In this document: positions 1 to 64,000 of the stretch, piece by piece | Layout of the letters: each line of letters begins with the position of its first letter | Position numbering within the stretch: the stretch's first letter is position 1 | Assembly (NCBI RefSeq): GCF_900128995.1 | Contig: NZ_FQUE01000004.1 | Span: forward strand, 1-64,000 | DNA: 64,000 nucleotides | Origin: Loktanella atrilutea | GTDB taxonomy: Bacteria > Pseudomonadota > Alphaproteobacteria > Rhodobacterales > Rhodobacteraceae | Reading direction: 5' to 3' | Notes under the pieces: model-generated | The model's input: the letters and a program-made list of their open reading frames with translations, nothing else | Databases searched by the model: none | What the model was told of the DNA's origin: nothing | Translations under genes and position numbers: made by a program

Positions 1-141
1 CCGAAAATCGTGGACTGGTACATGCAGGGCAAGATCGAGATCGACCCGATGATCACCCACACGATGCCGCTCGACGACATCAACAAGGGCTTCGACCTGA
101 TGCACCACGGCGAGAGCATCCGCGGCGTGGTGATCTACTGA
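1..141 (+). CDS. adhC: S-(hydroxymethyl)glutathione dehydrogenase, C-terminal fragment
   Basis: Only the last 46 codons are present; the gene enters from outside the window and ends with TGA at 139-141. The tail reads ITHTMPLDDINKGFDLMHHG and ends GVVIY, which matches the C-terminal helix and strand of class III (zinc) alcohol dehydrogenases. These oxidise S-hydroxymethylglutathione made from formaldehyde and glutathione, using NAD. The place directly before a methanol dehydrogenase locus fits the formaldehyde-oxidising role (called flhA or adhC in Paracoccus). The zinc ligands lie outside the window, so the class assignment rests on this tail and on context. Confidence 0.8.
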   Translation, partial: PKIVDWYMQGKIEIDPMITHTMPLDDINKGFDLMHHGESIRGVVIY

Positions 142-177
142 CCCCGATCCGCCAACCCCGCCAAGGGGCCCCCCGAC

Positions 178-206
178 AGGCCCGGTCCCGCGCGACCGGG
201 CCTTTT
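178..206 (+). terminator. Intrinsic terminator after adhC
   Basis: A 10-bp perfect stem (AGGCCCGGTC / GACCGGGCCT) with a six-base loop is followed by TTTT. It lies 37 bases after the adhC stop codon, so it probably ends the adhC transcript and separates it from xoxF. Confidence 0.75.
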
Positions 207-236
207 CCATGCGCCGCACCCGCCGCGGGCGCCGCT

Positions 237-258
237 CCGATTTTTCGAGAAAAATCGG
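237..258. repeat. Palindromic repeat, copy 1
   Basis: CCGATTTTTC is followed by its exact inverse, GAAAAATCGG, with a 2-base centre. The same palindrome recurs at 334-356 and, with a shorter stem, at 48537-48557. All three lie between genes. Confidence 0.75.
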
Positions 259-333
259 CATCGGGGGCCAGCCCCCGATCCCCGGCCACGCGCGGGACGA
301 GAGGTCCGCTGCCTTTCGCTGCAACGCGCGCCT

Positions 334-356
334 CCGATTTTTCGCCGAAAAATCGG
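334..356. repeat. Palindromic repeat, copy 2
   Basis: CCGATTTTTC and GAAAAATCGG are separated by three bases (GCC). Stem sequence and length are identical to copy 1, about 100 bases upstream in the same intergenic gap. Confidence 0.75.
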
Positions 357-517
357 CTCCCGGGTGTCGGCCATTCATTTCGGTCCCACACCCCCGGCGA
401 CCGGGCCCGGCCCGGACAGTCGACAGGCCCGCGGCAGGGCGTTTCCCGCGAAGCCGCACACGTGCGGCGGACCTCGCGCGGCAGGTCATACTATAGGTTG
501 AAAGGCCGTGGTTCGCG

Positions 518-546
518 TTGACAGATCGGTGCACGGGACGCTTCAT
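518..546 (+). promoter_or_regulatory. Candidate sigma70-type promoter of xoxF
   Basis: A perfect TTGACA -35 hexamer (518-523) is followed by a 17-base spacer and CTTCAT (541-546), a weak -10. Transcription would start near 553, about 100 bases before the xoxF start codon. The weak -10 would fit a gene that needs an activator, which is inference. Confidence 0.4.
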
Positions 547-656
547 ATATATCAGGATATGGACGCGACGACCAGCCGCGACGGCCCGAGGAGGGGCAGC
601 TGCACACCCGTTGCATCCACCGTATTCGCAAGCCTGAAGCATCTGGGAGGATGACA

Positions 657-2462
657 ATGAGAACGGTAATGATGAGCCTGGCCGCGAGCCTGTTGATGAC
701 GACGGCGGCCCCCGTCTTCGCCAACGACTCGGTGACGGAAATCGCGAAAGACCCCGCCCAGTGGGGCATGCAGCTGGGCCAGTACGATGGAAGCCGCTAC
801 TCCAAGCTGGACAAGATCAACAAGGACAACGTCGGCGATCTGCAGGTAGCCTGGACCTTCTCGACCGGCGTGCTGCGCGGCCACGAAGGCTCTCCGCTCG
901 TCGTGGACAACGTGATGTATGTCCACACGCCGTTCCCGAACACGGTCTACGCGCTCGACCTGAACGAGGACGGCAAGATCCTGTGGAAGTACCAGCCGCA
1001 GCAGAACCCCGACGTCATCGGCGTGATGTGCTGCGACACGGTCAACCGCGGCGTCGCCTATGCGGACGGGATGGTCTTCCTGCACCAGGCCGATACCACG
1101 CTGGTGGCACTGGATGCGAAGACCGGCGAGGTGAAGTGGTCGGTCCAGAACGGCGACCCGGCGAAGGGCGAGACCAACACCGCCACCGTGACGATCGTCA
1201 AGGACAAGGTCCTCGTCGGCATCTCCGGCGGTGAATACGGCGTGCGCGGTCACATGACCGCCTATAACATCGCCGACGGCTCCATGGCCTGGCGCGCCTA
1301 TTCCACCGGCCCGGACGAGGACATGCTGGTCGATCCCGAAAAGACCATGGTGCTGGGCAAGCCGATCGGCGCGAACTCCTCTCTCGACAGCTGGGAAGGC
1401 GACCAGTGGCAGATCGGCGGCGGCACCACCTGGGGCTGGACGACCTATGACCCAGAGCTGAACCTCGTCTACTACGGCACCGGCAACCCCTCGACCTGGA
1501 ACCCGTCCCAGCGTCCGGGCGACAACAAGTGGTCGATGACGATCATGGCCCGCGACCCCGACACGGGCATGGCCAAGTGGTTCTACCAGAAGACTCCGCA
1601 CGACGAATGGGATTTCGACGGCGTGAACGAGAACATCCTGGCCGATCAGGAGATCGATGGCCAGATGCGCAAGATCCTCGTGAACTTCGACCGCAACGGC
1701 TTCGGGTACACCCTCGACCGCGAGACCGGCGAACTGCTGGTGGCCGAGAAGTATGACCCGCAGGTCAACTGGGCGACCGAAGTCGACATGGACAAGGACT
1801 CTGAAACCTACGGTCGTCCGCAGGTCGTGGCGGAATACTCGACCGAGCAGAACGGCGAGGACACCAACACCACCGGCGTCTGCCCGGCGGCCCTGGGGTC
1901 CAAGGACCAGCAGCCGGCCAGCTACTCGCCCGATACCGGCCTGTTCTACGTGCCGACCAACCACGTCTGCATGGACTACGAGCCCTTCCGCGTGAGCTAT
2001 GCCGCAGGCCAGCCCTACGTCGGTGCGACCCTGTCCATGTTCCCGGCGCCCGACAGCCACGGCGGCATGGGCAACTTCATCGCCTGGGACGCCACCAAGG
2101 GCGAGATCAAGTGGTCCCTGCCAGAGCAGTTCTCGGTCTGGTCCGGTGCGATGGCGACCGCGGGCGGCGTCGTGTTCTATGGCACGCTGGAAGGCTACCT
2201 GAAGGCGGTCGACGCCGAGACGGGTGACGAGCTTTACAAGTTCAAGACGCCGTCCGGCATCATTGGCAACGTCTTCACCTATGAACATGACGGCAAGCAG
2301 TTCGTCGGCGTCCTGTCGGGCATCGGTGGCTGGGCAGGCATCGGCCTCGCCGCCGGCCTGACCAACGCCAACGACGGTCTGGGTGCCGTGGGTGGCTATG
2401 CGGCACTGTCCGACTACACGGCGCTGGGTGGCCAGCTGACGGTCTTCACCGTCCCCGAGTGA
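657..2462 (+). CDS. xoxF: Lanthanide-dependent methanol dehydrogenase XoxF (PQQ quinoprotein)
   Basis: A 601-residue periplasmic PQQ dehydrogenase that oxidises methanol (and often formaldehyde) and passes electrons to cytochrome c. A signal peptide ends near AAPVFA. The adjacent cysteines of the PQQ pocket are Cys125-Cys126 (MCCDTVNRG). Metal ligands by family alignment are Glu193 (GGEYGVRG), Asn277 (TGNPSTWN) and Asp319 with Asp321 in DEWDFDG. The second aspartate of this DxD is the XoxF hallmark for rare-earth binding; calcium MxaF has Ala there. Propeller repeats such as [12 protein letters not shown] are visible. GGGAGG at 645-650 touches the ATG at 651 but stands 6 bases before the ATG at 657, so 657 is the likelier start. 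xoxG and xoxJ follow. Confidence 0.97.
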
Positions 2463-2482
2463 TCGTTTCGCTCTGAACACCG

Positions 2483-2513
2483 ACGCCGTCCCCGGGCAGA
2501 CCGGGGGCGGCGT
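2483..2513 (+). terminator. Strong hairpin between xoxF and xoxG
   Basis: A 13-bp stem (with one G-T pair) and a five-base loop lies 20 bases after the xoxF stop. No T-run follows. It is more likely a partial terminator or mRNA-stabilising hairpin that keeps xoxF mRNA above xoxG/xoxJ than a full stop. Confidence 0.5.
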
Positions 2514-2616
2514 TGCCGTCTGCGGGGCCGCGATCCGGCAACCGCAACTTAAGTTTGATTTGCGCCGGGTATGCCGCGGGATACGCTGTAACCAGCACTC
2601 TATGGGAGGAGTTACC

Positions 2617-3312
2617 ATGAAACGTTTTGCGGCCACCGCGGCCATTGCCCTGATCGCCGCCAGTGCGGCCTTTGCACAGGATACGGCGACGACCGCCGCC
2701 ACGACGGCCGATCAGGCCGCGGCGCCGGCCACCGACGCCACCACGTCGGATGCGGCCCCCGCCGCCGATGCCACGACATCGGACGCGACCGCAACCGATG
2801 CGGCACCGGCGGACGCTGCCCCGGCGGATACGGCCACCGCTGATGCCGCGACCTCCGACAATCCGGCGCTGACCGATACGGCAGCCGACCACAACGACGG
2901 TATCCGCAACTTCACGGCAGAGGACATTCCGACCTTCGCCATCGCCGCGGACGGCACCGTCGACTGGCCGACATTCTCGGGCTTCCGCCGCTATCACGCG
3001 GAATGCCACGTCTGCCACGGGCCCGACGGCGAGGGGTCGAGCTATGCGCCGGCGCTGAAGAAGTCGGTGATGCGCCTCGACTACTACGATTTCGTGGGCA
3101 TCGTTGCCGGCGGCAAGCAGGAGGTCGGGCAGGCCCAGAACCAGGTGATGCCGGCCTTCGGGTCGAATCCGAACGTGATGTGCTACATCGACGACATCTA
3201 CACCTACCTGCGTGCCCGCGGCACGGACGCCGTCCCGCGCGGTCGCCCCGCCAAGAAGGAAACGAAGACGGACGCCTACGACGCTGCCGAAGCGTCCTGC
3301 ATGGGCTTCTGA
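2617..3312 (+). CDS. xoxG: Methanol-oxidation c-type cytochrome XoxG (four-cysteine family)
   Basis: A 231-residue exported cytochrome c, the expected electron acceptor of XoxF (cytochrome c553i or CycB in Paracoccus). It has a signal peptide ending AAFAQ and then about 70 residues rich in Ala, Thr, Asp and Pro. The cytochrome domain carries one haem site, Cys130-His-Val-Cys133-His134. Two more cysteines (NVMCYIDD and EASCMGF) give the four-Cys pattern of the methanol-metabolism-related cytochrome family. The candidate Met ligand is in NQVMPAF. GGAGGA at 2605-2610, 6 bases before the ATG at 2617, fixes the start; the reading frame is open further upstream but has no such site. Confidence 0.9.
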   Translation: MKRFAATAAIALIAASAAFAQDTATTAATTADQAAAPATDATTSDAAPAADATTSDATATDAAPADAAPADTATADAATSDNPALTDTAADHNDGIRNFTAEDIPTFAIAADGTVDWPTFSGFRRYHAECHVCHGPDGEGSSYAPALKKSVMRLDYYDFVGIVAGGKQEVGQAQNQVMPAFGSNPNVMCYIDDIYTYLRARGTDAVPRGRPAKKETKTDAYDAAEASCMGF

Positions 3313-4121
3313 TGCGGCTCGCACTGGCCCTGATCCTGTGCGCGGCGACACCCGCCGTCGCACAGGTCGCAGACCTCGTCGACCGGTCTCAGCTGCGGGT
3401 CTGCGCCGACCCGGCGAACCTGCCGCTGTCGGCGCAGGACGGCAGCGGGTTCGAAAACAGGATCGCGGAACTGATCGCGGCCCGGCTTGACGTGCCATTG
3501 ACCTACACATGGTTTCCGCAGGTCAACGGTTTCATCCGGCAGACGCTGAGCGTTGGGAAATGCGACGTCGTCATCGGTTATGCGCAGGGCGACGAGCAGG
3601 TGCTGAACACCAACCACTACTACACCTCTACCCACGTGCTCGTGGTGAAGGCCGACGGACCTCTGGCCGGTGTCACCCAGCTCTCGGACCCGGCCCTGAC
3701 AGAGGCGAAGATCGGCGTCGTGGCAGGGGCGCCGCCGACGACCCATGTGGCCCGTCTGGGCCTGATGAAGAACGCGAAGCCCTACAACCTGATGACCGAT
3801 CGCCGGGTCGAGGATCCGGCCGGCGACATGCTGCGCGACGTCGAGGATGGCACGACCGACGCGGCCTTGCTCTGGGGCCCGATCGGCGGACCGAAGGCAA
3901 AGGATTATCCCGACCTCAAGGTCATTCCCCTGCTGAACGAGGCCGCGACCCCGCGCCTGTTCTACCGCATCACGATGGGCGTGCGAGCCGGAGAGGACAA
4001 CTGGAAGCGCGAACTGAACAGCCTGATCCGCCGCAATCAGGATGAGATCGACGCGATCCTGCGGGACGCCGGCGTGCCGTTGGTGGACGACTACGGCACT
4101 GCGCTGAAGGCTGGAAACTAG
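3312..4121 (+). CDS. xoxJ: XoxJ, periplasmic binding-protein-like methanol oxidation protein
   Basis: A 269-residue exported protein with the type 2 periplasmic solute-binding fold (quinoprotein dehydrogenase-associated family, MxaJ/XoxJ). It has a signal peptide ending AVAQ, then LRVCADPANLPLSAQDGSGF, the typical first strand and ligand loop. GKCDVVIGYAQGDE and DGTTDAALLWGPIGG mark the hinge regions. It is thought to help XoxF mature or to bind a partner, not to transport. The start codon overlaps the xoxG stop (TGATG), so translation is probably coupled. Its TAG stop interlocks with the stop of the convergent gene in the bases CTAG (4118-4121). Confidence 0.9.
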   Translation: MRLALALILCAATPAVAQVADLVDRSQLRVCADPANLPLSAQDGSGFENRIAELIAARLDVPLTYTWFPQVNGFIRQTLSVGKCDVVIGYAQGDEQVLNTNHYYTSTHVLVVKADGPLAGVTQLSDPALTEAKIGVVAGAPPTTHVARLGLMKNAKPYNLMTDRRVEDPAGDMLRDVEDGTTDAALLWGPIGGPKAKDYPDLKVIPLLNEAATPRLFYRITMGVRAGEDNWKRELNSLIRRNQDEIDAILRDAGVPLVDDYGTALKAGN

Positions 4122-5047
4122 GGGGTCGGCGCAATGAAGAGTCCGAAGGCGCGGGGGCCTTCCGGCACGTCGACCTCAGCCACGACCTGCCGCGTCGCTG
4201 TGTCGATCAGGCTGACCGTGTCCGAAAACCAGTTCGCCACGACGATGCGGCCGCCGTCGGCGGTGGCGGCGATCCCTTCGGGATAGTCGCCCACGTCGAT
4301 CATGCCGGCGACGGCAAATGTTGCGGCGTCGAAGACCGTGACCGTGCTGTCGTACTGATTGGTGACGAAGCCCTGCCCGGCGGCAAAGGCCACCGCATAG
4401 GGTCGTTCGGCCGTGGGAATCTTGGCAATAATGCTGCCGTTGCCCGGGTCGATGACGGTGACGGTGTCATCCAGCACATCGGCCGTGAAGATCAGCCCGT
4501 CGTGCAGGGTCACGCCGAAGGGATGGTGCCCGACCGGCAGCGCCGTCGTCCCGTCGCCCCGGATCAGCGTCACGGCATCGGCATCGCGATCGGCCGTGAC
4601 GATCAGGCCCGGTACGGCGGCGACACCCGACGGCATGGCGCCGACCGGCCAGGCTGCGATTTCGGCCCCGGTGTCGGGGTCGATCTCGCGCAGGACGCCC
4701 GTCTGATCGGTGATCAGCGCCGTCCCCGTCTCTGGCCGGATGGCAAGGCCGAAGGGCGCACCGGCAACCGGGTGCTGCGCCACCGGACGACCGGCCATGT
4801 CGAACACATGCAGCAACCCGGTATCCACGGCCACGGCCATGATGCGGTCACGGACGGCATCGATAGAAACGGCGGCCGGATGGCCGGGCAGGGGCGTTGT
4901 CGACAGGACCTCGGCCGTGTCCGTGTCGATCAGCGTCAGGGTGCCGGCGGTCTGCGAGGTGATCGCGGCGATATCGCCAAGCCCCGGTGACGTGGCCCAA
5001 AGGACAGCCAGACCGGCGGCCCCGATCACCCGCGCCGCCGGGATCAC
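4118..5047 (-). CDS. Exported YVTN-type beta-propeller protein
   Basis: A 309-residue protein with an N-terminal hydrophobic segment and about six or seven repeats of the type VTVIDPGNGSIIAKIPTAER and IVVANWFSDTVSLIDTATRQ. These are the YVTN/NHL-like blades seen in periplasmic propellers of quinoprotein loci. The start is GTG, overlapping the stop of the upstream gene (GTGA), so it is co-translated with the MxaD-like protein. Its substrate or partner is unknown. It is clearly different from the second propeller at 6930-7892, which is closer to the PedA2 type. Confidence 0.75.
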   Translation of the reverse strand: MIPAARVIGAAGLAVLWATSPGLGDIAAITSQTAGTLTLIDTDTAEVLSTTPLPGHPAAVSIDAVRDRIMAVAVDTGLLHVFDMAGRPVAQHPVAGAPFGLAIRPETGTALITDQTGVLREIDPDTGAEIAAWPVGAMPSGVAAVPGLIVTADRDADAVTLIRGDGTTALPVGHHPFGVTLHDGLIFTADVLDDTVTVIDPGNGSIIAKIPTAERPYAVAFAAGQGFVTNQYDSTVTVFDAATFAVAGMIDVGDYPEGIAATADGGRIVVANWFSDTVSLIDTATRQVVAEVDVPEGPRAFGLFIAPTP

Positions 5048-5577
5048 TCCACCTTGCCGAAGCGGGCGGTCAGCGCGTCGATGCCCGTCTGGTGCAGGGC
5101 CTCCACGCTGGCAATGGCCGCGTCATCGTTCAGGTCCGCCGGCGGTTCGTTCTGAGGAAAACCGCGATAGAATGCACCCTTCCAGTCAAGTTCCGTCTTG
5201 CCGTCCACATCCTTGAGCGTGATGTGCGACGCATAGTTCGTGGCCTTCACGACGTCGAGGTTGGTCTCCAGCATCAGGGTCGAGATCGCATGCTTCTCGG
5301 ACTGCAGCTTCAGCAGTTCTTCTTCTACGACCTGACCGTCCTCCATCGTGCGCACGCGAGTGGCGCCCTTTTCGGTGCCCGTGGCCTCTACGCTCGCGAC
5401 GCCCGGAAACCATGACATGTCGTCGAAATGGCCGATTACGTCCCAGACCTCCTCCACCGGTGCGTCCAGTGTCACCGTCTGTTCGGTCTTCAATCTGACA
5501 GGACCATGCGCCAGCGCCGGTCCCGTCACCAGCGCCAGACAGGCCGCGAGCGTCATCATCGTCTTCGTCATCGTCAT
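5044..5577 (-). CDS. mxaD: MxaD-like SRPBCC (START-fold) exported protein
   Basis: A 177-residue protein with a signal peptide (ending PALAHG) and one SRPBCC domain: VTLDAPVEEVWDVIGHFDDM and SWFPGVASVEATG are the typical first strand and helices. MxaD of methanol oxidation operons has this fold and is reported to aid electron transfer between methanol dehydrogenase and cytochrome c. GGGAG lies just before the ATG chosen here; an ATG two codons later (5571) is equally possible. It precedes the beta-propeller gene and overlaps it by four bases. Symbol given by family and context only. Confidence 0.7.
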   Translation of the reverse strand: MTMTKTMMTLAACLALVTGPALAHGPVRLKTEQTVTLDAPVEEVWDVIGHFDDMSWFPGVASVEATGTEKGATRVRTMEDGQVVEEELLKLQSEKHAISTLMLETNLDVVKATNYASHITLKDVDGKTELDWKGAFYRGFPQNEPPADLNDDAAIASVEALHQTGIDALTARFGKVE

Positions 5578-5754
5578 GCTCTCCCTTGCCGCAATGCGCG
5601 GCTGCGGGTCCACTCTTGCCGAAAGCGTACTGCTGCCCGCAATCCACCGAAAGTATGAGAGAAAGCGATTTCAGCATGTTATGAGGCAATCGTGAAAAGA
5701 AACCGGTTGTAACCCCGGCCCCGGTCGTGCCCCATGGCAGGCAGGGAGGACGCG

Positions 5755-6933
5755 ATGATGAGACGGGAGGCGATCTGCGGCGCGCTGGTCTTGGCTGGCC
5801 TTGCCGGCCCTGCGCTGGCGGATGTGACCTATCGCGCCGCGGTGATCCGCGTCGATGCGCCGGGCCCCCTGCCGATCTCGCGCCTCGACCTGCCCCCCGA
5901 CGACCTGGGCTTTGCCGGCGCCGCACTTGCAACCGACGACAACATGACGACCGGTGCCTTCACCGGCCAGACGTTCGAGACCATCTCCGTGGTCGCGACG
6001 CCGGAAACGGCAGAGGCCGAGATGGCGCGCCTGCTGGACGACGGCATCTTCTTCGTCGTGACGCTGGCGGATGCGGCGACGACCGTGGCGCTGGCCGATC
6101 AGGCCGGCGATCGCGCGCTTGTCGTCAATGCCGCGGCGACTGACGACAGCCTGCGCGGGGCCGACTGCCGCGCCAACCTGCTGCATGTGACGCCCTCCGA
6201 CGCGATGCGCGCAGATGCGCTGGCGCAATACCTGATGTGGAAACGCTGGGACAGTTGGTTCCTGATCGCCGGCAGTCATCCCGAGGACGTCGCGCTGGCC
6301 GAGGCCTACACGCGCGCCGCCGCCAAGTTCGGCGCCAAGATCGTGGAAGAACGGACCTACGAAGACACCGGCGGCGCGCGGCGTACGGACACAGGGCATG
6401 TGCTGGTGCAGGCCCAGATTCCGGTCTTCACGCAGCGGGCCCCGGACCACGATGTGATGATCGCGGCCGATCATGCGGGGGTCTTCGGCGACTACCTGCC
6501 CTACCGCACATGGGACGCGCGGCCAGTCGCCGGCTCTGCCGGCCTGATCCCCACCAGCTGGACACCGGCGATGGAAGCCTGGGGCGCGACCCAGTGGCAG
6601 AACCGGTTCGAGGAAGGGGCCAGCCGCCTCGCGCAAGAGGAAGACTTCGAAACCTGGGTCGCCCTGCGCGTGTTGGGCGAGGCGGCGACGCGGACGCAGG
6701 GCGGAGATGCCGCCGCAATCCGCGATTTCATCCTGTCCGACCGGTTCGAACTGGGCGCCTTCAAGGGACAGAAGCTGACCTTCCGCGACTGGGACGGGCA
6801 GTTGCGCCAGCCGGTGCTGCTGGCCGCCGACAACGTCATCGTCTCGGTCTCGCCGCAGGACGGGTTCCTGCACCAGACCAGCACCCTCGACACCCTCGGG
6901 ATCGACCGCACGGAAACGGAGTGCCGCAAATGA
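5755..6933 (+). CDS. pedA1: ABC transporter substrate-binding protein of PQQ-alcohol dehydrogenase loci (PedA1-like)
   Basis: A 392-residue periplasmic protein with a signal peptide ending AGPALAD and a type 1 (Leu/Ile/Val-like) binding fold, matching the binding protein found with PQQ-dependent alcohol dehydrogenases. The P. putida counterpart, PedA1, belongs to the PedA1A2BC transporter needed for growth at low rare-earth concentration. A role in lanthanide supply to XoxF is therefore plausible but inferred. AGGGAGGA (5743-5750) supports the start at 5755 or at the next ATG. The stop overlaps the following start (ATGA). Only one cysteine is visible in the mature part (GADCRAN). Confidence 0.8.
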   Translation: MMRREAICGALVLAGLAGPALADVTYRAAVIRVDAPGPLPISRLDLPPDDLGFAGAALATDDNMTTGAFTGQTFETISVVATPETAEAEMARLLDDGIFFVVTLADAATTVALADQAGDRALVVNAAATDDSLRGADCRANLLHVTPSDAMRADALAQYLMWKRWDSWFLIAGSHPEDVALAEAYTRAAAKFGAKIVEERTYEDTGGARRTDTGHVLVQAQIPVFTQRAPDHDVMIAADHAGVFGDYLPYRTWDARPVAGSAGLIPTSWTPAMEAWGATQWQNRFEEGASRLAQEEDFETWVALRVLGEAATRTQGGDAAAIRDFILSDRFELGAFKGQKLTFRDWDGQLRQPVLLAADNVIVSVSPQDGFLHQTSTLDTLGIDRTETECRK

Positions 6934-7892
6934 GAAACCTTGCCCTGATCGCCCTCGCGCTGACGGCGCAGCCCGCGCTGGCCGACCGCATCTTCGTCAC
7001 CAATGAGCGCGGCAATTCCATCAGCGTCCTCGACGGCGACTCGCTGGAGGTGATTCACACCATCGACGGCCTGCAGCGCCCGCGCGGCATCACCGCCAGT
7101 CACGACGGCAAGGTGATCTACGTCTGCGCCTCTGACGACAATCTCGTTCGGGTCTATGACGCCGCCACCTTCGAGGAACTGCCCTCGCTGCCCTCCGGGC
7201 CGGACCCGGAGCTTTTCGTGCTGGACCCCGTGGGCGACAGGCTCTTCATCGCCAACGAGGACGACAATCTTGTCACCGTGGTCGACGTGAACACGCGGCA
7301 GGTGCTGGCCGAGGTGCCGGTAGGGGTGGAGCCGGAGGGCATGGGCGTCAGCCCGGACGGCAAGATCGTGGTCAACACCTCCGAGACGACGAACATGGCC
7401 CACATGATCGACACCACCACCTACGAGATCGTCGGCAACATTCTGGTCGACGGCCGTCCGCGCTATGCGGAATACACGCCGGACGGCCAGACGCTCTTCG
7501 TCTCGGCCGAAATCGGCGGCACGGTCAGCGTCATCGACGTGCCCAGCCAGACGGTGACGCACAAGATCACCTTCGACGTGCCGGGCCTGCTGCCAGAGGC
7601 GCTGCAGCCGGTCGGCATGCGGATCACAGAGGATGGCACGAAGCTTTACGTCGCGCTCGGCCCTGCGAACCGGGTCGCGGTCATCGACGTCGCCAGTGAC
7701 GAGGTCACCGACTACCTGCTGGTCGGCCAGCGGGTCTGGCAGATGGCGTTCTCACCCGACGGATCGCGGCTCTATACCGCGAACGGCAATTCGAACGACG
7801 TGTCGGTGATCGACACTGCAACCGACACGGTGACGGAATCCGTGCAGGTCGGCCAGCAGCCCTGGGGGCTGGTCGTCGTGCCGACACCCTGA
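6930..7892 (+). CDS. pedA2: PQQ-locus beta-propeller protein (PedA2-like, YVTN family)
   Basis: A 320-residue exported propeller. After a signal peptide (ALADRIF) come seven blade-like repeats, for example RIFVTNERGNSISVLDGDSL and RLFIANEDDNLVTVVDVN. This matches the beta-propeller family linked to PQQ-dependent catabolism and occupies the PedA2 slot between binding protein and ATPase. It probably works in the periplasm with the ABC transporter; the ligand is unknown. It overlaps the gene before it by four bases. Confidence 0.8.
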   Translation: MRNLALIALALTAQPALADRIFVTNERGNSISVLDGDSLEVIHTIDGLQRPRGITASHDGKVIYVCASDDNLVRVYDAATFEELPSLPSGPDPELFVLDPVGDRLFIANEDDNLVTVVDVNTRQVLAEVPVGVEPEGMGVSPDGKIVVNTSETTNMAHMIDTTTYEIVGNILVDGRPRYAEYTPDGQTLFVSAEIGGTVSVIDVPSQTVTHKITFDVPGLLPEALQPVGMRITEDGTKLYVALGPANRVAVIDVASDEVTDYLLVGQRVWQMAFSPDGSRLYTANGNSNDVSVIDTATDTVTESVQVGQQPWGLVVVPTP

Positions 7893-7921
7893 TGTATCCT
7901 GCAATGAAAGGCCCTAGACCG

Positions 7922-8356
7922 ATGAAGATCGCGATTGCTGCAATCCTGACCCTCCTGACCGCCGGCCCCCTTGTCGCCCAGCAGTTCGACTACGGATTCT
8001 CCGGCATGACCGGCAAGGCCAACCATACCGATCTTGCGCCGCTGACCCTCGGCTCCGGCAAGCCGGTGGCCGAGGCGCCCTACATGTTGAAGGCGGGCGG
8101 CTACTACAGCATCACCATCGAGGCGGACGGGACCGCGGAACTGGGCCTCTCCGGCGGCGATTTCTTCCGCGCGATCTGGGTGAACGAGGTGGTCATCAAC
8201 GACATCGAGGTGCGCCCGATGGGCCTCGCCTCGCTCGAATTCGACGACGAGGGCGAGGCCGAGATCAGCTTCATCGCCATTCAGCCGGGCACCTATGAAC
8301 TGTCGATCCCCGGATCGACGGGCGAGACGCAGAAGGCCGTCTTTACCATCCAATGA
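7922..8356 (+). CDS. Small exported protein of unknown function in the ped-like operon
   Basis: A 144-residue protein with a clear signal peptide (MKIAIAAILTLLTAGPLVAQ) and then a beta-rich domain with no cysteine. It has an acidic stretch (EFDDEGEAEISF) and a final VFTIQ strand. I do not recognise the family; it resembles a small cupredoxin-like or Ig-like fold only in strand pattern. The ATG at 7922 begins a complete signal peptide; ATGs at 7892 and 7904 in frame lack ribosome sites. The stop overlaps the ATPase start (ATGA), so it is part of the transporter operon. Confidence 0.75.
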   Translation: MKIAIAAILTLLTAGPLVAQQFDYGFSGMTGKANHTDLAPLTLGSGKPVAEAPYMLKAGGYYSITIEADGTAELGLSGGDFFRAIWVNEVVINDIEVRPMGLASLEFDDEGEAEISFIAIQPGTYELSIPGSTGETQKAVFTIQ

Positions 8357-9090
8357 CCGACACCGCTGACGCCCCGGCCCTTTCCATCGCTGCGGTCAGC
8401 CACCGCTTCGGGTCGAAGGCTGCCTTGCAGGACGTCAGCCTGACCGTGCCGCGCGCGGCCTTCTGCGCGCTGCTCGGCGTGAACGGTGCGGGCAAGACCA
8501 CGCTGTTCTCTCTCATCACCCGCCTTTACGACAGCACGTCCGGACGCATCGCCGTCGCGGGGTTCGACGCCCGCCGCACGCCGGGCAAGGCGCTGGCGCG
8601 CCTCGGAGTGGTGTTTCAAAGCCGCGCGCTGGATGGCGACCTGACCCTGCGGCAAAACCTGACCTATCACGCGGCGCTGCATGGTATCTCTGCCCGCAAG
8701 GCGGCCCCGCGCATCGCAGAAGTTCTGGCGCTGGTCGATCTTGCACCGCAGATGGACGCCCGCGTCAGCACCCTGTCAGGCGGCCAGCAGCGCCGGGCCG
8801 AGATCGCCCGCGCCCTGTTGCACCGCCCGGAACTGCTGCTGCTGGACGAGGCGACGGCGGGCCTCGACGTCCGGGCGCGGGCGGATGTGCTGGCACTGGT
8901 GCGCCGACTGATCGCGCAGGAGGGCGTCTCGACTCTCTGGGCGACCCACATCTTCGAGGAGATGGAGTCCGCCGATCACGTCGTCGTCCTCCATCAGGGC
9001 CGCGTGCTGGCGGATACCACCGCGGGTGATCTGGCAGGCACGGGCACCCTCTCCGAAGGTTTCATGGCCCTGACCGGAGAGCGCGCATGA
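8353..9090 (+). CDS. pedB: ABC transporter ATPase of PQQ-alcohol dehydrogenase system (PedB-like)
   Basis: A 245-residue ATP-binding subunit. The Walker A motif GVNGAGKTT is at residues 42-50, the signature is LSGGQQRRAEIARALLHRP, Walker B is LLLLDEAT, and the switch histidine is in WATHIFEEME. The sequence is of the exporter-associated (DrrA/NodI-like) class. It sits between the small exported protein and the permease with four-base overlaps on both sides. It powers the membrane subunit next door. Confidence 0.9.
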   Translation: MTDTADAPALSIAAVSHRFGSKAALQDVSLTVPRAAFCALLGVNGAGKTTLFSLITRLYDSTSGRIAVAGFDARRTPGKALARLGVVFQSRALDGDLTLRQNLTYHAALHGISARKAAPRIAEVLALVDLAPQMDARVSTLSGGQQRRAEIARALLHRPELLLLDEATAGLDVRARADVLALVRRLIAQEGVSTLWATHIFEEMESADHVVVLHQGRVLADTTAGDLAGTGTLSEGFMALTGERA

Positions 9091-9887
9091 CCGGCTGGTC
9101 CATCGCCTTCGGCGGCATCGCGCGGCGGGAGCTTTTGCGCTTCACCCGCCAACGCGAGCGGTTTCTCGCGGCGCTGGTGCGGCCGCTGGTCTGGCTCTTC
9201 ATCTTCGCGGCGGGCTTCCGGTCGGTGCTGGGGGTCAGCATCGTGCCGCCCTACAAGACCTACGTCCTCTACGACGTCTACGTCACGCCGGGCCTCTGCG
9301 GGATGATCCTGCTCTTCGCGGGCATGCAGTCGTCCCTATCGATGGTCTACGACCGCGAGACGGGGGCGATGCGCAGCCTTCTGGTCAGCCCCTATCCGCG
9401 CTGGTTTCTGCTGGGGGCCAAACTGACGGCGGCGGTGCTGGTGGCGGTGCTGCAGGTCTATGCCTTCCTCCTCATCGCCTGGTTCTGGGAGGTCCGGCCG
9501 CCGGTCATCGGCTACCTCACGGTGCTGCCGGCACTGATCCTCTCGGGACTGATGCTGGGCGCGCTGGGCCTGCTCATCTCCTCCGGCATCCGGCAGCTCG
9601 AGAATTTCGCGGGCGTGATGAACTTCGTGATCTTTCCGATGTTCTTTGCATCCTCCGCGCTCTACCCGCTCTGGCGGATGCAGGAATCGAGCACGCTGCT
9701 GCACGACATCGCCGCCGCCAATCCGTTCACCCATGCGGTCGAACTCGTTCGCTTCGCACTTTACGGCCAGCTGAACCCGGCAGCGGCGGCAATCACGCTG
9801 CTGTGCCTCATTGTGTTCTTCGCGGCCACGGTTTTCATGTATGATCCGGCCAAGGGACTCTGGCGCGGAAAGAAGGGGGGAGCATGA
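9087..9887 (+). CDS. pedC: ABC-2 type permease (PedC-like)
   Basis: A 266-residue inner-membrane protein with about six hydrophobic segments, including LVWLFIFAAGF, LTAAVLVAVLQVYAFLLIAW and AAITLLCLIVFFAATVFM. It has the ABC-2 family loop MVYDRETGAMRSLLVSPYPR. ABC-2 permeases normally export lipids, drugs or polysaccharides, yet this operon also has a periplasmic binding protein. The P. putida PedC homologue is tied to rare-earth-dependent growth. Direction and cargo cannot be read from sequence. Confidence 0.85.
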   Translation: MTGWSIAFGGIARRELLRFTRQRERFLAALVRPLVWLFIFAAGFRSVLGVSIVPPYKTYVLYDVYVTPGLCGMILLFAGMQSSLSMVYDRETGAMRSLLVSPYPRWFLLGAKLTAAVLVAVLQVYAFLLIAWFWEVRPPVIGYLTVLPALILSGLMLGALGLLISSGIRQLENFAGVMNFVIFPMFFASSALYPLWRMQESSTLLHDIAAANPFTHAVELVRFALYGQLNPAAAAITLLCLIVFFAATVFMYDPAKGLWRGKKGGA

Positions 9888-10471
9888 TCAAGGCACTCGT
9901 TCTGGCGCTGATCGCCGCGGGACCCGCGGTGGCGCAGCAGGTCACGGATCCGGACTGGCCTTGCCTGCAACGCAAACAGCCGCAGCTGTCGATCGCGCAG
10001 GTCTGGACCGGACCCGTCCCCGACGACACCACGGCAGAGCGGGCAAAGGATACCACCATCCGCACGCTGGCACGCAACATCGCGTTGCGTCGCACCAGCC
10101 TCGAAGAGGCGCAGGCGATGGTCGATACCTTTGCCGGTGACCACGACGACGTGGCGATGACGGCGCTGTTCCTTGCGACCTTCGACGACGTGCAGCGGGC
10201 GCGCGACCGGGTGATGGCAGGCATCACCCGCTACGCCCACAGTCAGGAGGCGCTGGACGACAAGATCAACACGCTGCGCAAGGATTTCGACACGCTGAAC
10301 GCGGCCGATCCACCGGATTTCGACGCGATCGACAAGGCAGAGGCCGATCTCGACTGGGCCACGCGCATTTTCAAGGACCGTCAGCAAGCGCTGACCTACG
10401 TCTGCGAGACGCCGGTCATTCTTGAACAGCGGGCATTCGCGCTCGGTCGCATGATCCAAAGCAAGCTGTAG
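9884..10471 (+). CDS. Exported coiled protein of unknown function, last gene of the ped-like operon
   Basis: A 195-residue exported protein: signal peptide MIKALVLALIAAGPAVAQ, then a mostly alpha-helical charged body (DDKINTLRKDFDTLNAADPP) with two cysteines, one near the N-terminus (DWPCLQRKQP) and one near the end (TYVCETPVI). These could form a disulphide. I do not recognise the family. The four-base overlap with the permease gene argues that it belongs to the transporter. Confidence 0.75.
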   Translation: MIKALVLALIAAGPAVAQQVTDPDWPCLQRKQPQLSIAQVWTGPVPDDTTAERAKDTTIRTLARNIALRRTSLEEAQAMVDTFAGDHDDVAMTALFLATFDDVQRARDRVMAGITRYAHSQEALDDKINTLRKDFDTLNAADPPDFDAIDKAEADLDWATRIFKDRQQALTYVCETPVILEQRAFALGRMIQSKL

Positions 10472-10605
10472 CGGCCAACTGCAGGAAAAGTCGTCCAATA
10501 TCCGCCGATCGCGATGTGCCACGTCTTATGACACTCGCAAACGGTGAGGACGGCGATAGGATGAAGGTTCGGGCAGGGGAGTGTCCGAACCCAGGGAGGA
10601 ACACC

Positions 10606-11310
10606 ATGAAGCACGAAGACATCGGCGTTGCCGGCCATGAAACCGTGACCGGGCATTCCACGCGACGACGGGTAGAGACCGTCCTGATCGTCGACGATCA
10701 TCCTTTGATCTGTCAGGCGCTCGTCATGACGATGACCCATGAACTGGGCCTGCGTCAGGTCCGCGTCGCCGCCAGCCTGAGCGACGCGATCGCCACGCTG
10801 AAGGGCGATGGCGCCATCGACGCGATCGTTCTGGATCTCAAGCTGCCGGACGTGGAAGGGGTCGAAGGCCTTCTGACGCTGCGCCAGAAGGCACCGGACG
10901 TGCCGATCACGGTGCTGTCGGCAGAACTTGATTCGCGGATGGTGACAGCGGTTCTGGCGGCCGGCGCCTGTGGCTACATCACCAAGACGATGCCGCAGTC
11001 AGAGATGATGGAGGCGTTCCGCCGCATGTGGCGCGGAGAGACCGTGTTGCCGGACGACTACGACCCCTGTTCCGATGAAGAGGACGAGGCACTGGCACTT
11101 GCCCGGTCCTTTGCGACACTGACGCCGCAACAGATGAACATCCTGCGGCTGATCTGCCAGGGGCGGCCGAACAAGATCATCTCCTATGAACTCTCGATCG
11201 CCGAGGCGACGGTGAAGACCCACATCGCTGCGATCATGACGAAAGTGAACGTGCGCAACCGGACCCATGCGGCCCTTCTGGCCGCCAAGGCGCGGCTGTT
11301 CACCACGTAG
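10606..11310 (+). CDS. LuxR/NarL-family response regulator of the alcohol oxidation locus
   Basis: A 234-residue regulator: receiver domain (TVLIVDDHPLICQAL, phosphoacceptor Asp77 in LDLKLPD, Lys in GYITK) and a C-terminal LuxR helix-turn-helix (LTPQQMNILRLICQGRPNKI, then EATVKTHI). It resembles ErdR/AgmR-type regulators that control PQQ alcohol dehydrogenases in pseudomonads. AGGGAGGA at 10593-10600 supports the ATG at 10606. It stands at the head of the FIST-kinase operon, so the kinase two genes on is its likely partner (inference). Confidence 0.85.
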   Translation: MKHEDIGVAGHETVTGHSTRRRVETVLIVDDHPLICQALVMTMTHELGLRQVRVAASLSDAIATLKGDGAIDAIVLDLKLPDVEGVEGLLTLRQKAPDVPITVLSAELDSRMVTAVLAAGACGYITKTMPQSEMMEAFRRMWRGETVLPDDYDPCSDEEDEALALARSFATLTPQQMNILRLICQGRPNKIISYELSIAEATVKTHIAAIMTKVNVRNRTHAALLAAKARLFTT

Positions 11311-11319
11311 GAGCGCGGT

Positions 11320-12468
11320 ATGCGCGACACCGGCGCAGAGACGGCCCGACAACCGATCGTGCTGAAGTCCGGCGGCGACGGCGCTGCGATCCTCGGCGCG
11401 TGCCGCGCGGCCTTCGGTGACTGCCTGCTGACGATGGTCCTGTTCTTTGCCCCTGATGGGGAACAGGTGGCAGAGGTCTCCGCTTTGCTGGCAGAGGCCT
11501 TCGGCCCTGACTGCGACGTCATGGGCTGCTCCTCGGCTGGTGGCTTCGCCTTTGGCGGCTACGATGACCGGCAGGTCGTGCTGATCGGCTTTCCCGCCGC
11601 CACCTTCCGTGCCCATGCGGTCTGGCTGCCTTGCCTGCGGCAGCACATGGCGCGCGGCTGGATGCGGACGCTGCGCGACCTGTCGGCGGACTTCGCGCCG
11701 ACGCCGGGACGGGCGCAGTTCGGCCTGCTACTGATCGACGGCATGAGCGGTCGCGAGGAACTGATCACCACGACGGTCAACGCCACGCTTCCCGACCTGC
11801 TGGTGCTTGGCGGCTCTGCCGGTGACAGCCTGCGGTTCGACCGGACGCACCTTGCGCTGAACGGCCAGACCCACGGCGAAAGCGCGCTGTTTTGTCTTTT
11901 CGAGACTGATTTTGCGGTCGAAGAAGTGGTATTCGATCCCTTCGTCCCAGCCAGCCAACGCATGTTCGTAACCCGCGCCAGTCCGGACGACCGCCTTTTG
12001 CAGGAGATCAACGCCGAACCGGCGGTCGAGGAATACGCCCGCCTGATCGGCGTGCCCGTCGCGGACCTCGGCCCGGCGGTATTCGCGGCCAATCCGATCC
12101 TCGAACGGTCCAACGGACGGAATTTCGTGCGTGCGATCAGCGGCGTCACCGCATCGGGCGGGCTGACCCTGATGTCGGCGGTGGAAACCGGCGCGATCCT
12201 GAAGCTTGGCCGCGCCGACAGCCTGACCCACGGCATGCGCGACCGGCTGGACGCGCTGGGCGATGTGGCGCTGATCCTCGGCTTCGACTGCATCCTGCGC
12301 CGCATCGCGCTGGAGGAGGCGGGGCAGGGCGTGCTGATCAACGCACTTTACAGCAAGTTCAGGATTGCAGGCTTCAACACCTACGGCGAGCAGCATTGCG
12401 GCATCCACGTGAACCAGACCTTTGCCGGTCTGGCGATCCTGACACGGGGGGCCGGCGATGATGCGTGA
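11320..12468 (+). CDS. FIST-domain sensory protein (NosP-like)
   Basis: A 382-residue cytoplasmic protein with no signal peptide. The FIST N domain covers about residues 30-220 (GCSSAGGFAFGGYDDRQVVL; LVLGGSAGDSLRF) and FIST C about 230-365 (EYARLIGVP; ending AGFNTYGEQHCG). FIST proteins are ligand sensors. In Pseudomonas aeruginosa one of them, NosP, is a haem nitric-oxide sensor encoded beside the kinase NahK, the same arrangement as here. Whether this one binds haem is not shown by the sequence. GGAG at 11310-11313 gives the start; the end overlaps the kinase gene by 11 bases. Confidence 0.85.
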   Translation: MRDTGAETARQPIVLKSGGDGAAILGACRAAFGDCLLTMVLFFAPDGEQVAEVSALLAEAFGPDCDVMGCSSAGGFAFGGYDDRQVVLIGFPAATFRAHAVWLPCLRQHMARGWMRTLRDLSADFAPTPGRAQFGLLLIDGMSGREELITTTVNATLPDLLVLGGSAGDSLRFDRTHLALNGQTHGESALFCLFETDFAVEEVVFDPFVPASQRMFVTRASPDDRLLQEINAEPAVEEYARLIGVPVADLGPAVFAANPILERSNGRNFVRAISGVTASGGLTLMSAVETGAILKLGRADSLTHGMRDRLDALGDVALILGFDCILRRIALEEAGQGVLINALYSKFRIAGFNTYGEQHCGIHVNQTFAGLAILTRGAGDDA

Positions 12469-13828
12469 CGAAGACACGCCCGCCCGCCGGATCGCCAAGC
12501 TGGAGCGGATCGTCGAGGCGCTGGTCGAACGGCTGGAACGGACGGAGGAGGCGCGCGGCCCGTCCTATGCCCTCACCCGGGCCGCTGCCCTGCTGGAACG
12601 CGAGATCATCGCACGCAACGATGACCTCGAACGCGCTCTGACCGATCTGGAAGCGATCAATGCACAATTGGCACAGGCCCATGCCGCGGCGGACGAGGCG
12701 AACCGGGCCAAGTCCCGTTTCCTGCGCGCTGCCAGCCATGACCTGCTGCAACCGTTGAGTGCCGCCAAGATGTTCCTGTCGCATCTGGCGAACCTGTCCA
12801 CGGACGCGCGGCAGGTCGATATCGTGTCACACCTGACCGGCACCATCGAGTCGGCCGAAGAGCTGATCGGTGCGCTGTCGCAGATCGCGCGGCTGGACGG
12901 ACGCAGCGTGCGTCTGGACCTCGTGCCCCTTTCGCTCGACCGGTTGTTCTGGCGGCTGGGTCTGGACCTGCAGCCACTGGCGGTGCAGCGGGGCGTCGAT
13001 CTGCGCTTCGTGCGGTCCGGCCTGACGGTCGAAAGCGATCCGGTGTATCTGCGTCAGATCGCGCAGAACCTGATCGCAAACGCCTTGAAATACACCGATG
13101 GCGCTAAGGTGCTGGTCGGCGTGCGCCGTCAGGGTGACACTGCGTGGCTGGAGGTCTACGATCAGGGTCCCGGCATCGCCGACGCCGACCGCGCGCGCAT
13201 TTTTCAGGAATTCGAGCGTCTGGGCCACTCCGACCAACCGGGCACCGGGCTGGGACTGTCGATCGTGCAGCGCGCCACACATCTGTTGAAGCATCCGCTG
13301 GAACTTCATTCGGAGCCGGGCAAGGGTTCGCGTTTTCGCGTCGGTCTGCCGGTGCGTGTCGGTCTTTGCGCCATGCGCGCGCCGGATCGCAACCGACACC
13401 AGAGCGATTTTCCGCAGGCCTTGCGTGGGCTCCACGTTCTGGTTGTCGAGAACGACCCCGCGATGCGTCAGGCGTTCGACGCACTCCTGACGGGCTGGGG
13501 CATGACCGTCCGGACGGTCGATTCGATCAGGGCCGCCCGCCAGGCGCTTGCGGTGCGCGCGCCCGATCTCGTGCTGACGGACTATCGCCTCGACGGCGGA
13601 GAGACTGGCATCCAGACGATCCGCCAGCTCCGCGCCGACGGTCACGCGCGACTGCCCGCGGTGCTGGTCAGCGGCGACGACGCCGAGGCGATGGCCGCGG
13701 ATGCCCACGCCCTGAATGTCGCACTGCTGGCCAAGCCGGTGGACGAGGCGCAGTTGCAACGCGCCATGTGCGCGGCGCTTGCGGACGTGCCCCGGGGCGT
13801 CGATGCGGCCGTGACGATCTGTGGATAA
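12458..13828 (+). CDS. Cytosolic hybrid histidine kinase (NahK/ErcS-like)
   Basis: A 456-residue kinase without membrane segments or a recognisable PAS domain. Residues 1-85 look like coiled coil. Next come the H box (ASHDLLQPL, His94), the ATPase domain (NLIANALKYTD; GPGIAD; GTGLGLSIV) and a C-terminal receiver (HVLVVENDPAM; Asp375 in LTDYRLD; Lys in LLAKPV). Because it has no sensor of its own, the overlapping FIST protein is the obvious input. The genes overlap by 11 bases, implying coupled synthesis. Output is probably the LuxR-type regulator at 10606, directly or by phosphorelay. Confidence 0.85.
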   Translation: MMRDEDTPARRIAKLERIVEALVERLERTEEARGPSYALTRAAALLEREIIARNDDLERALTDLEAINAQLAQAHAAADEANRAKSRFLRAASHDLLQPLSAAKMFLSHLANLSTDARQVDIVSHLTGTIESAEELIGALSQIARLDGRSVRLDLVPLSLDRLFWRLGLDLQPLAVQRGVDLRFVRSGLTVESDPVYLRQIAQNLIANALKYTDGAKVLVGVRRQGDTAWLEVYDQGPGIADADRARIFQEFERLGHSDQPGTGLGLSIVQRATHLLKHPLELHSEPGKGSRFRVGLPVRVGLCAMRAPDRNRHQSDFPQALRGLHVLVVENDPAMRQAFDALLTGWGMTVRTVDSIRAARQALAVRAPDLVLTDYRLDGGETGIQTIRQLRADGHARLPAVLVSGDDAEAMAADAHALNVALLAKPVDEAQLQRAMCAALADVPRGVDAAVTICG

Positions 13829-13841
13829 AGGAAACGACCCG

Positions 13842-14495
13842 ATGAATGTGACCAAGACCCTTGCCCTGACGGCCTTGCTGATGGCGCCGCTGCCGGTGCT
13901 GGCAGGCCCGCTGACCGACCTGATCATGGCGCCGGGCACGCTGACCGATCTTCCGGACGGCAGCGTCGTGCGCTATACGCACGATCGTCGCCTGCCGGGC
14001 ATTCCCGCTGGGCAAGACGTGCCGGGTGCCGCGACCGGCGTCCCGCTGCCCGACGCCGTGGTGGATGGCGAGGTGCTGATGACCGTGGCCCCCGGCGACG
14101 GCGGTCCGCAGATCGTCATGACGCGGGTTGAAGGTGACCGGACGAAACCCGTGGCCAGCTTTTCGGCCAAGGGCCCGAACCCCGTCCTGATCTTCTTTCT
14201 GGAAAACGTCGTGCGCAACATGGCGGCCCAGACCGGCGGCAGTCCCTTCTACATCCGCAACACGATGCGGGCGACGCTGGCAGAGTCCGCGCCCGACCTG
14301 ACAGGCGACGGACCGCGGACCGTCACCCTCACGCCCTTCACGGCGGATCCGAACGCGGGCCGGATGGGCGAATGGGCCGGGCTTGCGGTGGATCTGACGT
14401 TCGATCCCGGCGATCCCGGGATGATCACCCGGCTCGCTGCCCACGCCGGCGATGGCCCCGGCACCTACAGCGAAACCATGACCCTGGAGCAATGA
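13842..14495 (+). CDS. Exported protein of unknown function
   Basis: A 217-residue protein with a signal peptide (ending MAPLPVLAGP) and no cysteine. The mature part is rich in beta strands (EVLMTVAPGDGGPQIVMTRV; NPVLIFFLENVVRNM). I do not recognise the family. AAAGGA lies about 8 bases before the chosen ATG. It follows the kinase by 13 bases and overlaps the next gene, so it is probably part of the same transcript. Confidence 0.7.
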   Translation: MNVTKTLALTALLMAPLPVLAGPLTDLIMAPGTLTDLPDGSVVRYTHDRRLPGIPAGQDVPGAATGVPLPDAVVDGEVLMTVAPGDGGPQIVMTRVEGDRTKPVASFSAKGPNPVLIFFLENVVRNMAAQTGGSPFYIRNTMRATLAESAPDLTGDGPRTVTLTPFTADPNAGRMGEWAGLAVDLTFDPGDPGMITRLAAHAGDGPGTYSETMTLEQ

Positions 14496-14848
14496 TGCGC
14501 ATCCTGACCCTGTGCCTGACCCTGTCCGCGACACCGCTGCTTGCCGCAGAGCCGCTTGCGCCGGTGCCCAACGACTACCCGACGGAGGCGCGGGCGGACT
14601 ATGTCTTCGGCTGCATGGCGACGAACGGGCAGACGCGAGAGGCGCTGACGAAATGCTCCTGCTCGATCGACACCATCGCGTCGATCCTGCCCTACGATGG
14701 GTATGTCGCGGCCGAAACGGTCCTGCAACTGCGGCAGGGCGGCGGCGAGCGTGCGGCGATGTTCAAGGGTGGCACGGCGTCCGTCAACGACATGCTGGCC
14801 GCCCTCCGCCGGGCGCAGGCCGAGGCAGAGATGCTCTGCTTCCAGTAG
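14492..14848 (+). CDS. Small exported four-cysteine protein of unknown function
   Basis: A 118-residue exported protein (signal peptide ending TPLLAAEP). The mature domain has four cysteines: FGCMAT, KCSCSID and MLCFQ at the very end, a pattern fit for two disulphides in the periplasm. The family is unknown to me. The start ATG overlaps the stop of the preceding gene (ATGATG; the second ATG at 14495 is also possible). It ends three bases from the convergent BatD-like gene. Confidence 0.7.
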   Translation: MMRILTLCLTLSATPLLAAEPLAPVPNDYPTEARADYVFGCMATNGQTREALTKCSCSIDTIASILPYDGYVAAETVLQLRQGGGERAAMFKGGTASVNDMLAALRRAQAEAEMLCFQ

Positions 14849-14851
14849 CGG

Positions 14852-15952
14852 TCAGGACCCGCCGGGCCCGTAGATCCGCCGGTCCAGCGCCGCGAGCCTC
14901 GCCTGCGGCAGGCCGGCGTCCTGCGCCGCCCGGCGTTCCGCCAGCAGATCACCGCGCCGCCGCGCGCGCCAGAGGCGCAGCCGCGGCAAAGGCGACCAGC
15001 GGCGGCGCAGCCGCGCCCATCCCGCGGTCGTGGCGTCCGGTGCCAGCCACAGCGCCGCGACAGCCAGACCGAGGATGAGGCCCCCCAAGGCCAGACCGGC
15101 CAGCACCCAGACTTGCCGCCCGGCAATCACCCCCGTCAGGGTCTGAGCGTCGAAAAAGCTCGCGACGGCAATCGGCAAGGCGGGGATCTCGACCGAATCC
15201 AGCCGTCGCGTGGTTGCGTTGAAATAGGGGATGGTCACCCCCTCCAGCACACCCGGCTCCCCGGTGTGGGGACGAAACTCCCATGTCCAGACGACCTGCG
15301 CGACCGGCCCGTCCTCGGTCAGGAACAGGTCGCGCTGGATCGGGGCGGCAAAGGTGATCAGCCAGTTTTCCGACACGACGGGCCGCGGCGGCAGCTGTTC
15401 CGGCAGGGCCCCCAGCGCGCGCAGGGTGACCTTGCGGATCACTGTCGCCCCGTCGGGCAGATGACCCGCATCAGCGGACAACTCGTCTGTCAATTCCACC
15501 GCCTCCGCCGCCAGATGCCAGCCGCGGTCCATCGGGAAGGCCCCGACCGACAGCGCCAGCGGCTGCGCGGTGACGTCCATGTCCTGCCGCCGGCTCTGCC
15601 GGTCGATGACGGTCAGGTGGTGCACCACGGGACCGAAGGTCACCATGCCCGACTGCTTGGGCCAGACCGCGACATGACGCTCCATCACGATCCGCGACAG
15701 CCCGCCGATCATCTCCTCGTGCCAGTCGTCGGGGCCGGTCTGGATCCAGTCGAAGGACCCGGTGCCGAGGATTTCCAGCTTCTCGTTGGCGACCTTCAGG
15801 TCATAGACGGCGCGGATCGTCAGCGGGATCATCTCGCCCACGACAGAGGTCTCGTGGCCGGGGTCCGCGATGATCGACATCTTCATCACCGGCGCGTCCT
15901 GCGCCAGTGCAGGACCGCACAGCAGCAGCAGGAGGGCGAAAAGCCTTACCAT
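14852..15952 (-). CDS. BatD-like membrane protein, last gene of the MoxR/vWA operon
   Basis: A 366-residue protein: signal peptide (ending GPALAQDAP), a long periplasmic beta-rich region, one transmembrane helix (WVLAGLALGGLILGLAVAAL) and an Arg-rich cytosolic tail. This layout matches BatD-type partners of MoxR-vWA systems. It probably helps the vWA proteins act on a periplasmic client, most likely the methanol dehydrogenase, which is inference. It overlaps the MxaK-like gene by 7 bases. Confidence 0.7.
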   Translation of the reverse strand: MVRLFALLLLLCGPALAQDAPVMKMSIIADPGHETSVVGEMIPLTIRAVYDLKVANEKLEILGTGSFDWIQTGPDDWHEEMIGGLSRIVMERHVAVWPKQSGMVTFGPVVHHLTVIDRQSRRQDMDVTAQPLALSVGAFPMDRGWHLAAEAVELTDELSADAGHLPDGATVIRKVTLRALGALPEQLPPRPVVSENWLITFAAPIQRDLFLTEDGPVAQVVWTWEFRPHTGEPGVLEGVTIPYFNATTRRLDSVEIPALPIAVASFFDAQTLTGVIAGRQVWVLAGLALGGLILGLAVAALWLAPDATTAGWARLRRRWSPLPRLRLWRARRRGDLLAERRAAQDAGLPQARLAALDRRIYGPGGS

Positions 15953-16542
15953 GGGTCCCCCTTGTCCGGCGCGGTCAGCCCCATCGCCAGCCGCCGCCCG
16001 TATTCGTCCTGCAGGCGCAGACGCAGGAATTCGCCCGGATCATCGGGCAGCGTGGCAAGCCACGCGGCATCGGCGACCCGCCTGCCTTCGTCCAGAGGTC
16101 GCCCAAGCCGGCGCGCCTCCGCCACCGGGGACCCGCCGGCCGTCGCGATCACCGTCGTCGCGATGCGGCCCGCGCCGTTGCCCTCGCCCTGCAGCGGCGG
16201 AATCAGGGCGTTCACGACATTGCGGTTCTCGCGCGCCTGACTGTCGGCGGGATTGGCAAACAGGACCGCATCGAAATAGGCGCGCGACAGGGGATACTTC
16301 CCCGTGGCCGCAAGGCTCAGGCCACGGTTGTAGGTCGATCCGCGCCCGGCCTCGCGAAAGGCGTCGTCGGCACCGGCGTAGTCCCCGGACTGATACAGCA
16401 TCACACCGCGCACGTCCGGGTCCGTTACGGACTGCGCGGCAAGGCCGGGCATCCCCAGCAGCATCGCCAGCTTGCCGCGGGCATCGCCGCCGCTGACGAT
16501 CAGGGCGACCAGCCCCGCCACGATAAGTGCGATGCGGATCAC
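15946..16542 (-). CDS. mxaK: MxaK-like membrane-anchored TPR protein
   Basis: A 198-residue protein with an N-terminal membrane helix (RIALIVAGLVALIVSG) and a TPR-like helical pair (YQSGDYAGADDAFREAGRGS; YPLSRAYFDAVLFANPADSQ), the layout of MxaK in methanol dehydrogenase maturation operons. The start is GTG: GGAGG lies 5 bases before it, and GTGA overlaps the stop of the upstream vWA gene. Longer in-frame starts inside that gene lack a site. Gene order here is C-L-K, where classical mxa operons are C-K-L. Confidence 0.65.
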   Translation of the reverse strand: MIRIALIVAGLVALIVSGGDARGKLAMLLGMPGLAAQSVTDPDVRGVMLYQSGDYAGADDAFREAGRGSTYNRGLSLAATGKYPLSRAYFDAVLFANPADSQARENRNVVNALIPPLQGEGNGAGRIATTVIATAGGSPVAEARRLGRPLDEGRRVADAAWLATLPDDPGEFLRLRLQDEYGRRLAMGLTAPDKGDPW

Positions 16543-17456
16543 CTGCGCCTCCGGAACATCAACGCGGCGCAGGGCAGGGCGAGGATCAGAAGCCATCGAC
16601 CGAAGTCGCGCACCGCGTCGGTGGCCGCATCGCTGCGGGCCAGTCTGGCGGTGCGCGTCGCATCGATGCGCTGCAGCAGCGGGCGGGCGTCCGCGGCCGG
16701 TGCCGCCGCACCGCCGCCGGCCTCCGTCAGCGTCGCGAGCGCGCCGGGGTCGGGGGCCGGTCCCTCTGGCGCCGTGTCGTCGAGGCTCAGTGCCCAGACC
16801 CGGGCCCCTGCGGCCCGCAGACGCGCGGCCTCGTCAAGCGCCGTGGTGCCGGTCCCGCCGCCGTCGGAAATCACGATCAGGTCCGCGCCGCCGATGCCGA
16901 CGCCCTCTGCTGCGAACAGGTCGTTCGCCATCGACAGGGCGATGTCAGGGCGGCTGCCGCTGACGGGCATCGTGTCGCGGTCCAGCACCGCGATCAGGCT
17001 TTCAAGGCTCGCCGCATCCGACGTCGGGGCAGAGACGAGGTAGGCATCGGCGCCGTAGACCATGATGCCCACGGGCCGTTCCTGCGCGTCGGCCATCACG
17101 GTCGCCGCGGCGGCCTGCAGGTCCGCCAGCGCCGGCGCCGTGGTGATCGACGGCGACAGGTCCAGCAGCAGGATCAGCGGATCGAGCGCCCGGTAGGCGA
17201 CGGCACCGGGCAGGAGCCGTGCCGGCCCGGTCAGGGCCAGCACGATCACGCCAGCGGCGATGAACGGCAGCAGCAACGCCGCATCGCGCCGCCCGTCGGT
17301 CAGGGCACCGATGCGGCGCAGCGGTCCCAGCAACGCCGGATCGATGATCCCGGCCCAGTCCCCCGCCAGCCGCCGCTGCCTGACCCACCACGCAAGGGCC
17401 AGCACCGGCAGCAAGGCCAGCAGCCACCACGGGCGCAAGAGCATCAGACCACTCAT
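16539..17456 (-). CDS. mxaL: vWA-domain membrane protein (MxaL/BatB-like)
   Basis: A 305-residue protein with two N-terminal hydrophobic segments, a von Willebrand A domain with a metal site (LLLDLSPSITT, DxSxS form; GGADLIVISDGGGTGTT) and a C-terminal membrane helix (RWLLILALPCAALMF). MxaL-type proteins take part in metal insertion into methanol dehydrogenase in calcium systems. It overlaps the preceding vWA gene by four bases (ATGA). Confidence 0.75.
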   Translation of the reverse strand: MSGLMLLRPWWLLALLPVLALAWWVRQRRLAGDWAGIIDPALLGPLRRIGALTDGRRDAALLLPFIAAGVIVLALTGPARLLPGAVAYRALDPLILLLDLSPSITTAPALADLQAAAATVMADAQERPVGIMVYGADAYLVSAPTSDAASLESLIAVLDRDTMPVSGSRPDIALSMANDLFAAEGVGIGGADLIVISDGGGTGTTALDEAARLRAAGARVWALSLDDTAPEGPAPDPGALATLTEAGGGAAAPAADARPLLQRIDATRTARLARSDAATDAVRDFGRWLLILALPCAALMFRRRR

Positions 17457-18394
17457 GCCCGCCGCCTCAGCCCGGCGAACAGGCACAGCACCAGTGCGGA
17501 TGCAGCGCTGAGCGGCCAGAGCGGATGCGGCACCGCCAGCGGTGGCCGGTCGCCGGGGTTCGGTTCCAGCCGGTCGAGCTCTGCCATGATCTGCTGCAGG
17601 TCGTCGGTGGTGCGGACCCGGAACGTCGTCCCTCCGGACGCGGTGGCAATGGCCCGCAGGGTGGCAAGGTCCACTGCGTCGCGGGCGGCGGGCCGGGTTT
17701 CCAGATCCTCGGGCCCCAATGCGATGGTATGCACGCGCACGCCGTTTTCGGCTGCCAGCGCCGCAACCTGTTCGGCGTCCAGCCGGGCGGCGGTATCGCG
17801 CCCGTCGGACAGCAGCACGATGATCTTGCTGGTGGACGGCTCTGCCGTGATCCGCTTCAGCGCCAACCCCAGCCCATCGGAAATCGCGGTCGACCGCCCC
17901 GTCAGGCCGATCTCGGCTTCGGCGATGGCGCGGCTGACCGCGGTCAGGTCATGGGTCAGCGGGGCCGCGACATAGGCCCTGTCGGCAAAGATCACCAGGC
18001 CGATGCGATCCCCCGTTCGCGCCGCGACGAAACGCGCGGCCACGTCCTTCACCGCGGCCAACCGGCTGACCGTCTCTCCGTTCAGCGAAAAGTCGGGCGT
18101 CGCCATGCTGCCCGACATGTCCAGCGTCAGGATGATGTCGCGCCCGGATGCGGTGCGGTTCGGTTGCAACGTGATCCGCTGCGGCCCGGCAATGGACAGC
18201 ACCAGTGCCAGCCAGATCGCGGCGGCAAGCCATGGCCCGGTGCCGCGCATCGGATGGCTGTCCGGCGTGGCCTGACGGGCGACGCCCTCCGGCAGGGCAA
18301 AGGCCTGATCCGTCGCCTGCCGTGCCGGCAGCAACAGCACAAGCAGCGGCAGGGGCAGCAGCAGCAGCGCCCATGGGGTCGCAAGGTCAAACAT
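17453..18394 (-). CDS. mxaC: vWA-domain membrane protein (MxaC/BatA-like)
   Basis: A 313-residue protein with an N-terminal double membrane segment (WALLLLPLPLLVLLLPA; WLAAAIWLALVLSIAG), then a vWA domain with the DxSxS metal site (IILTLDMSGSMA), a conserved Thr region (GLTGRSTAISDGLGLALKRI) and SDGRDT. A C-terminal membrane helix follows. This is the BatA/MxaC layout. The ATG chosen overlaps the end of the upstream small membrane protein by 8 bases. Confidence 0.8.
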   Translation of the reverse strand: MFDLATPWALLLLPLPLLVLLLPARQATDQAFALPEGVARQATPDSHPMRGTGPWLAAAIWLALVLSIAGPQRITLQPNRTASGRDIILTLDMSGSMATPDFSLNGETVSRLAAVKDVAARFVAARTGDRIGLVIFADRAYVAAPLTHDLTAVSRAIAEAEIGLTGRSTAISDGLGLALKRITAEPSTSKIIVLLSDGRDTAARLDAEQVAALAAENGVRVHTIALGPEDLETRPAARDAVDLATLRAIATASGGTTFRVRTTDDLQQIMAELDRLEPNPGDRPPLAVPHPLWPLSAASALVLCLFAGLRRRA

Positions 18395-18746
18395 GCGCGA
18401 CCTCGCGCGGGCGGCGCAGCAGCGCCTCGGCCCGGGCCGGGTCGTAGGGTGTCCCGGCATAAAGCGCATGGCGCAGATCGTCCGGCAACGGCTGGCCTCG
18501 CTCCGTCAGCAATGCTGACAGCGCCAGCAGGCGCCGGTCGCCGGGCAGCGCCGCGGCGGCGGCGATGCGGTCGTTCAGGCGCGCGGGCCGTGTCCTCGGT
18601 CGCAACAGGGGCTGCAGCACGATCAGCACGAGGCCGGCCAGAACCAGCCCGACGCCGAAGGCCGCCAGCAGGTCCGACCAGCCAAGCGCGACGAAGTCGG
18701 CGGGCAGGCGCGGCGGATGCAGGTCGCGGACGATCTCGGGCGTCAT
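18387..18746 (-). CDS. Small membrane protein, DUF4381-like, in the MxaA position
   Basis: A 119-residue protein starting MTPEIVRDLHPPRLP, which recalls the RDIHLP start of DUF4381 proteins in MoxR-vWA operons. One membrane helix follows (AAFGVGLVLAGLVLIVLQPLL), then a cytosolic helical part. It fills the slot of mxaA but is far shorter than MxaA, so I give no symbol. The start overlaps the DUF58 stop (ATGA). Confidence 0.65.
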   Translation of the reverse strand: MTPEIVRDLHPPRLPADFVALGWSDLLAAFGVGLVLAGLVLIVLQPLLRPRTRPARLNDRIAAAAALPGDRRLLALSALLTERGQPLPDDLRHALYAGTPYDPARAEALLRRPREVAHV

Positions 18747-19585
18747 GACGCGACCCGGTCGGTCGCAAGCCGCGCGACCTGCACGCCGGGGCGGACCAGC
18801 GCCGCGGCACGCCGGGCGCGGCTTTCGGTCAACCCCTCGAAACGGGCACGTGCCACGCCGTCCGGCGTGGTATAGGACAAGGCCTGCGACGGAGGTGCGG
18901 TCTCGAACCTGTCTTCGGTCAGGATCAGCTGCACGCGGCACCGGTCGGCCAGCGCGGCCAATGCGGCCTCGAGGCCTTCGCCCGGCTGATCGAGGCCGGT
19001 CGCGATCGCCACCAGCGCCCCGCGCGGCGCAAGCGGGGCGGCCCGCAGCAGGGCGGGCACGAGGGGCGTGGTCGCGCGCCGGCTGGCCAGTGCCACGACA
19101 TGCGCCCGGGCAAGGCAACCTGCGACCAGCGCCATGCCGCGGGCCCGCGTGCGGGGCCGCTCGGCGTAGGGGCCGGCATCGGTCAGCGCCACGACGCCGA
19201 CGGCGCCGCCGTCCAGCACCACCTGCCAGCCGATCAGCGCCAGCGCCTCTGCCGCGGCGACGGACCGCAGGCGGCCGCTGGTGCCCCACAGCATCGGGCG
19301 GCGGAAATCGGCGATCAGCAGAACCGTCTGTTCGCGGTCCTCCTGAAAGGTGCGGGTCTGCAGCGTGCCGGTGCGTGCCGTCGCCGCCGCGTCAAGGTGG
19401 CGTGGATCGTCGCCATCGGCGTAGGGTCGTATCTCTCGCACCTCCTGCCCGCGGCCCTTTCGCGGGATCGACACGGCACCCGGACGCTCCGCCAGCGCGG
19501 TCAGGTCGCGCGGCTTGCGGGCCAGCGCCTCCAGCCGCATCAGGGCGGTGGCGCTGATGCTGGCCGGATCAGTAAGGCCGGACAT
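18743..19585 (-). CDS. mxaS: DUF58 protein (MxaS-like)
   Basis: A 280-residue cytosolic protein with the DUF58 core GRGQEVREIRPYADGDDPRH followed by LDAAATARTG and TRTFQEDRE, a vWA-like fold commonly paired with MoxR ATPases. It corresponds to MxaS of methanol dehydrogenase operons. It starts inside the 3' end of the MoxR gene (17-base overlap) and ends overlapping the next start. Confidence 0.8.
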   Translation of the reverse strand: MSGLTDPASISATALMRLEALARKPRDLTALAERPGAVSIPRKGRGQEVREIRPYADGDDPRHLDAAATARTGTLQTRTFQEDREQTVLLIADFRRPMLWGTSGRLRSVAAAEALALIGWQVVLDGGAVGVVALTDAGPYAERPRTRARGMALVAGCLARAHVVALASRRATTPLVPALLRAAPLAPRGALVAIATGLDQPGEGLEAALAALADRCRVQLILTEDRFETAPPSQALSYTTPDGVARARFEGLTESRARRAAALVRPGVQVARLATDRVAS

Positions 19586-20537
19586 GGGCCAGAAGCTTCG
19601 CCACGATATCCCGCGCCGTCTGTCCGTCAGACGTGGCGCGCCAGCTTGGAATCAGGCGGTGGGACAGGGCGTCCTGCGCCAGCGCGTCGACATCCTCCGG
19701 CAAGGCATGGTCACGGCCCGACAGCGCGGCCCGGGCCCGCGCCGCCGCCGCCAGCGACAGCGATCCCCGCGGCGAAACCGCGTGGGCGATCAGCCCGTCG
19801 AGGGGGCCGTCGGCCGTCTCTCGCGTCGCCATGACCAACCGCACGATGTAGTCCTTCAGTGCCGGCGCAAGGTGGACCTTTGCCACCGCGGCCTGCGCCG
19901 CATCCAGCTGACCGGCCGACAGGCGGGTCAGCACCGGTGCGGGGCTCCCAAGACCCTCCGCCTCCACCAGATCGAGGATCGCGCGTTCCGCCTCCGCCCC
20001 GGGCAGGGCGAGGTCGACATGCAGCAGAAACCGGTCCAGTTGCGCTTCCGGCAGCGGAAAGGTCCCTTCGTTCTCGATCCCGTTCTGTGTCGCCACGACC
20101 ATGAAGTGGTCGGGCAGGCGCCGGGTCGTGCCGCCGGCGGTCACCTGACCCTCGGCCATCGCCTCCAGCAGGGCGGACTGCACCTTGGGCGGCGCACGGT
20201 TGATCTCGTCCACCAGAACAAGCTGATGGAACAACGGTCCCTGCAAAAAGGCGAAATCGCCGTCGCCGGGGCGAAAGACCTGCGTGCCGATCATGTCCGA
20301 CGGCATCAGGTCCGGCGTGCACTGGATGCGGGCAAAGCTGCCTTCCAGACCCGTGGCCAGTCGCTTGACCGCCCGGGTCTTTGCCAGCCCCGGCGGCCCT
20401 TCGATCAACACGTGGCCACCGGCCAGCAATGCAATCAGCAACCGCTCGACCAGGGGGGCGTGGCCGATCAGGCCTTCGGCAACCCGCTCTCCAAGGGCGA
20501 TCACCGGCCCGAGGGGCGTTTCCAGATCCTTCGCCAC
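19569..20537 (-). CDS. moxR: MoxR-family AAA ATPase (MxaR-like)
   Basis: A 322-residue AAA+ chaperone ATPase: Walker A (IEGPPGLAKTRAVKRLA), Walker B (LVLVDEINRAPPKVQ), sensor 1 (VVATQNGIENEGTFPLPEAQ) and arginine region (LDRFLLHVDL). MoxR proteins work with vWA partners to mature or load metal into client enzymes; MxaR is the methanol dehydrogenase version. The start is GTG with GGGAGGAG six bases before it. It is the first gene of a seven-gene minus-strand operon running to 14852. Confidence 0.88.
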   Translation of the reverse strand: MAKDLETPLGPVIALGERVAEGLIGHAPLVERLLIALLAGGHVLIEGPPGLAKTRAVKRLATGLEGSFARIQCTPDLMPSDMIGTQVFRPGDGDFAFLQGPLFHQLVLVDEINRAPPKVQSALLEAMAEGQVTAGGTTRRLPDHFMVVATQNGIENEGTFPLPEAQLDRFLLHVDLALPGAEAERAILDLVEAEGLGSPAPVLTRLSAGQLDAAQAAVAKVHLAPALKDYIVRLVMATRETADGPLDGLIAHAVSPRGSLSLAAAARARAALSGRDHALPEDVDALAQDALSHRLIPSWRATSDGQTARDIVAKLLAHVRPY

Positions 20538-20672
20538 GTATCTCCTCCCACGGTCCACGCGCTTCACGGGCAGACTGACAGGGAACGCCAAGATCAGCCA
20601 GACGCCAAGGCTCAGACTTTCGGATGATTCCCGACGCCGCTTGCGGACACGTTGTCTTGAAAGGGGAGTGTG

Positions 20673-20748
20673 TGGTGAGCCGGTCGGGATCCGAACCCGA
20701 GACCTACTGATTAAAAGTCAGTTGCTCTACCAACTGAGCTACCGGCCC
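20673..20748 (-). tRNA. tRNA-Lys (anticodon UUU)
   Basis: Read on the minus strand: acceptor GGGCCGG pairs with CCGGCTC (one G-T pair), D arm GCTCAGTTGGTAGAGC, anticodon stem ACTGA/TCAGT with loop CTTTTAA (anticodon TTT), T arm CGGGTTCGGATCCCG, then discriminator A and an encoded CCA (plus-strand TGG at 20673-20675). All arms fold with standard lengths; 73 bases plus CCA. Confidence 0.97.
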
Positions 20749-20762
20749 ATGCCACGAGGGGC

Positions 20763-20791
20763 GATTTAGAAGGCAGAGCGGGTGGGGTCAA
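20763..20791 (-). promoter_or_regulatory. Sigma70-type promoter of tRNA-Lys
   Basis: On the minus strand, TTGACC (20791-20786), a 17-base spacer and TAAATC (20768-20763) form a near-consensus promoter. Transcription would start about 7 bases before the tRNA 5' end. Confidence 0.7.
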
Positions 20792-20846
20792 CCCCGAAGT
20801 GCCGCCTCCTCTGGATAAAGTTTGGCGCGACCCGTATATGCGCCCC

Positions 20847-21662
20847 ATGAAGGACGCACAGACATCAATCCCGTTCATGAAGATGCACGGCCTCGGGAAC
20901 GACTTCGTCGTCATCGACTCGCGCGACGGCGGCAAGGTCGATGCGGCGCTGGCGATGGCCATGGCGGACCGGCACTTCGGTGTGGGCTACGACCAGCTGG
21001 CCGAATTAACCGTGCCGATGGACGGGCTGGCAGACCTGCACCTGACGTTCTGGAACAGCGACGGCAGCCAGTCCGCCGCCTGCGGCAACGCCACCCGCTG
21101 CATTGCCGCATGGGAGATGGCGCGCCGCGGGACCGACGCACTGACAATCACGACGGACCGTGGCAGGCTGTCCGCCCGCAACGCCGGCGAGGGCATGACC
21201 TCCGTGAACATGGGGGCGCCGATGCTCGACTGGTCGGATGTGCCTCTGGCGTCAGAAATGGACACGCTGCACCTGCCGATCGACGGCGACCCGGTGGCGA
21301 CAGGCATGGGCAACCCCCACTGCAGCTTCTTCGTCGAGGATGTGGCGACCATCGATCTCGCGGCCCGCGGGGCAGAGATCGAACATCACCCCCTGTTCCC
21401 CCAACGGACCAACGTGCAGTTCGTGCAGGTGATCGGTCCTGACCACCTCCGGATGCGCGTCTGGGAACGGGGCGCGGGCGTCACGCTGGCCTCCGGCTCC
21501 TCCTCCTGCGCCGTGGCCGTCGCCGCCGCGCGCCGGGGTCTGACCGGGCGGCGGGTGCGGATCGACCTCGACGGTGGAACGCTCCAGGTGGACTGGCGCG
21601 ACGACGGCGTCTGGATGACCGGCCCCACCGCCCATGTCTTCGACGGGGTCTGGCATGGCTGA
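20847..21662 (+). CDS. dapF: Diaminopimelate epimerase, second catalytic Cys replaced by Ser
   Basis: A 271-residue enzyme that interconverts LL- and meso-diaminopimelate for lysine and peptidoglycan. Clear motifs: [16 protein letters not shown] at the start, [16 protein letters not shown] with catalytic Cys79, GNPHCSFF, and [20 protein letters not shown]. In studied DapF enzymes the last motif is ACGSGACA with the second catalytic Cys; here that place is Ser216, with a Cys five residues later (Cys221). No ribosome site is evident before 20847 or the ATG at 20838, so the exact start is uncertain. mtaB overlaps its end by 8 bases. Confidence 0.9.
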
Positions 21663-22932
21663 CGCGCCGATCTTTTCCAACCACGGCTGCCGCCTGAACG
21701 CCTATGAAACCGCGGCGATGACCGAACTGGCGACGGCGGCGGGCGTCACCAACGCCGTCGTCGTCAACACCTGCGCCGTGACGGCAGAGGCGGTGCGCAA
21801 AGCCCGCCAGGACATCCGCAAGCTGCGCCGCGCCCACCCGGACGCGAAGCTCATCGTCACCGGCTGCGCCGCCCAGACCGAACCCGCGACCTTCTCGGCC
21901 ATGGCCGAGGTCGATCTGGTCATCGGCAATACCGAAAAGATGAGGCCCGAGACCTGGGCCGCGCTGGCCCCCGACTTCACCGGCACGACAGAACCGGTGC
22001 AGGTCGACGACATCATGTCCGTGACCGAAACGGCGGGCCACCTGATCGACGGCTTCGGCACCCGCAGCCGCGCCTATGTGCAGGTCCAGAACGGCTGCGA
22101 CCACCGCTGCACCTTCTGCATCATCCCCTTCGGCCGCGGTAACTCCCGCTCCGTCCCCGCGGGTGTCGTGGTGGACCAGATCCGGCGGCTGGCGGATCGC
22201 GGGTTTCAGGAAATCGTGCTGACCGGCGTCGACCTCACCTCATGGGGCGCCGACCTGCCCGCCACGCCGCGGCTGGGCGATCTGGTCACGCGCATCCTGA
22301 AGCTGGTCCCCGACCTGCCGCGGCTGCGCATTTCCTCGATCGACAGCATCGAGGTGGACGAGGCGCTGATGGCCTGCATCGCGACCGAACCGCGCCTGAT
22401 GCCGCACCTGCACCTGTCATTGCAGCACGGCGACAACCTGATCCTGAAACGGATGAAGCGCCGCCATTCCCGCGACGACGCGATCCGCTTCGTCGAGGAG
22501 GCCCGCCGCCTGCGCCCCGACATGACCTTCGGCGCCGACATCATCGCGGGCTTTCCGACGGAAACCGAGGCCGCCTTCGCCAACTCTCTCGCGCTGGTCA
22601 GGGACTGCCACCTGACGTGGCTGCACGTCTTTCCCTATTCCCCGCGCCCAGGCACGCCCGCCGCGCGGATGCCGCAGGTGCGCGGTCCGCAGATCAAGGA
22701 CCGTGCCGCGCGGCTGCGGGCGGCGGGCGAGGCCGCGGTGCAGGCGCATCTGGCGGCGCAACTCGGCCAGCGCCACAACATCCTGATGGAATCCGCCCGC
22801 ATGGGCCGCACCACGCAGTTCGCCGAAGTCCATCTGGACAGCGACCAGCCCGAAGGGCGCATCGTCCCCGTGCAGATCACCGGCCAGCGGGATACGGTGC
22901 TGCTGGGCCGCGCCGACGCCTTGGCCGCCTGA
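21655..22932 (+). CDS. mtaB: tRNA t6A37 methylthiotransferase MtaB
   Basis: A 425-residue radical SAM enzyme that adds a methylthio group to t6A37 of ANN-decoding tRNAs. N-terminal UPF0004 domain with three cluster cysteines ([22 protein letters not shown]), radical SAM motif [19 protein letters not shown], and [10 protein letters not shown] before a C-terminal TRAM-like region. The start ATG lies within the end of dapF, giving coupled translation. Confidence 0.92.
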
Positions 22933-22956
22933 ACCGCCAGCCCGAAAGGCCCCCTG

Positions 22957-24150
22957 ATGAAACGCATCCCCCTCGGCGCGCGCCTCGACATGGAAGACAA
23001 GGCCAAGGACGCAGGCTTCAGCTTTCACACCATGTACGGCGAGCCCTACTGGGACGAGGAGACGGCCTATGCCTTCACCCTCCGCCAGATCGAGGACGAC
23101 ATCGAGGATCCCTCCACCGCCCTGCACGCTATGTGCCGTGAGGCCGTGGCCGAGATCGTGGGGTCCGAGGAACTGATGGACCGTCTGGCGATCCCGCCGG
23201 AGCATCGCGACCTTGTGGCCGACAGCTGGCAGGACGGCGAACCGGAGCTTTATGGTCGCTTCGACCTGATCTACGACGGCCAGTCGCCCGCGAAGATGAT
23301 CGAATACAACGCTGACACGCCCACCGCCCTGTTCGAAAGCGCGTCGTTCCAGTGGGACTGGCTGGAGGACATGATCGCCGCCGGCAAGCTGCCGGAAGGC
23401 ACAGACCAGTTCAACGGCATCTATGAGGCACTGACCGCCCGATTCGCGCAGATCGGCGCCGCAGGCAGCCATATCCACTTCACCGCCTTCGCCGATTCGC
23501 CAGAGGATTACGCCACGGTCGAGATGATGGCCTATGCCGCGCGCGCCGCCGACATGGGCGCGCATTTCGTCAACCTGCCGGACATCGGCGTAACCGACAG
23601 CGGCCAGTTCGCCGATGCCGCGGGGCAGGTGATCGGCACGCTCTTCAAGCTCTACCCGTGGGAAGACCTGCTGCGCGACGATTTCGCCACCCATCTGGCC
23701 GGGGCGCACTGCCGCTACCTCGAACCCGCATGGAAGGCCGTCGTGTCGAACAAGGGGATCCTGCCAGTCCTGTGGCGGATGTTCGAGGGGCACCCGAACC
23801 TGCTGCCCAGCTTCTTCGCCGATGAACTGGACGCGGGCTGTGCCGCCGTCGACCGGGCGGCGGATGCGCTGGCCCGCGGGATCGTGCGCAAGCCCATCTT
23901 CAGCCGCGAAGGCGCCAGCATCAGCATTCGGCAGGGCGACACGATGATCGAGGATGCGGCGGTGCGCGACTATGACGCGCATCCCATGATCGCACAGGCC
24001 TACCACGAGATGCCGGTCTTCGACGGCTTCCGCCCCGTCATCGGCGCATGGATCGTGGGCGAAACCTGCGTCGGCATGGGCCTGCGCGAGGATCGGTCCC
24101 GCATCACGCAGGATCTCAGCCGGTTCAAGCCGCATTACATTCTGGCCTGA
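22957..24150 (+). CDS. Glutathionylspermidine synthase-family protein (YgiC-like ATP-grasp)
   Basis: A 397-residue protein matching the C-terminal ATP-grasp synthetase half of glutathionylspermidine synthase, in the stand-alone YgiC/YjfC form: ELYGRFDLIYDGQSPAKMIE, YNADTPTALFE, SNKGILPVLW, and IFSREGASISI near the end. The amidase half of E. coli Gss is absent, as is normal for YgiC. The natural substrate is unsettled. The next gene is a DUF1190 protein like YgiB, so this is a ygiC-ygiB unit. Confidence 0.85.
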   Translation: MKRIPLGARLDMEDKAKDAGFSFHTMYGEPYWDEETAYAFTLRQIEDDIEDPSTALHAMCREAVAEIVGSEELMDRLAIPPEHRDLVADSWQDGEPELYGRFDLIYDGQSPAKMIEYNADTPTALFESASFQWDWLEDMIAAGKLPEGTDQFNGIYEALTARFAQIGAAGSHIHFTAFADSPEDYATVEMMAYAARAADMGAHFVNLPDIGVTDSGQFADAAGQVIGTLFKLYPWEDLLRDDFATHLAGAHCRYLEPAWKAVVSNKGILPVLWRMFEGHPNLLPSFFADELDAGCAAVDRAADALARGIVRKPIFSREGASISIRQGDTMIEDAAVRDYDAHPMIAQAYHEMPVFDGFRPVIGAWIVGETCVGMGLREDRSRITQDLSRFKPHYILA

Positions 24151-24190
24151 TGCACCCTATCTGAAGGCAAAGCCGCAAGGAGACGCCACC

Positions 24191-24784
24191 GTGACCGCAA
24201 CCCGCCCCCTGAAACGCACCCGCATCATGCCCGCGATCCTGCTGGGCGCGACCGCCTTCGCGCTGGCGGGCTGCAAGGACGAGACGGTCGAGGCGAGCGC
24301 CTTTCCCGACAAGGCCTCCTGCGAAGCGGCGGCCAATGATGGCACGGTCGCCTTCACGGTGCAGGACTGCGATGCGGCCTATCAGGACGCGCTGGTGGAA
24401 TACGAACGCTCCGCCCCGCGCTACGACGATCAGGCCCTGTGCGAGGAGCAGCACGGCGGCGAATGCGTGGTCGACCAAAGCGGCGGCAACGGTGGCGGGT
24501 CGATCTTCATGCCGCTGATGGCCGGCTACCTGATGGGCAGCATGCTGGGCGGCAACCGCGCGATGACGCAACCGCTCTATCGCGATGCGGGTGGCAAGTT
24601 TGCCACGGCGGGTGGCGGCACCGTGCTGAACGGCAACCGCGGCAGCGCGCGGATGCAGCCGTCCAGCTTTCGCGCCCCGCCGGCGGCGGCCGCCCCCATG
24701 ACGCGTGCGACGGTCAGCAAGACCGGCGGCTTCGGGTCGTCGCGGACCAGCAGTTTCGGCAGCAGCCGCAGCTTCGGCGGCTGA
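24191..24784 (+). CDS. DUF1190 lipoprotein (YgiB-like)
   Basis: A 197-residue protein starting with GTG (AAGGAG 8 bases before). A lipobox FALAGC puts the lipid Cys at residue 28. The DUF1190 part (AFPDKASCEAAA; FTVQDCDAAYQDAL; CEEQHGGECVV) has five more cysteines, then a Gly-rich membrane-like stretch (MPLMAGYLMGSMLGG) and a Ser/Gly/Phe-rich tail (FGSSRTSSFGSSRSFGG). E. coli pairs the same families as ygiB-ygiC. The function is unknown; the conserved pairing suggests an envelope process with the ATP-grasp enzyme. Confidence 0.85.
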   Translation: MTATRPLKRTRIMPAILLGATAFALAGCKDETVEASAFPDKASCEAAANDGTVAFTVQDCDAAYQDALVEYERSAPRYDDQALCEEQHGGECVVDQSGGNGGGSIFMPLMAGYLMGSMLGGNRAMTQPLYRDAGGKFATAGGGTVLNGNRGSARMQPSSFRAPPAAAAPMTRATVSKTGGFGSSRTSSFGSSRSFGG

Positions 24785-24865
24785 ACCGCCCGCAGACCGG
24801 TGCTTTCACCCGCGGAAGCGATGCGCTAAGAACGCGCAACTTCTGATCTGGCGAAAGTGCGCGCG

Positions 24866-27262
24866 ATGAAATTCACCCTGTCATGGCTGAAAACCCACCT
24901 CGAAACGGACGCCTCGGTCGCAGAGATCGCCGAGACGCTGACCGATCTGGGGCTGGAGGTGGAGGGGATCGAGAACCCCGCCGAGAAGCTGCGCCCTTTC
25001 ACCATCGGCTACGTCGAAACCGCCGAAAAGCATCCCGACGCGGACAAGCTGCGCGTCTGCCAGGTGCGGACCGGCAACGGGCTGGAACAGATCATCTGCG
25101 GTGCGCCCAACGCGCGTGCGGGCATCACGGTCGTCGTGGCGCATCCCGGAGTCTACGTTCCGGGAATCAATTCGACCATCGGCGTGGGCAAGATTCGCGG
25201 CATCGAAAGCCACGGGATGATGGCCTCTGAACGCGAGCTGGAGCTGTCGGAGGAACACGACGGCATCATCGAGCTGCCAGAGGGCGAGGTCGGGCAGAGC
25301 TTTGCCGACTGGTTGGCAGAACACGAACCCGCCCGCGTCGATCCGGTGATCGAGATCGCGATCACGCCGAACCGCGCCGACGCGCTGGGCGTCTACGGCA
25401 TCGCCCGCGACCTCGCGGCGCGCGGCCTGGGCACGCTGAAACCTCTTGAGACGCCGCAGATCGACGGCGCCTTCACCTCCGATCTGACCGTCAGCATCGA
25501 TGACGACACGACGGATGGCTGCCCGGTGTTCTGCGGGCGGCTGATCAAGGGTGTGACCAACGGGCCCAGCCCCGATTGGTTACAGAACCGTCTGCGTGCC
25601 ATCGGGCTGCGGCCGATCTCCTTCCTCGTCGATGTCACGAACTATCTGACCTACGACCTGAATCGCCCGCTGCACGTCTTCGACGCCGACAAGGTGCAGG
25701 GCAACCTGCGGGTCCATCGTGCCAAGGGTGGCGAACAGATCGTCGCACTCGACGACAAGACCTACACGCTCAGCGAAGGCCAGATCGTGATCTCCGACGA
25801 CGCCGGCGTGCAAAGCATCGCGGGCGTCATGGGCGGCGACGCCACCGGCTGCACCGCCGAGACCGTCAACGTCTTCGTCGAAAGCGCCTATTGGGACCCG
25901 GTGCAGATCGCCTATACGGGCCGCGCGCTGAAGATCAATTCCGACGCCCGCTACCGGTTCGAGCGCGGGATCGACCCGGCCTTCACCCCCGACGGGCTGG
26001 ATCATGCGGTAGCCGTCATTCGGGCCGTGGTGGGCGGCGAGGCCTCGCAGATGGTGCAGGCGGGGCAGGTGCCCGACACCGACCGTGCCTACAAGCTGGA
26101 CCCGGACCGGGTCGTCAGCCTCGTCGGCATGGACATTCCCGCCAAGACCCAGCGCGCAACACTTACGGCGCTGGGCTTCCGGTTGGATGGCGACATGGCG
26201 CATGTGCCCAGCTGGCGCGGCGACGTGCAGGGCGAGGCCGATCTGGTCGAGGAAGTGGCGCGCATCGCGTCGCTGACCAAGCTCGTCGGCGTCCCGATGC
26301 CGCGCAGCCAACCCGGCGTGCCCAAACCGGTGCTGACGCCGGCGCAGGTGCGCCTGACGGCGGCGCGGCGCGCCTCCGCGGCGCTGGGTTACAACGAATG
26401 CGTGACATACAGCTTCATCGATCAGGCAGCCGCGGCGCTGTTCGGCGGCGGCACGGACGACACGCAACTGGAAAACCCGATCTCGACCGAGATGTCGCAT
26501 CTGCGGCCGGCGCTGTTGCCCGGACTCCTGCAGGCCGTCGCGCGCAATCAGGCCCGCGGCTTCGGAGACCTCGCACTGTTCGAGGCGGGTGATGTCTTCA
26601 GCGGCGGGGAACCCGGTGACCAACGGCCCTGCGTGGCCGGCTTGATGGTCGGGCGAACGGGGCCAAAGGACGTGCATGGCGCGTCCCGTGCCGTCGATCT
26701 GTTCGACGTGAAGGCCGATGCAGAGGCCGTGCTGGCCGCAATGGGTGCGCCCGCAAAGGTGCAGATCCTGCGCGGCGGCGACGGCTGGTGGCATCCCGGG
26801 CGCCACGGGGTAATCTGCCTTGGTCCGAAAAAGGTGCTGGGCGTCTTCGGCGAACTGCACCCCAAGGTGCTGCGCGCCCTGGATGTGAAGGGACCTGCCG
26901 TCGCCTTCACGATCTTCCCGGCCGAAGTTCCGCTGCCGCGCAACAAGGTGAACACGCGACCTGCGCTCGCCTCGACCGATCTGCAGGCGGTGGAACGTGA
27001 CTTTGCTTTCGTGGTGGATGCGGGTGTCGAAGCGCTGACGCTGGTCAATGCCGCCGCGGGGGCCGACAAGGCGCTGATCGCCGACGTGCGGGTCTTCGAC
27101 GAATTCATCGGCGGCAGCCTTGGTGAAGGCAAGAAATCCCTTGCCATCACCGTGCGGTTGCAGCCGGTGGATGCGACCCTGACGGAGGCGCAGATCGAAG
27201 GCGTGGGCAAGCAGATCGTGGCCAAGGTCGAAAAGGCCACCGGCGGCGTTCTGCGGGGATAG
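24866..27262 (+). CDS. pheT: Phenylalanine-tRNA ligase beta subunit
   Basis: A 798-residue subunit of the alpha2-beta2 enzyme charging tRNA-Phe. Domains in order: N-terminal B1 (MKFTLSWLKTHLETD), EMAP-like tRNA-binding domain (HPDADKLRVCQV), B3/B4 editing domain, B5 (DP and DARYRFERGIDP region), catalytic-like core, and the C-terminal ferredoxin-fold anticodon domain (PALASTDLQAVERDFAFVVD). The ATG at 24866 is used; a GTG nine bases earlier is in frame. pheS is not adjacent on either side. Confidence 0.96.
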   Translation: MKFTLSWLKTHLETDASVAEIAETLTDLGLEVEGIENPAEKLRPFTIGYVETAEKHPDADKLRVCQVRTGNGLEQIICGAPNARAGITVVVAHPGVYVPGINSTIGVGKIRGIESHGMMASERELELSEEHDGIIELPEGEVGQSFADWLAEHEPARVDPVIEIAITPNRADALGVYGIARDLAARGLGTLKPLETPQIDGAFTSDLTVSIDDDTTDGCPVFCGRLIKGVTNGPSPDWLQNRLRAIGLRPISFLVDVTNYLTYDLNRPLHVFDADKVQGNLRVHRAKGGEQIVALDDKTYTLSEGQIVISDDAGVQSIAGVMGGDATGCTAETVNVFVESAYWDPVQIAYTGRALKINSDARYRFERGIDPAFTPDGLDHAVAVIRAVVGGEASQMVQAGQVPDTDRAYKLDPDRVVSLVGMDIPAKTQRATLTALGFRLDGDMAHVPSWRGDVQGEADLVEEVARIASLTKLVGVPMPRSQPGVPKPVLTPAQVRLTAARRASAALGYNECVTYSFIDQAAAALFGGGTDDTQLENPISTEMSHLRPALLPGLLQAVARNQARGFGDLALFEAGDVFSGGEPGDQRPCVAGLMVGRTGPKDVHGASRAVDLFDVKADAEAVLAAMGAPAKVQILRGGDGWWHPGRHGVICLGPKKVLGVFGELHPKVLRALDVKGPAVAFTIFPAEVPLPRNKVNTRPALASTDLQAVERDFAFVVDAGVEALTLVNAAAGADKALIADVRVFDEFIGGSLGEGKKSLAITVRLQPVDATLTEAQIEGVGKQIVAKVEKATGGVLRG

Positions 27263-27267
27263 GCCTG

Positions 27268-27292
27268 TCCGGGTCTGCACGGCAGACCCGGA
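27268..27292 (+). terminator. Terminator after pheT
   Basis: A perfect 11-bp stem TCCGGGTCTGC / GCAGACCCGGA with a 3-base loop, followed by TGCCTTTC. It starts 6 bases after the pheT stop. The T-run is short and interrupted. Confidence 0.65.
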
Positions 27293-27363
27293 TGCCTTTC
27301 AGGTGAATTGGCTTCGCCAAATAACCGGGGCGACAGTTTATCTGGCCAGATGACGGGTGGGCG

Positions 27364-28062
27364 TCAGCCTTTCGGATCAGGAACGTTCTTGCCGCGCTGC
27401 ACGGCGGGGCGATCGTAGAAGCGGGCGACATAGGCCGGCACGTTCTTCAGGTCGTCGTAGCCCGTGACTTCTTTCGCACCGTAGAAATCGAGCGCGTTCA
27501 GCCAGGGCGCCAGTGCGATGTCGGCGATGGAAAAGTCGCCGGCGATCCAGTCCCGCCCCGCAAGCGCGCCGTCGACGACGCCCAGCAGGCGTTTCGCCTC
27601 GTCAATATAGCGCTGTTGCGGGCGGGGGTCGTCGATGTCCTTGCCGGCGAACTTGTAGAAATAGCCCAGCTGCCCGAACATCGGACCGACGCCGCCCATC
27701 TGGAACATCACCCACTGGATGATGTGGGCCTTGTCGGCTGCGGTGCGCCCCAGCAGCTTGCCAGACTTTTCGGCAAGATAGATCAGGATCGCACCGGATT
27801 CGAACAGGCCGATCGGACCGTCCGGCCCATCCGGATCGATGATGGCCGGGATCTTGCCGTTCGGATTGAGAGAGGTGAAGGCATCGGACTTCACGTCGGC
27901 GTCCTTCAGCGTCACCAGATGCGGCTCGTAGGGCAGGCCCATCTCTTCCAGCGCAATGGACGCCTTCACGCCGTTCGGCGTGGGGTAGGAGTAGAGCTGG
28001 ATCACCGTCGGATCGGCAGCCGGCCAGCGCGCGGCAATGGGGAAGGTGGACAGGTCTGTCAT
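27364..28062 (-). CDS. Glutathione S-transferase family protein (YfcG/YghU-like)
   Basis: A 232-residue protein with an N-terminal thioredoxin-fold GST domain (IQLYSYPTPNGVKASIALEE; NPNGKIPAIIDPDG; LFESGAILIYLAEK) and a C-terminal all-helical domain. The Asn-Gly at the usual catalytic position is typical of YfcG/YghU proteins that act as disulphide-bond oxidoreductases with glutathione. Divergent from mscL. The real substrate is not predictable. Confidence 0.85.
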   Translation of the reverse strand: MTDLSTFPIAARWPAADPTVIQLYSYPTPNGVKASIALEEMGLPYEPHLVTLKDADVKSDAFTSLNPNGKIPAIIDPDGPDGPIGLFESGAILIYLAEKSGKLLGRTAADKAHIIQWVMFQMGGVGPMFGQLGYFYKFAGKDIDDPRPQQRYIDEAKRLLGVVDGALAGRDWIAGDFSIADIALAPWLNALDFYGAKEVTGYDDLKNVPAYVARFYDRPAVQRGKNVPDPKG

Positions 28063-28184
28063 CGGGGACTCCGGACTTTGGGGGGACATAAAACCGCTTC
28101 TATTTTTCGGCGAACGCGATAATCGTGGCGTGCACCGGGCGGACTGAACAGACAGCCGCAACTTTTGGAACAGGGGATAAGGCC

Positions 28185-28613
28185 GTGCTGAACGAATTCA
28201 AGGATTTCATTGCCAAGGGCAATGTCATGGATCTTGCCGTTGGAATCATCATCGGCGCGGCGTTCACCGCGATCGTGACATCGCTGGTGGGCGACCTCAT
28301 CAATCCGGTCATCGGACTGATTCTGGGCGGGGTGGATTTCACCAACATGTATGTCGTCCTGTCGGGCACGGTGCCGGAAAATGCGGGACTGCAGGCGGCG
28401 CGGGATGCCGGTGCCGCGGTCTTCGCCTACGGTGCCTTCATCACGGCCTGCATCAACTTCTTCATCATCGCCTTCGTCGTCTTCATGCTGGTCAAGGCGG
28501 TCAATGCGATCAAGTCAAAGGCGGAACGACCCGATGACGTGGTACCGGAAGTAAAGACAGGGCCGTCAGAACTCGACGTGCTCATCCAGATCCGGGACCA
28601 GCTCCGCCGCTGA
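28185..28613 (+). CDS. mscL: Large-conductance mechanosensitive channel
   Basis: A 142-residue channel subunit that opens under membrane tension to release solutes in osmotic downshock. Start GTG ([20 protein letters not shown]), first membrane helix with the conserved [20 protein letters not shown] pore motif, second helix [17 protein letters not shown], and the cytosolic C-terminal helix. AGGGG lies 8 bases before the GTG. Normal family length. Confidence 0.95.
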
Positions 28614-28633
28614 CAGGGGGCTTAGAACGAAAG

Positions 28634-28657
28634 TTGCGCGATCGCCGGGATCGCGCA
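28634..28657. terminator. Hairpin between convergent mscL and the small membrane protein gene
   Basis: GCGCGATC / GATCGCGC with a 5-base loop, extended by a T-A pair, ending in AGTTTA. Placed 20 bases after the mscL stop and just before the opposing stop at 28660, so it may serve both genes. Confidence 0.5.
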
Positions 28658-28659
28658 GT

Positions 28660-28815
28660 TTACCTGCGGCGATTGTCGCTAGGGCGACGGCTTTGCGACC
28701 GTACGGACTCCTGTCGGCCGGAACCGAACGGATCACCCTTCCGCGTCAGCAGATAGATCATCAGTGCCGCGAGGCCGATCGCCGCCATACTGGCAAGAAA
28801 AACATCTATGGTCAT
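28660..28815 (-). CDS. Small (51 aa) single-helix membrane protein, probable general stress protein
   Basis: MTIDVFLASMAAIGLAALMI begins a 51-residue protein with one membrane helix and a basic, Ser/Arg-rich tail (RSQSRRPSDNRRR). Short open frames can arise by chance, but a GGAAC-N17-CGTT EcfG promoter ends 28 bases upstream on the same strand, which supports a real gene. The ribosome site is weak. No family recognised. It lies beside the phyK-ecfG-nepR operon on the same strand but has its own promoter. Confidence 0.6.
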   Translation of the reverse strand: MTIDVFLASMAAIGLAALMIYLLTRKGDPFGSGRQESVRSQSRRPSDNRRR

Positions 28816-28842
28816 GATCCGGTCCGTTTGTTCATGCAGGCA

Positions 28843-28868
28843 AACGAGCCATGATCGGATTCGGTTCC
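28843..28868 (-). promoter_or_regulatory. EcfG-type general stress promoter of the 51-aa protein
   Basis: On the minus strand, GGAAC (28868-28864), 17 bases, then CGTT (28846-28843). This fits the alphaproteobacterial EcfG consensus GGAAC-N16/17-cGTT. Transcription would begin about 20 bases before the ATG at 28815. Confidence 0.65.
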
Positions 28869-28928
28869 CGATTTCTGCAACTGCACTACGACCTGGCTCA
28901 ACCTGTGGCCGATCTGCCGCGGCCCGGA

Positions 28929-30671
28929 TCAGTAGTCGAGGGCATCCGGAATCGTCGTCGTGATCGGAAAGGCGACGGTGACGGTATGGCCGGCCTCGGT
29001 TTCCGACGTCTCGACCTTTCCGCCCAGTTGGACGGAAAAGGCGCGGATCAGCTGGTGCCCGACATTCTTTTCGGCACCGCTCCCCTCCGAATTGCCGGCG
29101 GAACTGCGGCACTGGAATTGCGCCATGCCGGGCGACACCACCAGCAGACTGAACATAAGGAAGCGCGGTGCGTCCTCCGTCGGCGTCGCGGCGCGCATGT
29201 GCTGAAGCGCGTTCGTACCGACCTCGCCTACCAGAAGGGCGAGGGGGACGGCCTGATCCGGCAACAGGTGGAAATTATCGACCTTCAGGTCGTGGGTGAT
29301 GTCGGTTCCGATCTCCGGCAGTTGATCGAACAGGGTGCCGCAGATGTCCTGCATCAGCGGTTGCGCCTCTGTCCGGGCCAGATCCTTCGATTGATAGATG
29401 TAGCGGTGCACGGTCGCCAACCCCAGCACCCGGTCCTGCAGACGCTTCAGTGCGTGCCGGCTTTCGTCCGACCGGGCCGACCGGATCTGCATGTTCATGA
29501 TCGACGAGATCATCTGCAGGTTGTTCTTCACCCGGTGGTGCACTTCCTTCAGCAACACGTTTTTTTCGCGCAGGCTGTTTTCCATCCGCGCCTCGTCGTC
29601 GATCAGGTCGTAGGCCATGTTGACGAAGGTCTGTTCCAGATCGAACAGCTCCTGCGGCAGCATCTCGGTGCTCTTGGCCTTCGGCAATGCGCGGTCCGAT
29701 GCAAAGCGGCGCATCCGGGTGCGCAGGTCCTGCACCGGGCTGACGACCAGCCTGTGAACGGCGAAGTACGCGACCAGCAGGCTGGCAAGCCACATCAGGG
29801 CCGGCAGGAAGAAGGACGGCAGCGTGATGGCGGAACTGGCAAGGAAACCTTCGGTCGGGGCCCAGCCGGTCATCGCATAGGCCAGATCGGGCACCAGCGT
29901 CAACATCACGAATACGCGGCGCTCGCCGTCCGCATTGCGACCGACGAAGGTCGAGGGATCGGCACCGAGGCGCAACAGCGCCTCTTGCGACAGGTCCACC
30001 ACGGGGTTGACCGGAGCCTCGCCCTGATTGGCGATGATCCGGCCGTTGCGGTCGAAGATGACCAGCGACAGCGGCGGCTCGGCGTTGTCGAGGTCCGGCA
30101 TGCTGGACAGCTGATCAGTCGGCAGCGCCAGGACGATCTGACCGCGAACGACACCGTCCTGCACCACGGGCTGCAGCAGGATGACGCTGTTGCCTTCGCC
30201 CGGTTCGGCGGCGTGACGGGTCTTCAGGACAGTGTTGGCGCTGGTCGCGACTGCGCGCGCACGATCGTCGGACCCGATCGAGAACGGCGCGGCTTCGGAA
30301 GAACACTCGATCTGCCCGGAAGGCTGCAGGAACCCGGCAAAGCTGATGCTGGGATCGGCATCGCTAAAGGCTCGGAACGCGGCTCTGCAGGCGGCGGGGT
30401 CGTCATCGGTCAGATCGAAGGTGGCCGCCTGCCCGCGGGCGGCGCCGATCGCACGCTGCAAGGTCTGCCGCTCGCCCGAAATGGCGAGTTCGGTCAGCGC
30501 TACCAGCGACAGAGCCGTGCGCGCACGCAGCGTCTCGTCGAGGTTCTGGGTCTGCCAGATCGCCAGCAGGCCGATCGGCAACAGGGCCAATGACAAAAAG
30601 GCAACGACGCGAAACGGCAGGCTTTGCAGGAACGGCCAGCGGTCCTCTTTCTCAACCGGCACGGAGGACAT
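28929..30671 (-). CDS. phyK: PhyK-type sensor histidine kinase of the general stress response
   Basis: A 580-residue membrane kinase: helix near the N-terminus (FRVVAFLSLALLPIGLLAIW), a periplasmic domain of about 230 residues, a second helix (LPALMWLASLLVAYFAVHRLV), a HAMP-like linker, then HisKA_2 phosphoacceptor VHHRVKNNLQMISSIMNMQ and an ATPase domain ending AGHTVTVAFPI. HisKA_2 kinases beside ecfG phosphorylate PhyR. The start overlaps the ecfG stop (TGATG), so it is the third gene of nepR-ecfG-phyK. The signal sensed is unknown. Confidence 0.88.
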   Translation of the reverse strand: MSSVPVEKEDRWPFLQSLPFRVVAFLSLALLPIGLLAIWQTQNLDETLRARTALSLVALTELAISGERQTLQRAIGAARGQAATFDLTDDDPAACRAAFRAFSDADPSISFAGFLQPSGQIECSSEAAPFSIGSDDRARAVATSANTVLKTRHAAEPGEGNSVILLQPVVQDGVVRGQIVLALPTDQLSSMPDLDNAEPPLSLVIFDRNGRIIANQGEAPVNPVVDLSQEALLRLGADPSTFVGRNADGERRVFVMLTLVPDLAYAMTGWAPTEGFLASSAITLPSFFLPALMWLASLLVAYFAVHRLVVSPVQDLRTRMRRFASDRALPKAKSTEMLPQELFDLEQTFVNMAYDLIDDEARMENSLREKNVLLKEVHHRVKNNLQMISSIMNMQIRSARSDESRHALKRLQDRVLGLATVHRYIYQSKDLARTEAQPLMQDICGTLFDQLPEIGTDITHDLKVDNFHLLPDQAVPLALLVGEVGTNALQHMRAATPTEDAPRFLMFSLLVVSPGMAQFQCRSSAGNSEGSGAEKNVGHQLIRAFSVQLGGKVETSETEAGHTVTVAFPITTTIPDALDY

Positions 30672-31225
30672 CAGAATGCCGAGTTGCCATTGTTGGCGAC
30701 CACTGCGATCGTGACCTTGTCCGTCAGTTCGACCGGTCCATCCGCGTCGAGGTGCATGAGTTCGGCCAACCGCTTGCGGCCCCGGTTCGCCCGGCTCTTG
30801 ATCGTGCCCACGGCGACATCGCACATCGCCGCGGCTTCCTCGTAGGAAAAGCCCGAGGCGCCGACGAGGATCAGCGTTTCGCGCTGTTCGTCCGGCAGCT
30901 TGGCAAAGGCGGTGCGAAAGTCTGTCATCTGCAGATGACCGTCGTGGGCCGGCTTTTCGGCCATGTTCTCGGTAAAGATGCCGTCGACGTCGGCAACCTC
31001 GCGCTTGGCCTTGCGGCGACTGGAATAAAACGTGTTGCGCAGGATGGTGAAAAGCCACGCCCGCATGTTTGTGCCGGGTTCGAATTTCTCGATGTTCGTC
31101 CAGGCCTTGACGACCGTATCCTGCACCATGTCATCGGCCGTCGATCCGTTGCGGGTCAGCGAGATCGCGAAGGCTCGCAGTGCAGGCAGGTGATTGACGA
31201 GTTCGTCACGTGGATCAGCGATCAT
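30671..31225 (-). CDS. ecfG: General stress sigma factor EcfG
   Basis: A 184-residue ECF sigma factor: region 2 (LRAFAISLTRNGSTADDMVQ, then DTVVKAWTNIEKFEPGTN and WLFTILRNTFYS) and region 4 (LPDEQRETLILVGASGFSYE; GTIKSRANRGRKRL). Position between nepR and a HisKA_2 kinase, opposite phyR, identifies it as EcfG. It is held by NepR and freed when phosphorylated PhyR binds NepR. Its ATG overlaps the nepR stop (ATGA). The nepR promoter carries an EcfG site, so it should activate itself. Confidence 0.93.
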   Translation of the reverse strand: MIADPRDELVNHLPALRAFAISLTRNGSTADDMVQDTVVKAWTNIEKFEPGTNMRAWLFTILRNTFYSSRRKAKREVADVDGIFTENMAEKPAHDGHLQMTDFRTAFAKLPDEQRETLILVGASGFSYEEAAAMCDVAVGTIKSRANRGRKRLAELMHLDADGPVELTDKVTIAVVANNGNSAF

Positions 31226-31383
31226 ACATTACCGTCCTGACCCTTGGTATCCTGCGCCTTGAGCTTGCTCAGCAAATCCTTCAGGCGGTCCGGCAATTCG
31301 GCCTGTTCCTGCTCGCGAAAGACACGCTTGAGATTGGCGTCGATCTGAAGACGCGCCTTTTCGCTCGGGGTATCGTTGGACAT
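31222..31383 (-). CDS. nepR: Anti-sigma factor NepR
   Basis: A 53-residue protein with the NepR core: ARLQIDANLKRVFREQEQAE, then LPDRLKDLLSKLKAQ, two short amphipathic helices. NepR binds EcfG in the unstressed cell and is sequestered by phosphorylated PhyR. Its place directly before ecfG with a four-base stop/start overlap, opposite phyR, is the standard arrangement. The gene is easily missed because of its size. Confidence 0.92.
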   Translation of the reverse strand: MSNDTPSEKARLQIDANLKRVFREQEQAELPDRLKDLLSKLKAQDTKGQDGNV

Positions 31384-31424
31384 TTGCCCGCCTGCCATTA
31401 TCTAAATTCTACACTCGGCCTAGA

Positions 31425-31450
31425 GGAACCTAAACGCAACGATGTGCGTT
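31425..31450 (+). promoter_or_regulatory. EcfG-type promoter of phyR
   Basis: GGAAC (31425-31429), 17 bases, CGTT (31447-31450), matching the EcfG consensus. Start of transcription expected near 31457, about 30 bases before the phyR ATG. Confidence 0.8.
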
Positions 31451-31457
31451 CGGTTCC
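31433..31457 (-). promoter_or_regulatory. EcfG-type promoter of nepR-ecfG-phyK
   Basis: On the minus strand, GGAAC (31457-31453), 16 bases, CGTT (31436-31433). It occupies almost the same bases as the phyR promoter on the other strand, so the two promoters are interlocked. Transcription would start about 43 bases before the nepR ATG. Confidence 0.8.
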
Positions 31458-31487
31458 CGCGATAGGGAAAGACAGGAAAAAAAGACT

Positions 31488-32303
31488 ATGTCAAACGGCA
31501 CTGCACAGCAGGATATCACTACAGCAATCGGGACCTATCTGCCTTACCTTCGCCGCTACGCGCGGGCCCTGACGGGAACTCAGTCCAGCGGTGACGCCTA
31601 CGCCGCCGCCACACTCGAAGCGATTTTGGAAGACCGCAGCATTTTTGACACGCAGATTTCGCCGAAGTCGGCTTTGTTCAAGACCCTTCACATGATGTGG
31701 ATCAGCACCGATACGTCGGATCCGGGCGAACTGCCCGTCGGTATCGAAGGTGCGGCGCAGCGCCATTTGGCCAAACTGACCGCCAATACGAGAGAGGCGC
31801 TGCTGCTGCATACGATCGAGGAATTCAGCCACGCGGAAATCGCCGACATCATGTCGATCGACGAATCAGAGGTCGTGCATCTGATCGACGTCGCCCACCG
31901 AGAGATGGCGGACAGCGTGTCGGGTCGCATCCTGATCATCGAGGACGAGGCGATCATCGCGATGGACCTCGAATCCCTCGTGTCGGATATGGGCCACAAG
32001 GTGACCGGCATCGCCCGGACGCATGCGGGCGCCATCACGCTGGGACAGTCGGAACGCCCCGACCTGATCCTTGCGGACATCCAGCTTGCGGACAATTCGT
32101 CCGGGATCGACGCCGTGAACGAACTGCTGAGCGAATTCGGCGACATGCCCGTGATCTTCATCACGGCCTTCCCGGAACGCCTGCTGACCGGCGACAAGCC
32201 GGAACCGGCATTCCTGATTGCCAAGCCCTATACCGAGGATCAGGTCAGATCGGCGGTGGCGCAGGCCATGTTCTTCTCCTCGACGGAAACGCTGAACGTC
32301 TGA
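31488..32303 (+). CDS. phyR: PhyR, anti-anti-sigma response regulator
   Basis: A 271-residue regulator. Residues 1-140 mimic an ECF sigma factor (region 2-like IGTYLPYLRRYARALTG; region 4-like LTANTREALLLHTIEEFSHA) and residues 145-265 are a receiver (GRILIIEDEAIIAMDLESLV; phosphoacceptor Asp197 in LADIQLAD; Lys in LIAKPY). When phosphorylated it binds NepR and releases EcfG. Divergent from nepR-ecfG-phyK with an EcfG promoter of its own. Length and domain order are standard. Confidence 0.96.
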   Translation: MSNGTAQQDITTAIGTYLPYLRRYARALTGTQSSGDAYAAATLEAILEDRSIFDTQISPKSALFKTLHMMWISTDTSDPGELPVGIEGAAQRHLAKLTANTREALLLHTIEEFSHAEIADIMSIDESEVVHLIDVAHREMADSVSGRILIIEDEAIIAMDLESLVSDMGHKVTGIARTHAGAITLGQSERPDLILADIQLADNSSGIDAVNELLSEFGDMPVIFITAFPERLLTGDKPEPAFLIAKPYTEDQVRSAVAQAMFFSSTETLNV

Positions 32304-32458
32304 CCGCTGCGATGCGATCCTCTGCGGGGGATCGCATCCATCCGTCCTTCCCCAACAGAAAGGTGCCCTCGCGTCCGCGGGCCGTGTCGGAACAACTGTC
32401 CGACCGGTTGCATTGGTAACAGGCAGCCGGGTCACGGCTGCCGCTGTCGGGAACCATC

Positions 32459-33187
32459 ATGGCCACGAAATGTAGTCAGTGTCCGTTGCGTCGCCATGCC
32501 CTGTTCAAGACGATGTCCGAACAGGACGTGGCGGCGATGCAGCGGTTCAAGGTTGGAGAGTTGACGATCGAGGCCGGGACACCCGTCCTGATCGAGGGGT
32601 CGAACTCCCCCCAGCTGTTCACCGCCCTGCGCGGCCTCGGGTTGCGCTACAAGACGACGATCGATGGCGCCCGACAGGTCGTCAACTTCGTCTTTCCGGG
32701 TGATTTCATCGGCCTGCAGGCCGGCGTCATGGGCGAGATGTCCCATTCGGTCGAAGCCTCTTCGAACATGACGCTCTGCGTCTTCAACCGGTCGGAGCTA
32801 TGGAATTTCTTCAAGTCCCACCCAGAGCGCGGCTTCGACATCACATGGCTCGCGGCGGTCGAAGAGCATTTTCTGGGCGAGGCGCTGACATCCGTGGGCC
32901 AGCGTTCTGCCTTCGAGGCGCTGTCATGGGCGCTGTTGCGAACCTTCGTGCGGGCAGAGGCGATCGGCCTCGTGCAGAACCGCAGCATGAGGCTTCCTTT
33001 CCGCCAGAAGGATCTTGCCGATGCCCTCGGGCTGTCGCTGGTTCACACCAACAAGACCCTGTCGAAACTGCGCGAAAAGCAGCTGGCAGACTGGTCGGAC
33101 GGACACCTGACGATCAACGACAAAGCCAGACTGGCGGATATTGCCGGTGTGGAACTGGACGTCGTCCCACGCCGCCCGCTTATGTGA
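32459..33187 (+). CDS. Crp/Fnr-family transcriptional regulator
   Basis: A 242-residue regulator: N-terminal CSQCPLRRHALF, cyclic-nucleotide-type beta barrel (QVVNFVFPGDFIGLQAGVMG), dimer helix, and C-terminal helix-turn-helix (FRQKDLADALGLSLVHTNKT, then LSKLREKQL). Only three cysteines occur (5, 8 and one near 110), so it lacks the four-cysteine set of oxygen-sensing FNR/FnrL. The effector is unknown. Its closeness to the stress locus suggests but does not prove a link. Confidence 0.85.
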   Translation: MATKCSQCPLRRHALFKTMSEQDVAAMQRFKVGELTIEAGTPVLIEGSNSPQLFTALRGLGLRYKTTIDGARQVVNFVFPGDFIGLQAGVMGEMSHSVEASSNMTLCVFNRSELWNFFKSHPERGFDITWLAAVEEHFLGEALTSVGQRSAFEALSWALLRTFVRAEAIGLVQNRSMRLPFRQKDLADALGLSLVHTNKTLSKLREKQLADWSDGHLTINDKARLADIAGVELDVVPRRPLM

Positions 33188-33193
33188 CGACGC

Positions 33194-34201
33194 CTAGATG
33201 TTGCGCAGAAAGGCGATGAGGTCTGCCTCGCCCTGACGCAGCCCGGCCTGCGACGATCTGGCTTTCATGCTTTTCAGCATCGTCGCCCTGTCATCGTCGT
33301 CGACTTCTGCAAGAGCGATGACGGCCGGGTGGACATAGCTGTTGCGCGCGACCGTCGGCGTGTTGTGCAGCACGCCCGACGCCGCATCGGCCATGGCCTT
33401 GACCGTCAGGTGGCTGCCGGATTGCGCCACGCCAAAGGCGGCCAAGGTTCCGTTCCACGTCCGGATCGTCTTGGCGGTAATGTCGGGGCCGCAGATTTCG
33501 TGCAGCGTTTCGTTGATCTGCTCCGACCGCACCGCATGGGCACGACCCGCCTCGTCCAGCCACGTGATGATCTCTGCCCCCGGCAGATCCTGACAGGCCT
33601 CCAGCACGGCCGAGAGGCGCGGTGCGTAGAAATCCTTCTCGATTTGCGCACCGCCCTTGCCGACATAGGCCAGCCGCACGCGCCCGTCGGCAAAATCGCC
33701 GTGTTCGTTCAGCATCGTCGTCGCGCCGTAGCTGCCGTTCTCTTCGGTATAGCAGCTGTGCCCGACGCGCAGCGACGCGCGGTCGATCAGCGCCAGGGTC
33801 GCCGCAACCGCCGTATCGCGCTCGCCGATCGGGTTGCGCAGGTGACTACCGATCCACCGGCGCAGCTGCGGCAGGCTTTCGGCAAAGCTTGCCAGTTTCT
33901 CGAACTTCAGCTGCGAATGATGCTCTGTCCAGTCGGCGTGATAGCGATATTGCTTGCGCGCCCGGTCATCGAGTCCCGTGGCCTGCAGGTGACCGCGCAG
34001 CAGCGGCGAGATCCAGACATTCTCGTAGGCGGGCGGCACGGCGATGGCGGCGATCCTGTCGCGCTCGGCCACGTCGTCGATCCGCGTGCCGTCGGCCGCC
34101 GTGTAGCTGAAGCCACGACCGGCCCGACGCCGGGTGATCCCCGGTTCGCTGTCGGGATAATAGACCAGCTTGGCCGCCTTCGCGATGTCCGCGCAGGCCA
34201 T
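33194..34201 (-). CDS. Type IB DNA topoisomerase (poxvirus-like)
   Basis: A 335-residue enzyme that relaxes supercoils through a 3'-phosphotyrosyl bond. N-terminal domain (GRGFSYTAADGTRI, then PPAYENVWISPLLRGHLQAT), catalytic domain with RIAL-like YRYHADW, LALIDRASLRVGH, YVGKGG, and catalytic Tyr in NTPTVARNSYVHPAV. Bacterial versions often belong to stress or stationary-phase regulons. The ATG directly abuts the DUF2945 stop (TGAATG), so both share a transcript from an EcfG-like promoter. Confidence 0.92.
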   Translation of the reverse strand: MACADIAKAAKLVYYPDSEPGITRRRAGRGFSYTAADGTRIDDVAERDRIAAIAVPPAYENVWISPLLRGHLQATGLDDRARKQYRYHADWTEHHSQLKFEKLASFAESLPQLRRWIGSHLRNPIGERDTAVAATLALIDRASLRVGHSCYTEENGSYGATTMLNEHGDFADGRVRLAYVGKGGAQIEKDFYAPRLSAVLEACQDLPGAEIITWLDEAGRAHAVRSEQINETLHEICGPDITAKTIRTWNGTLAAFGVAQSGSHLTVKAMADAASGVLHNTPTVARNSYVHPAVIALAEVDDDDRATMLKSMKARSSQAGLRQGEADLIAFLRNI

Positions 34202-34417
34202 TCAGGCGGACTCGATCTCTGTCACGGACTTCAGCACTTCGTCACCGTCCTCCTGACGGATGCGAAAGGCCGGCTCATCCTCGCTGGCATTGCGGGTCAC
34301 TTCGTTCCCCTTGATTTTCAAAGTGGTCTTGCGGGTATATCGCATGACGATCTCACCCTTCGCGGACCCGCTGCCCCAAGTCCACTTGACGGTATCACCC
34401 TCGCTGAAATCGCTCAT
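34202..34417 (-). CDS. DUF2945 (TUDOR-like) small protein
   Basis: A 71-residue protein: FSEGDTVKWTWGSGSAKGEI, then RYTRKTTLKIKGNEVTRNAS and a short acidic end, the DUF2945/hypervirulence-associated TUDOR-like family. The function is unknown; members are frequent in stress-induced operons. GGGAGAG precedes the ATG. An EcfG-like promoter lies 29 bases upstream. Confidence 0.85.
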   Translation of the reverse strand: MSDFSEGDTVKWTWGSGSAKGEIVMRYTRKTTLKIKGNEVTRNASEDEPAFRIRQEDGDEVLKSVTEIESA

Positions 34418-34862
34418 CTGTACTCTCCCATCGTTCTGACTGGATAACTGCGATCACGCGCGGCGGTTCCAATGGCACCGGTCGAGGGCTTTCTGGTATG
34501 GGCGGGGAGGGGGGACTGGCCGGTCAAGGCGCCGAGGGAACAACACCGACCGGCCAATCACGCAAGACACGGGGACAGTGTCTTTCTGCCCACCCAACCC
34601 GCAACGCCCGAATCGGTTCCGTCCAAAACAGTCGAAATGTGGTCGTCATCAAAAAGGCGATTGGTCGCGCCCTGCATTCCCGTGTGGACACGGCAGGCGG
34701 AAATTCTGAATATGGGTCAAGTCATGGCCACGGCCGCAATGATCAGGACGGGGGACAGATGACGCAACGGGCGAAAGCAGCCGGCCGGCCAAGGAGCCGG
34801 GGCATTCCGCAAGGTCAGGCAACACGCGGCATGCAGGCCGTCCAACGGCTGGCCTGACCCGC
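34418..34862. other. 445-base intergenic region with two hairpins
   Basis: Between divergent DUF2945 and DUF2254 genes. Besides the EcfG-like promoter it holds an inverted repeat TGGCCGGTC / GACCGGCCA (34516-34524 and 34547-34555) and a terminator-like hairpin AAGACAC / GTGTCTT followed by TCT (34563-34583). Open frames here have unlikely composition and were not called. A small RNA is possible but unproven. Confidence 0.4.
34446..34470 (-). promoter_or_regulatory. EcfG-like promoter of DUF2945-topoisomerase IB
   Basis: On the minus strand, GGAAC (34470-34466), 16 bases, AGTT (34449-34446). One base differs from the CGTT -10. Expected transcription start about 20 bases before the DUF2945 ATG. 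Confidence 0.5.
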
Positions 34863-36119
34863 ATGGCTTTGTTCGGTTCGCGCGCTCTGCTGCGAAAGAT
34901 CATCGAGGAGACGCGGTCGAGCTACTGGTTCTGGCCTTCGACGCTGGTCGTCGGCGGTCTGCTCTTGGGCCGTGGTGCCATCGCCCTCGACCTGCATCCG
35001 GATCTTCTGCCCTTCAATCTGCCGGACCGGCTGACGGCAATCGACCCCAGCAGCGCAAGCAACACGCTCTCGACGCTGGCCAATGCCGTGATCGGTGTCG
35101 CGGGGGTCATGTTCTCGATGACGCTGGTCGCCGTGTCCTTCGCGGCCGATACCTTCGGACCGCGCCTGATCGGCAACTTCATGCGGGACCGCGGCACCCA
35201 GATCAGCTTTGGCCTGTTGCTGGGAACGTTCGTCTTCAACGTCATCGTGCTGCGGGCCGTGCACGACGGCGACCCCGCCTTCGTGCCTTACATCGGGCTG
35301 GCCGCGGCGATGGGGCTGACGTTGATGTCGGTCTTTACGATCATCTACTACATCCACCACGTGCCAGAGACGATCAACGTTTCGAACATCGCTTCCGACC
35401 TGGGTCACAAGTTCAGCGCAAGCATCCGCAAGCTGATCGACGCGCGATCGAATCACACGGCAGAAGAGGTGACGGTGCCGGAGGGGACCGAACCGCGCCC
35501 CATCCGGCTGCAGACCACGGGTTATCTTCAGCAACTGGACAGGCAGGCCCTTTTCGACAGCGCCACGGCCAATGATTGGGTCATCACTGTGCGCGCGGAT
35601 CCGGGGGATTTCGTCACACCCCACATGGTCGTGATGGAAGTCGCATCCGATACCGATCTGACAGACAAGCAGATCGAGACCCTGCGCGACGCCTTCGCCA
35701 CCGGCAATGCCCGGACAGAGGCGCAGTCCACGACCTTCATCGCCGACGAGTTGGTCGAGATGATCGCGCGTGCGTTGTCCCCGGGCTTCAACGATCCCTT
35801 CACGGCGATGAACTGTCTGAATTGGCTGCATGCGGGACTGCTGGATGCCCTGCTCTACAACGGCGGACTGACTCCGCACGAAACGCAGCGCGTCCGGTTT
35901 CAGCATCTCGATTTCCCGACGCTCTTCCGGTCCAGCTTCGTCGCCGCGGCACCCTATACCATGACCGACAAGATGTGCCGCGAACGCCACCTGACCTTGA
36001 CGCAGGATCTTCTGGATCGTGCGGCCGGCGATTGCCGCGACGCCATCGCGGCGCTGGTTCCGGTCCTGACCGCGCCGCACCAGCCGATCAAGCTCAGGGG
36101 CTCGTTGGACGCCGTCTGA
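34863..36119 (+). CDS. DUF2254 membrane protein
   Basis: A 418-residue protein with four hydrophobic segments near the N-terminus (FWPSTLVVGGLLLGR; LANAVIGVAGVMFSMTLVAV; ISFGLLLGTFVFNVIVL; YIGLAAAMGLTLMSVFTIIY) and a soluble C-terminal half with RALSPGFNDPFTAMNCLNWL, the conserved DUF2254 signature. The function is unknown; members are inner-membrane proteins. The first ATG is used; no strong ribosome site is evident. Confidence 0.85.
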   Translation: MALFGSRALLRKIIEETRSSYWFWPSTLVVGGLLLGRGAIALDLHPDLLPFNLPDRLTAIDPSSASNTLSTLANAVIGVAGVMFSMTLVAVSFAADTFGPRLIGNFMRDRGTQISFGLLLGTFVFNVIVLRAVHDGDPAFVPYIGLAAAMGLTLMSVFTIIYYIHHVPETINVSNIASDLGHKFSASIRKLIDARSNHTAEEVTVPEGTEPRPIRLQTTGYLQQLDRQALFDSATANDWVITVRADPGDFVTPHMVVMEVASDTDLTDKQIETLRDAFATGNARTEAQSTTFIADELVEMIARALSPGFNDPFTAMNCLNWLHAGLLDALLYNGGLTPHETQRVRFQHLDFPTLFRSSFVAAAPYTMTDKMCRERHLTLTQDLLDRAAGDCRDAIAALVPVLTAPHQPIKLRGSLDAV

Positions 36120-36175
36120 TCGTCTCCTGCCAGTCAGACTGATTTACTTGCGGCCGGGGGGTATGTCGCAATACG

Positions 36176-36952
36176 TCAGGCCGCAGCGGGCAGGGGCACA
36201 TGGGCCTTGCCACACAAGCGTTCCATCAAAGGCTCGCTCAGGTAGAAGCCCTGAATATGGGCGACGCCCAGATGGCGCAACGCATCGAATTCGACCTGAC
36301 TTTCCACCCCTTCGGCAATGACAAGAAGTCCCAGACCGGCGCACAGACCAGCGATGGATCGGACGGTCCGCTGGCGTTCGGCATCGCTGTCGATCCGATG
36401 GATCAACGTCCTGTCCAGCTTGATCATGTCGGTCTGCCTGTCGCACAGGGCACCCAGACCGGCAAAGCCGCTGCTGAAATTGTCGATTGCGGTCAGGAAG
36501 CCGTGCCTGCGATAACCCGTCATGACCGCCCGCAGGTGCTGCGGATCGCGCAGATAGTGCCTTTCGTCGAACTCGAAGATCAGGCGCGCCGGATCCAGTC
36601 CATAGTGGTCCGCGGCGATCAGGGTCGCGCGGATGCAGGTGTCCGGGTCCATCACCACGTCCGGCATGCAGTTCAGGCTCAGCCGGGAGTCGAGACCCAG
36701 TGCCGCCGCCATCGCGATGGCCTTGATCCGGCATTTGCGGTCGAAGCTGTAGCGCGTCCGGCGATGGACGTGACGCATGACCTCGGCGGCGGGACCACCC
36801 GCTGGGCTGCGCACCAAAGCCTCGTGCGCAAAGACCTGTCCCGTGGCAATGTCGAAGATCGGCTGGAATGCCATGGTGAACCCGCCGACATAGGGCCGCC
36901 AAGCTGGCTGAAGGCTGTCGCCGGTAAAGACGATCTGCGGACGGTGGGGCAT
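36176..36952 (-). CDS. EAL-domain protein, catalytic motif altered
   Basis: A 258-residue single EAL domain (cyclic-di-GMP phosphodiesterase family) with no GGDEF or sensor domain. EALVRSP, LSLNCMP, LIFEFDER, MIKLDRTLI, IAEGVES and IQGFYLSEP match conserved stations. The metal-binding DDFGTG is DNFSSG, so the second Asp is Asn. AAGGA seven bases before the ATG at 36952 supports this start; the frame continues upstream. Either an unusual enzyme or a c-di-GMP receptor. Confidence 0.82.
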   Translation of the reverse strand: MPHRPQIVFTGDSLQPAWRPYVGGFTMAFQPIFDIATGQVFAHEALVRSPAGGPAAEVMRHVHRRTRYSFDRKCRIKAIAMAAALGLDSRLSLNCMPDVVMDPDTCIRATLIAADHYGLDPARLIFEFDERHYLRDPQHLRAVMTGYRRHGFLTAIDNFSSGFAGLGALCDRQTDMIKLDRTLIHRIDSDAERQRTVRSIAGLCAGLGLLVIAEGVESQVEFDALRHLGVAHIQGFYLSEPLMERLCGKAHVPLPAAA

Positions 36953-37032
36953 GACGATTCCTTCGCTGGCCAATACGTCAAGACTGGCCGGGAAAGATTG
37001 CCGTTTCGTAAAATGCAAACCCGTCAACGCGA

Positions 37033-37060
37033 AACCCCCGCCTGTTGCCAGACGGGGGTT
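37033..37060 (-). terminator. Terminator of rpsU
   Basis: On the minus strand, a 12-bp stem AACCCCCGTCTG / CAGGCGGGGGTT with loop GCAA, ending in TTT. It lies 28 bases beyond the rpsU stop. Confidence 0.8.
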
Positions 37061-37087
37061 CGACGTGTCGACTGGCGTCGGGCTGTC

Positions 37088-37294
37088 TTACAACAGACCT
37101 TCGCGCTGGGCCTTCTTGCGCGCCAGCTTGCGCTGACGGCGGATGGCTTCGGCTTTCTCGCGCGCCTTGCGGACGGAGGGCTTCTCGAAATGTTGCTTGA
37201 GCTTCATTTCGCGGAACACGCCTTCACGCTGAAGTTTTTTCTTCAGGGCACGCAACGCCTGATCGACGTTGTTATCACGAACACTAACCTGCAT
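37088..37294 (-). CDS. rpsU: 30S ribosomal protein S21
   Basis: A 68-residue highly basic protein: [20 protein letters not shown], then [18 protein letters not shown], the S21 signature, and a Lys/Arg-rich end ([17 protein letters not shown]). S21 binds the 30S platform and assists initiation. Single gene with its own promoter and terminator. Confidence 0.97.
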
Positions 37295-37347
37295 GTGGTT
37301 TTCACCACCTCTCTAAGTTGGATTTGCAATAATTCGCAGGAAGTGGG

Positions 37348-37376
37348 CACATAGCAGCGCCGCACTAGTTTGTCCA
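37348..37376 (-). promoter_or_regulatory. Sigma70-type promoter of rpsU
   Basis: On the minus strand, TGGACA (37376-37371), 17-base spacer, TATGTG (37353-37348). Expected start near 37341, giving a leader of about 45 bases. Confidence 0.5.
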
Positions 37377-37399
37377 GTGACCCGAACGAAGGACCGCAC

Positions 37400-38104
37400 A
37401 TGCCGATTACAGCCCCCGATCCCGCCAAGCTGGACCTGTTGCAGGCCGCCCTGCCGAACGTGGCCTTCGACGGCTGGTCTCCTGCGACCTTCAAGGCCGC
37501 CATCGAAGCGACCGGGATCGACCCGGCCCGCGCCCGGGCCTTGTGCCCGCGCGGGGCCGTCGATCTGGCCGCTTTGTTCCACACCGAAGGCGACCGCGCG
37601 ATGGTGGAAGCCATGAAAGGCGAATCGCGCGGCAGCCGGCGGTACAGCGAATGGGTCGCCCACGCGCTGCGCGTCCGTCTCGACGTGGTCGAGGACAAGG
37701 AGGCGGTGCGCCGCGGCACATCCCTCTTCGCCCTGCCGCATCTGGCCGGCGACGGCGCCCGGCTGCTCTGGGGGACGGCGGATGCGATCTGGACGGCGCT
37801 GGGCGACACTTCTGACGACGTGAACTGGTATACCAAGCGCGCCACCTTGTCGGGCGTCTGGGGGGCGGTCGTGCTGTTCTGGCTGGGCGACTTGTCGGAC
37901 GGCCATGTGGAAACCGATGCCTTCATCGACCGGCGCATTGCCGACGTCATGCGGATCGAGAAGCTGAAGGCGCAGGTCAACGCCAACCCGATGCTGCGCC
38001 CGCTGACCGGCCCGCTGGGCCGCCTGATGGGCGCCGTGAAGGCGCCGCGAACAGGTGCCGACCCGCGGGTGCCGGGGATGTGGCGGATGGGAGCCGACCG
38101 ATGA
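37400..38104 (+). CDS. coq9: COQ9 family protein
   Basis: A 234-residue protein of the COQ9 family, an ubiquinone biosynthesis factor that binds lipid and presents intermediates to hydroxylases. AFDGWSPATFKAAIEATGID at the N-terminus and the C-terminal region (DDVNWYTKRATLSGVWGAVV) are typical. GAAGGA six bases before the ATG decides the start; an in-frame start 30 bases upstream lacks one. It overlaps the quinone reductase gene by four bases. Confidence 0.9.
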   Translation: MPITAPDPAKLDLLQAALPNVAFDGWSPATFKAAIEATGIDPARARALCPRGAVDLAALFHTEGDRAMVEAMKGESRGSRRYSEWVAHALRVRLDVVEDKEAVRRGTSLFALPHLAGDGARLLWGTADAIWTALGDTSDDVNWYTKRATLSGVWGAVVLFWLGDLSDGHVETDAFIDRRIADVMRIEKLKAQVNANPMLRPLTGPLGRLMGAVKAPRTGADPRVPGMWRMGADR

Positions 38105-39069
38105 AGGCCGTCGAGATCACCGCGCCGGGCGGCCCGGACGTCCTGCAGGTCTGTGCGCGCCCCGTGCCCGAGCCGGGTCCCGATCAGGTCGTCATCAAGG
38201 TCGCCTATGCCGGCGTGAACCGGCCCGATGCCCTCCAGCGCGCGGGCAACTACGCCCCGCCGAAATCGGCTTCCGACCTGCCGGGGCTGGAATGTGCCGG
38301 CACCGTGCATGCGGTCGGTCCCAATGTCACGGATCTCGCGGTGGGCGATGCGGTCTGCGCGCTGCTGCCCGGCGGCGGCTACGCCGAATATGTCGCAACG
38401 CCCGCGGCCCATTGCCTGCCCGTCCCCGACGGCATGGACATGAAGCAGGCAGCGTGCCTGCCGGAAACCTACTTCACGGTCTGGTCCAACCTCTTCATGC
38501 GCGGCGGCCTGAAAGCCGGAGAGCGGTTTCTTGTCCACGGCGGGTCGAGCGGGATCGGCACGACGGCGATCCAGCTGGCGCGGGTCATGGGCGCCCGCGT
38601 CTTCACGACAGCGGGTTCCGAAGACAAGCTGGCAGTCTGCCGCGACCTCGGGGCGGAGATGGCCATCAACTACAAGGAAGAGGATTTCGTCGCGGTCGTG
38701 AAGGCCGAGGGCGGCGCTGACCTGATCCTCGACATGGTCGGGGGCAGCTATATCCAGCGCAACATCGACACGCTGGCCGACGACGGGCGGCTGGTGCAGA
38801 TCGCCTTCCTGCAGGGCATGAAGGCAGAGCTGAACATGGTCCAGATGATGACCCGGCGGCTGACGCTGACCGGCAGCACACTGCGCCCGCAGACCGATCT
38901 GGCCAAGGCGCGGATCGCGGCGCAATTGCGTGAACACGTTTGGCCGCTGCTCTCTGCCGGGCGTGTCGGGCCGGTGATGGACCGGGAATTCCCGCTTGAG
39001 GATGCAGCAGGTGCCCATGCCCGGATGGAAGCGGGGGATCACATCGGCAAGATCGTCCTGAAGGTCTGA
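38101..39069 (+). CDS. NAD(P)H-quinone oxidoreductase (PIG3-type, MDR family)
   Basis: A 322-residue zinc-free medium-chain dehydrogenase. GroES-like N-terminus (AYAGVNRPDALQRAGNYAPP), LECAGTVHAVG, cofactor site FLVHGGSSGIGTTAIQLARV, and the end DHIGKIVLKV. Family members reduce quinones by one electron using NADPH. Co-translated with coq9, so a role in quinone metabolism is a reasonable guess, not proven. Confidence 0.88.
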   Translation: MKAVEITAPGGPDVLQVCARPVPEPGPDQVVIKVAYAGVNRPDALQRAGNYAPPKSASDLPGLECAGTVHAVGPNVTDLAVGDAVCALLPGGGYAEYVATPAAHCLPVPDGMDMKQAACLPETYFTVWSNLFMRGGLKAGERFLVHGGSSGIGTTAIQLARVMGARVFTTAGSEDKLAVCRDLGAEMAINYKEEDFVAVVKAEGGADLILDMVGGSYIQRNIDTLADDGRLVQIAFLQGMKAELNMVQMMTRRLTLTGSTLRPQTDLAKARIAAQLREHVWPLLSAGRVGPVMDREFPLEDAAGAHARMEAGDHIGKIVLKV

Positions 39070-39142
39070 CCGGGACGGCGGACGGCGCGCGTGGCGCGGC
39101 TGCGCCGCCCACGACGCCCCGCCCACCGTCCCCGGCGGCGGG

Positions 39143-39766
39143 TCACTGGCGGGGCGGAAAGCTCTTGTAGACCGGCAGGCGCCAGTGCCAGAGGATGCTG
39201 CCGGCCCGCAGGGCGAAGGTCGCCGCGGCGCAGCCCAGCAAGGCCAGCGGCAGGGCCCCCGTGACATGGATCAGCAGGATCGCCACCGTGCCGCCGCACA
39301 GGGCGCAGGTGACGTAGAGCTCGCCCTGCCGCAGCACGAGCGGTACCTCGTTGCAGACCACATCGCGCATCAGGCCGCCGAAGCAGCCCGTGGCGATTCC
39401 CATGATGACCACGATCGAATCGGGCATCCGCAGCGCGACGGCCGCGCCCACGCCGGAGGGAACGGCGACGCTGAGCGCCAGCGCGTCGAGCCATACGATG
39501 CCGCGGTAGCGGCTTTCCAGCAGGTGCGCCGTGAAGAAGACGATGATGGCGCCCGCCGCGGCCACGCCGATATAGACCGGGTTGGCGACCCAGAAGACTG
39601 TATCCCGGTTCAGGATCAGATCGCGCAGCGTGCCGCCACCCACGGCGGTCAGGGACGCGATGAAGATGAAGCCGATCAGGTCCAGCTGCGCACGGCTGGC
39701 GACCAGCGCGCCGGTCAGGGCGAAGACGAAGACGCTGGCGTAGTCGAGGGCGGCGAGAAGGGGCAT
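39143..39766 (-). CDS. Trimeric intracellular cation channel (TRIC/UPF0126) family protein
   Basis: A 207-residue membrane protein with seven helices and two UPF0126 halves: AVGGGTLRDLILNRD and the matching ATGCFGGLMRDVVCNEVPL. Prokaryotic TRIC channels conduct potassium and other monovalent cations. ATG at 39766. Same strand as rnhA upstream with a 23-base gap. Confidence 0.88.
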   Translation of the reverse strand: MPLLAALDYASVFVFALTGALVASRAQLDLIGFIFIASLTAVGGGTLRDLILNRDTVFWVANPVYIGVAAAGAIIVFFTAHLLESRYRGIVWLDALALSVAVPSGVGAAVALRMPDSIVVIMGIATGCFGGLMRDVVCNEVPLVLRQGELYVTCALCGGTVAILLIHVTGALPLALLGCAAATFALRAGSILWHWRLPVYKSFPPRQ

Positions 39767-39789
39767 CGGGCTTGGACCTTGCGCAAGGG

Positions 39790-40242
39790 TCAGGGTTTGA
39801 ACGGCGCCATGCCGGCGCGGGCGAGGGCATCGGCCCGCTCGTTCTCGGGGTGGCCCGCATGACCCTTCACCCAATGCCATGTCACGTCGTGGGACTGCGT
39901 GGCGGCATCGAGGCGCTTCCACAGGTCCTCGTTCTTGACGGGTTTGCCGGCGGCGGTCTTCCACCCCTTCTTCTTCCAGCCGTGGATCCAGCCGGTGATC
40001 CCGTCCTTCACGTAGGCGCTGTCGGTCACGATGGTGATGCGGCTGGGCTTCGTCAGGCTTTCGAGGGCCGAGATCGCGGCGAGCAGTTCCATCTGGTTGT
40101 TCGTCGTCAGCTTGGCTCCGCCCTTCAGTTCCTTCTCGCGCACGACGGCCCCGCCGTCGCGGGCGATCATCACGCAGCCCCACCCGCCGGGGCCCGGATT
40201 GCCGGAACAGGCACCGTCGGTATAGGCAAAGAGGTCAGGCAT
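39790..40242 (-). CDS. rnhA: Ribonuclease HI
   Basis: A 150-residue enzyme that cuts RNA in RNA-DNA hybrids. Acidic active site: Asp in [18 protein letters not shown], Glu in [15 protein letters not shown], Asp in [12 protein letters not shown], and the late Asp in [17 protein letters not shown] seven bases before ATG 40242 supports it over the in-frame ATG at 40260. Confidence 0.96.
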
Positions 40243-40327
40243 GGCAGTCTTTCCGGGCATGGATCATGGCGCGGTCATTGGCGCCCCGCAGGCCTCTTGT
40301 CCAGCCCCCCGCGGGCCAGATGGACGG

Positions 40328-40774
40328 TCAGGAAAACGCCAGCGGCAGCAGCGAGGCAACGACGACCGCGGTGAGCAGCAGGCGCAGCGACATCCACCAC
40401 CCCGGCGTCGCGCCCCGCTGCCAGAAATGCAGGTCCAGCAGCAGCAGGCCCAGAAAGCCGATGGTCAGGTTCATGGCCGCAGAGGTCGGTCCGCCACCCA
40501 CCATGAAAAACGCCCAGAGCGCCGGGATCACCGAGAAGGCATAGCCGCTCCACCCCTCGTCGCGGGTGGCGAAGCCCCAAAGGACACCTGCCATGAACGA
40601 CAGGATCACCGTGCCATACGACAGCTGCACGAAGGGCGCGGTGAACCGGCCGCCGAGCGTCAGCAGCGCCCAGTTGCCCAGGGCAGGGATCAGCAGGGTC
40701 GCAAGACCCCAGAGAAAGGGCAGAAGGCCGGCGAGGCCCAGCAACAGGGGCGCGCGGGGAATGGGTTTGAACAT
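40328..40774 (-). CDS. DUF3429 membrane protein
   Basis: A 148-residue protein with five hydrophobic helices (LLLGLAGLLPFLWGLATLLI; YGTVILSFMAGVLWGFATRD; AFSVIPALWAFFMVGGG; TIGFLGLLLLDLHFW; LLLTAVVVASLLPLAF). The sequence fits the DUF3429 family, whose function is unknown. Minus-strand run with rnhA and the TRIC gene. Confidence 0.8.
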   Translation of the reverse strand: MFKPIPRAPLLLGLAGLLPFLWGLATLLIPALGNWALLTLGGRFTAPFVQLSYGTVILSFMAGVLWGFATRDEGWSGYAFSVIPALWAFFMVGGGPTSAAMNLTIGFLGLLLLDLHFWQRGATPGWWMSLRLLLTAVVVASLLPLAFS

Positions 40775-40890
40775 CGAGGATCCCTGTCGGAAATATCGTC
40801 AGTCTGGCAGATTGCCGCGACGCGCGCCACCTCGCCCGATACCGTGGCACCCGGCGTCCTGACCGCAGGGGCCGGGACCGTCGCTTCGCC

Positions 40891-41841
40891 TCAGGCCGGT
40901 TCGCGCAGCACGCGCGGCACCTTGAACTCGACATTCTCGACGGCGGTCTCGACGTACTCCACGGTCATGTCGTAACGCGCACCGAAGGCCGCAATGACCT
41001 CGTCTATCAGCACCTCCGGCGCAGAGGCCCCCGCGGTGATGCCGACGGAGGCGATGCCATCCAGACTGCGCCAGTCGATGTCGCCGGCGCGCTGGACAAG
41101 CTGGCTGTAGGCGCAACCGGCCTTCGTCCCGACCTCGACCAGGCGTCTGGAGTTGCTGGAGTTCGGCGCACCGACCACAAGCATGGCGTCGCACTTCGGC
41201 GCCATCGCCTTCACCGCGTCCTGCCGGTTGGTGGTGGCGTAGCAGATGTCTTCCTTGTGCGGACCGATGATCGCGGGAAAACGCGCCTTCAGGGCGGCCA
41301 CGATATCGACCGTGTCGTCGACCGACAGCGTCGTCTGGGTGACGAAGGCCAGCCGCTCCGGGTCGCGGGGCGCGATCGTGGCCACATCGGCCACCGTCTC
41401 GACCAGAATCACCTCTCCCTCCGGCAACTGGCCCATGGTGCCGATGGTTTCCGGATGGCCGTCGTGGCCGATCATCACCATCTGCAGGCCGTTGTCGGCG
41501 TGGCGCTGCGCTTCGATGTGAACCTTGCTGACCAGCGGGCAGGTGGCATCGACATAGATCATCTGACGGCTTGCGGCCTTGGCCGGCACCGCCTTCGGCA
41601 CGCCGTGGGCAGAGAAGATCACGGGCCGGTCGTCGGGACATTCGTCCAGCGATTCCACGAAGACCGCGCCCTTGTCGCGCAGCCCGTCGACGACGAACTT
41701 GTTGTGCACGATCTCGTGCCGGACGAAGACCGGCGCACCCCATTTGTCCAGCGCCATCTCGACGATCTTGATGGCCCGATCCACGCCCGCGCAGAACCCG
41801 CGCGGCGCGGCCAGATAAAGGGTGAGGGGTGGCTTTGTCAT
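40891..41841 (-). CDS. ispH: 4-hydroxy-3-methylbut-2-enyl diphosphate reductase
   Basis: A 316-residue iron-sulphur enzyme, last step of the MEP isoprenoid pathway. Three conserved cysteines: GFCAGV (Cys17), [11 protein letters not shown], and the third within [10 protein letters not shown]. Also [15 protein letters not shown] and [20 protein letters not shown] precedes the ATG. Its place near folK and rnhA is common in this family (from general knowledge). Confidence 0.95.
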
Positions 41842-42000
41842 CGGTCTCTCCGCCAGTGTCGCCTTCTAGGTAATGGCGTGGCGCAGGCGCGTAAAGGCGC
41901 CGGGCCGAGATTGCGGCGTCGGCGCATGACCGGTCAGAGGCTGTCTTGCGGCCCTGCGACGATCAGGGCCTGGCGTGTCGCGGTGCGACCTGGGGGGGCG

Positions 42001-42570
42001 TCAGTCGGATTCGGCGCTGTCGGCGCCACGGTCAGCGTTGTCGCGGGGCGGGCGGCCGACGACGTCGCGCAGCTCGTCCAGCTCGATGAAGTTGTCGCAC
42101 TGGCGACGCAGTTCGTCGGCGATCATCGGCGGCTGGCTGCGGATGGTCGACACCACGGACACCCGCACACCCCGGCGCTGCAGCGCCTCGACCAGCGGGC
42201 GGAAATCGCCGTCGCCGGAGAACAGGACAATGTGATCGACGTGGGGGGCCAGTTCCATCGCATCGACCGCCAGTTCGATGTCCATGTTGCCCTTGACCTT
42301 ACGGCGGCCCATGGAGTCGGTGTATTCCTTGGCGGGCTTCGTCACCATGGAAAACCCGTTGTAGTGCAGCCAGTCAACCAGCGGGCGAATCGGCGAGTAT
42401 TCGTCGTTTTCCAGCAGGGCTGTATAGTAGAAAGCGCGCACCATCTTGCCGCGGCGCATGAATTCCTGACGCAGCAATTTGTAGTCGATATCGAAACCGA
42501 GAGACTTCGCCGCAGCGTAAAGGTTTGCGCCGTCAATGAAAAGCGCAAGCCGCTCGTCACGATAAAACAT
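42001..42570 (-). CDS. NYN-domain protein (LabA/DUF88 family), putative ribonuclease
   Basis: A 189-residue protein with a PIN-like NYN fold: ALFIDGANLYAAAKSLGFDI, VDWLHYNGFSMVTKP, KGNMDIELAVDAMELA and DHIVLFSGDGDFRPLVEALQ. The conserved acidic residues (DGAN, DIELAVD, SGDGDF) fit a metal-dependent nuclease site. The C-terminal tail is charged and disordered. Divergent from folK across a short AT-rich gap. RNA substrate unknown. Confidence 0.9.
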   Translation of the reverse strand: MFYRDERLALFIDGANLYAAAKSLGFDIDYKLLRQEFMRRGKMVRAFYYTALLENDEYSPIRPLVDWLHYNGFSMVTKPAKEYTDSMGRRKVKGNMDIELAVDAMELAPHVDHIVLFSGDGDFRPLVEALQRRGVRVSVVSTIRSQPPMIADELRRQCDNFIELDELRDVVGRPPRDNADRGADSAESD

Positions 42571-42702
42571 TGTGTTTCCTTTTCCGGACTGTCAGCCCGG
42601 CATTCTTATTAAGCTATATTGGGGCATAACCAAACTGTCATGCCCGGGTTGCGCGGGTTATATGAGCCTCGCACGCAAAGCTTGCAACCCGAAGGAGCAA
42701 AG

Positions 42703-43287
42703 ATGGACGGCGAGATCGCGCTTATTTCATTGGGGAGCAATGCGCCGAACGTCCATGACGTCCCTGCGTCATCTGTACTTTTTGGCAGTCTGCGGTTGCG
42801 CGCCTTATTCGGTGACCCCGTTATCGAAAGCAGATTGTTCCGGACGCCCGCCTTTCCTCCCGGTATTGGGCCCGATTTCGTAAATGCCGCCGTCGCCGTC
42901 CGTACGACGCGCGATCCGGATGCCATTCTTTCGGACCTGCACGAGATCGAGCGCTTGGCTGCGCGCGAACGGTCGGTCAGGTGGGGCCCGCGGACGCTCG
43001 ATCTTGACCTGCTGGCCGTGGGCGACCGGATCCTGCCGGATCGCGAGACCCAGCAGCTCTGGCGCGACATGCCGGCGGACGACCAGCGCCAGCGGTGGCC
43101 GGACCGGTTGATCCTGCCGCATCCGCGCCTGCAGGACCGCGCCTTCGTCCTCGTGCCGCTGGCAGAGGTGGCGCCGACCTGGGTGCATCCGGCACTGGGG
43201 CTGACGGTCGTGCAGATGCGCGACGCCTTGCCCGCCGCGACACTGGCAGGGATCGTGCCGCTGGACGGCATCGATCGCACGGGGTGA
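42703..43287 (+). CDS. folK: 2-amino-4-hydroxy-6-hydroxymethyldihydropteridine pyrophosphokinase
   Basis: A 194-residue HPPK of folate synthesis: IALISLGSNAP at the start, FVNAAVAVRTT, and RWGPRTLDLDLLAVGD, the HPPK signature with the two catalytic aspartates, then LPHPRLQDRAFVLVPLAEVAP. GAAGGAG five bases before the ATG at 42703 rules out the longer upstream frame. Confidence 0.93.
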   Translation: MDGEIALISLGSNAPNVHDVPASSVLFGSLRLRALFGDPVIESRLFRTPAFPPGIGPDFVNAAVAVRTTRDPDAILSDLHEIERLAARERSVRWGPRTLDLDLLAVGDRILPDRETQQLWRDMPADDQRQRWPDRLILPHPRLQDRAFVLVPLAEVAPTWVHPALGLTVVQMRDALPAATLAGIVPLDGIDRTG

Positions 43288-43294
43288 AAGGGGC

Positions 43295-43323
43295 TTGACA
43301 GTCTCGGGAAATCGACTTGTCAT
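43295..43323 (+). promoter_or_regulatory. Candidate promoter of rpoZ
   Basis: TTGACA (43295-43300), 17 bases, TGTCAT (43318-43323). The -35 is perfect and the -10 weak. It lies 64 bases before the rpoZ start. Confidence 0.4.
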
Positions 43324-43386
43324 TCCGTCCCTGTCGCGTTAAGAGCAGGGCTTGCATCCACGCCTGGACAGAATTGGAGTGTGCCG

Positions 43387-43740
43387 ATGGCCCGCGTTAC
43401 CGTCGAAGACTGTGTCGACAAGGTCCCGAACCGGTTTGAACTTGTCATGCTGGCGGCCCACCGTGCCCGCGAGATCACGGCCGGATCGCCCGTGACCGTC
43501 GCCCGCGACAACGACAAGAACCCGGTCGTGTCCCTGCGCGAGATCGCGGAAGAGACCCAGCAGGCCGACGATCTGCGCGAGCGCATGATCGAGGCCAACC
43601 AGACCCAGATCGAGGTCGACGAGCCCGAAGAGGACTCGATGGCGCTGCTGATGGGGGCCGAGGCCGACAAGCCGGTCGAGGACGACATGAGCGAAGAAAA
43701 GCTGCTGCGCGCATTGATGGAAGCGCAAGGACAGCGGTAA
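43387..43740 (+). CDS. rpoZ: RNA polymerase omega subunit
   Basis: A 117-residue subunit: [33 protein letters not shown] and [16 protein letters not shown] are the omega signature. The acidic C-terminal extension is typical of alphaproteobacteria. rpoZ next to the (p)ppGpp enzyme gene is a widespread arrangement. ATG 43387 is used; an upstream GTG six bases earlier is in frame. Confidence 0.96.
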
Positions 43741-43781
43741 AGGCCATTTCCCGGCCCACAACAAAGAAGTGCCGGACCAGC

Positions 43782-45917
43782 ATGACGACTGCAGACGACC
43801 TGATCGCGCTGGTCCGCACCTACAATCCCCGCACGAACGAACCGCTGCTGCGTGACGCCTTCGCCTTCGGCGCAGAAATGCACGAGGGCCAGTTCCGTCA
43901 TTCGGGAGAGCCCTACTTCACGCATCCGATCGCCGTCGCCCAGATTCTGGCCGACATGCAGATGGACGATGCGACCGTCATCACCGCCCTGCTGCACGAC
44001 ACGATCGAGGATACGCCAGCCTCCTTCAAGATCGTCACAGACCGCTTCGGCCGCGAAATCGCAGAGCTCGTCGACGGTGTCACCAAGCTGACGAACCTGC
44101 AGCTGACCAGCCGCGAGACGAAGGAGGCGGAAAACTTCCGCAAGCTCTTCATGGCGACGTCCAAGGACCTGCGTGTGACGCTGGTCAAGCTCGCCGACCG
44201 CCTGCACAACATGCGCACCATCAAGTCGATGAAGCCTGAAAAGCAGGCCCAGAAGGCGCGCGAGACGATGGACATCTTCGCCCCGCTCGCAGGCCGCATG
44301 GGCATGCAGTGGATGCGCGAGGAGCTGGAGGATCTCGCCTTCCGCGTCCTGAATCCCGAAGGACGCAACAGCATCATCCGCCGCTTCATCACCCTGCAGC
44401 GAGAGGCGGGCGACGTGGTGCCGCGCATCACCGCCGACATGCGCGTCGAACTGGACAAGGCCGGCATCCAGGCCGAAGTCATGGGCCGCGCCAAGAAGCC
44501 CTACTCGATCTGGCGCAAGATGCAGGAAAAGGACATGGGCTTTTCCCGCCTGTCCGACATCTACGGCTTTCGCATCATCACCGCGACCGAGGGCGACTGC
44601 TATCGCGTGCTGGGTGCGATCCACCAGCGCTGGCGCGCGGTGCCGGGCCGGTTCAAGGATTACATCAGCCAGCCCAAGACCAACGGCTACCGCTCGATCC
44701 ACACCACGGTCTCTGGCCGCGACGGCAAGCGGGTGGAGGTGCAGATCCGCACGCGCGAGATGCACGAGGTCGCGGAAACCGGCGTCGCCGCACACTGGTC
44801 CTACCGCAACGGCGAGCGGGTGGAGAACCGCTTCGCCGTCGATCCGGTGCGCTGGATCTCCAAGCTGACGGAGCGTCTGGACGAGGATCAGGACCACGAC
44901 GATTTCCTCGAGGCCGTGAAGCTCGAAATGTTCACCGATCAGGTGTTCTGCTTCACCCCCAAGGGCGACGTCATCAAGCTGCCGCGCGGCGCCACGCCCA
45001 TCGACTTCGCCTTCGCGATCCACACCCGCATCGGCATGGCCTGCGTCGGCGCCAAGGTCGACGGCATCCGCGTGCCACTCTGGACCCGGCTGAAGAACGG
45101 CCAAAGCGTCGAGGTCATCACTGCGGAAGGACAGAAGCCGCAGGTGACGTGGATGGACATCGCGACGACGGGTCGCGCCAAGACCGCGATCCGCCGCTCC
45201 CTGCGCGAGGCCGACCGCGAACGCTTCATCCGGCTGGGTCGGGAACTGGCGCGCGTCGCCTTCGAGAACGTGGGCAAGCGGCTGACGGAGAAGGCCCTGC
45301 GCACTGCCGCGAAGGCCCTCGCCCTCGACGGTGTCGACGACATGCTGGCCAGCCTCGGCAGCGCCGAGATCACCGCCCGCGACATCGTGCGCGCGATCTA
45401 TCCCGACCTCGCCACCCGCACCGGCGACGAGATCGATGCCAACCGCGCCGTCGTCGGCCTTGCCGCCGATCAAAGCCACCATCGCGCCGCCTGCTGCCAG
45501 CCGGTCCCGGGAGAGCGCATCGTCGGCATCACCTACCGCGGGCAGGGCGTGGTCGTGCATGCCATCGACTGCGCGGCACTGGCGGACTTCGAGGATCAGC
45601 CCGAACGCTGGGTCGACCTGCGCTGGGAGGAAGGCCAGCACCGCGCCATCAACACGGTGACCTTCGACATCTCGATCACCAACGACGCCGGCGTGCTGGG
45701 CCGGATTTGCACGTTGATCGGGGAACAGAAGGCCAATATCTCTGACCTCAAGTTCATCGACCGCAAGCCCGACTACTATCGCCTCCTGATCGACATCGAC
45801 CTGAGCGATGCTGAACACCTGCACCGGGTCATGACGGCCGTCGAGGCGGACAGTCACGTGTCGGGCATCAGCCGGCATCGCGATCCCGGGCAATCCGGGG
45901 CGCAACGCGCGGGCTGA
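43782..45917 (+). CDS. spoT: Bifunctional (p)ppGpp synthetase/hydrolase (Rel/SpoT)
   Basis: A 711-residue stringent-response enzyme. Hydrolase HD domain with HDTIED at residues 72-77, synthetase domain (RLSDIYGFRIITATEGDCYR, then YRSIHTTVSG and VQIRTREMHEVAE), TGS (VFCFTPKGDVIKLPRGATPI), zinc-finger-like region (HHRAACCQPVPGERI) and C-terminal ACT (ITNDAGVLGRICTLIGEQKA). Both active sites look intact, so it should make and degrade (p)ppGpp as the single RSH of many alphaproteobacteria. Confidence 0.96.
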   Translation: MTTADDLIALVRTYNPRTNEPLLRDAFAFGAEMHEGQFRHSGEPYFTHPIAVAQILADMQMDDATVITALLHDTIEDTPASFKIVTDRFGREIAELVDGVTKLTNLQLTSRETKEAENFRKLFMATSKDLRVTLVKLADRLHNMRTIKSMKPEKQAQKARETMDIFAPLAGRMGMQWMREELEDLAFRVLNPEGRNSIIRRFITLQREAGDVVPRITADMRVELDKAGIQAEVMGRAKKPYSIWRKMQEKDMGFSRLSDIYGFRIITATEGDCYRVLGAIHQRWRAVPGRFKDYISQPKTNGYRSIHTTVSGRDGKRVEVQIRTREMHEVAETGVAAHWSYRNGERVENRFAVDPVRWISKLTERLDEDQDHDDFLEAVKLEMFTDQVFCFTPKGDVIKLPRGATPIDFAFAIHTRIGMACVGAKVDGIRVPLWTRLKNGQSVEVITAEGQKPQVTWMDIATTGRAKTAIRRSLREADRERFIRLGRELARVAFENVGKRLTEKALRTAAKALALDGVDDMLASLGSAEITARDIVRAIYPDLATRTGDEIDANRAVVGLAADQSHHRAACCQPVPGERIVGITYRGQGVVVHAIDCAALADFEDQPERWVDLRWEEGQHRAINTVTFDISITNDAGVLGRICTLIGEQKANISDLKFIDRKPDYYRLLIDIDLSDAEHLHRVMTAVEADSHVSGISRHRDPGQSGAQRAG

Positions 45918-45940
45918 GGCCCGGGGAAAGGACGACACCC

Positions 45941-46588
45941 GTGTTCAAGCGCAGGGACAAGCGGCCGGCATGGAAGGTCGTGACCCGCGCCCTGTATCCG
46001 CAGGGCGGCTGGCGCCGCGCCTTTTCCTACGTCAAGCACCGGGTCCGCCGCCTGCCGGACACGCCCGAAAAGATCGGCCGCGGCATCTGGGCCGGCGTCT
46101 TCACCACCTTCACACCGTTCTACGGCCTGCATTTCATCGTGGCCGCGATCATCGCCAAGCTGATGCGCGGCAACTTTCTGGCCGCGCTGATGGCGACCTT
46201 CTTCGGCAATCCGCTGACCTATCTGCCGATCGCCGCCGTGTCGCTGGGCACCGGGCACTGGCTGCTGGGACGCAGGTCGAAGGCGCCGATGTCGTCGCTG
46301 GGCCAGAAGTTCGCCGATGCGGGTGCCGATCTGTGGCACAACGTCGTGGCGATCTTCACGCCCGAGACGATGGACTGGCAGGGTCTGTCGATCTTCTACT
46401 TCGACATCTTCTATCCCTACATGATCGGTGGGATCCTGCCCGGCATCGTGACCGCGACGGTGGCCTATTACCTGTCCGTGCCGGTGCTGCAGGCCTACCA
46501 GAAGCGGCGCCGCAACATCCTGAAGGCCAAGCTGAACCAGTTGGCGCAACCCAAACCCGGGGATGGCGGCGGCCCGGCGGCGCGCTAG
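45941..46588 (+). CDS. DUF2062 membrane protein
   Basis: A 215-residue protein starting with GTG (GGGGAAAGGA upstream). The DUF2062 core (GIWAGVFTTFTPFYGLHFIV, NFLAALMATFFGNPLTYLPI) and C-terminal helices (YMIGGILPGIVTATVAYYLS) indicate three or four membrane segments, with basic ends. The function is unknown. It lies between the (p)ppGpp enzyme and pdxJ on one strand. Confidence 0.85.
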   Translation: MFKRRDKRPAWKVVTRALYPQGGWRRAFSYVKHRVRRLPDTPEKIGRGIWAGVFTTFTPFYGLHFIVAAIIAKLMRGNFLAALMATFFGNPLTYLPIAAVSLGTGHWLLGRRSKAPMSSLGQKFADAGADLWHNVVAIFTPETMDWQGLSIFYFDIFYPYMIGGILPGIVTATVAYYLSVPVLQAYQKRRRNILKAKLNQLAQPKPGDGGGPAAR

Positions 46589-46615
46589 CTTTTCGCGAAC
46601 AGAAGGAGTGACCCG

Positions 46616-47368
46616 ATGACCGACAAGCTGCGACTGGGTGTGAACATCGACCACGTCGCCACCGTGCGCAACGCGCGGGGCGGCGACAATCCGGACCCGG
46701 TGCGGGCCGCCCTGATGGCACAGGAGGCCGGTGCCGACGGCATCACCGCGCACCTGCGAGAGGACCGTCGCCATATCCGCGACGCCGACATGGCGGGGCT
46801 GAAGGCAGCGCTGCGCGTCCCCCTGAACTTCGAGATGGCGGCCACGCCGGAGATGCAGCGCATCGCGCTCGACACCCGGCCCCACGCGGTCTGCCTCGTG
46901 CCGGAAAAGCGCGAGGAGCGGACCACCGAAGGCGGGCTGGAGGTCGCGCGGCAGGCCGGTGTGCTGGGCGAATTCATCGCTCCGTTGCGCGCCGCCGGCG
47001 CGCGCGTGTCGCTCTTCATCGCCGCCGACCGCGATCAGGTGGAGGCCGCGCATCGCATCGGCGCCCCGGTCGTGGAACTGCACGCCGGGGCCTATGCCGA
47101 TGCCTGGGCCGAAGGGCGCTGGGACGACCGCGACCGTGAATTGAAACGCCTGACCGAAGCGGCGGCCTATGGTCATGGGCTGGGTCTGGAAATCCACGTC
47201 GGCCACGGCCTGACCTATGACAGCGTCGGACCCATCGCCGCCCTGCGCGAGGTGCGGGAGTTGAACATCGGCCATTTCATCATCGGCGAGGCGATCTTTC
47301 GTGGCCTGCCGGACGCCATCGCAGAGATGCGGCGCTGCATGGATGCGGCACGCGTGGGGGGCGCCTGA
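46616..47368 (+). CDS. pdxJ: Pyridoxine 5'-phosphate synthase
   Basis: A 250-residue TIM-barrel enzyme that condenses deoxyxylulose phosphate with aminoacetone phosphate in vitamin B6 synthesis. [53 protein letters not shown] and [13 protein letters not shown] are all family motifs. AAGGAG before the ATG. One base separates its stop from the next start. Confidence 0.96.
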
Positions 47369-47369
47369 C

Positions 47370-47837
47370 ATGCAGCTGACAGAGGCGGAACGCATGGCCA
47401 TGACGAAAGTGGCCGATCACGCGCTGGACTTGCATGCGGACGGGCAGGACATCGTCTTTACCGCCGCCATCGTGAAGGACGGACGGATCGTCGCGCAGGC
47501 CCGCAACGAGGTCGGCGACACGGGCGACGTCTCGCGCCATGCAGAGGTCGTGGCGATGGCGCGGGCCGCCGACATCCTCGGCACGCGCGATCTGTCGGGC
47601 TGCACGCTCCTCGCATCGTGCCAGCCCTGCGAGATGTGCCTCGGCGCCATGCGCTGGGCCCGGATCGACCGCGTCGTCTTCGGGGCGCAGCAGGACAACG
47701 CGGACGCGGAATTCTTTCGCTTCCCGCAGATGCGGATCACCGATTTCCAGCGCGCCTGCGACGGCGCCTTCGCCTTCGTTGGCGGGGTCGAGGAGGACCG
47801 CATCGGCCACATCTATGCGCCGGGGGCCGTGGCATGA
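47370..47837 (+). CDS. Nucleoside/guanine deaminase-family protein (CDA fold)
   Basis: A 155-residue zinc deaminase: HAE ([13 protein letters not shown]) supplies a zinc His and the catalytic Glu, and [17 protein letters not shown] the two zinc cysteines. [11 protein letters not shown] near the end recalls guanine deaminase-like members. The tRNA deaminase TadA is less likely because its usual C-terminal features are absent. It overlaps the Dabb gene by four bases. Confidence 0.83.
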
Positions 47838-48133
47838 TCGACCATATGGTGCTGCTGCACCTGAAACCGGATCACGACGCCGTGGAGCTGTCGCAGGTCA
47901 TGGCGGGCCTTGCGGCCCTCGTGGGCCAGATCGAAGGTTTCACCGCCTTCCGCCACGGGCCGAACCGGGACTACGAAGGGCGCTCCCCGGCCTATGGCTA
48001 CGGCTTCACGGCGCAGTTCCACGACAGCCTTGCGCTGGCGGTCTATGCCGCCGATCCCCGGCACCTGGCCCTGGGCGCGCGGCTGATGGCCCTCTGTGTC
48101 GACCTGCTGGTCGCGGATCTGGAGTCTGCATGA
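47834..48133 (+). CDS. Dabb-domain (stress-responsive alpha/beta barrel) protein
   Basis: A 99-residue protein with the Dabb ferredoxin-like fold: [57 protein letters not shown]. It probably forms a dimeric barrel. The biochemical role is unknown. Overlaps both neighbours by four bases, so it is translated with the deaminase and acpS. Confidence 0.85.
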
Positions 48134-48528
48134 TCCTCGGCATCGGCACCGATCTGGCCAATATCGACCGCATCGCGCGGACGCTCGACCGTTTCGGCGA
48201 CCGCTTCCGCAACCGCGTCTTCACCGAAATCGAGCAGCGCAAGGCCGAGCGCCGGGCCGACACGCCCGGGACCTATGCCAAGCGCTGGGCCGCGAAGGAG
48301 GCCTGTTCCAAGGCACTGGGCACCGGCCTGCGCATGGGCATCGCCTGGAAGGACATGGCGGTCAGCAACCTGCACACCGGCCAGCCGGTGATGGAGGTGA
48401 CGGGATGGGCGAAGGCACGGCTGGAGGAGATGACACCGCCGGGGCACCGGGCGGTGATCCACGTCACGCTGACCGACGATCATCCCTGGGCGCAGGCCTT
48501 CGTTCTGATCGAGGCGCGTCCGCTGTAG
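48130..48528 (+). CDS. acpS: Holo-[acyl-carrier-protein] synthase
   Basis: A 132-residue phosphopantetheinyl transferase that activates acyl carrier protein. Metal and CoA motifs: [20 protein letters not shown] (Asp8) and [20 protein letters not shown], and ISL-like [20 protein letters not shown]. Normal length. Start overlaps the Dabb stop. Confidence 0.95.
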
Positions 48529-48536
48529 CGCCAGCA

Positions 48537-48557
48537 CGATTTTTCTGCGAAAAATCA
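48537..48557. repeat. Palindromic repeat, copy 3
   Basis: GATTTTTC, 3 bases (TGC), GAAAAATC, nine bases after the acpS stop. The core equals the palindromes at 237-258 and 334-356, with the outer GC pairs lost. It could end acpS transcription in either direction. Confidence 0.65.
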
Positions 48558-48644
48558 CCATGTCGCCTGCCTTGGCGCTCTGCCTTGACAGGGGACACGG
48601 GTCGGATCATGTAGCCGGGCAATGCGTTGAACGGGATATGTGGT

Positions 48645-49481
48645 ATGGCCGAAAAGACTGGCGTGATGGGCAGCGTGATCGAGACGGTCAAGACCGTCGT
48701 CTACGCGCTGCTGATCGCAGGCGCCTTCCGCACGATCCTGTTCCAGCCCTTCTGGATCCCGTCTGGGTCGATGAAGGACACCCTGCTGATCGGCGATTTC
48801 CTCTTCGTGAACAAGATGGCCTACGGCTATTCCTATGCCTCCTGTCCGTCGATCCTGATCCCCGCGCTGAACGTCGATATCGGCGCCGACGACTTCTGCG
48901 GCATGTTCAAGGGCAGCAAGGATCGCCTGTTCGGGTCCGACCCGGAGCGCGGCGACGTCGTCGTGTTCCGCCACCCGGTCACGGGGCGCGATTTCATCAA
49001 GCGGCTGATCGGCCTGCCGGGCGACCAGATCCAGATGAAGGACGGCCTGCTTTACATCAATGGCGCGCCCGTCGTCGTGCAGGATGACGGCGTGTTCACG
49101 GAAACATATGCGCCGCAAGGTCCGGAACAGTCGATGCCCGCCTGCGCCAACGCGCCCGTCGGTCCGGGGGCCGATTGCATCAAGGAACGCGCCAGCGAGA
49201 CCCTCCCGAACGGCGTGACCCACGACGTCCTGAACATCGGCAACCGCGGGCTGGACAATACCGGCATCTACACGGTGCCCGCCGACAACTTCTTCTTCAT
49301 GGGCGACAACCGCGACAATTCCACCGACAGCCGCGTGCCGCAGTCGCTGGGCGGCGTGGGCTTCGTCCCGCGCGAGGATATCGTGGGCCGTGCCGACCGC
49401 GTCATCTTCTCCTCCGCCGGGCGGTCCATGCTGGCCTTCTGGACCTGGCGGTCCGATCGCTTTTTCAAGGGGATCGAGTGA
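48645..49481 (+). CDS. lepB: Signal peptidase I
   Basis: A 278-residue membrane protease that removes signal peptides. One N-terminal helix ([17 protein letters not shown]), box B with nucleophile Ser42 ([18 protein letters not shown]), box D with the general-base Lys ([14 protein letters not shown]), and box E ([14 protein letters not shown]). Four extra cysteines in the periplasmic part are noteworthy. ATG 48645 is chosen; a TTG six codons earlier is in frame. rnc overlaps its end. Confidence 0.95.
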
Positions 49482-50158
49482 AGCTCTCGGCCCAGCTCGC
49501 GGGCTTTGCGGCCCGGCTGGGGCACGACTTTGCCGACCCCGCACTCCTCGTGCGCGCGGTGACCCATTCCAGCATGTCGAGCGTCCACCGCGACGACAAC
49601 CAGCGACTTGAATTCCTGGGCGACCGGGTCCTGGGTCTGGTGATCGCAGAGGCGCTGCTGCACGCCGATCCCGTCGCCCCCGAGGGCCTGCTGGCCCCGC
49701 GCTACAATGCGCTGGTCCGGCGCGAGACCTGCGCCGATGTCGCCCGCCAGATCGGGCTGGGCGAAGTGCTGAAGCTGGGCCGGTCAGAAATGCAGTCCGG
49801 CGGGCGCCGCAAGGAAGCGCTGCTGGCCGACGCGATGGAGGCGGTGATCGCCGCCGTCTACAACGACGCGGGTTTCGACGCGGCCCGGGCCGTGGTATTG
49901 AAGCACTGGCAGCCGCGGGTCGGCACCGTGGCCGCCGACGCCCGCGACGCCAAGACGGCGTTGCAGGAATGGGCGCAGGCCCGCGGCGCCCCGCCGCCGG
50001 TCTATACAGAGGTCGCGCGGACCGGTCCGGATCACCAGCCGGTCTTCACCATCCGCGTCACGCTCGAATCCGGCGAACATGCCGAGGCGACCGCCGGGGC
50101 CAAGCGTCAGGCGGAACAGGCGGCCGCACAGGCGCTGCTGGAAAGGGTCGGACCATGA
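49478..50158 (+). CDS. rnc: Ribonuclease III
   Basis: A 226-residue double-stranded RNA endonuclease. The start is GTG overlapping the lepB stop, with AAGGGG six bases before it. Signature [20 protein letters not shown] with catalytic acids, second acidic helix [20 protein letters not shown], and a C-terminal dsRNA-binding domain ([20 protein letters not shown] to [17 protein letters not shown]). era follows with a four-base overlap. Confidence 0.95.
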
Positions 50159-51069
50159 CGGAAGACACGCGTGCGGGCTTTGTCGCCCTGATCGGAGAGC
50201 CGAACGCCGGCAAGTCGACGCTGCTGAACCGCATGGTCGGTGCCAAGGTCAGCATCGTGACCCACAAGGTGCAGACCACCCGCGCCCGCATCCGTGGCGT
50301 GGCGCAGGACGGTGCGGCGCAGCTTGTCTTCGTCGATACGCCGGGTCTCTTCGCGCCGAAGCGGCGCCTCGACCGGGCCATGGTCGCCGCCGCCTGGGGC
50401 GGGGCGGGCGATGCGGACGTCGTCGTCCTGCTGATCGAGGCGCATCGCGGCATCACCGCCGGGGTCAAGGGCATCCTGGAGGTGCTGGCCTCCCGCGTCG
50501 GCAAGGCGAAGGTCGCGCTGGCGATCAACAAGATCGACCGCGTGAAGTCAGAGGCGCTGCTGCAGCTGTCGCAGCAGATGAACGAGGCCTATCCCTTCGC
50601 CGAGACCTTCATGATCTCGGCCGAGCGCGGCCACGGCTGCGACACGCTCAAGCACTGGCTTGCGGGCGCCGTGCCCCCGGGACCGTGGCTTTATCCCGAC
50701 GACGAGATCTCTGACAGCCCCCTGCGGCAGATCGCGGCCGAAATGACGCGCGAGAAGCTGACATTGCGCCTGCATCAGGAACTGCCCTACCAATTGACGG
50801 TGGAGACCGAGAACTGGGAGGAGCGCCCCGACGGATCCGCCCGGATCGACCAACTGATCTATGTCATCCGCGATGGCCACAAGGGCATCGTGCTGGGCAA
50901 CAAGGGCGAGACGATCAAGGCCGTGGGGCAGGCCGCCCGGGCCGAGATGGAGGACCTGCTGGGCCGCAAGGTCCACCTCTTCCTGCAGGTCAAGGTCCGT
51001 GCGAACTGGCTGGAGGACAAGGAACGCTACGACGAGATGGGCCTCGACTTCCGCGACGGCGATGCCTGA
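50155..51069 (+). CDS. era: GTPase Era
   Basis: A 304-residue GTPase that binds 16S rRNA during 30S assembly. G1 GEPNAGKST (residues 14-22), effector region [19 protein letters not shown]3 VDTPGLF, G4 NKID, and a C-terminal KH domain ([20 protein letters not shown]). Standard lepB-rnc-era order. Confidence 0.96.
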
Positions 51070-51397
51070 GCCGCGGCTGACCGCGGATGTCTGGGTCAGC
51101 GCCTATCTCGCGCGGTTGCGCGTCCTGGACATCCCCGCCTTCGTCGTGGCCCGGGGCGACGGCACCGCCGGGGCGGTGCTGGTGAAGCTGAACACGCTCG
51201 ACGGGCAGGCGGTGGCCTTTACCCGGTCGTTCGACCTGATGACGGGCGCACGGGTCTGGGTGACACTTGCGGAAGGTGCCGAAGGCGATGTGGACGCGTC
51301 GATCGCCCGGCAGCGCGGCTTCGACAGCGACCTCTGGGTGATTGAGGTCGAGGACCGGCAGGGGCGGCACCTTCTGGATCAGCCCGGACTGACCTGA
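51062..51397 (+). CDS. DUF1491 protein
   Basis: A 111-residue protein: LTADVWVSAYLARLRVLDIP, VVARGDGTAGAVLVKLNTLD and DSDLWVIEVEDRQGRHLLDQ match DUF1491, a small family of unknown function found mainly in alphaproteobacteria between era and recO. Start overlaps era by 8 bases. Confidence 0.87.
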   Translation: MPEPRLTADVWVSAYLARLRVLDIPAFVVARGDGTAGAVLVKLNTLDGQAVAFTRSFDLMTGARVWVTLAEGAEGDVDASIARQRGFDSDLWVIEVEDRQGRHLLDQPGLT

Positions 51398-51424
51398 CCG
51401 GGCGCCCCGGATCCGCCGACCGAT

Positions 51425-51445
51425 TTGGCCGCCGAGGGCGGCCAA
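51425..51445. terminator. Perfect hairpin after DUF1491
   Basis: TTGGCCGCC / GGCGGCCAA with a 3-base loop, 27 bases after the DUF1491 stop. No T-run. It runs straight into the repeat at 51446-51477 and may be part of the same element. Confidence 0.5.
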
Positions 51446-51477
51446 GCCTCCGGCGGGGATATTTGGAAGACAGAGAG
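51446..51477 (+). repeat. Rhodobacteraceae-type intergenic repeat
   Basis: The stretch starts GCCTCCGGCGGGGATATTTG and continues with GAAGACAGAGAG. From memory, Rhodobacteraceae genomes carry many intergenic copies of a similar string (cctccggcggg..TATTT..AAGA). Only one copy is in this window, so repeat status rests on knowledge, not on this sequence. Confidence 0.5.
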
Positions 51478-51535
51478 CGGGGGCGCCGCGCGATGACCCC
51501 GGTGCCGGATGGATGATGGCTGCGAGGATCGGATC

Positions 51536-52264
51536 GTGATCAGCTGGCAGGACGAAGGCGCGGTGCTGCGGGTGCGGCCCCACGGCGAAACCTCGGCGAT
51601 CGTCGAGGTCTTCACGCCCGGTCACGGGCGGCACGCCGGCATCGTGCGGGGCGGCGTCAGCCGGCGGATCGCGCCGATGCTGCAGCCGGGCGCGCAGGTC
51701 GCCCTGACGTGGAAGGCGCGTCTGGACGAACATCTGGGGGCCTTCACGGTCGAGCCGTTGCGCAGCCGTTCGGCGCAGGCCATGGGCGACCGGCTGGCGC
51801 TGGCGGGCCTGAACGCGGTCTGTGCCCTGCTGGCCGTCGTCCTGCCCGAGCGGGAGGCCCATCTGCCGCTCTACGACCGGACGGTGCAACTGCTGGACCT
51901 GCTGGGGCAGGGCGATGTCTGGCCGCTGGCCTATCTGCAGTGGGAACAGGTGCTGCTGGATTCACTCGGCTTCGGTCTGGACCTGAGCGCCTGCGCGGTG
52001 CGGGGCACGAACGAGGACCTTGCCTTCGTCTCGCCACGCTCCGGACGTGCGGTCAGCCGGCAGGCGGCCGGCGAATGGGCCGACCGCCTGCTGCCGCTGC
52101 CGCCAGTGCTGGCGGGGCAGGGTGACGCGACGGCGGCAGAGATCGTTCTGGCCCTCGGCACCACCGGATACTTCATCGAACGTCGCCTGCTGCGCTCTTT
52201 GAATGGTGCGGCGATGCCTGCGGCCCGCGCGCGCCTGCTGGAGGCGATCCAGCGCGCCGGCTAG
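51536..52264 (+). CDS. recO: DNA repair protein RecO
   Basis: A 242-residue protein that loads RecA with RecR in the RecF pathway. The N-terminal OB fold starts [20 protein letters not shown] and the region [16 protein letters not shown] is typical. The C-terminal helical domain lacks the zinc-finger cysteines, as in many alphaproteobacteria. The GTG at 51536 gives the usual length; an ATG nine codons upstream is possible. Confidence 0.9.
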
Positions 52265-52285
52265 GCCGCGCCGGCTCGACCGCGC

Positions 52286-52311
52286 GGAACGAATGACGGT
52301 CGCGGCGTGTT
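52286..52311 (+). promoter_or_regulatory. Possible EcfG-like promoter of the DUF421 gene
   Basis: GGAAC (52286-52290), 17 bases, TGTT (52308-52311). Only three of four -10 bases match CGTT. Placed 25 bases before the DUF421 start. Confidence 0.3.
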
Positions 52312-52336
52312 GCCTTCCCGACAGGGAGATCATTGC

Positions 52337-52828
52337 ATGCAGGACATCATCGAAATCATCGTGCGAAGCATCGCGGCGGTGGCCCTTGTGGTCACCCTCA
52401 CGCGGATCTTCGGGCTGCGGTCATTCTCGAAGATGTCGGGTTTCGACTTTGCCGTCACCGTCGCGATCGGGTCCGTCCTCGCGGCCACGGCGATGACGCC
52501 CGGCACGCCCTTCTGGCACGGCGGGCTGACCCTCGTGACCCTCTTCGTCGTGCAGACCGCCGTCGCCCACGCCCGGTCGCGGATCGGCGGCATCGTGGAC
52601 GCGACCGACAATGACCCCCTGCTGATCATGCGCGACGGAGAGATCCTGCACGACAACCTGCGCGGCGCAGGCATGACCGAGGGCGATCTGATCGGCAAGC
52701 TGCGCGAGGCGAACGCGCTGGACTTCTCCAAGGTGCGGGCCGTCGTCTTCGAACCGACGGGCGATGTCAGCGTGCTGCACGGCGACAGCCTCGACGACCG
52801 CTTGCTGAAAGGCGTGCGTTCCTCGTAA
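52337..52828 (+). CDS. DUF421 (YetF-like) membrane protein
   Basis: A 163-residue protein with two or three membrane segments (IIVRSIAAVALVVTLTRIFG; DFAVTVAIGSVLAATAM; GLTLVTLFVVQTAVAHA) and a soluble DUF421 domain (NDPLLIMRDGEILHDNLRGA; MTEGDLIGKLREANALDFSK). The function is unknown. AGGGAG eight bases before the ATG. Confidence 0.87.
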   Translation: MQDIIEIIVRSIAAVALVVTLTRIFGLRSFSKMSGFDFAVTVAIGSVLAATAMTPGTPFWHGGLTLVTLFVVQTAVAHARSRIGGIVDATDNDPLLIMRDGEILHDNLRGAGMTEGDLIGKLREANALDFSKVRAVVFEPTGDVSVLHGDSLDDRLLKGVRSS

Positions 52829-52909
52829 TCGACGCGAAATGTCGCATTCGGCATAGATGGCAAGGTCGCCGCGTGTCACTGGCTGGGTCCTGACGAGGAT
52901 CCTTGTGTC

Positions 52910-54124
52910 ATGATCGCGCCCCGCGCCCCCCTCTACCTTACCCATTCCCCGACACCGAAGATCGCGGATTTCGCCCTTCTGGCGGCGCTGGAGGCCTGCA
53001 TTCGCGCCTCTCTGCTGTCGGTGATGCCGCTGGTGATCTACCGCGCCTTCGGCGATGCGGCGATGGTCAGCCGGATCTACCTCTGCGTCGGTCTGGGGTC
53101 GATGGCCGTCGGGCTGATGGTGCCTTTCGCCGCGCGCTGGGTGCCGCGGCGCTGGATGCTGACGCTCGCCTGCCTGTCCTACCTGACCGGCATCACGCTG
53201 GCGCTGGCCGGCGGGCCGGCGTCGAAGGCGCTCGTCCTGCTGTTCAATGCCATGGGCACCGTGACCTTCACCGTCTGCCTGAACGCCTACGTGCTCGACT
53301 ACATCAGCCGCCTGGACCTTGGCCGGAACGAGACGATGCGCATGGTCTACAGCGCGATCCCGTGGAGCGTGGGACCGATCCTCGGCGTCACTCTGCTGAA
53401 CTGGTGGGCGCCTGCGCCCTTCATCCTCGCCGGCGTCTTTGCGCTGGTGCTGCTGGCGGTGTTCTGGCGGCTGCGGCTGGGCAACGGACGCCAGATCGCG
53501 CGGGCGCGGGCGCCGGCCCCCAACCCGCTCGCCTACCTCGGCCGCTTCGCGGCACAGCCGCGGCTGATCGCGGGCTGGTTCTTCGCGGTCATGCGGTCCT
53601 GCGGCTGGTGGGTCTACATCGTCTACCTGCCGATCTTCTGCATCGAGGCGGGGCTGGGCGACAAGGTCGGCGCCATCGCGCTGAGTCTGAGCAACGGGCT
53701 GCTGTTCACGACGCCGCTGATGCTGCGGCAGGTCAAGCGGTTCGGCGTGCGGGCCGCGGTGCGGACAGGCTTTGCCGGTGCCGCTTGCCTCTTCATGCTG
53801 GGGTTCCTGCTGTCCGGTCTGCCTGCCGTCACGGTCGGCTGCATCATGGTCGGATCGGTGGCGCTCGTCCTGCTGGACGTCTGCGGCGGATTGCCGTTCC
53901 TGATGGCCGTCCGGCCGGCGGAGCGGACAGAGATGGTGGCCGTCTACGCCACCTTCCGCGACGCCTCCGGCATCGCGACTCCGGCCGCCGCCTCGCTGAT
54001 CCTGCTGGTGGCCCCGGTCTCGGCCGTCTTTGCCGCCTGCGGCATCGGTCTTGCGGCAGGTTACCTCGTGGCGGGTCGCCTGCATCCGCGCCTTGGCCTG
54101 CCGCGAACGGCCGTCGCGGGCTAG
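52910..54124 (+). CDS. MFS-type transporter
   Basis: A 404-residue membrane protein with about twelve hydrophobic helices in two halves, e.g. FALLAALEACIRASLLSVMP and VGCIMVGSVALVLLDVCGGL. It belongs to the major facilitator superfamily by topology and helix composition; the substrate cannot be named. Its TAG stop interlocks with that of the convergent mcd gene in CTAG (54121-54124). Confidence 0.75.
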   Translation: MIAPRAPLYLTHSPTPKIADFALLAALEACIRASLLSVMPLVIYRAFGDAAMVSRIYLCVGLGSMAVGLMVPFAARWVPRRWMLTLACLSYLTGITLALAGGPASKALVLLFNAMGTVTFTVCLNAYVLDYISRLDLGRNETMRMVYSAIPWSVGPILGVTLLNWWAPAPFILAGVFALVLLAVFWRLRLGNGRQIARARAPAPNPLAYLGRFAAQPRLIAGWFFAVMRSCGWWVYIVYLPIFCIEAGLGDKVGAIALSLSNGLLFTTPLMLRQVKRFGVRAAVRTGFAGAACLFMLGFLLSGLPAVTVGCIMVGSVALVLLDVCGGLPFLMAVRPAERTEMVAVYATFRDASGIATPAAASLILLVAPVSAVFAACGIGLAAGYLVAGRLHPRLGLPRTAVAG

Positions 54125-55800
54125 GCCAGCAGGCGCCGGGCGATCACCTGCGCCTGAATTTCGGCCGCGCCTTCAAAGATGTTCAGGATCCGCGCATCGC
54201 ACAGGATGCGGCTGATCTTGTATTCCAGCGCGAACCCGTTGCCGCCGTGGATCTGCAACGCATTGTCGGCGCAGGCCCATGCGACGCGGGCTCCCAGCAG
54301 CTTGGCCATCCCGGCCTCCAGGTCGCAGCGGCGGTCGGCGTCCTTTTCGTGGGCACTGAAATAGGTCAGCTGCCGCGCCACCATGATCTCTACCGCCATC
54401 ATCGCCAGCTTGCCGGACACGCGGGGGAAGCCGATCAGCGCCTGACCGAACTGCTTGCGGTCCTGCGCATAGCGCATCCCCTCGTCCAGCGCCGACTGCG
54501 CGACGCCGATGGCGCGGGCGGCGGTCTGGATGCGCGCACTCTCGAAGGTCTGCATCAGCTGCTTGAAGCCATTGCCCGTCTCGCCGCCCAGCAGGTTCTC
54601 GCCCTTCACCTTGAAGCCGTCGAAGGCCAGCTCGTATTCCTTCATCCCGCGATAGCCCAGCACCGAGATCTCTCCGCCGGTGATGCCGTCGTCGGGGAAG
54701 GGGACGGCGTCGGTGCCGGGGGTCTTTTCGGCGAGGAACATCGACAGCCCGCGATAGTCTGTCGTGTCGGGTTCCGTCCGGGCCAGCACGGTCATCACGT
54801 GGGTCCGGGCGGCATGGGTGATCCATGTCTTGTTGCCGGTGATCGCCCAGTCGTCGCCGTCCCGCGTGGCCCGCGTGCGCAGGGCGCCAAGGTCGGACCC
54901 GGTGTTCGGCTCGGTGAAGACGGCGGTCGGCAGGATCTCTCCGCTGGCGATCTTCGGCAGCCAGTGGGACCGTTGCGCATCGGTGCCGCCGCACAGAATC
55001 AATTCCGCCGCGATCTCTGACCGGGTGCCCAGCGATCCGACCCCGATGTAGCCGCGCGACAGCTCTTCCGACACGACGCACATCGCCGATTTCGACAGGC
55101 CGAAACCGCCGAGGTTTTCCGGGATGGTCAGGCCGAAGACACCCATCTCGGCCATCTCGTCGATGATCGCCAGCGGGATCAGTTCGTCGTTCAGGTGCCA
55201 GTCGTGGGCGTGTGGCTCCACCTTCTCGCGGCTGAAGCGGCGGAACTGGTCGCGGATCATCTCCAGCTCGTCGTCGAGGCCGGAGGCCCCGACCGTCAAC
55301 TCTCCGCCGCGGTCCTGCATCAATTGCGCAAGGCGGGTGCGGGCGGCCTGCGTGTTGCCGCGCGCCATCAGGGCGGCGGGTGCCGTGGCATCCAGCGGCG
55401 ACAGGTCCGCCCGCGTCAGGCCAAGGTCCGTGCAGCGCACGACCTCCGTCTGGTTCATCTGGATGCCGCCGGCGATCTGGCTCAGGTATTCGCCAAAGGC
55501 GATCTGCAGGATCAGGCGCTCGACCTCTGTGAACCTGTCGGCATCGGCCAGCCGGTCGGCCCAGGCCTGCATCTGGTGCAGCGCCTGCTGGTAGGTCGCC
55601 AGCCACGCCAGCCCGTGCGCCGCCGTCTGGTGCAGGTCGATAAACCGGGCCGACACGCGGCCGTCCTCCGTGACCATCGCGGCGACAGCCGCCTTTGCCG
55701 CGTCAAAGACCGCATCCACCGCGGGCAGGCTGTCGCGCGTCAGCCTTTGCAGGTCGGACAGAACGGTATCGTCGGTGATCGGGGTCTGTCCGTCGGCCAT
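54121..55800 (-). CDS. mcd: (2S)-methylsuccinyl-CoA dehydrogenase (ethylmalonyl-CoA pathway)
   Basis: A 559-residue FAD enzyme of the acyl-CoA dehydrogenase family. The long N-terminal extension of about 150 residues before the usual core is characteristic of methylsuccinyl-CoA dehydrogenase. Core motifs: FGLTIPENLGGFGLSKSAM, FTEPNTGSDLGALRTRATRD, GNKTWITHAARTHVM, YAQDRKQFGQALIGFPRVSG, QIHGGNGFALEY. It converts (2S)-methylsuccinyl-CoA to mesaconyl-CoA during acetyl-CoA assimilation without isocitrate lyase. GAGGA seven bases before the ATG. Confidence 0.9.
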   Translation of the reverse strand: MADGQTPITDDTVLSDLQRLTRDSLPAVDAVFDAAKAAVAAMVTEDGRVSARFIDLHQTAAHGLAWLATYQQALHQMQAWADRLADADRFTEVERLILQIAFGEYLSQIAGGIQMNQTEVVRCTDLGLTRADLSPLDATAPAALMARGNTQAARTRLAQLMQDRGGELTVGASGLDDELEMIRDQFRRFSREKVEPHAHDWHLNDELIPLAIIDEMAEMGVFGLTIPENLGGFGLSKSAMCVVSEELSRGYIGVGSLGTRSEIAAELILCGGTDAQRSHWLPKIASGEILPTAVFTEPNTGSDLGALRTRATRDGDDWAITGNKTWITHAARTHVMTVLARTEPDTTDYRGLSMFLAEKTPGTDAVPFPDDGITGGEISVLGYRGMKEYELAFDGFKVKGENLLGGETGNGFKQLMQTFESARIQTAARAIGVAQSALDEGMRYAQDRKQFGQALIGFPRVSGKLAMMAVEIMVARQLTYFSAHEKDADRRCDLEAGMAKLLGARVAWACADNALQIHGGNGFALEYKISRILCDARILNIFEGAAEIQAQVIARRLLA

Positions 55801-55951
55801 GGTCGAATCCTCGCTGCTTTGCAGATGCAGAGATAAAGCCCATGCAGTCGCAGCGCAATATTGATGCGTGATGTTATTTCGTGGAACACGAAAATGTCGC
55901 GGTCGATTTGCCGTGGTGGCGCCCGTCATCTTGCCCCATGGTGCGCGCATC

Positions 55952-56722
55952 ATGACAGACATCCTTTCCGTATTGCCGCTGCACCTTGTCGTCTTCGCCT
56001 GTCTGGTGACCCTGCTGGGGGGCTTCGTGAAAGGAGCGGTCGGCTTCGCCATGCCGCTCATCATGATCTCTGGCATGGGCATCCTGATCGACCCGCAGCT
56101 GGTGGTCGCGGGCATCATCCTGCCGATCCTCGTCAGCAACGGCTGGCAGATCGCGCGATCCGGCCTCGGGCCCGCCCGCCTGGCGGTAGCCGAACACTGG
56201 CGCTATCTGCTGATCGTCTGCGTGATGATCCTGATCTCGGCCCAATTCCTGACCGTAATCTCGGCCGACACGATGTTCGTCATCCTCGGCGTGCCGGTCG
56301 TGGCGCTGTGCATCGTGCAGTTGCTGGGGTGGAAGCCCGTCATCGGCCCGCGCTGGCGGCGGCCCTTCGAATGGGGCGCCGGGCTGGCTGCCGGCACGCT
56401 GGGCGGGCTGGCAGGCACATGGGGCCCGCCGACCGTGCTGTACCTTCTGGCGCTGGAAACGCCACGCGACCGCCAGATGGCGGTGCAGGGCGTGATCTAC
56501 GGGCTGGGGTCGGTGATGCTGTTTCTGGGGCACCTCCAGTCCGGCGTGCTGAACGGCCACACTTGGCAGCTCTCGGCGCTGCTGGTGGTGCCGGCCATGC
56601 TGGGCATGGTGGTCGGCTTCCGCCTCGGCGACCGGTTCGATCAGGCGCTGTTCCGCAAGGTCACGCTGATCGTGCTGATCGTGGCAGGCGTGAATCTGGT
56701 GCGCCGTGGCCTGACGGGCTGA
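55952..56722 (+). CDS. TauE/SafE-family permease
   Basis: A 256-residue membrane protein with about eight helices in two repeats. The first carries VTLLGGFVKGAVGFAMPLIM and the second AAGTLGGLAGTWGPPTVLYL, the TauE/SafE signature. Members export sulphite, sulphoacetate or other organic anions. The ATG at 55952 gives a normal N-terminus but lacks a clear ribosome site. Confidence 0.83.
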   Translation: MTDILSVLPLHLVVFACLVTLLGGFVKGAVGFAMPLIMISGMGILIDPQLVVAGIILPILVSNGWQIARSGLGPARLAVAEHWRYLLIVCVMILISAQFLTVISADTMFVILGVPVVALCIVQLLGWKPVIGPRWRRPFEWGAGLAAGTLGGLAGTWGPPTVLYLLALETPRDRQMAVQGVIYGLGSVMLFLGHLQSGVLNGHTWQLSALLVVPAMLGMVVGFRLGDRFDQALFRKVTLIVLIVAGVNLVRRGLTG

Positions 56723-56732
56723 CCGCCGGTCG

Positions 56733-58274
56733 CTATGACCGCGACCCGCGCCAGTGCTGCCACGCCCTGTACCCCAGAAAGCCGAGGGCCGCGCCCCCCG
56801 CGATCATGGCAAGGTGCCGCGGACGCACGCCCTTGCCCGCGGTGGCCGCATGCCGCTTGTAATAGCGCGGATCCAGCAGCCGGGTATCCGCAAGGAACCA
56901 GCCCACCGGCTCTTCGGGCAGGGTCTTGACCCGGCGCAATCCGCGACCTTCGGCCCCGTTCAGCGTCTCGATCGCCGCGATCAGCGATCCGGTCTCGCGC
57001 AGGGTCGCGTCCAGCGTGTCCGGCGCGGCGTCGAGGTGTTCGCACAGCAGCGTCCGGCGAAACCCGGTGATCACGTCGGCGCGGTCCGCAAAGGCGATGT
57101 CGCATTCCGTGTCGAACCCCATCGACCGGTCGTCAAGATTGCTGGACCCGATATGCAGCAGCCGGTCGTCCACGATCATGACCTTCGCATGGACATAGAT
57201 CGGCTCTTCCTCCGCGTTGACCGGATAATAGATCCGAAAGCGGTCCTGATGATCCACCGCCGTCAACTGGTCGATCATCCGCCCGCGCAGGGTGTGCATC
57301 GCCTTGTCTTCCAGTGCGGACAGCGCGGCCTCGGGATTGATCACGACCACCTCGGGGCCGCCATTTTCCTTCAGGCGCTCCGCTATCGCATCGCAAACCG
57401 TCTCGGCCGCGAAATACTGCGATTCGATATAGATGGTGTCCCGGGCCAGCCGGATACTGTCCAGATAAAGCTGCTCGATCTCGTTGATCATCGGCGCGCC
57501 GTCATAGGGCGGCTCTGTCCGGGCGATCGCCACGTTCAGGTCTTCGGCATCCACCTTCAGCGCCGATGGCCAGACGTCGGCGGCGTCGACCTCTGGCCGC
57601 GCAAGGGTATCGCCCGTCGCGCGCAGCCACCGATTGCGCGACAGATCGGCCAGCGCAGTGGCGACGGGACCCGTCAGCGCGGTCGTGATGTCGTGCCAGG
57701 GCTCCGACGGCGAACCGTCCTTGCGCACCCGCCGCGGATCGCCGGGCGTATGGTCCGGCGTATCCCACCGGTCCTCTGTCGCGTCGATGCAGCCGCAAAA
57801 GGCAAAGCTGTCGTCGGCGACGATGATCTTCTGATGGTGGCAGGCGCCGAACGGGTGGTGACCGTCCAGCGCGAAATGGATGCGATCGTCGCCGAACATG
57901 TGCAGCGCCAGCGTCGGCAACAGCCGCCCGGGTGCGGCCAGAACCGCGCCGTTCCATTTGAGGATATAGATGTTCAGGTCCGGCGCGCGCCTTACGATCT
58001 CTTCAAGGAAGGCGCCAAGCTGGTTCGGCAGGCCGTCGGGCGCGCAGCCCTCCGCGTCGCTCTCGCCGGGGCACATCTCGATCTCGAAGTCGAAGTCCCA
58101 GCCGATCAGCAGCAGTTCGCGCTTTGCCGTGGAAAGCACGCTGCGCAGCATCTTGAAATAGCCCGCCGCGTCGACGATGAGAGCCAGACGGTCCGCCCGT
58201 TCCATCCGCCAGCAGTTGTGCTCCGGCCTGAAGATCGACCCTTCGGCCGCCGGTTTCGCCTGTTCCACGTCCAA
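56733..58274 (-). CDS. Phospholipase D-like protein with two HKD motifs
   Basis: About 513 residues. Both catalytic motifs are intact: HHQKIIVADD and HAKVMIVDD (HxK-x4-D), followed by GSSNLDDRSMGFDTECDIAF. A C-terminal membrane helix (HLAMIAGGAALGFLGYRAW) would anchor it. Likely a phosphatidyltransferase or phospholipase of the cardiolipin synthase/PLD group acting on membrane lipids. The start is uncertain: TTG 58274 (9 bases after GGGAGAGAG) or GTG 58268; the open frame runs further without support. Confidence 0.8.
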   Translation of the reverse strand: MDVEQAKPAAEGSIFRPEHNCWRMERADRLALIVDAAGYFKMLRSVLSTAKRELLLIGWDFDFEIEMCPGESDAEGCAPDGLPNQLGAFLEEIVRRAPDLNIYILKWNGAVLAAPGRLLPTLALHMFGDDRIHFALDGHHPFGACHHQKIIVADDSFAFCGCIDATEDRWDTPDHTPGDPRRVRKDGSPSEPWHDITTALTGPVATALADLSRNRWLRATGDTLARPEVDAADVWPSALKVDAEDLNVAIARTEPPYDGAPMINEIEQLYLDSIRLARDTIYIESQYFAAETVCDAIAERLKENGGPEVVVINPEAALSALEDKAMHTLRGRMIDQLTAVDHQDRFRIYYPVNAEEEPIYVHAKVMIVDDRLLHIGSSNLDDRSMGFDTECDIAFADRADVITGFRRTLLCEHLDAAPDTLDATLRETGSLIAAIETLNGAEGRGLRRVKTLPEEPVGWFLADTRLLDPRYYKRHAATAGKGVRPRHLAMIAGGAALGFLGYRAWQHWRGSRS

Positions 58275-58471
58275 GATGATGCACTCTCTCCCCGATTTGG
58301 CAGGTCCCCGGCCCGAGGGCCGGCCCGCATGCCCCCGCGACAGACCATCGGTCACCGCGGGGCGGTTGGCAAGTTGCAGAGGGGTTTTTCCTTGGATGCG
58401 GATCGGCGGGCCCATTTGCGTCCCGCAGGTTTCACCGGCATCCCGACGCCCTTCCGGCCCCGGTCACCGGC

Positions 58472-59008
58472 TCAGGACAGCAGGTCCTCGAACCCGCAGA
58501 CGCGGGCGAGCTCGGGCACCGCCTTCGGCGGGACGACCTCGAATTCCGTGCGGAACAGGACCTCGCCGTCCTTCGACGCCTCCATCTGCCACGGCCCCTG
58601 CACCAGTTCGTAGGTATAGTCGAACTGGTAGAAGGTCAGCGACGGTTCCGTCCCGTCGATCCGGGTCTGAAAGGTCTGGCTGGTGATTCCGTCCTTGCCC
58701 ATCGGCGGATGGGTCACGGTCATGGTGACATCCTGCAAGCCGAACAGGTCGGCCGTCATGCTCTTGGTGCCGAAACCGATGCCGATCACCGCCGGGACCC
58801 GGCTGGAACTGGATACGAAGGGCGGTTCGTCCTCGATCAGATGGGTCGATCCGGCCAGCGTCCCGGGGGCCGGCGATTCACCGACCGACGGCGGCGGGCA
58901 GATCACCCCGGTTTCCAGCTGCGCGATGGCGGGGCTGGTCATCGCCTCTGCCTGCACCTGCGGCGCGAGGGTCAGAGCGGCAAGCGATATGAAAAGGGTC
59001 GGGCGCAT
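58472..59008 (-). CDS. Exported DUF3859-like protein
   Basis: A 178-residue protein with a signal peptide (ending APQVQAEA) and a beta-sandwich-like body (SSSRVPAVIGIGFGTKSM; WQMEASKDGEVLFRTEFEVV). It resembles DUF3859, function unknown. Two cysteines (VICPPP and ARVCGFED) may pair. Monocistronic by position. Confidence 0.7.
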   Translation of the reverse strand: MRPTLFISLAALTLAPQVQAEAMTSPAIAQLETGVICPPPSVGESPAPGTLAGSTHLIEDEPPFVSSSSRVPAVIGIGFGTKSMTADLFGLQDVTMTVTHPPMGKDGITSQTFQTRIDGTEPSLTFYQFDYTYELVQGPWQMEASKDGEVLFRTEFEVVPPKAVPELARVCGFEDLLS

Positions 59009-59069
59009 GGCCCGACCCTAACCCGTTCCGCCCCGCCGTGGCAGGGGGTAATTGCGCGCAACGGGCGAG

Positions 59070-60668
59070 TCAGCCGATCGCCGCGGCCTTCACGTCGTCG
59101 TCGATGTAGGGCACGTATTTGGCGAAGTTGTCGGAAAACATCTGCACCAGCTTGCGCGCCTGCGCATCGTAGGCCTCGGCAGAGGACCACGTCAGCCGCG
59201 GATTCAGCAGCGTGTCGTCCACACCCTCGACCGACACCGGCACGTCGAAGCCGAAGTTCGGGTCCTTGCGGAAGGTCGATTCGGACAGGCTGCCGTCCAG
59301 CGCGGCGGTCAGCAGGGCGCGTGTCGCCTTGATCGGCATGCGCGACCCGGTGCCGTAGGCGCCGCCGGTCCAGCCGGTGTTCACCAGCCAGCAGGTCGCC
59401 CCGTGGGACGCGATCTTTTCCTGCAGCAGCTTGCCATAGACCTCCGGCCGCCGCGGCATGAAGGGCGCGCCGAAGCAGGTGGAAAACGTGGGCTCCGGCT
59501 CGGTCACGCCACGCTCGGTCCCCGCGACCTTGGACGTGAAGCCGGACAGGAAGTGATACATCGCCTGCGCGGGCGTCAGACGGCTGATCGGGGGCAGCAC
59601 GCCGAAGGCGTCGCAGGTCAGCATGATGATGTTCTTGGGGTGCCCGCCCAAAGACGTCTCGGACGCGTTCGAGATGTAGTCCAGCGGATAGGCGCAGCGC
59701 ATGTTCGCCGTCAGGCTGGCATCGTCGAAATCGAGCTCCAGCGTTTCCGGGTCATGCACCATGTTCTCGATCACCGTATGCGGCATCGTGCAGGTGGCAT
59801 AGATTTCGGGCTCCGCCTCGGCGCGCAGGTTGATCGTCTTGGCATAGCAGCCGCCCTCGAAGTTGAAGACGCCGCGGTCGGACCAGCCATGCTCGTCGTC
59901 GCCGATCAGCGTGCGGGCCGGGTCGGCGGACAGGGTCGTCTTGCCGGTTCCGGACAGGCCGAAGAAGACCGCCGTATCGACCGGGTTCCCCTTGGCGTGG
60001 TTGGCGGAACAATGCATCGGCATGATGCCCTTCTCCGGCAGCAGGTAGTTCAGCAGCGTGAACACCGACTTCTTGTTCTCGCCCGCATACTCCGTGCCGC
60101 CGATCAGGATGATCTTCTTGGCGAAGTTCAGCGCGATGATCGTCTCGGACCGGCAGCCGTGGCGCGCCGGATCCGCCTTGAAGCTCGGCACGTTGATGAT
60201 GGTGAAGCCGGGCACGAAACTGGCCAGCTCCTCCTGCGCGGGGCGACGCAGCAGGTGGCGGATGAACAGCCCGTGCCACGCCAGTTCCGTCACGACCCGC
60301 ACATCCAGACGGTAGGCCGGATCGGCGCCGCCATACAGGTCCTGCACATAGACCGTCCGCCCCTGCAGATGTGCCAGCATGTCGGCGTGCAGCACGTCGA
60401 AATCGGCCGGATCGAGCGGTGGATTGTTGTCCCACCAGATGCTGTCCACGACATCGGGCGTCCGCATGACGAACTTGTCCTTAGGCGACCGTCCCGTGTG
60501 CTTGCCGGTGGTCACAAGGAAGGTGCCACCCTTGCCGTCGATGCCTTCGCCGTTCGCGACGGCGGCCGCCTGAAGGTCTGGGGCGGACTGGTTGTAATGC
60601 ACAGCGCCCAGTCCGGTGATGCCCTGATCCTCAAGCTTCATCGCGGGGTTGACCGTTCCATGGTCCAT
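59070..60668 (-). CDS. pckA: Phosphoenolpyruvate carboxykinase (ATP)
   Basis: A 532-residue gluconeogenic enzyme making PEP from oxaloacetate with ATP. P-loop [20 protein letters not shown], metal-binding [20 protein letters not shown], substrate region [12 protein letters not shown], and [20 protein letters not shown] are all conserved. AAGGAG eight bases before the ATG. Divergent from chvI; tandem repeats in the gap may be its operator. Confidence 0.97.
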
Positions 60669-60755
60669 GGGGTGCGCTCCTTGGGTTGCGGCCGGTGTTG
60701 ACCTGCGCCCGTCTTAGCACCATGCTTTTCCAGCGTAACAGCCCAGATTTGCGGC

Positions 60756-60791
60756 GTTAGCGCAACCAGCGACATGTTAGCGCAACCAGCG
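60756..60791. repeat. Tandem 16-base repeat in the pckA-chvI gap
   Basis: GTTAGCGCAACCAGCG occurs at 60756-60771 and 60776-60791, a 20-base period. The core GTTAGCGCAAC is near the GTTAGCGCTAAC palindrome of many LacI-family operators. It is placed about 90-120 bases upstream of pckA. Confidence 0.75.
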
Positions 60792-60966
60792 GGATGGGCG
60801 CGACGGAGGGATTGTGACCCATTAGCCATTCCTTCGGAATTTATGGCGCAAATAAGGCACGGATCATCAGCTGATTCGCGATAGAGGGTTGATTCGCTAT
60901 GGCAAACGAACGAAAGCTTCCGGAAAAAGCAGTTAATAACAACAATTGAGCAGTAGGGGAAAACCT

Positions 60967-61668
60967 ATGTCCAAGATCGCACTGGTCGACGATGACCGGA
61001 ACATCCTGACGTCCGTGTCGATGACTCTCGAAGCCGAAGGGTTCGAGGTTGAAACCTACAACGACGGGCAATCCGCCCTCGACGCCTTCAACAAGCGCAT
61101 GCCCGACATGGCCGTGCTCGACATCAAGATGCCCCGCATGGACGGCATGGACCTGCTGCAGCGCCTGCGCCAGAAGACGTCGATGCCGGTCATCTTCCTC
61201 ACGTCCAAGGATGACGAGATCGACGAGGTGCTTGGCCTGCGGATGGGGGCCGACGACTACGTCAAGAAGCCCTTCAGCCAGCGCCTGCTGGTCGAACGCA
61301 TCCGCGCCCTGCTGCGCCGCCAGGACGTCATCGGAGGAGAGGTCGTCGAGGAGACCGAGGACAACAAGGTGATGATCCGCGGCGACCTGACCATGGATCC
61401 CCTGCGCCACGCCGTGAAGTGGAAGGGCAACGACGTATCGCTGACCGTCACCGAGTTCCTGCTGCTGCAGGCGCTCGCCCAGCGTCCCGGCTTCGTGAAA
61501 TCCCGCGATCAGCTGATGGATGTGGCCTACGACGACCAGATCTACGTCGACGACCGCACCATCGACAGCCACATCAAGCGTCTGCGCAAGAAGCTGCGTC
61601 AGGCCGACGACGAATTCTCGGCGATCGAAACCCTGTACGGAATCGGCTATCGGTACAACGAAGCCTGA
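60967..61668 (+). CDS. chvI: ChvI response regulator
   Basis: A 233-residue OmpR-family regulator: receiver ([20 protein letters not shown]; Asp in [10 protein letters not shown]; Lys in DYVKKPFS) and winged-helix DNA-binding domain ([35 protein letters not shown]). ChvG-ChvI controls envelope and acid responses and central metabolism in alphaproteobacteria. AGGGGA precedes the ATG. chvG follows after one base. Confidence 0.95.
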
Positions 61669-61669
61669 G

Positions 61670-63403
61670 ATGACCGACGCCGCCCGTCACATCGACGTCC
61701 GCGACCTGAATTCCGTGCGGCGGGCCGCTCGGAACGAACCTGAACTGGTACTGGGCGACGACTGGGTCGCGCCCCAGTCCGCATCAGAGCGCGAGATGAT
61801 GCGCCAGCGCAAGGTCCGGCGGCTGGTCAACCTGCGCTCGTCGCCCATCGCACGCAAGATCATCACCTTTAACCTTCTGGCGATGATCCTGCTGGTCGCC
61901 GGGGTGCTGTATCTCAACCCCTCGCGCGACAATCTGGCCTACCAGCGGGCCAACGGCCTGATGAACGAAGCAGAGCTGATCGCCGACGTGATGGAGGCGC
62001 GGATGCCGCGCACGGCGCCCGTCGATCTGGTCAGCGGCGACGGCATCGACGTGGCGCGGACGCTGCAAGAGATGGACCTGCGCGGCGGCATCGACGTCAG
62101 CATCTACAGCCCCTCCGGGCAGGTCGTGGCGACGGCTTCGGGCGCCGGCGGCTTCGCCGCGGCCAATGCCCTGCGCGGCGACGATGGCACGACCCTGATC
62201 ACCGACGCGCTGTCGCGGCTCTGGGACGGGCTGCGCGGCCTGATCGCGGCCGACCTGCCGCCCGCCGACGCGCCGCGCAACCTGACCGCCGACGATATCG
62301 CCGGTGTCATGGCGAACGGCGCCAACCTGCGCGCGATCGAAACGGCGCAGGGCACGAATTTCATCGTCTCGACCCCGATCGAACAGGGCGACCGCGCCGT
62401 CGGCGTGGTGTCGATCTCCAGCGCCGCCGGCGAGCTCGACGCACTCGTGAGCAGAGAGAGGGAGCAGGTGCTTCGGCTCTTTCTCGTCAGCATGGGTGTC
62501 AGCGTCATCCTCAGCCTCGTGCTCGCCTCGACCATCGCCAATCCGCTGGCCGACCTCGCCGCCGCGGCCGAAATGGGGCATGACAGGAACGCCCGCAAGA
62601 TGTCGCCCACCCGCGTGCGGATCCCCGATCTGACCGGCCGCCCGGACGAGATCGGGCGCCTCTCCGGCGCCCTGCGCGGCATGGTGCAGGCGCTCTACGA
62701 ACGGATCGAGGGGAATGAACAGTTTGCCGCCGACGTCGCGCACGAGATCAAGAACCCGCTCGCCTCGCTGCGCTCCGCCGTCGGCTCGCTTCGCATCGTC
62801 AAGAAAGAGGACCACCGCGCCAAGCTGCTGGAGGTCATCGAACACGACGTGCGCCGTCTGGACCGTCTGGTCAGCGACATCTCGAACGCTTCGCGCCTCG
62901 ATTCCGAACTGGTGAAGGAAGAGGAGGAGCCCTTCGACATTCTGCGGATGCTGGGCAACCTGAACGAATTCCTCGCCAAGGAGGCGGAGGCGAAAGGCGT
63001 CGAATACATCTCCGACCTGCCGGACCAGCCGCTGACGGTTCAGGGGCTGGAGGGGCGACTGGCGCAGGTCTTCGTCAACCTGATCACCAATGCGATCTCC
63101 TTCTGCGACGAAGGCGACGCGATTCGCGTCTGGGCCCGCCGGCGCGAAAACCGGATCCTCGTGGTGGTCGAGGATACCGGCCCCGGCATCCCCGACGGCG
63201 CGCTGACCAAGATCTTCAAGCGGTTCTATTCCGAACGGCCCGAAGGTCAGTTCGGCAACAACTCCGGCCTCGGCCTCGCCATCAGCAAGCAGATCGTAGA
63301 GGCGCACGGCGGCGTCATCTGGGCAGAGAACATCCGCCCGACCGCGGCCGACATCACGTCGGAACCTCTCGGCGCCCGGTTCGTCGTGGGCCTTCCGGTC
63401 TAG
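61670..63403 (+). CDS. chvG: ChvG sensor histidine kinase
   Basis: A 577-residue membrane kinase: cytosolic N-terminus, first helix ([19 protein letters not shown]), periplasmic domain of about 210 residues, second helix ([20 protein letters not shown]), HAMP, HisKA ([20 protein letters not shown]) and ATPase ([40 protein letters not shown]). Phosphorylates ChvI. The ATG at 61670 sits one base after the chvI stop. hprK and rapZ follow, as in other alphaproteobacteria. Confidence 0.95.
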
Positions 63404-63405
63404 CC

Positions 63406-63828
63406 ATGGACCCCGACACCCCCGTTCACGCGACAGCCGTCGCCGTGGCGGACCGGGCCGTGCTGATCCGCGGCGCCTCCGGTCGCGGCAAGTCCGGCCT
63501 TGCCCTGCGGATGATCGCGCTGGGCGCCGTGCTGGTCGCCGACGACCGGGTCGTGCTGACCCGCCGCGGCGGCCTTGTCCACGCCAGCTGTCCCGCCGCC
63601 CTGCGCGGCCTGATCGAGGCGCGGGGCATGGGCCTTTTGCGGACGCCGCCCGCGCCGCCGACGCCGCTCGCCTGTGTCGTCGACCTCGACCACCACACGA
63701 CGGCACGCCTGCCGGTGCGCCAGTCGGTCACGGTTCTGGGATGCGACTTGCCCTTGCTTCATCCGGCGCCGGGTCTAGACTTCGCCGCGGCACTGATGCT
63801 GTACATGCGTGGCGGACGGAACGACTGA
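63406..63828 (+). CDS. hprK: HPr kinase/phosphorylase, short alphaproteobacterial form
   Basis: A 140-residue protein equal to the C-terminal catalytic half of HPrK: P-loop [20 protein letters not shown] and [14 protein letters not shown]. The N-terminal domain of Gram-positive HPrK is missing, as is usual in alphaproteobacteria. It phosphorylates HPr of the nitrogen/carbon PTS. Start is three bases after chvG; its stop overlaps the rapZ start (TGATG). Confidence 0.92.
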
Positions 63829-64000
63829 TGGCGCCAGAAATTCTGCGATCCGATGCCGTCGGAACCCGGGTCCTGCTGGTGACCGGACCCTCTGGCGCCG
63901 GGCGATCCACCGCGATCAACGCGCTGGAGGATCTGGGCTTCGAAGTCATCGACAACCTGCCGCTGTCGCTTCTGCCGCGCCTGCTCGACGGGCCGATGAC
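63828..64000 (+). CDS. rapZ: RNase adapter RapZ / nucleotide-binding protein, 5' fragment
   Basis: The first 57 codons of a P-loop protein: [20 protein letters not shown], then [18 protein letters not shown]. These are the Walker A and the DNLP motif of the RapZ (YvcJ/YhbJ) family. The gene runs past the window end. The order chvG-hprK-rapZ supports the call. Confidence 0.9.

Follow-up and report, generated by a model that had tools for sequence, protein, structure and literature searches.

A lut-Type Operon beside xoxF in Loktanella atrilutea and Its Two Putative Accessory Proteins

Introduction

The lut transporter is needed for growth at low lanthanide concentrations in both Methylorubrum extorquens and Pseudomonas putida, according to two reports (PMC7391723, PMC6839425). 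In M. extorquens, lutE and lutF mutants do not grow until suppressors arise, lutA, lutB, and lutG mutants grow slowly, and a lutC mutant has a small defect (PMC7391723). The lut system is already known, as are mutants of lutC (mild) and lutG (strong) in this organism. Homologues of lutA, B, E, F, and G have also been published for Sinorhizobium meliloti 2011 (PMC12628762). Here, a six-gene operon from Loktanella atrilutea is compared with these systems; it lies in a window comprising the first 64,000 nucleotides of contig NZ_FQUE01000004.1. The operon is a known kind of cluster for rare-earth handling in methanol oxidation, and its two small exported proteins are now tied to the published lut system.

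Results

Gene Content of the Locus

Six genes occupy positions 5755-10471, in the order and on the strand given by an earlier sequence-only reading. Four of them score above the cut-offs of the NCBIfam models for the PedA1A2BC/LutABEF transporter, and the PedA1A2BC-like assignment made in that reading is borne out. These are lutA/pedA1 (5755..6933, +), encoding a periplasmic substrate-binding protein (TIGR03863, 470.9 bits, cut-off 413.6; Pfam Peripla_BP_6); lutB/pedA2 (6930..7892, +), an exported β-propeller (TIGR03866, 492.3 bits, cut-off 287.3); lutE/pedB (8353..9090, +), an ABC ATPase (TIGR03864, 316.5 bits, cut-off 302.25); and lutF/pedC (9087..9887, +), an ABC-2 type permease (TIGR03861, the PedC model, 392.2 bits, cut-off 241.35; Pfam ABC2_membrane). 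The ATPase and permease genes are adjacent. Searches for solved relatives of LutA and LutF returned none at E 0.01. An ABC-2 permease does occur here together with a periplasmic binding protein, a combination flagged earlier as odd, but it is common to the whole PedC/LutF family and not an oddity of this locus. The two remaining genes, lutC (7922..8356, +) and lutG (9884..10471, +), have third-codon-position GC contents of 0.88 and 0.82, respectively, like their neighbors, and look coding. The localization of the exported proteins is suggested by signal-peptide-like N termini.

Four-base ATGA overlaps join lutA/lutB (6930-6933), lutC/lutE (8353-8356), lutE/lutF (9087-9090), and lutF/lutG (9884-9887). 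The proposal that such overlaps lock in both small genes thus holds at lutC/lutE and lutF/lutG but fails at lutB/lutC, where the lutB stop ends at 7892, the lutC start lies at 7922, and a 29-base gap intervenes; an alternative upstream ATG for lutC at 7892 would give a one-base overlap with lutB.

The locus was also described as next to xoxF, and this is correct. The gene xoxF (651..2462, +) encodes a lanthanide-type PQQ methanol dehydrogenase (TIGR03075, 771.7 bits, cut-off 480.05) and is the only match over that cut-off in the genome. Residues 320-323 of XoxF form a WDFD motif, whose D-x-D we take to be the lanthanide-type signature. It is followed by xoxG (2617..3312, +), encoding a c-type cytochrome (TIGR03874, 246.7 bits, cut-off 161.75), and xoxJ (3309..4121, +), encoding a periplasmic binding-like protein (TIGR03871, 287.7 bits, cut-off 212.15). 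The curated NCBIfam cut-offs define the family calls for all three xox genes, as for lutA, lutB, lutE, and lutF. Two minus-strand genes (4118-5613) separate xoxJ from lutA, which starts 3.3 kb past the end of xoxF and 1.6 kb past that of xoxJ. One (4118..5047, −) encodes a second exported β-propeller protein with TIGR02276 repeats, scoring 85.0 bits against TIGR03866, far below the cut-off of 287.3. The other (5044..5613, −) encodes an exported SRPBCC protein (Pfam Polyketide_cyc2), presumably resembling MxaD. Both are recurrent: among 15 loci from the same order showing both xoxJ and lutA, the SRPBCC gene lies between them in 12 and the second propeller gene in 11.

Assignment and Distribution of LutC and LutG

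In named Methylobacterium/Methylorubrum genomes, the two small-protein families occur at the places that lutC and lutG have in the published M. extorquens lutABCDEFGH cluster. Of 80 named loci, 73 carry the full A-B-C-D-E-F-G series in this order, and among the genes sought, lutF is followed by lutG in all 80. Four loci have C to G but no lutA, with room for it at L175 and L219. The fetched DNA includes a lutH-like receptor gene in 56/80 loci and lanM in 25/80. M. extorquens AM1 is not among the 80, so the names LutC and LutG are based on how the genes are arranged in its relatives.

Occurrence was surveyed in a class sample (385 genomes) and a sample from the order of the window (126 genomes). 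LutF was found in 57/385 class genomes. At strict cut-offs, LutG (E<1e-40) occurred in 24/385 and LutC (E<1e-30) in 22/385, every one of them with LutF (24/24 and 22/22); LutC was absent at E<1e-30 from 35 of the 57 LutF genomes. Weak matches without LutF comprised LutC in 10 genomes (E 1e-4 to 1e-18) and LutG in one (G253, E 7.8e-14). The sequence-only reading had named a lack of conservation alongside pedABC as one refutation; instead, each small protein is confined to LutF genomes at the strict cut-offs.

LutG is distributed more like XoxG than like the transporter; XoxG (TIGR03874) serves as a stand-in for XoxF in these counts. Within the 57 LutF genomes, LutG was present in 21 of 25 with XoxG and in 3 of 32 without it, at a XoxG cut-off (E<1e-15) set after the list was seen, only 7/385 class genomes passing the TIGR03874 cut-off itself. 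In the order sample, LutG and over-cut-off XoxG occurred in the same 18/126 genomes, and neither in the other 108. Genomes in these counts share kinship and are not independent, and p values would overstate their independence. In 7 of the 18, lutG lies apart from lutF, divergent and ~3 kb upstream of xoxF. Loss of LutF was rejected for this arrangement, LutF being present in 6/6 tested of these 7 genomes (G689 lay outside the set). Exceptions ran in several directions: LutG occurred without XoxG at E<1e-15 in three genomes (G130, G155, and G332, whose locus L074 has a weak xoxG match, 32%, E 4e-5); LutF and XoxG without LutG in four (G027, G075, G286, G364); and XoxG without LutF in G008. LutG was near neither lutF nor xoxG in 3/24 genomes (G233, G246, G070).

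Predicted Structure of LutC

LutC homologues occur in many genera. The LutC of the window had no NCBIfam match, and its sole Pfam match (E 0.21) was not meaningful. The AlphaFold2 model (pLDDT 85.6) predicts a cupredoxin β-sandwich: Foldseek aligned it with AcoP-type single-domain cupredoxins and nitrite reductase domains at E 3.0e-6 to 4.7e-5 and TM 0.46-0.55 (query length), the best E value being to copper nitrite reductase and the highest TM to AcoP. Pfam Cupredoxin_1 matches 9/21 family members, the window LutC not among them. The protein contains no cysteine, and among the well-filled columns of an alignment of 108 sequences none has cysteine at ≥20%; there is thus no type-1 copper site. 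Six acidic positions are conserved (E73, D80, E96, E106, D108, and D109 in the window protein). Matches to filamins, with E values down to 0.0051 for the sequence and 0.00026 for the profile, were judged chance or composition. No publication joining lutC and cupredoxin was found in the openly accessible literature, most subscription journals lying outside its scope. The predicted fold, the apparent absence of a copper site, and the six acidic positions are among the additions made here, as are the helical prediction and invariant cysteines of LutG and the co-occurrence patterns of both proteins.

Predicted Structure of LutG

Homologues of LutG are also found in many genera, including a relative on pSymB of S. 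meliloti 2011 with 44% identity to the window protein, which has neither an NCBIfam nor a Pfam match. The AlphaFold2 model (pLDDT 95.1) is predicted to be all-helical, and eight residues are invariant across 36 sequences (W25, P26, C27, W41, Q121, R161, C174, and P177), two of them cysteines. A fold search gave no match at E≤0.001 (best 0.093, a BAR domain), and a sequence search with LutG alone found no solved homologue. Designed helical bundles also matched the LutG profile (lowest E 0.00085), an outcome attributed to chance or composition. Homology to P. putida PP_2666 was rejected; PP_2666 is described as a rhodanese-domain protein (PMC12997753), and in S. meliloti different genes encode a CXXCW protein and LutG.

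Discussion

The joint explanation in which we place high confidence is that lutABC-EFG is the lut operon of a methylotroph of the Rhodobacterales and serves the adjacent XoxF, with LutABEF forming the transport system and LutC and LutG acting as accessories. The sequence-only reading was right to link the locus to rare-earth-dependent methanol oxidation. In the periplasm, LutA and LutB would handle a lanthanide or lanthanide chelate, which the LutEF ATPase/ABC-2 permease would move across the inner membrane at the expense of ATP, in the published reading into the cytoplasm. LutC would be a copper-less, cupredoxin-fold accessory of the transporter, and LutG a helical, probably disulphide-held periplasmic accessory of XoxF for metal delivery, maturation, or stability; with lutG encoded alongside the transporter, supply and use of the metal would be made together. 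Localization, metal binding, the direction of transport, and contact between LutG and XoxF are what we infer in this scheme.

The ABC-2 class of the permease suggests another arrangement, in which LutEF exports its cargo or works as a mechanical ABC machine and LutA, B, C, and G are periplasmic acceptors. LutEF would supply the periplasm with a cofactor, a chelator, or a maturation factor, or power the hand-over of metal to XoxF. After PedC, the best NCBIfam matches of the permease, all below cut-off, include the export families DrrB, NodJ, and KpsM; XoxF resides in the periplasm; LutG tends to occur with XoxG; and 16/56 class-sample loci carry a separate importer of the classical kind no more than ~7 kb from lutF. 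Such an importer was found near lutF in 25/141 loci (the same 25 under tighter limits), and the window, which was searched, is not among them. However, LutA-type binding proteins mark importers, and the P. putida authors take the binding protein as an argument for import (PMC6839425). In M. extorquens, cytoplasmic lanthanide storage is reported, and the authors conclude from mutants that lanthanides still enter the periplasm when the Lut ABC transporter is missing, yet fail to reach the cytoplasm (PMC7391723); both results speak against an exporter, which we regard as unlikely. That the cargo is not a lanthanide but PQQ, alone or in a complex, is scarcely credible. The NCBIfam names (PQQ-dependent alcohol dehydrogenase system) and the linkage to a PQQ dehydrogenase favor it, but a P. 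putida transporter mutant needs ~100 times more lanthanum for PedH-dependent growth while growth dependent on PedE, also a PQQ enzyme, is unaffected (PMC6839425); as we read it, this published result largely refutes PQQ transport.

The two small proteins had been described as additional unknown subunits. On this view they would be metal carriers or regulators, new and specific to the locus, that supplement a PedA1A2BC transporter. The lack of NCBIfam or meaningful Pfam matches for the window proteins fits this, as does the absence of such small genes among pedA1A2BC in the published P. putida gene table (PMC12997753), and the six acidic positions kept in LutC would suit a metal carrier. We consider it very improbable. 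Both proteins belong by position to the lutC and lutG families, whose AM1 mutants are already published (PMC7391723); these families are widespread with lutF and occupy the same positions in Methylorubrum, which rules out locus-specific novelty.

Within the lut reading, a tie of LutG to the XoxF system is better supported than one to the transporter alone, and LutG may belong with XoxF as a partner instead of forming part of the transporter. A more detailed proposal, which we consider less likely than not, is that LutG is a dedicated periplasmic partner of XoxF in lanthanide delivery or maturation, its gene having joined either the transporter operon or the xoxF neighborhood, depending on the lineage, and that LutC, a cupredoxin whose copper site has been lost, holds lanthanide at the mouth of LutEF through its carboxylates, with E73, D80, E96, E106, D108, and D109 as candidate ligands. 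The role of LutG becomes testable: in the order of the window its presence matches that of the XoxF cytochrome genome for genome, and across the class that of the transporter does not. If LutG is a XoxF partner, this would help explain how lanthanide is supplied to a periplasmic enzyme although the known pathway would lead through the cytoplasm.

Compared with known systems, pedA1A2BC of P. putida KT2440 (PMC6839425) shares the binding protein, propeller, ATPase, permease, and NCBIfam model names with the locus; lutC and lutG are absent from its published gene table (PMC12997753), and the dehydrogenase that its transporter serves is PedH, of the ethanol type, and not XoxF (PMC6839425). At the level of the predicted fold, LutC is like AcoP-type cupredoxins and copper nitrite reductase domains but lacks their type-1 copper site. 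The lutABCDEFGH cluster of M. extorquens AM1 (PMC7391723) has the same order A-B-C-E-F-G and the same curated families for A, B, E, and F, and the C and G families of the window also occur in the named relatives of AM1, itself outside the comparison. The window differs in having no lutD between lutC and lutE, where the four-base overlap leaves no room for it, and no lutH or lanM directly after lutG; one LutH TonB-dependent receptor query, run without a positive control, gave zero matches in the genome. In the window xoxFGJ is close to the lut genes, but ~32 kb separate xoxG from lutG in the Methylobacterium-like genome G283. The gene between lutC and lutE varies, being a PepSY-domain gene in Paracoccus alcaliphilus DSM 8512. 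On a 429,813-base plasmid of that strain, there is no space for the minus-strand pair between xoxJ and lutA, and xoxF is on the other strand, beyond lutG, but the order xoxG-xoxJ-lutA-B-C-E-F-G is the same as in the window, with xoxF 86% and lutF 82% identical.

Organization of the locus

In the 4.2-Mb draft genome of the host, the gene order from position 651 is xoxF-xoxG-xoxJ, two minus-strand genes and six plus-strand genes (5755–10471), followed by genes encoding a LuxR-type response regulator, a FIST protein and a hybrid kinase. Four of the six (lutA, 5755–6933; lutB, 6930–7892; lutE, 8353–9090; lutF, 9087–9887) exceed the NCBIfam cut-offs TIGR03863, TIGR03866, TIGR03864, and TIGR03861 for a PQQ-dehydrogenase-associated ABC system, in agreement with the PedA1A2BC-like transporter proposed in the sequence-only reading. 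That reading also described two small exported proteins (7922–8356 and 9884–10471) as locked in by four-base overlaps; an ATGA overlap is present at four junctions but not at lutB/lutC if LutC starts at 7922. The minus-strand genes (4118–5613, between xoxJ and lutA) encode an exported β-propeller protein and an SRPBCC protein. Of the 15 fetched same-order loci showing both xoxJ and lutA, 11 have the pair in this position and in the opposite orientation, and one more has the SRPBCC gene without the propeller. The lutF and xoxF genes are 82–86% identical to those of Paracoccus alcaliphilus. No TIGR03075 match in the genome other than xoxF exceeds the cut-off, so PQQ-dependent methanol oxidation in the host is probably governed by lanthanide supply.

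The downstream genes (10606–13828) encode ErdR-like (LuxR regulator), NosP-like (FIST), and NahK/ErcS-like (hybrid kinase) proteins, all under NCBIfam cut-offs (FIST protein against the NosP model, 267 bits; cut-off, 450). A similar regulator/FIST/kinase trio recurs at xox/ped loci, including those of Sinorhizobium meliloti and Sulfitobacter.

Identity of the two small exported proteins

A sample of 385 genomes from the class of the window contained 57 with a TIGR03861 (LutF/PedC) match, every one above cut-off. Among the 56 loci fetched around these LutF genes (window excluded), relatives of the first small protein were found in 18 (20 ORFs) and relatives of the second in 17. A named scan with four queries from the second family identified 177 relatives. 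The best 80 were retained, and 77 of these carry the names Methylobacterium, Methylorubrum, or merely Beijerinckiaceae or Methylobacteriaceae bacterium, the others being Microvirga, Labrys, and Xanthobacter. The order lutA-lutB-[family 1]-[small gene D]-lutE-lutF-[family 2] is entire in 73 of these best 80, and family 2 is the next sought gene after lutF in all 80. The Labrys and Xanthobacter loci are without C and D, one fragment (L177) holds lutF, LutG, and lutH, and four loci have no lutA match (L169 and L204, which are truncated on the left, and L175 and L219, which are not). Within the fetched DNA, 56 of the 80 contain a lutH-like match (weak and beyond xoxF in Xanthobacter) and 25 contain lanM.

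In Methylorubrum extorquens AM1, META1p1778–1785 correspond to lutA to lutH in the published order; the tables give locus numbers for A, B, E, F, G, and H, and C and D were assigned by order (PMC7391723). The named loci follow this order, and families 1 and 2 are therefore taken to be LutC and LutG, with the reservation that the gene order is that of AM1's relatives, AM1 itself lying outside the 80. The two proteins had been regarded as unknown but hold the lutC and lutG positions of a published cluster. Homologues of AM1 lutA, B, E, F, and G were reported in 2025 for S. meliloti 2011, among others (PMC12628762), and a relative of the window LutG (44% identity) is located on the pSymB records of S. 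meliloti 1021 and 2011; together these offer independent support for the proposed LutG naming. A divergent second LutG-like gene lies elsewhere in genomes G276, G155, G332, and G023 (E 5e-15 to 7e-26).

Predicted structures of LutC and LutG

The AlphaFold2 model of LutC (21 sequences; pLDDT 85.6, pTM 0.73) matched cupredoxin domains in Foldseek, including copper nitrite reductase (E 3.0e-6), laccases, and AcoP (E 1.9e-5), with modest TM scores of at most about 0.56. Pfam Cupredoxin_1 was matched by 9 of 21 family members (best E 3.4e-8) and had no match in the window LutC. In an alignment of 108 sequences, skewed towards Methylobacterium, no well-filled column contains cysteine at 20% or more, so the family is predicted to lack a type-1 copper site. 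Positions equivalent to window E73, D80, E96, E106, D108, and D109 are acidic in 93–100% of these sequences. Methylobacterium-type LutC proteins (loci L122, L123, and L124) have histidines aligned with window positions 94, 98, and 104, where the window LutC has none.

The LutG model (36 sequences; pLDDT 95.1, pTM 0.82) is mainly helical, with one 52-residue helix. No PDB fold match was found at E≤0.001 and no solved relative by single-sequence search; among 38 members, any one Pfam family matched at most three, with weak E-values. C27 and C174 are invariant across the 36 sequences, which suggests a disulphide.

Distribution of LutG and LutC

In the class sample, LutG at E<1e-40 (24/385) and LutC at E<1e-30 (22/385) occurred exclusively within the 57 LutF genomes. 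At E≤0.001, LutG was found in 25 genomes (24 with LutF) and LutC in 37 (27 with LutF), the additional matches being weak. XoxG (TIGR03874) was found in 26 genomes, 25 with LutF, at E<1e-15, a threshold of our choosing since only 7 of 385 passed the curated cut-off. Among LutF genomes, LutG was present in 21 of the 25 that have XoxG and 3 of the 32 that do not (Fisher p 1e-8), and LutC in 15 of 25 versus 7 of 32 (p 0.006); E cut-offs were chosen post hoc from the lists, and genome kinship makes these counts and those of the second sample less independent than they appear. In 18 of the 24 genomes with LutG, no more than 1.4 kb separates its gene from lutF. In the other six the gene is either within 2 kb of xoxG (G348, G131, and G316) or close to neither gene (G233, G246, and G070).

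A second sample comprised 126 genomes of the window's order, at least five of which, the window's genome among them, also belong to the first sample. LutG and over-cut-off XoxG were found in an identical set of 18 genomes; the other 108 have neither, except that G697 has a weak match for XoxG (E 1.3e-4). Within the 18, lutG directly follows lutF in nine (window included), is divergent and approximately 3 kb upstream of xoxF in seven, and lies at a contig end in two (G609 and G698). In the one annotated split locus (L228), genes for a glutathione-dependent formaldehyde dehydrogenase and S-formylglutathione hydrolase separate lutG from xoxF. LutF was retained in all six split-lutG genomes tested. 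The distinction between LutG tracking XoxG and LutG tracking LutF comes from the class sample. A pure transporter role would predict LutG also in clusters without XoxG. Of the 33 LutF genomes that lack LutG, 29 lack XoxG too; a function at XoxF thus appears to be the best explanation for the distribution of LutG.

Transport and comparison with known lut systems

Published phenotypes in AM1 (PMC7391723) indicate that LutEF is needed for lanthanide-dependent growth and that LutA, B, and G contribute. Strains mutated in lutE or lutF show no growth on methanol with La before suppressors emerge; the double mutants mxaF lutA, mxaF lutB, and mxaF lutG grow at 0.02–0.03 per hour, and the lutG defect was complemented. 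Mutation of lutC leads to a lag of 9 h and growth at a rate of 0.11, and loss of lutD has no significant effect despite lanthanide binding by LutD. The Pseudomonas putida transporter lowers the La requirement for PedH-dependent growth approximately 100-fold, PedE-dependent growth being unaffected (PMC6839425). In the proposed mechanism, LutA and LutB would present a lanthanide complex that LutEF would move inward, and LutC may assist transport. The LutF permease is of the ABC-2 class, and the NCBIfam families that it resembles next best, all under their cut-offs, mostly serve export, so transport may run in either direction; published support for import comes from the La balance of mutant cultures and from storage in the cytoplasm (PMC7391723).

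In 16 of the 56 class loci, a further ABC importer, of the classical type (SsuA/TauA-like binding protein, BPD_transp_1 permease, and ATPase), is encoded within approximately 7 kb of lutF. It is located between lutC and lutE on S. meliloti pSymB (L253, 7548–9895), likewise in L062, and after lutC in L231, where lutE is not clearly seen; no importer of this type was found in the window. It may act as a genuine importer partnering the ABC-2 LutEF. In P. alcaliphilus, a small PepSY-annotated protein (L090, 8120–8371; PepSY_2 23.9 bits, slightly below the cut-off of 24.3) is encoded between lutC and lutE, the slot held by lutD in Methylobacterium. A Methylobacillus PepSY protein is a published lanthanide binder (PMC12482762).

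Neither the fold assignments nor the concordance of LutG with XoxG was found in the open-licence papers searched, including passages of PMC8969499. The additions to the known lut system are the fold assignments for LutC and LutG and the LutG–XoxG concordance.
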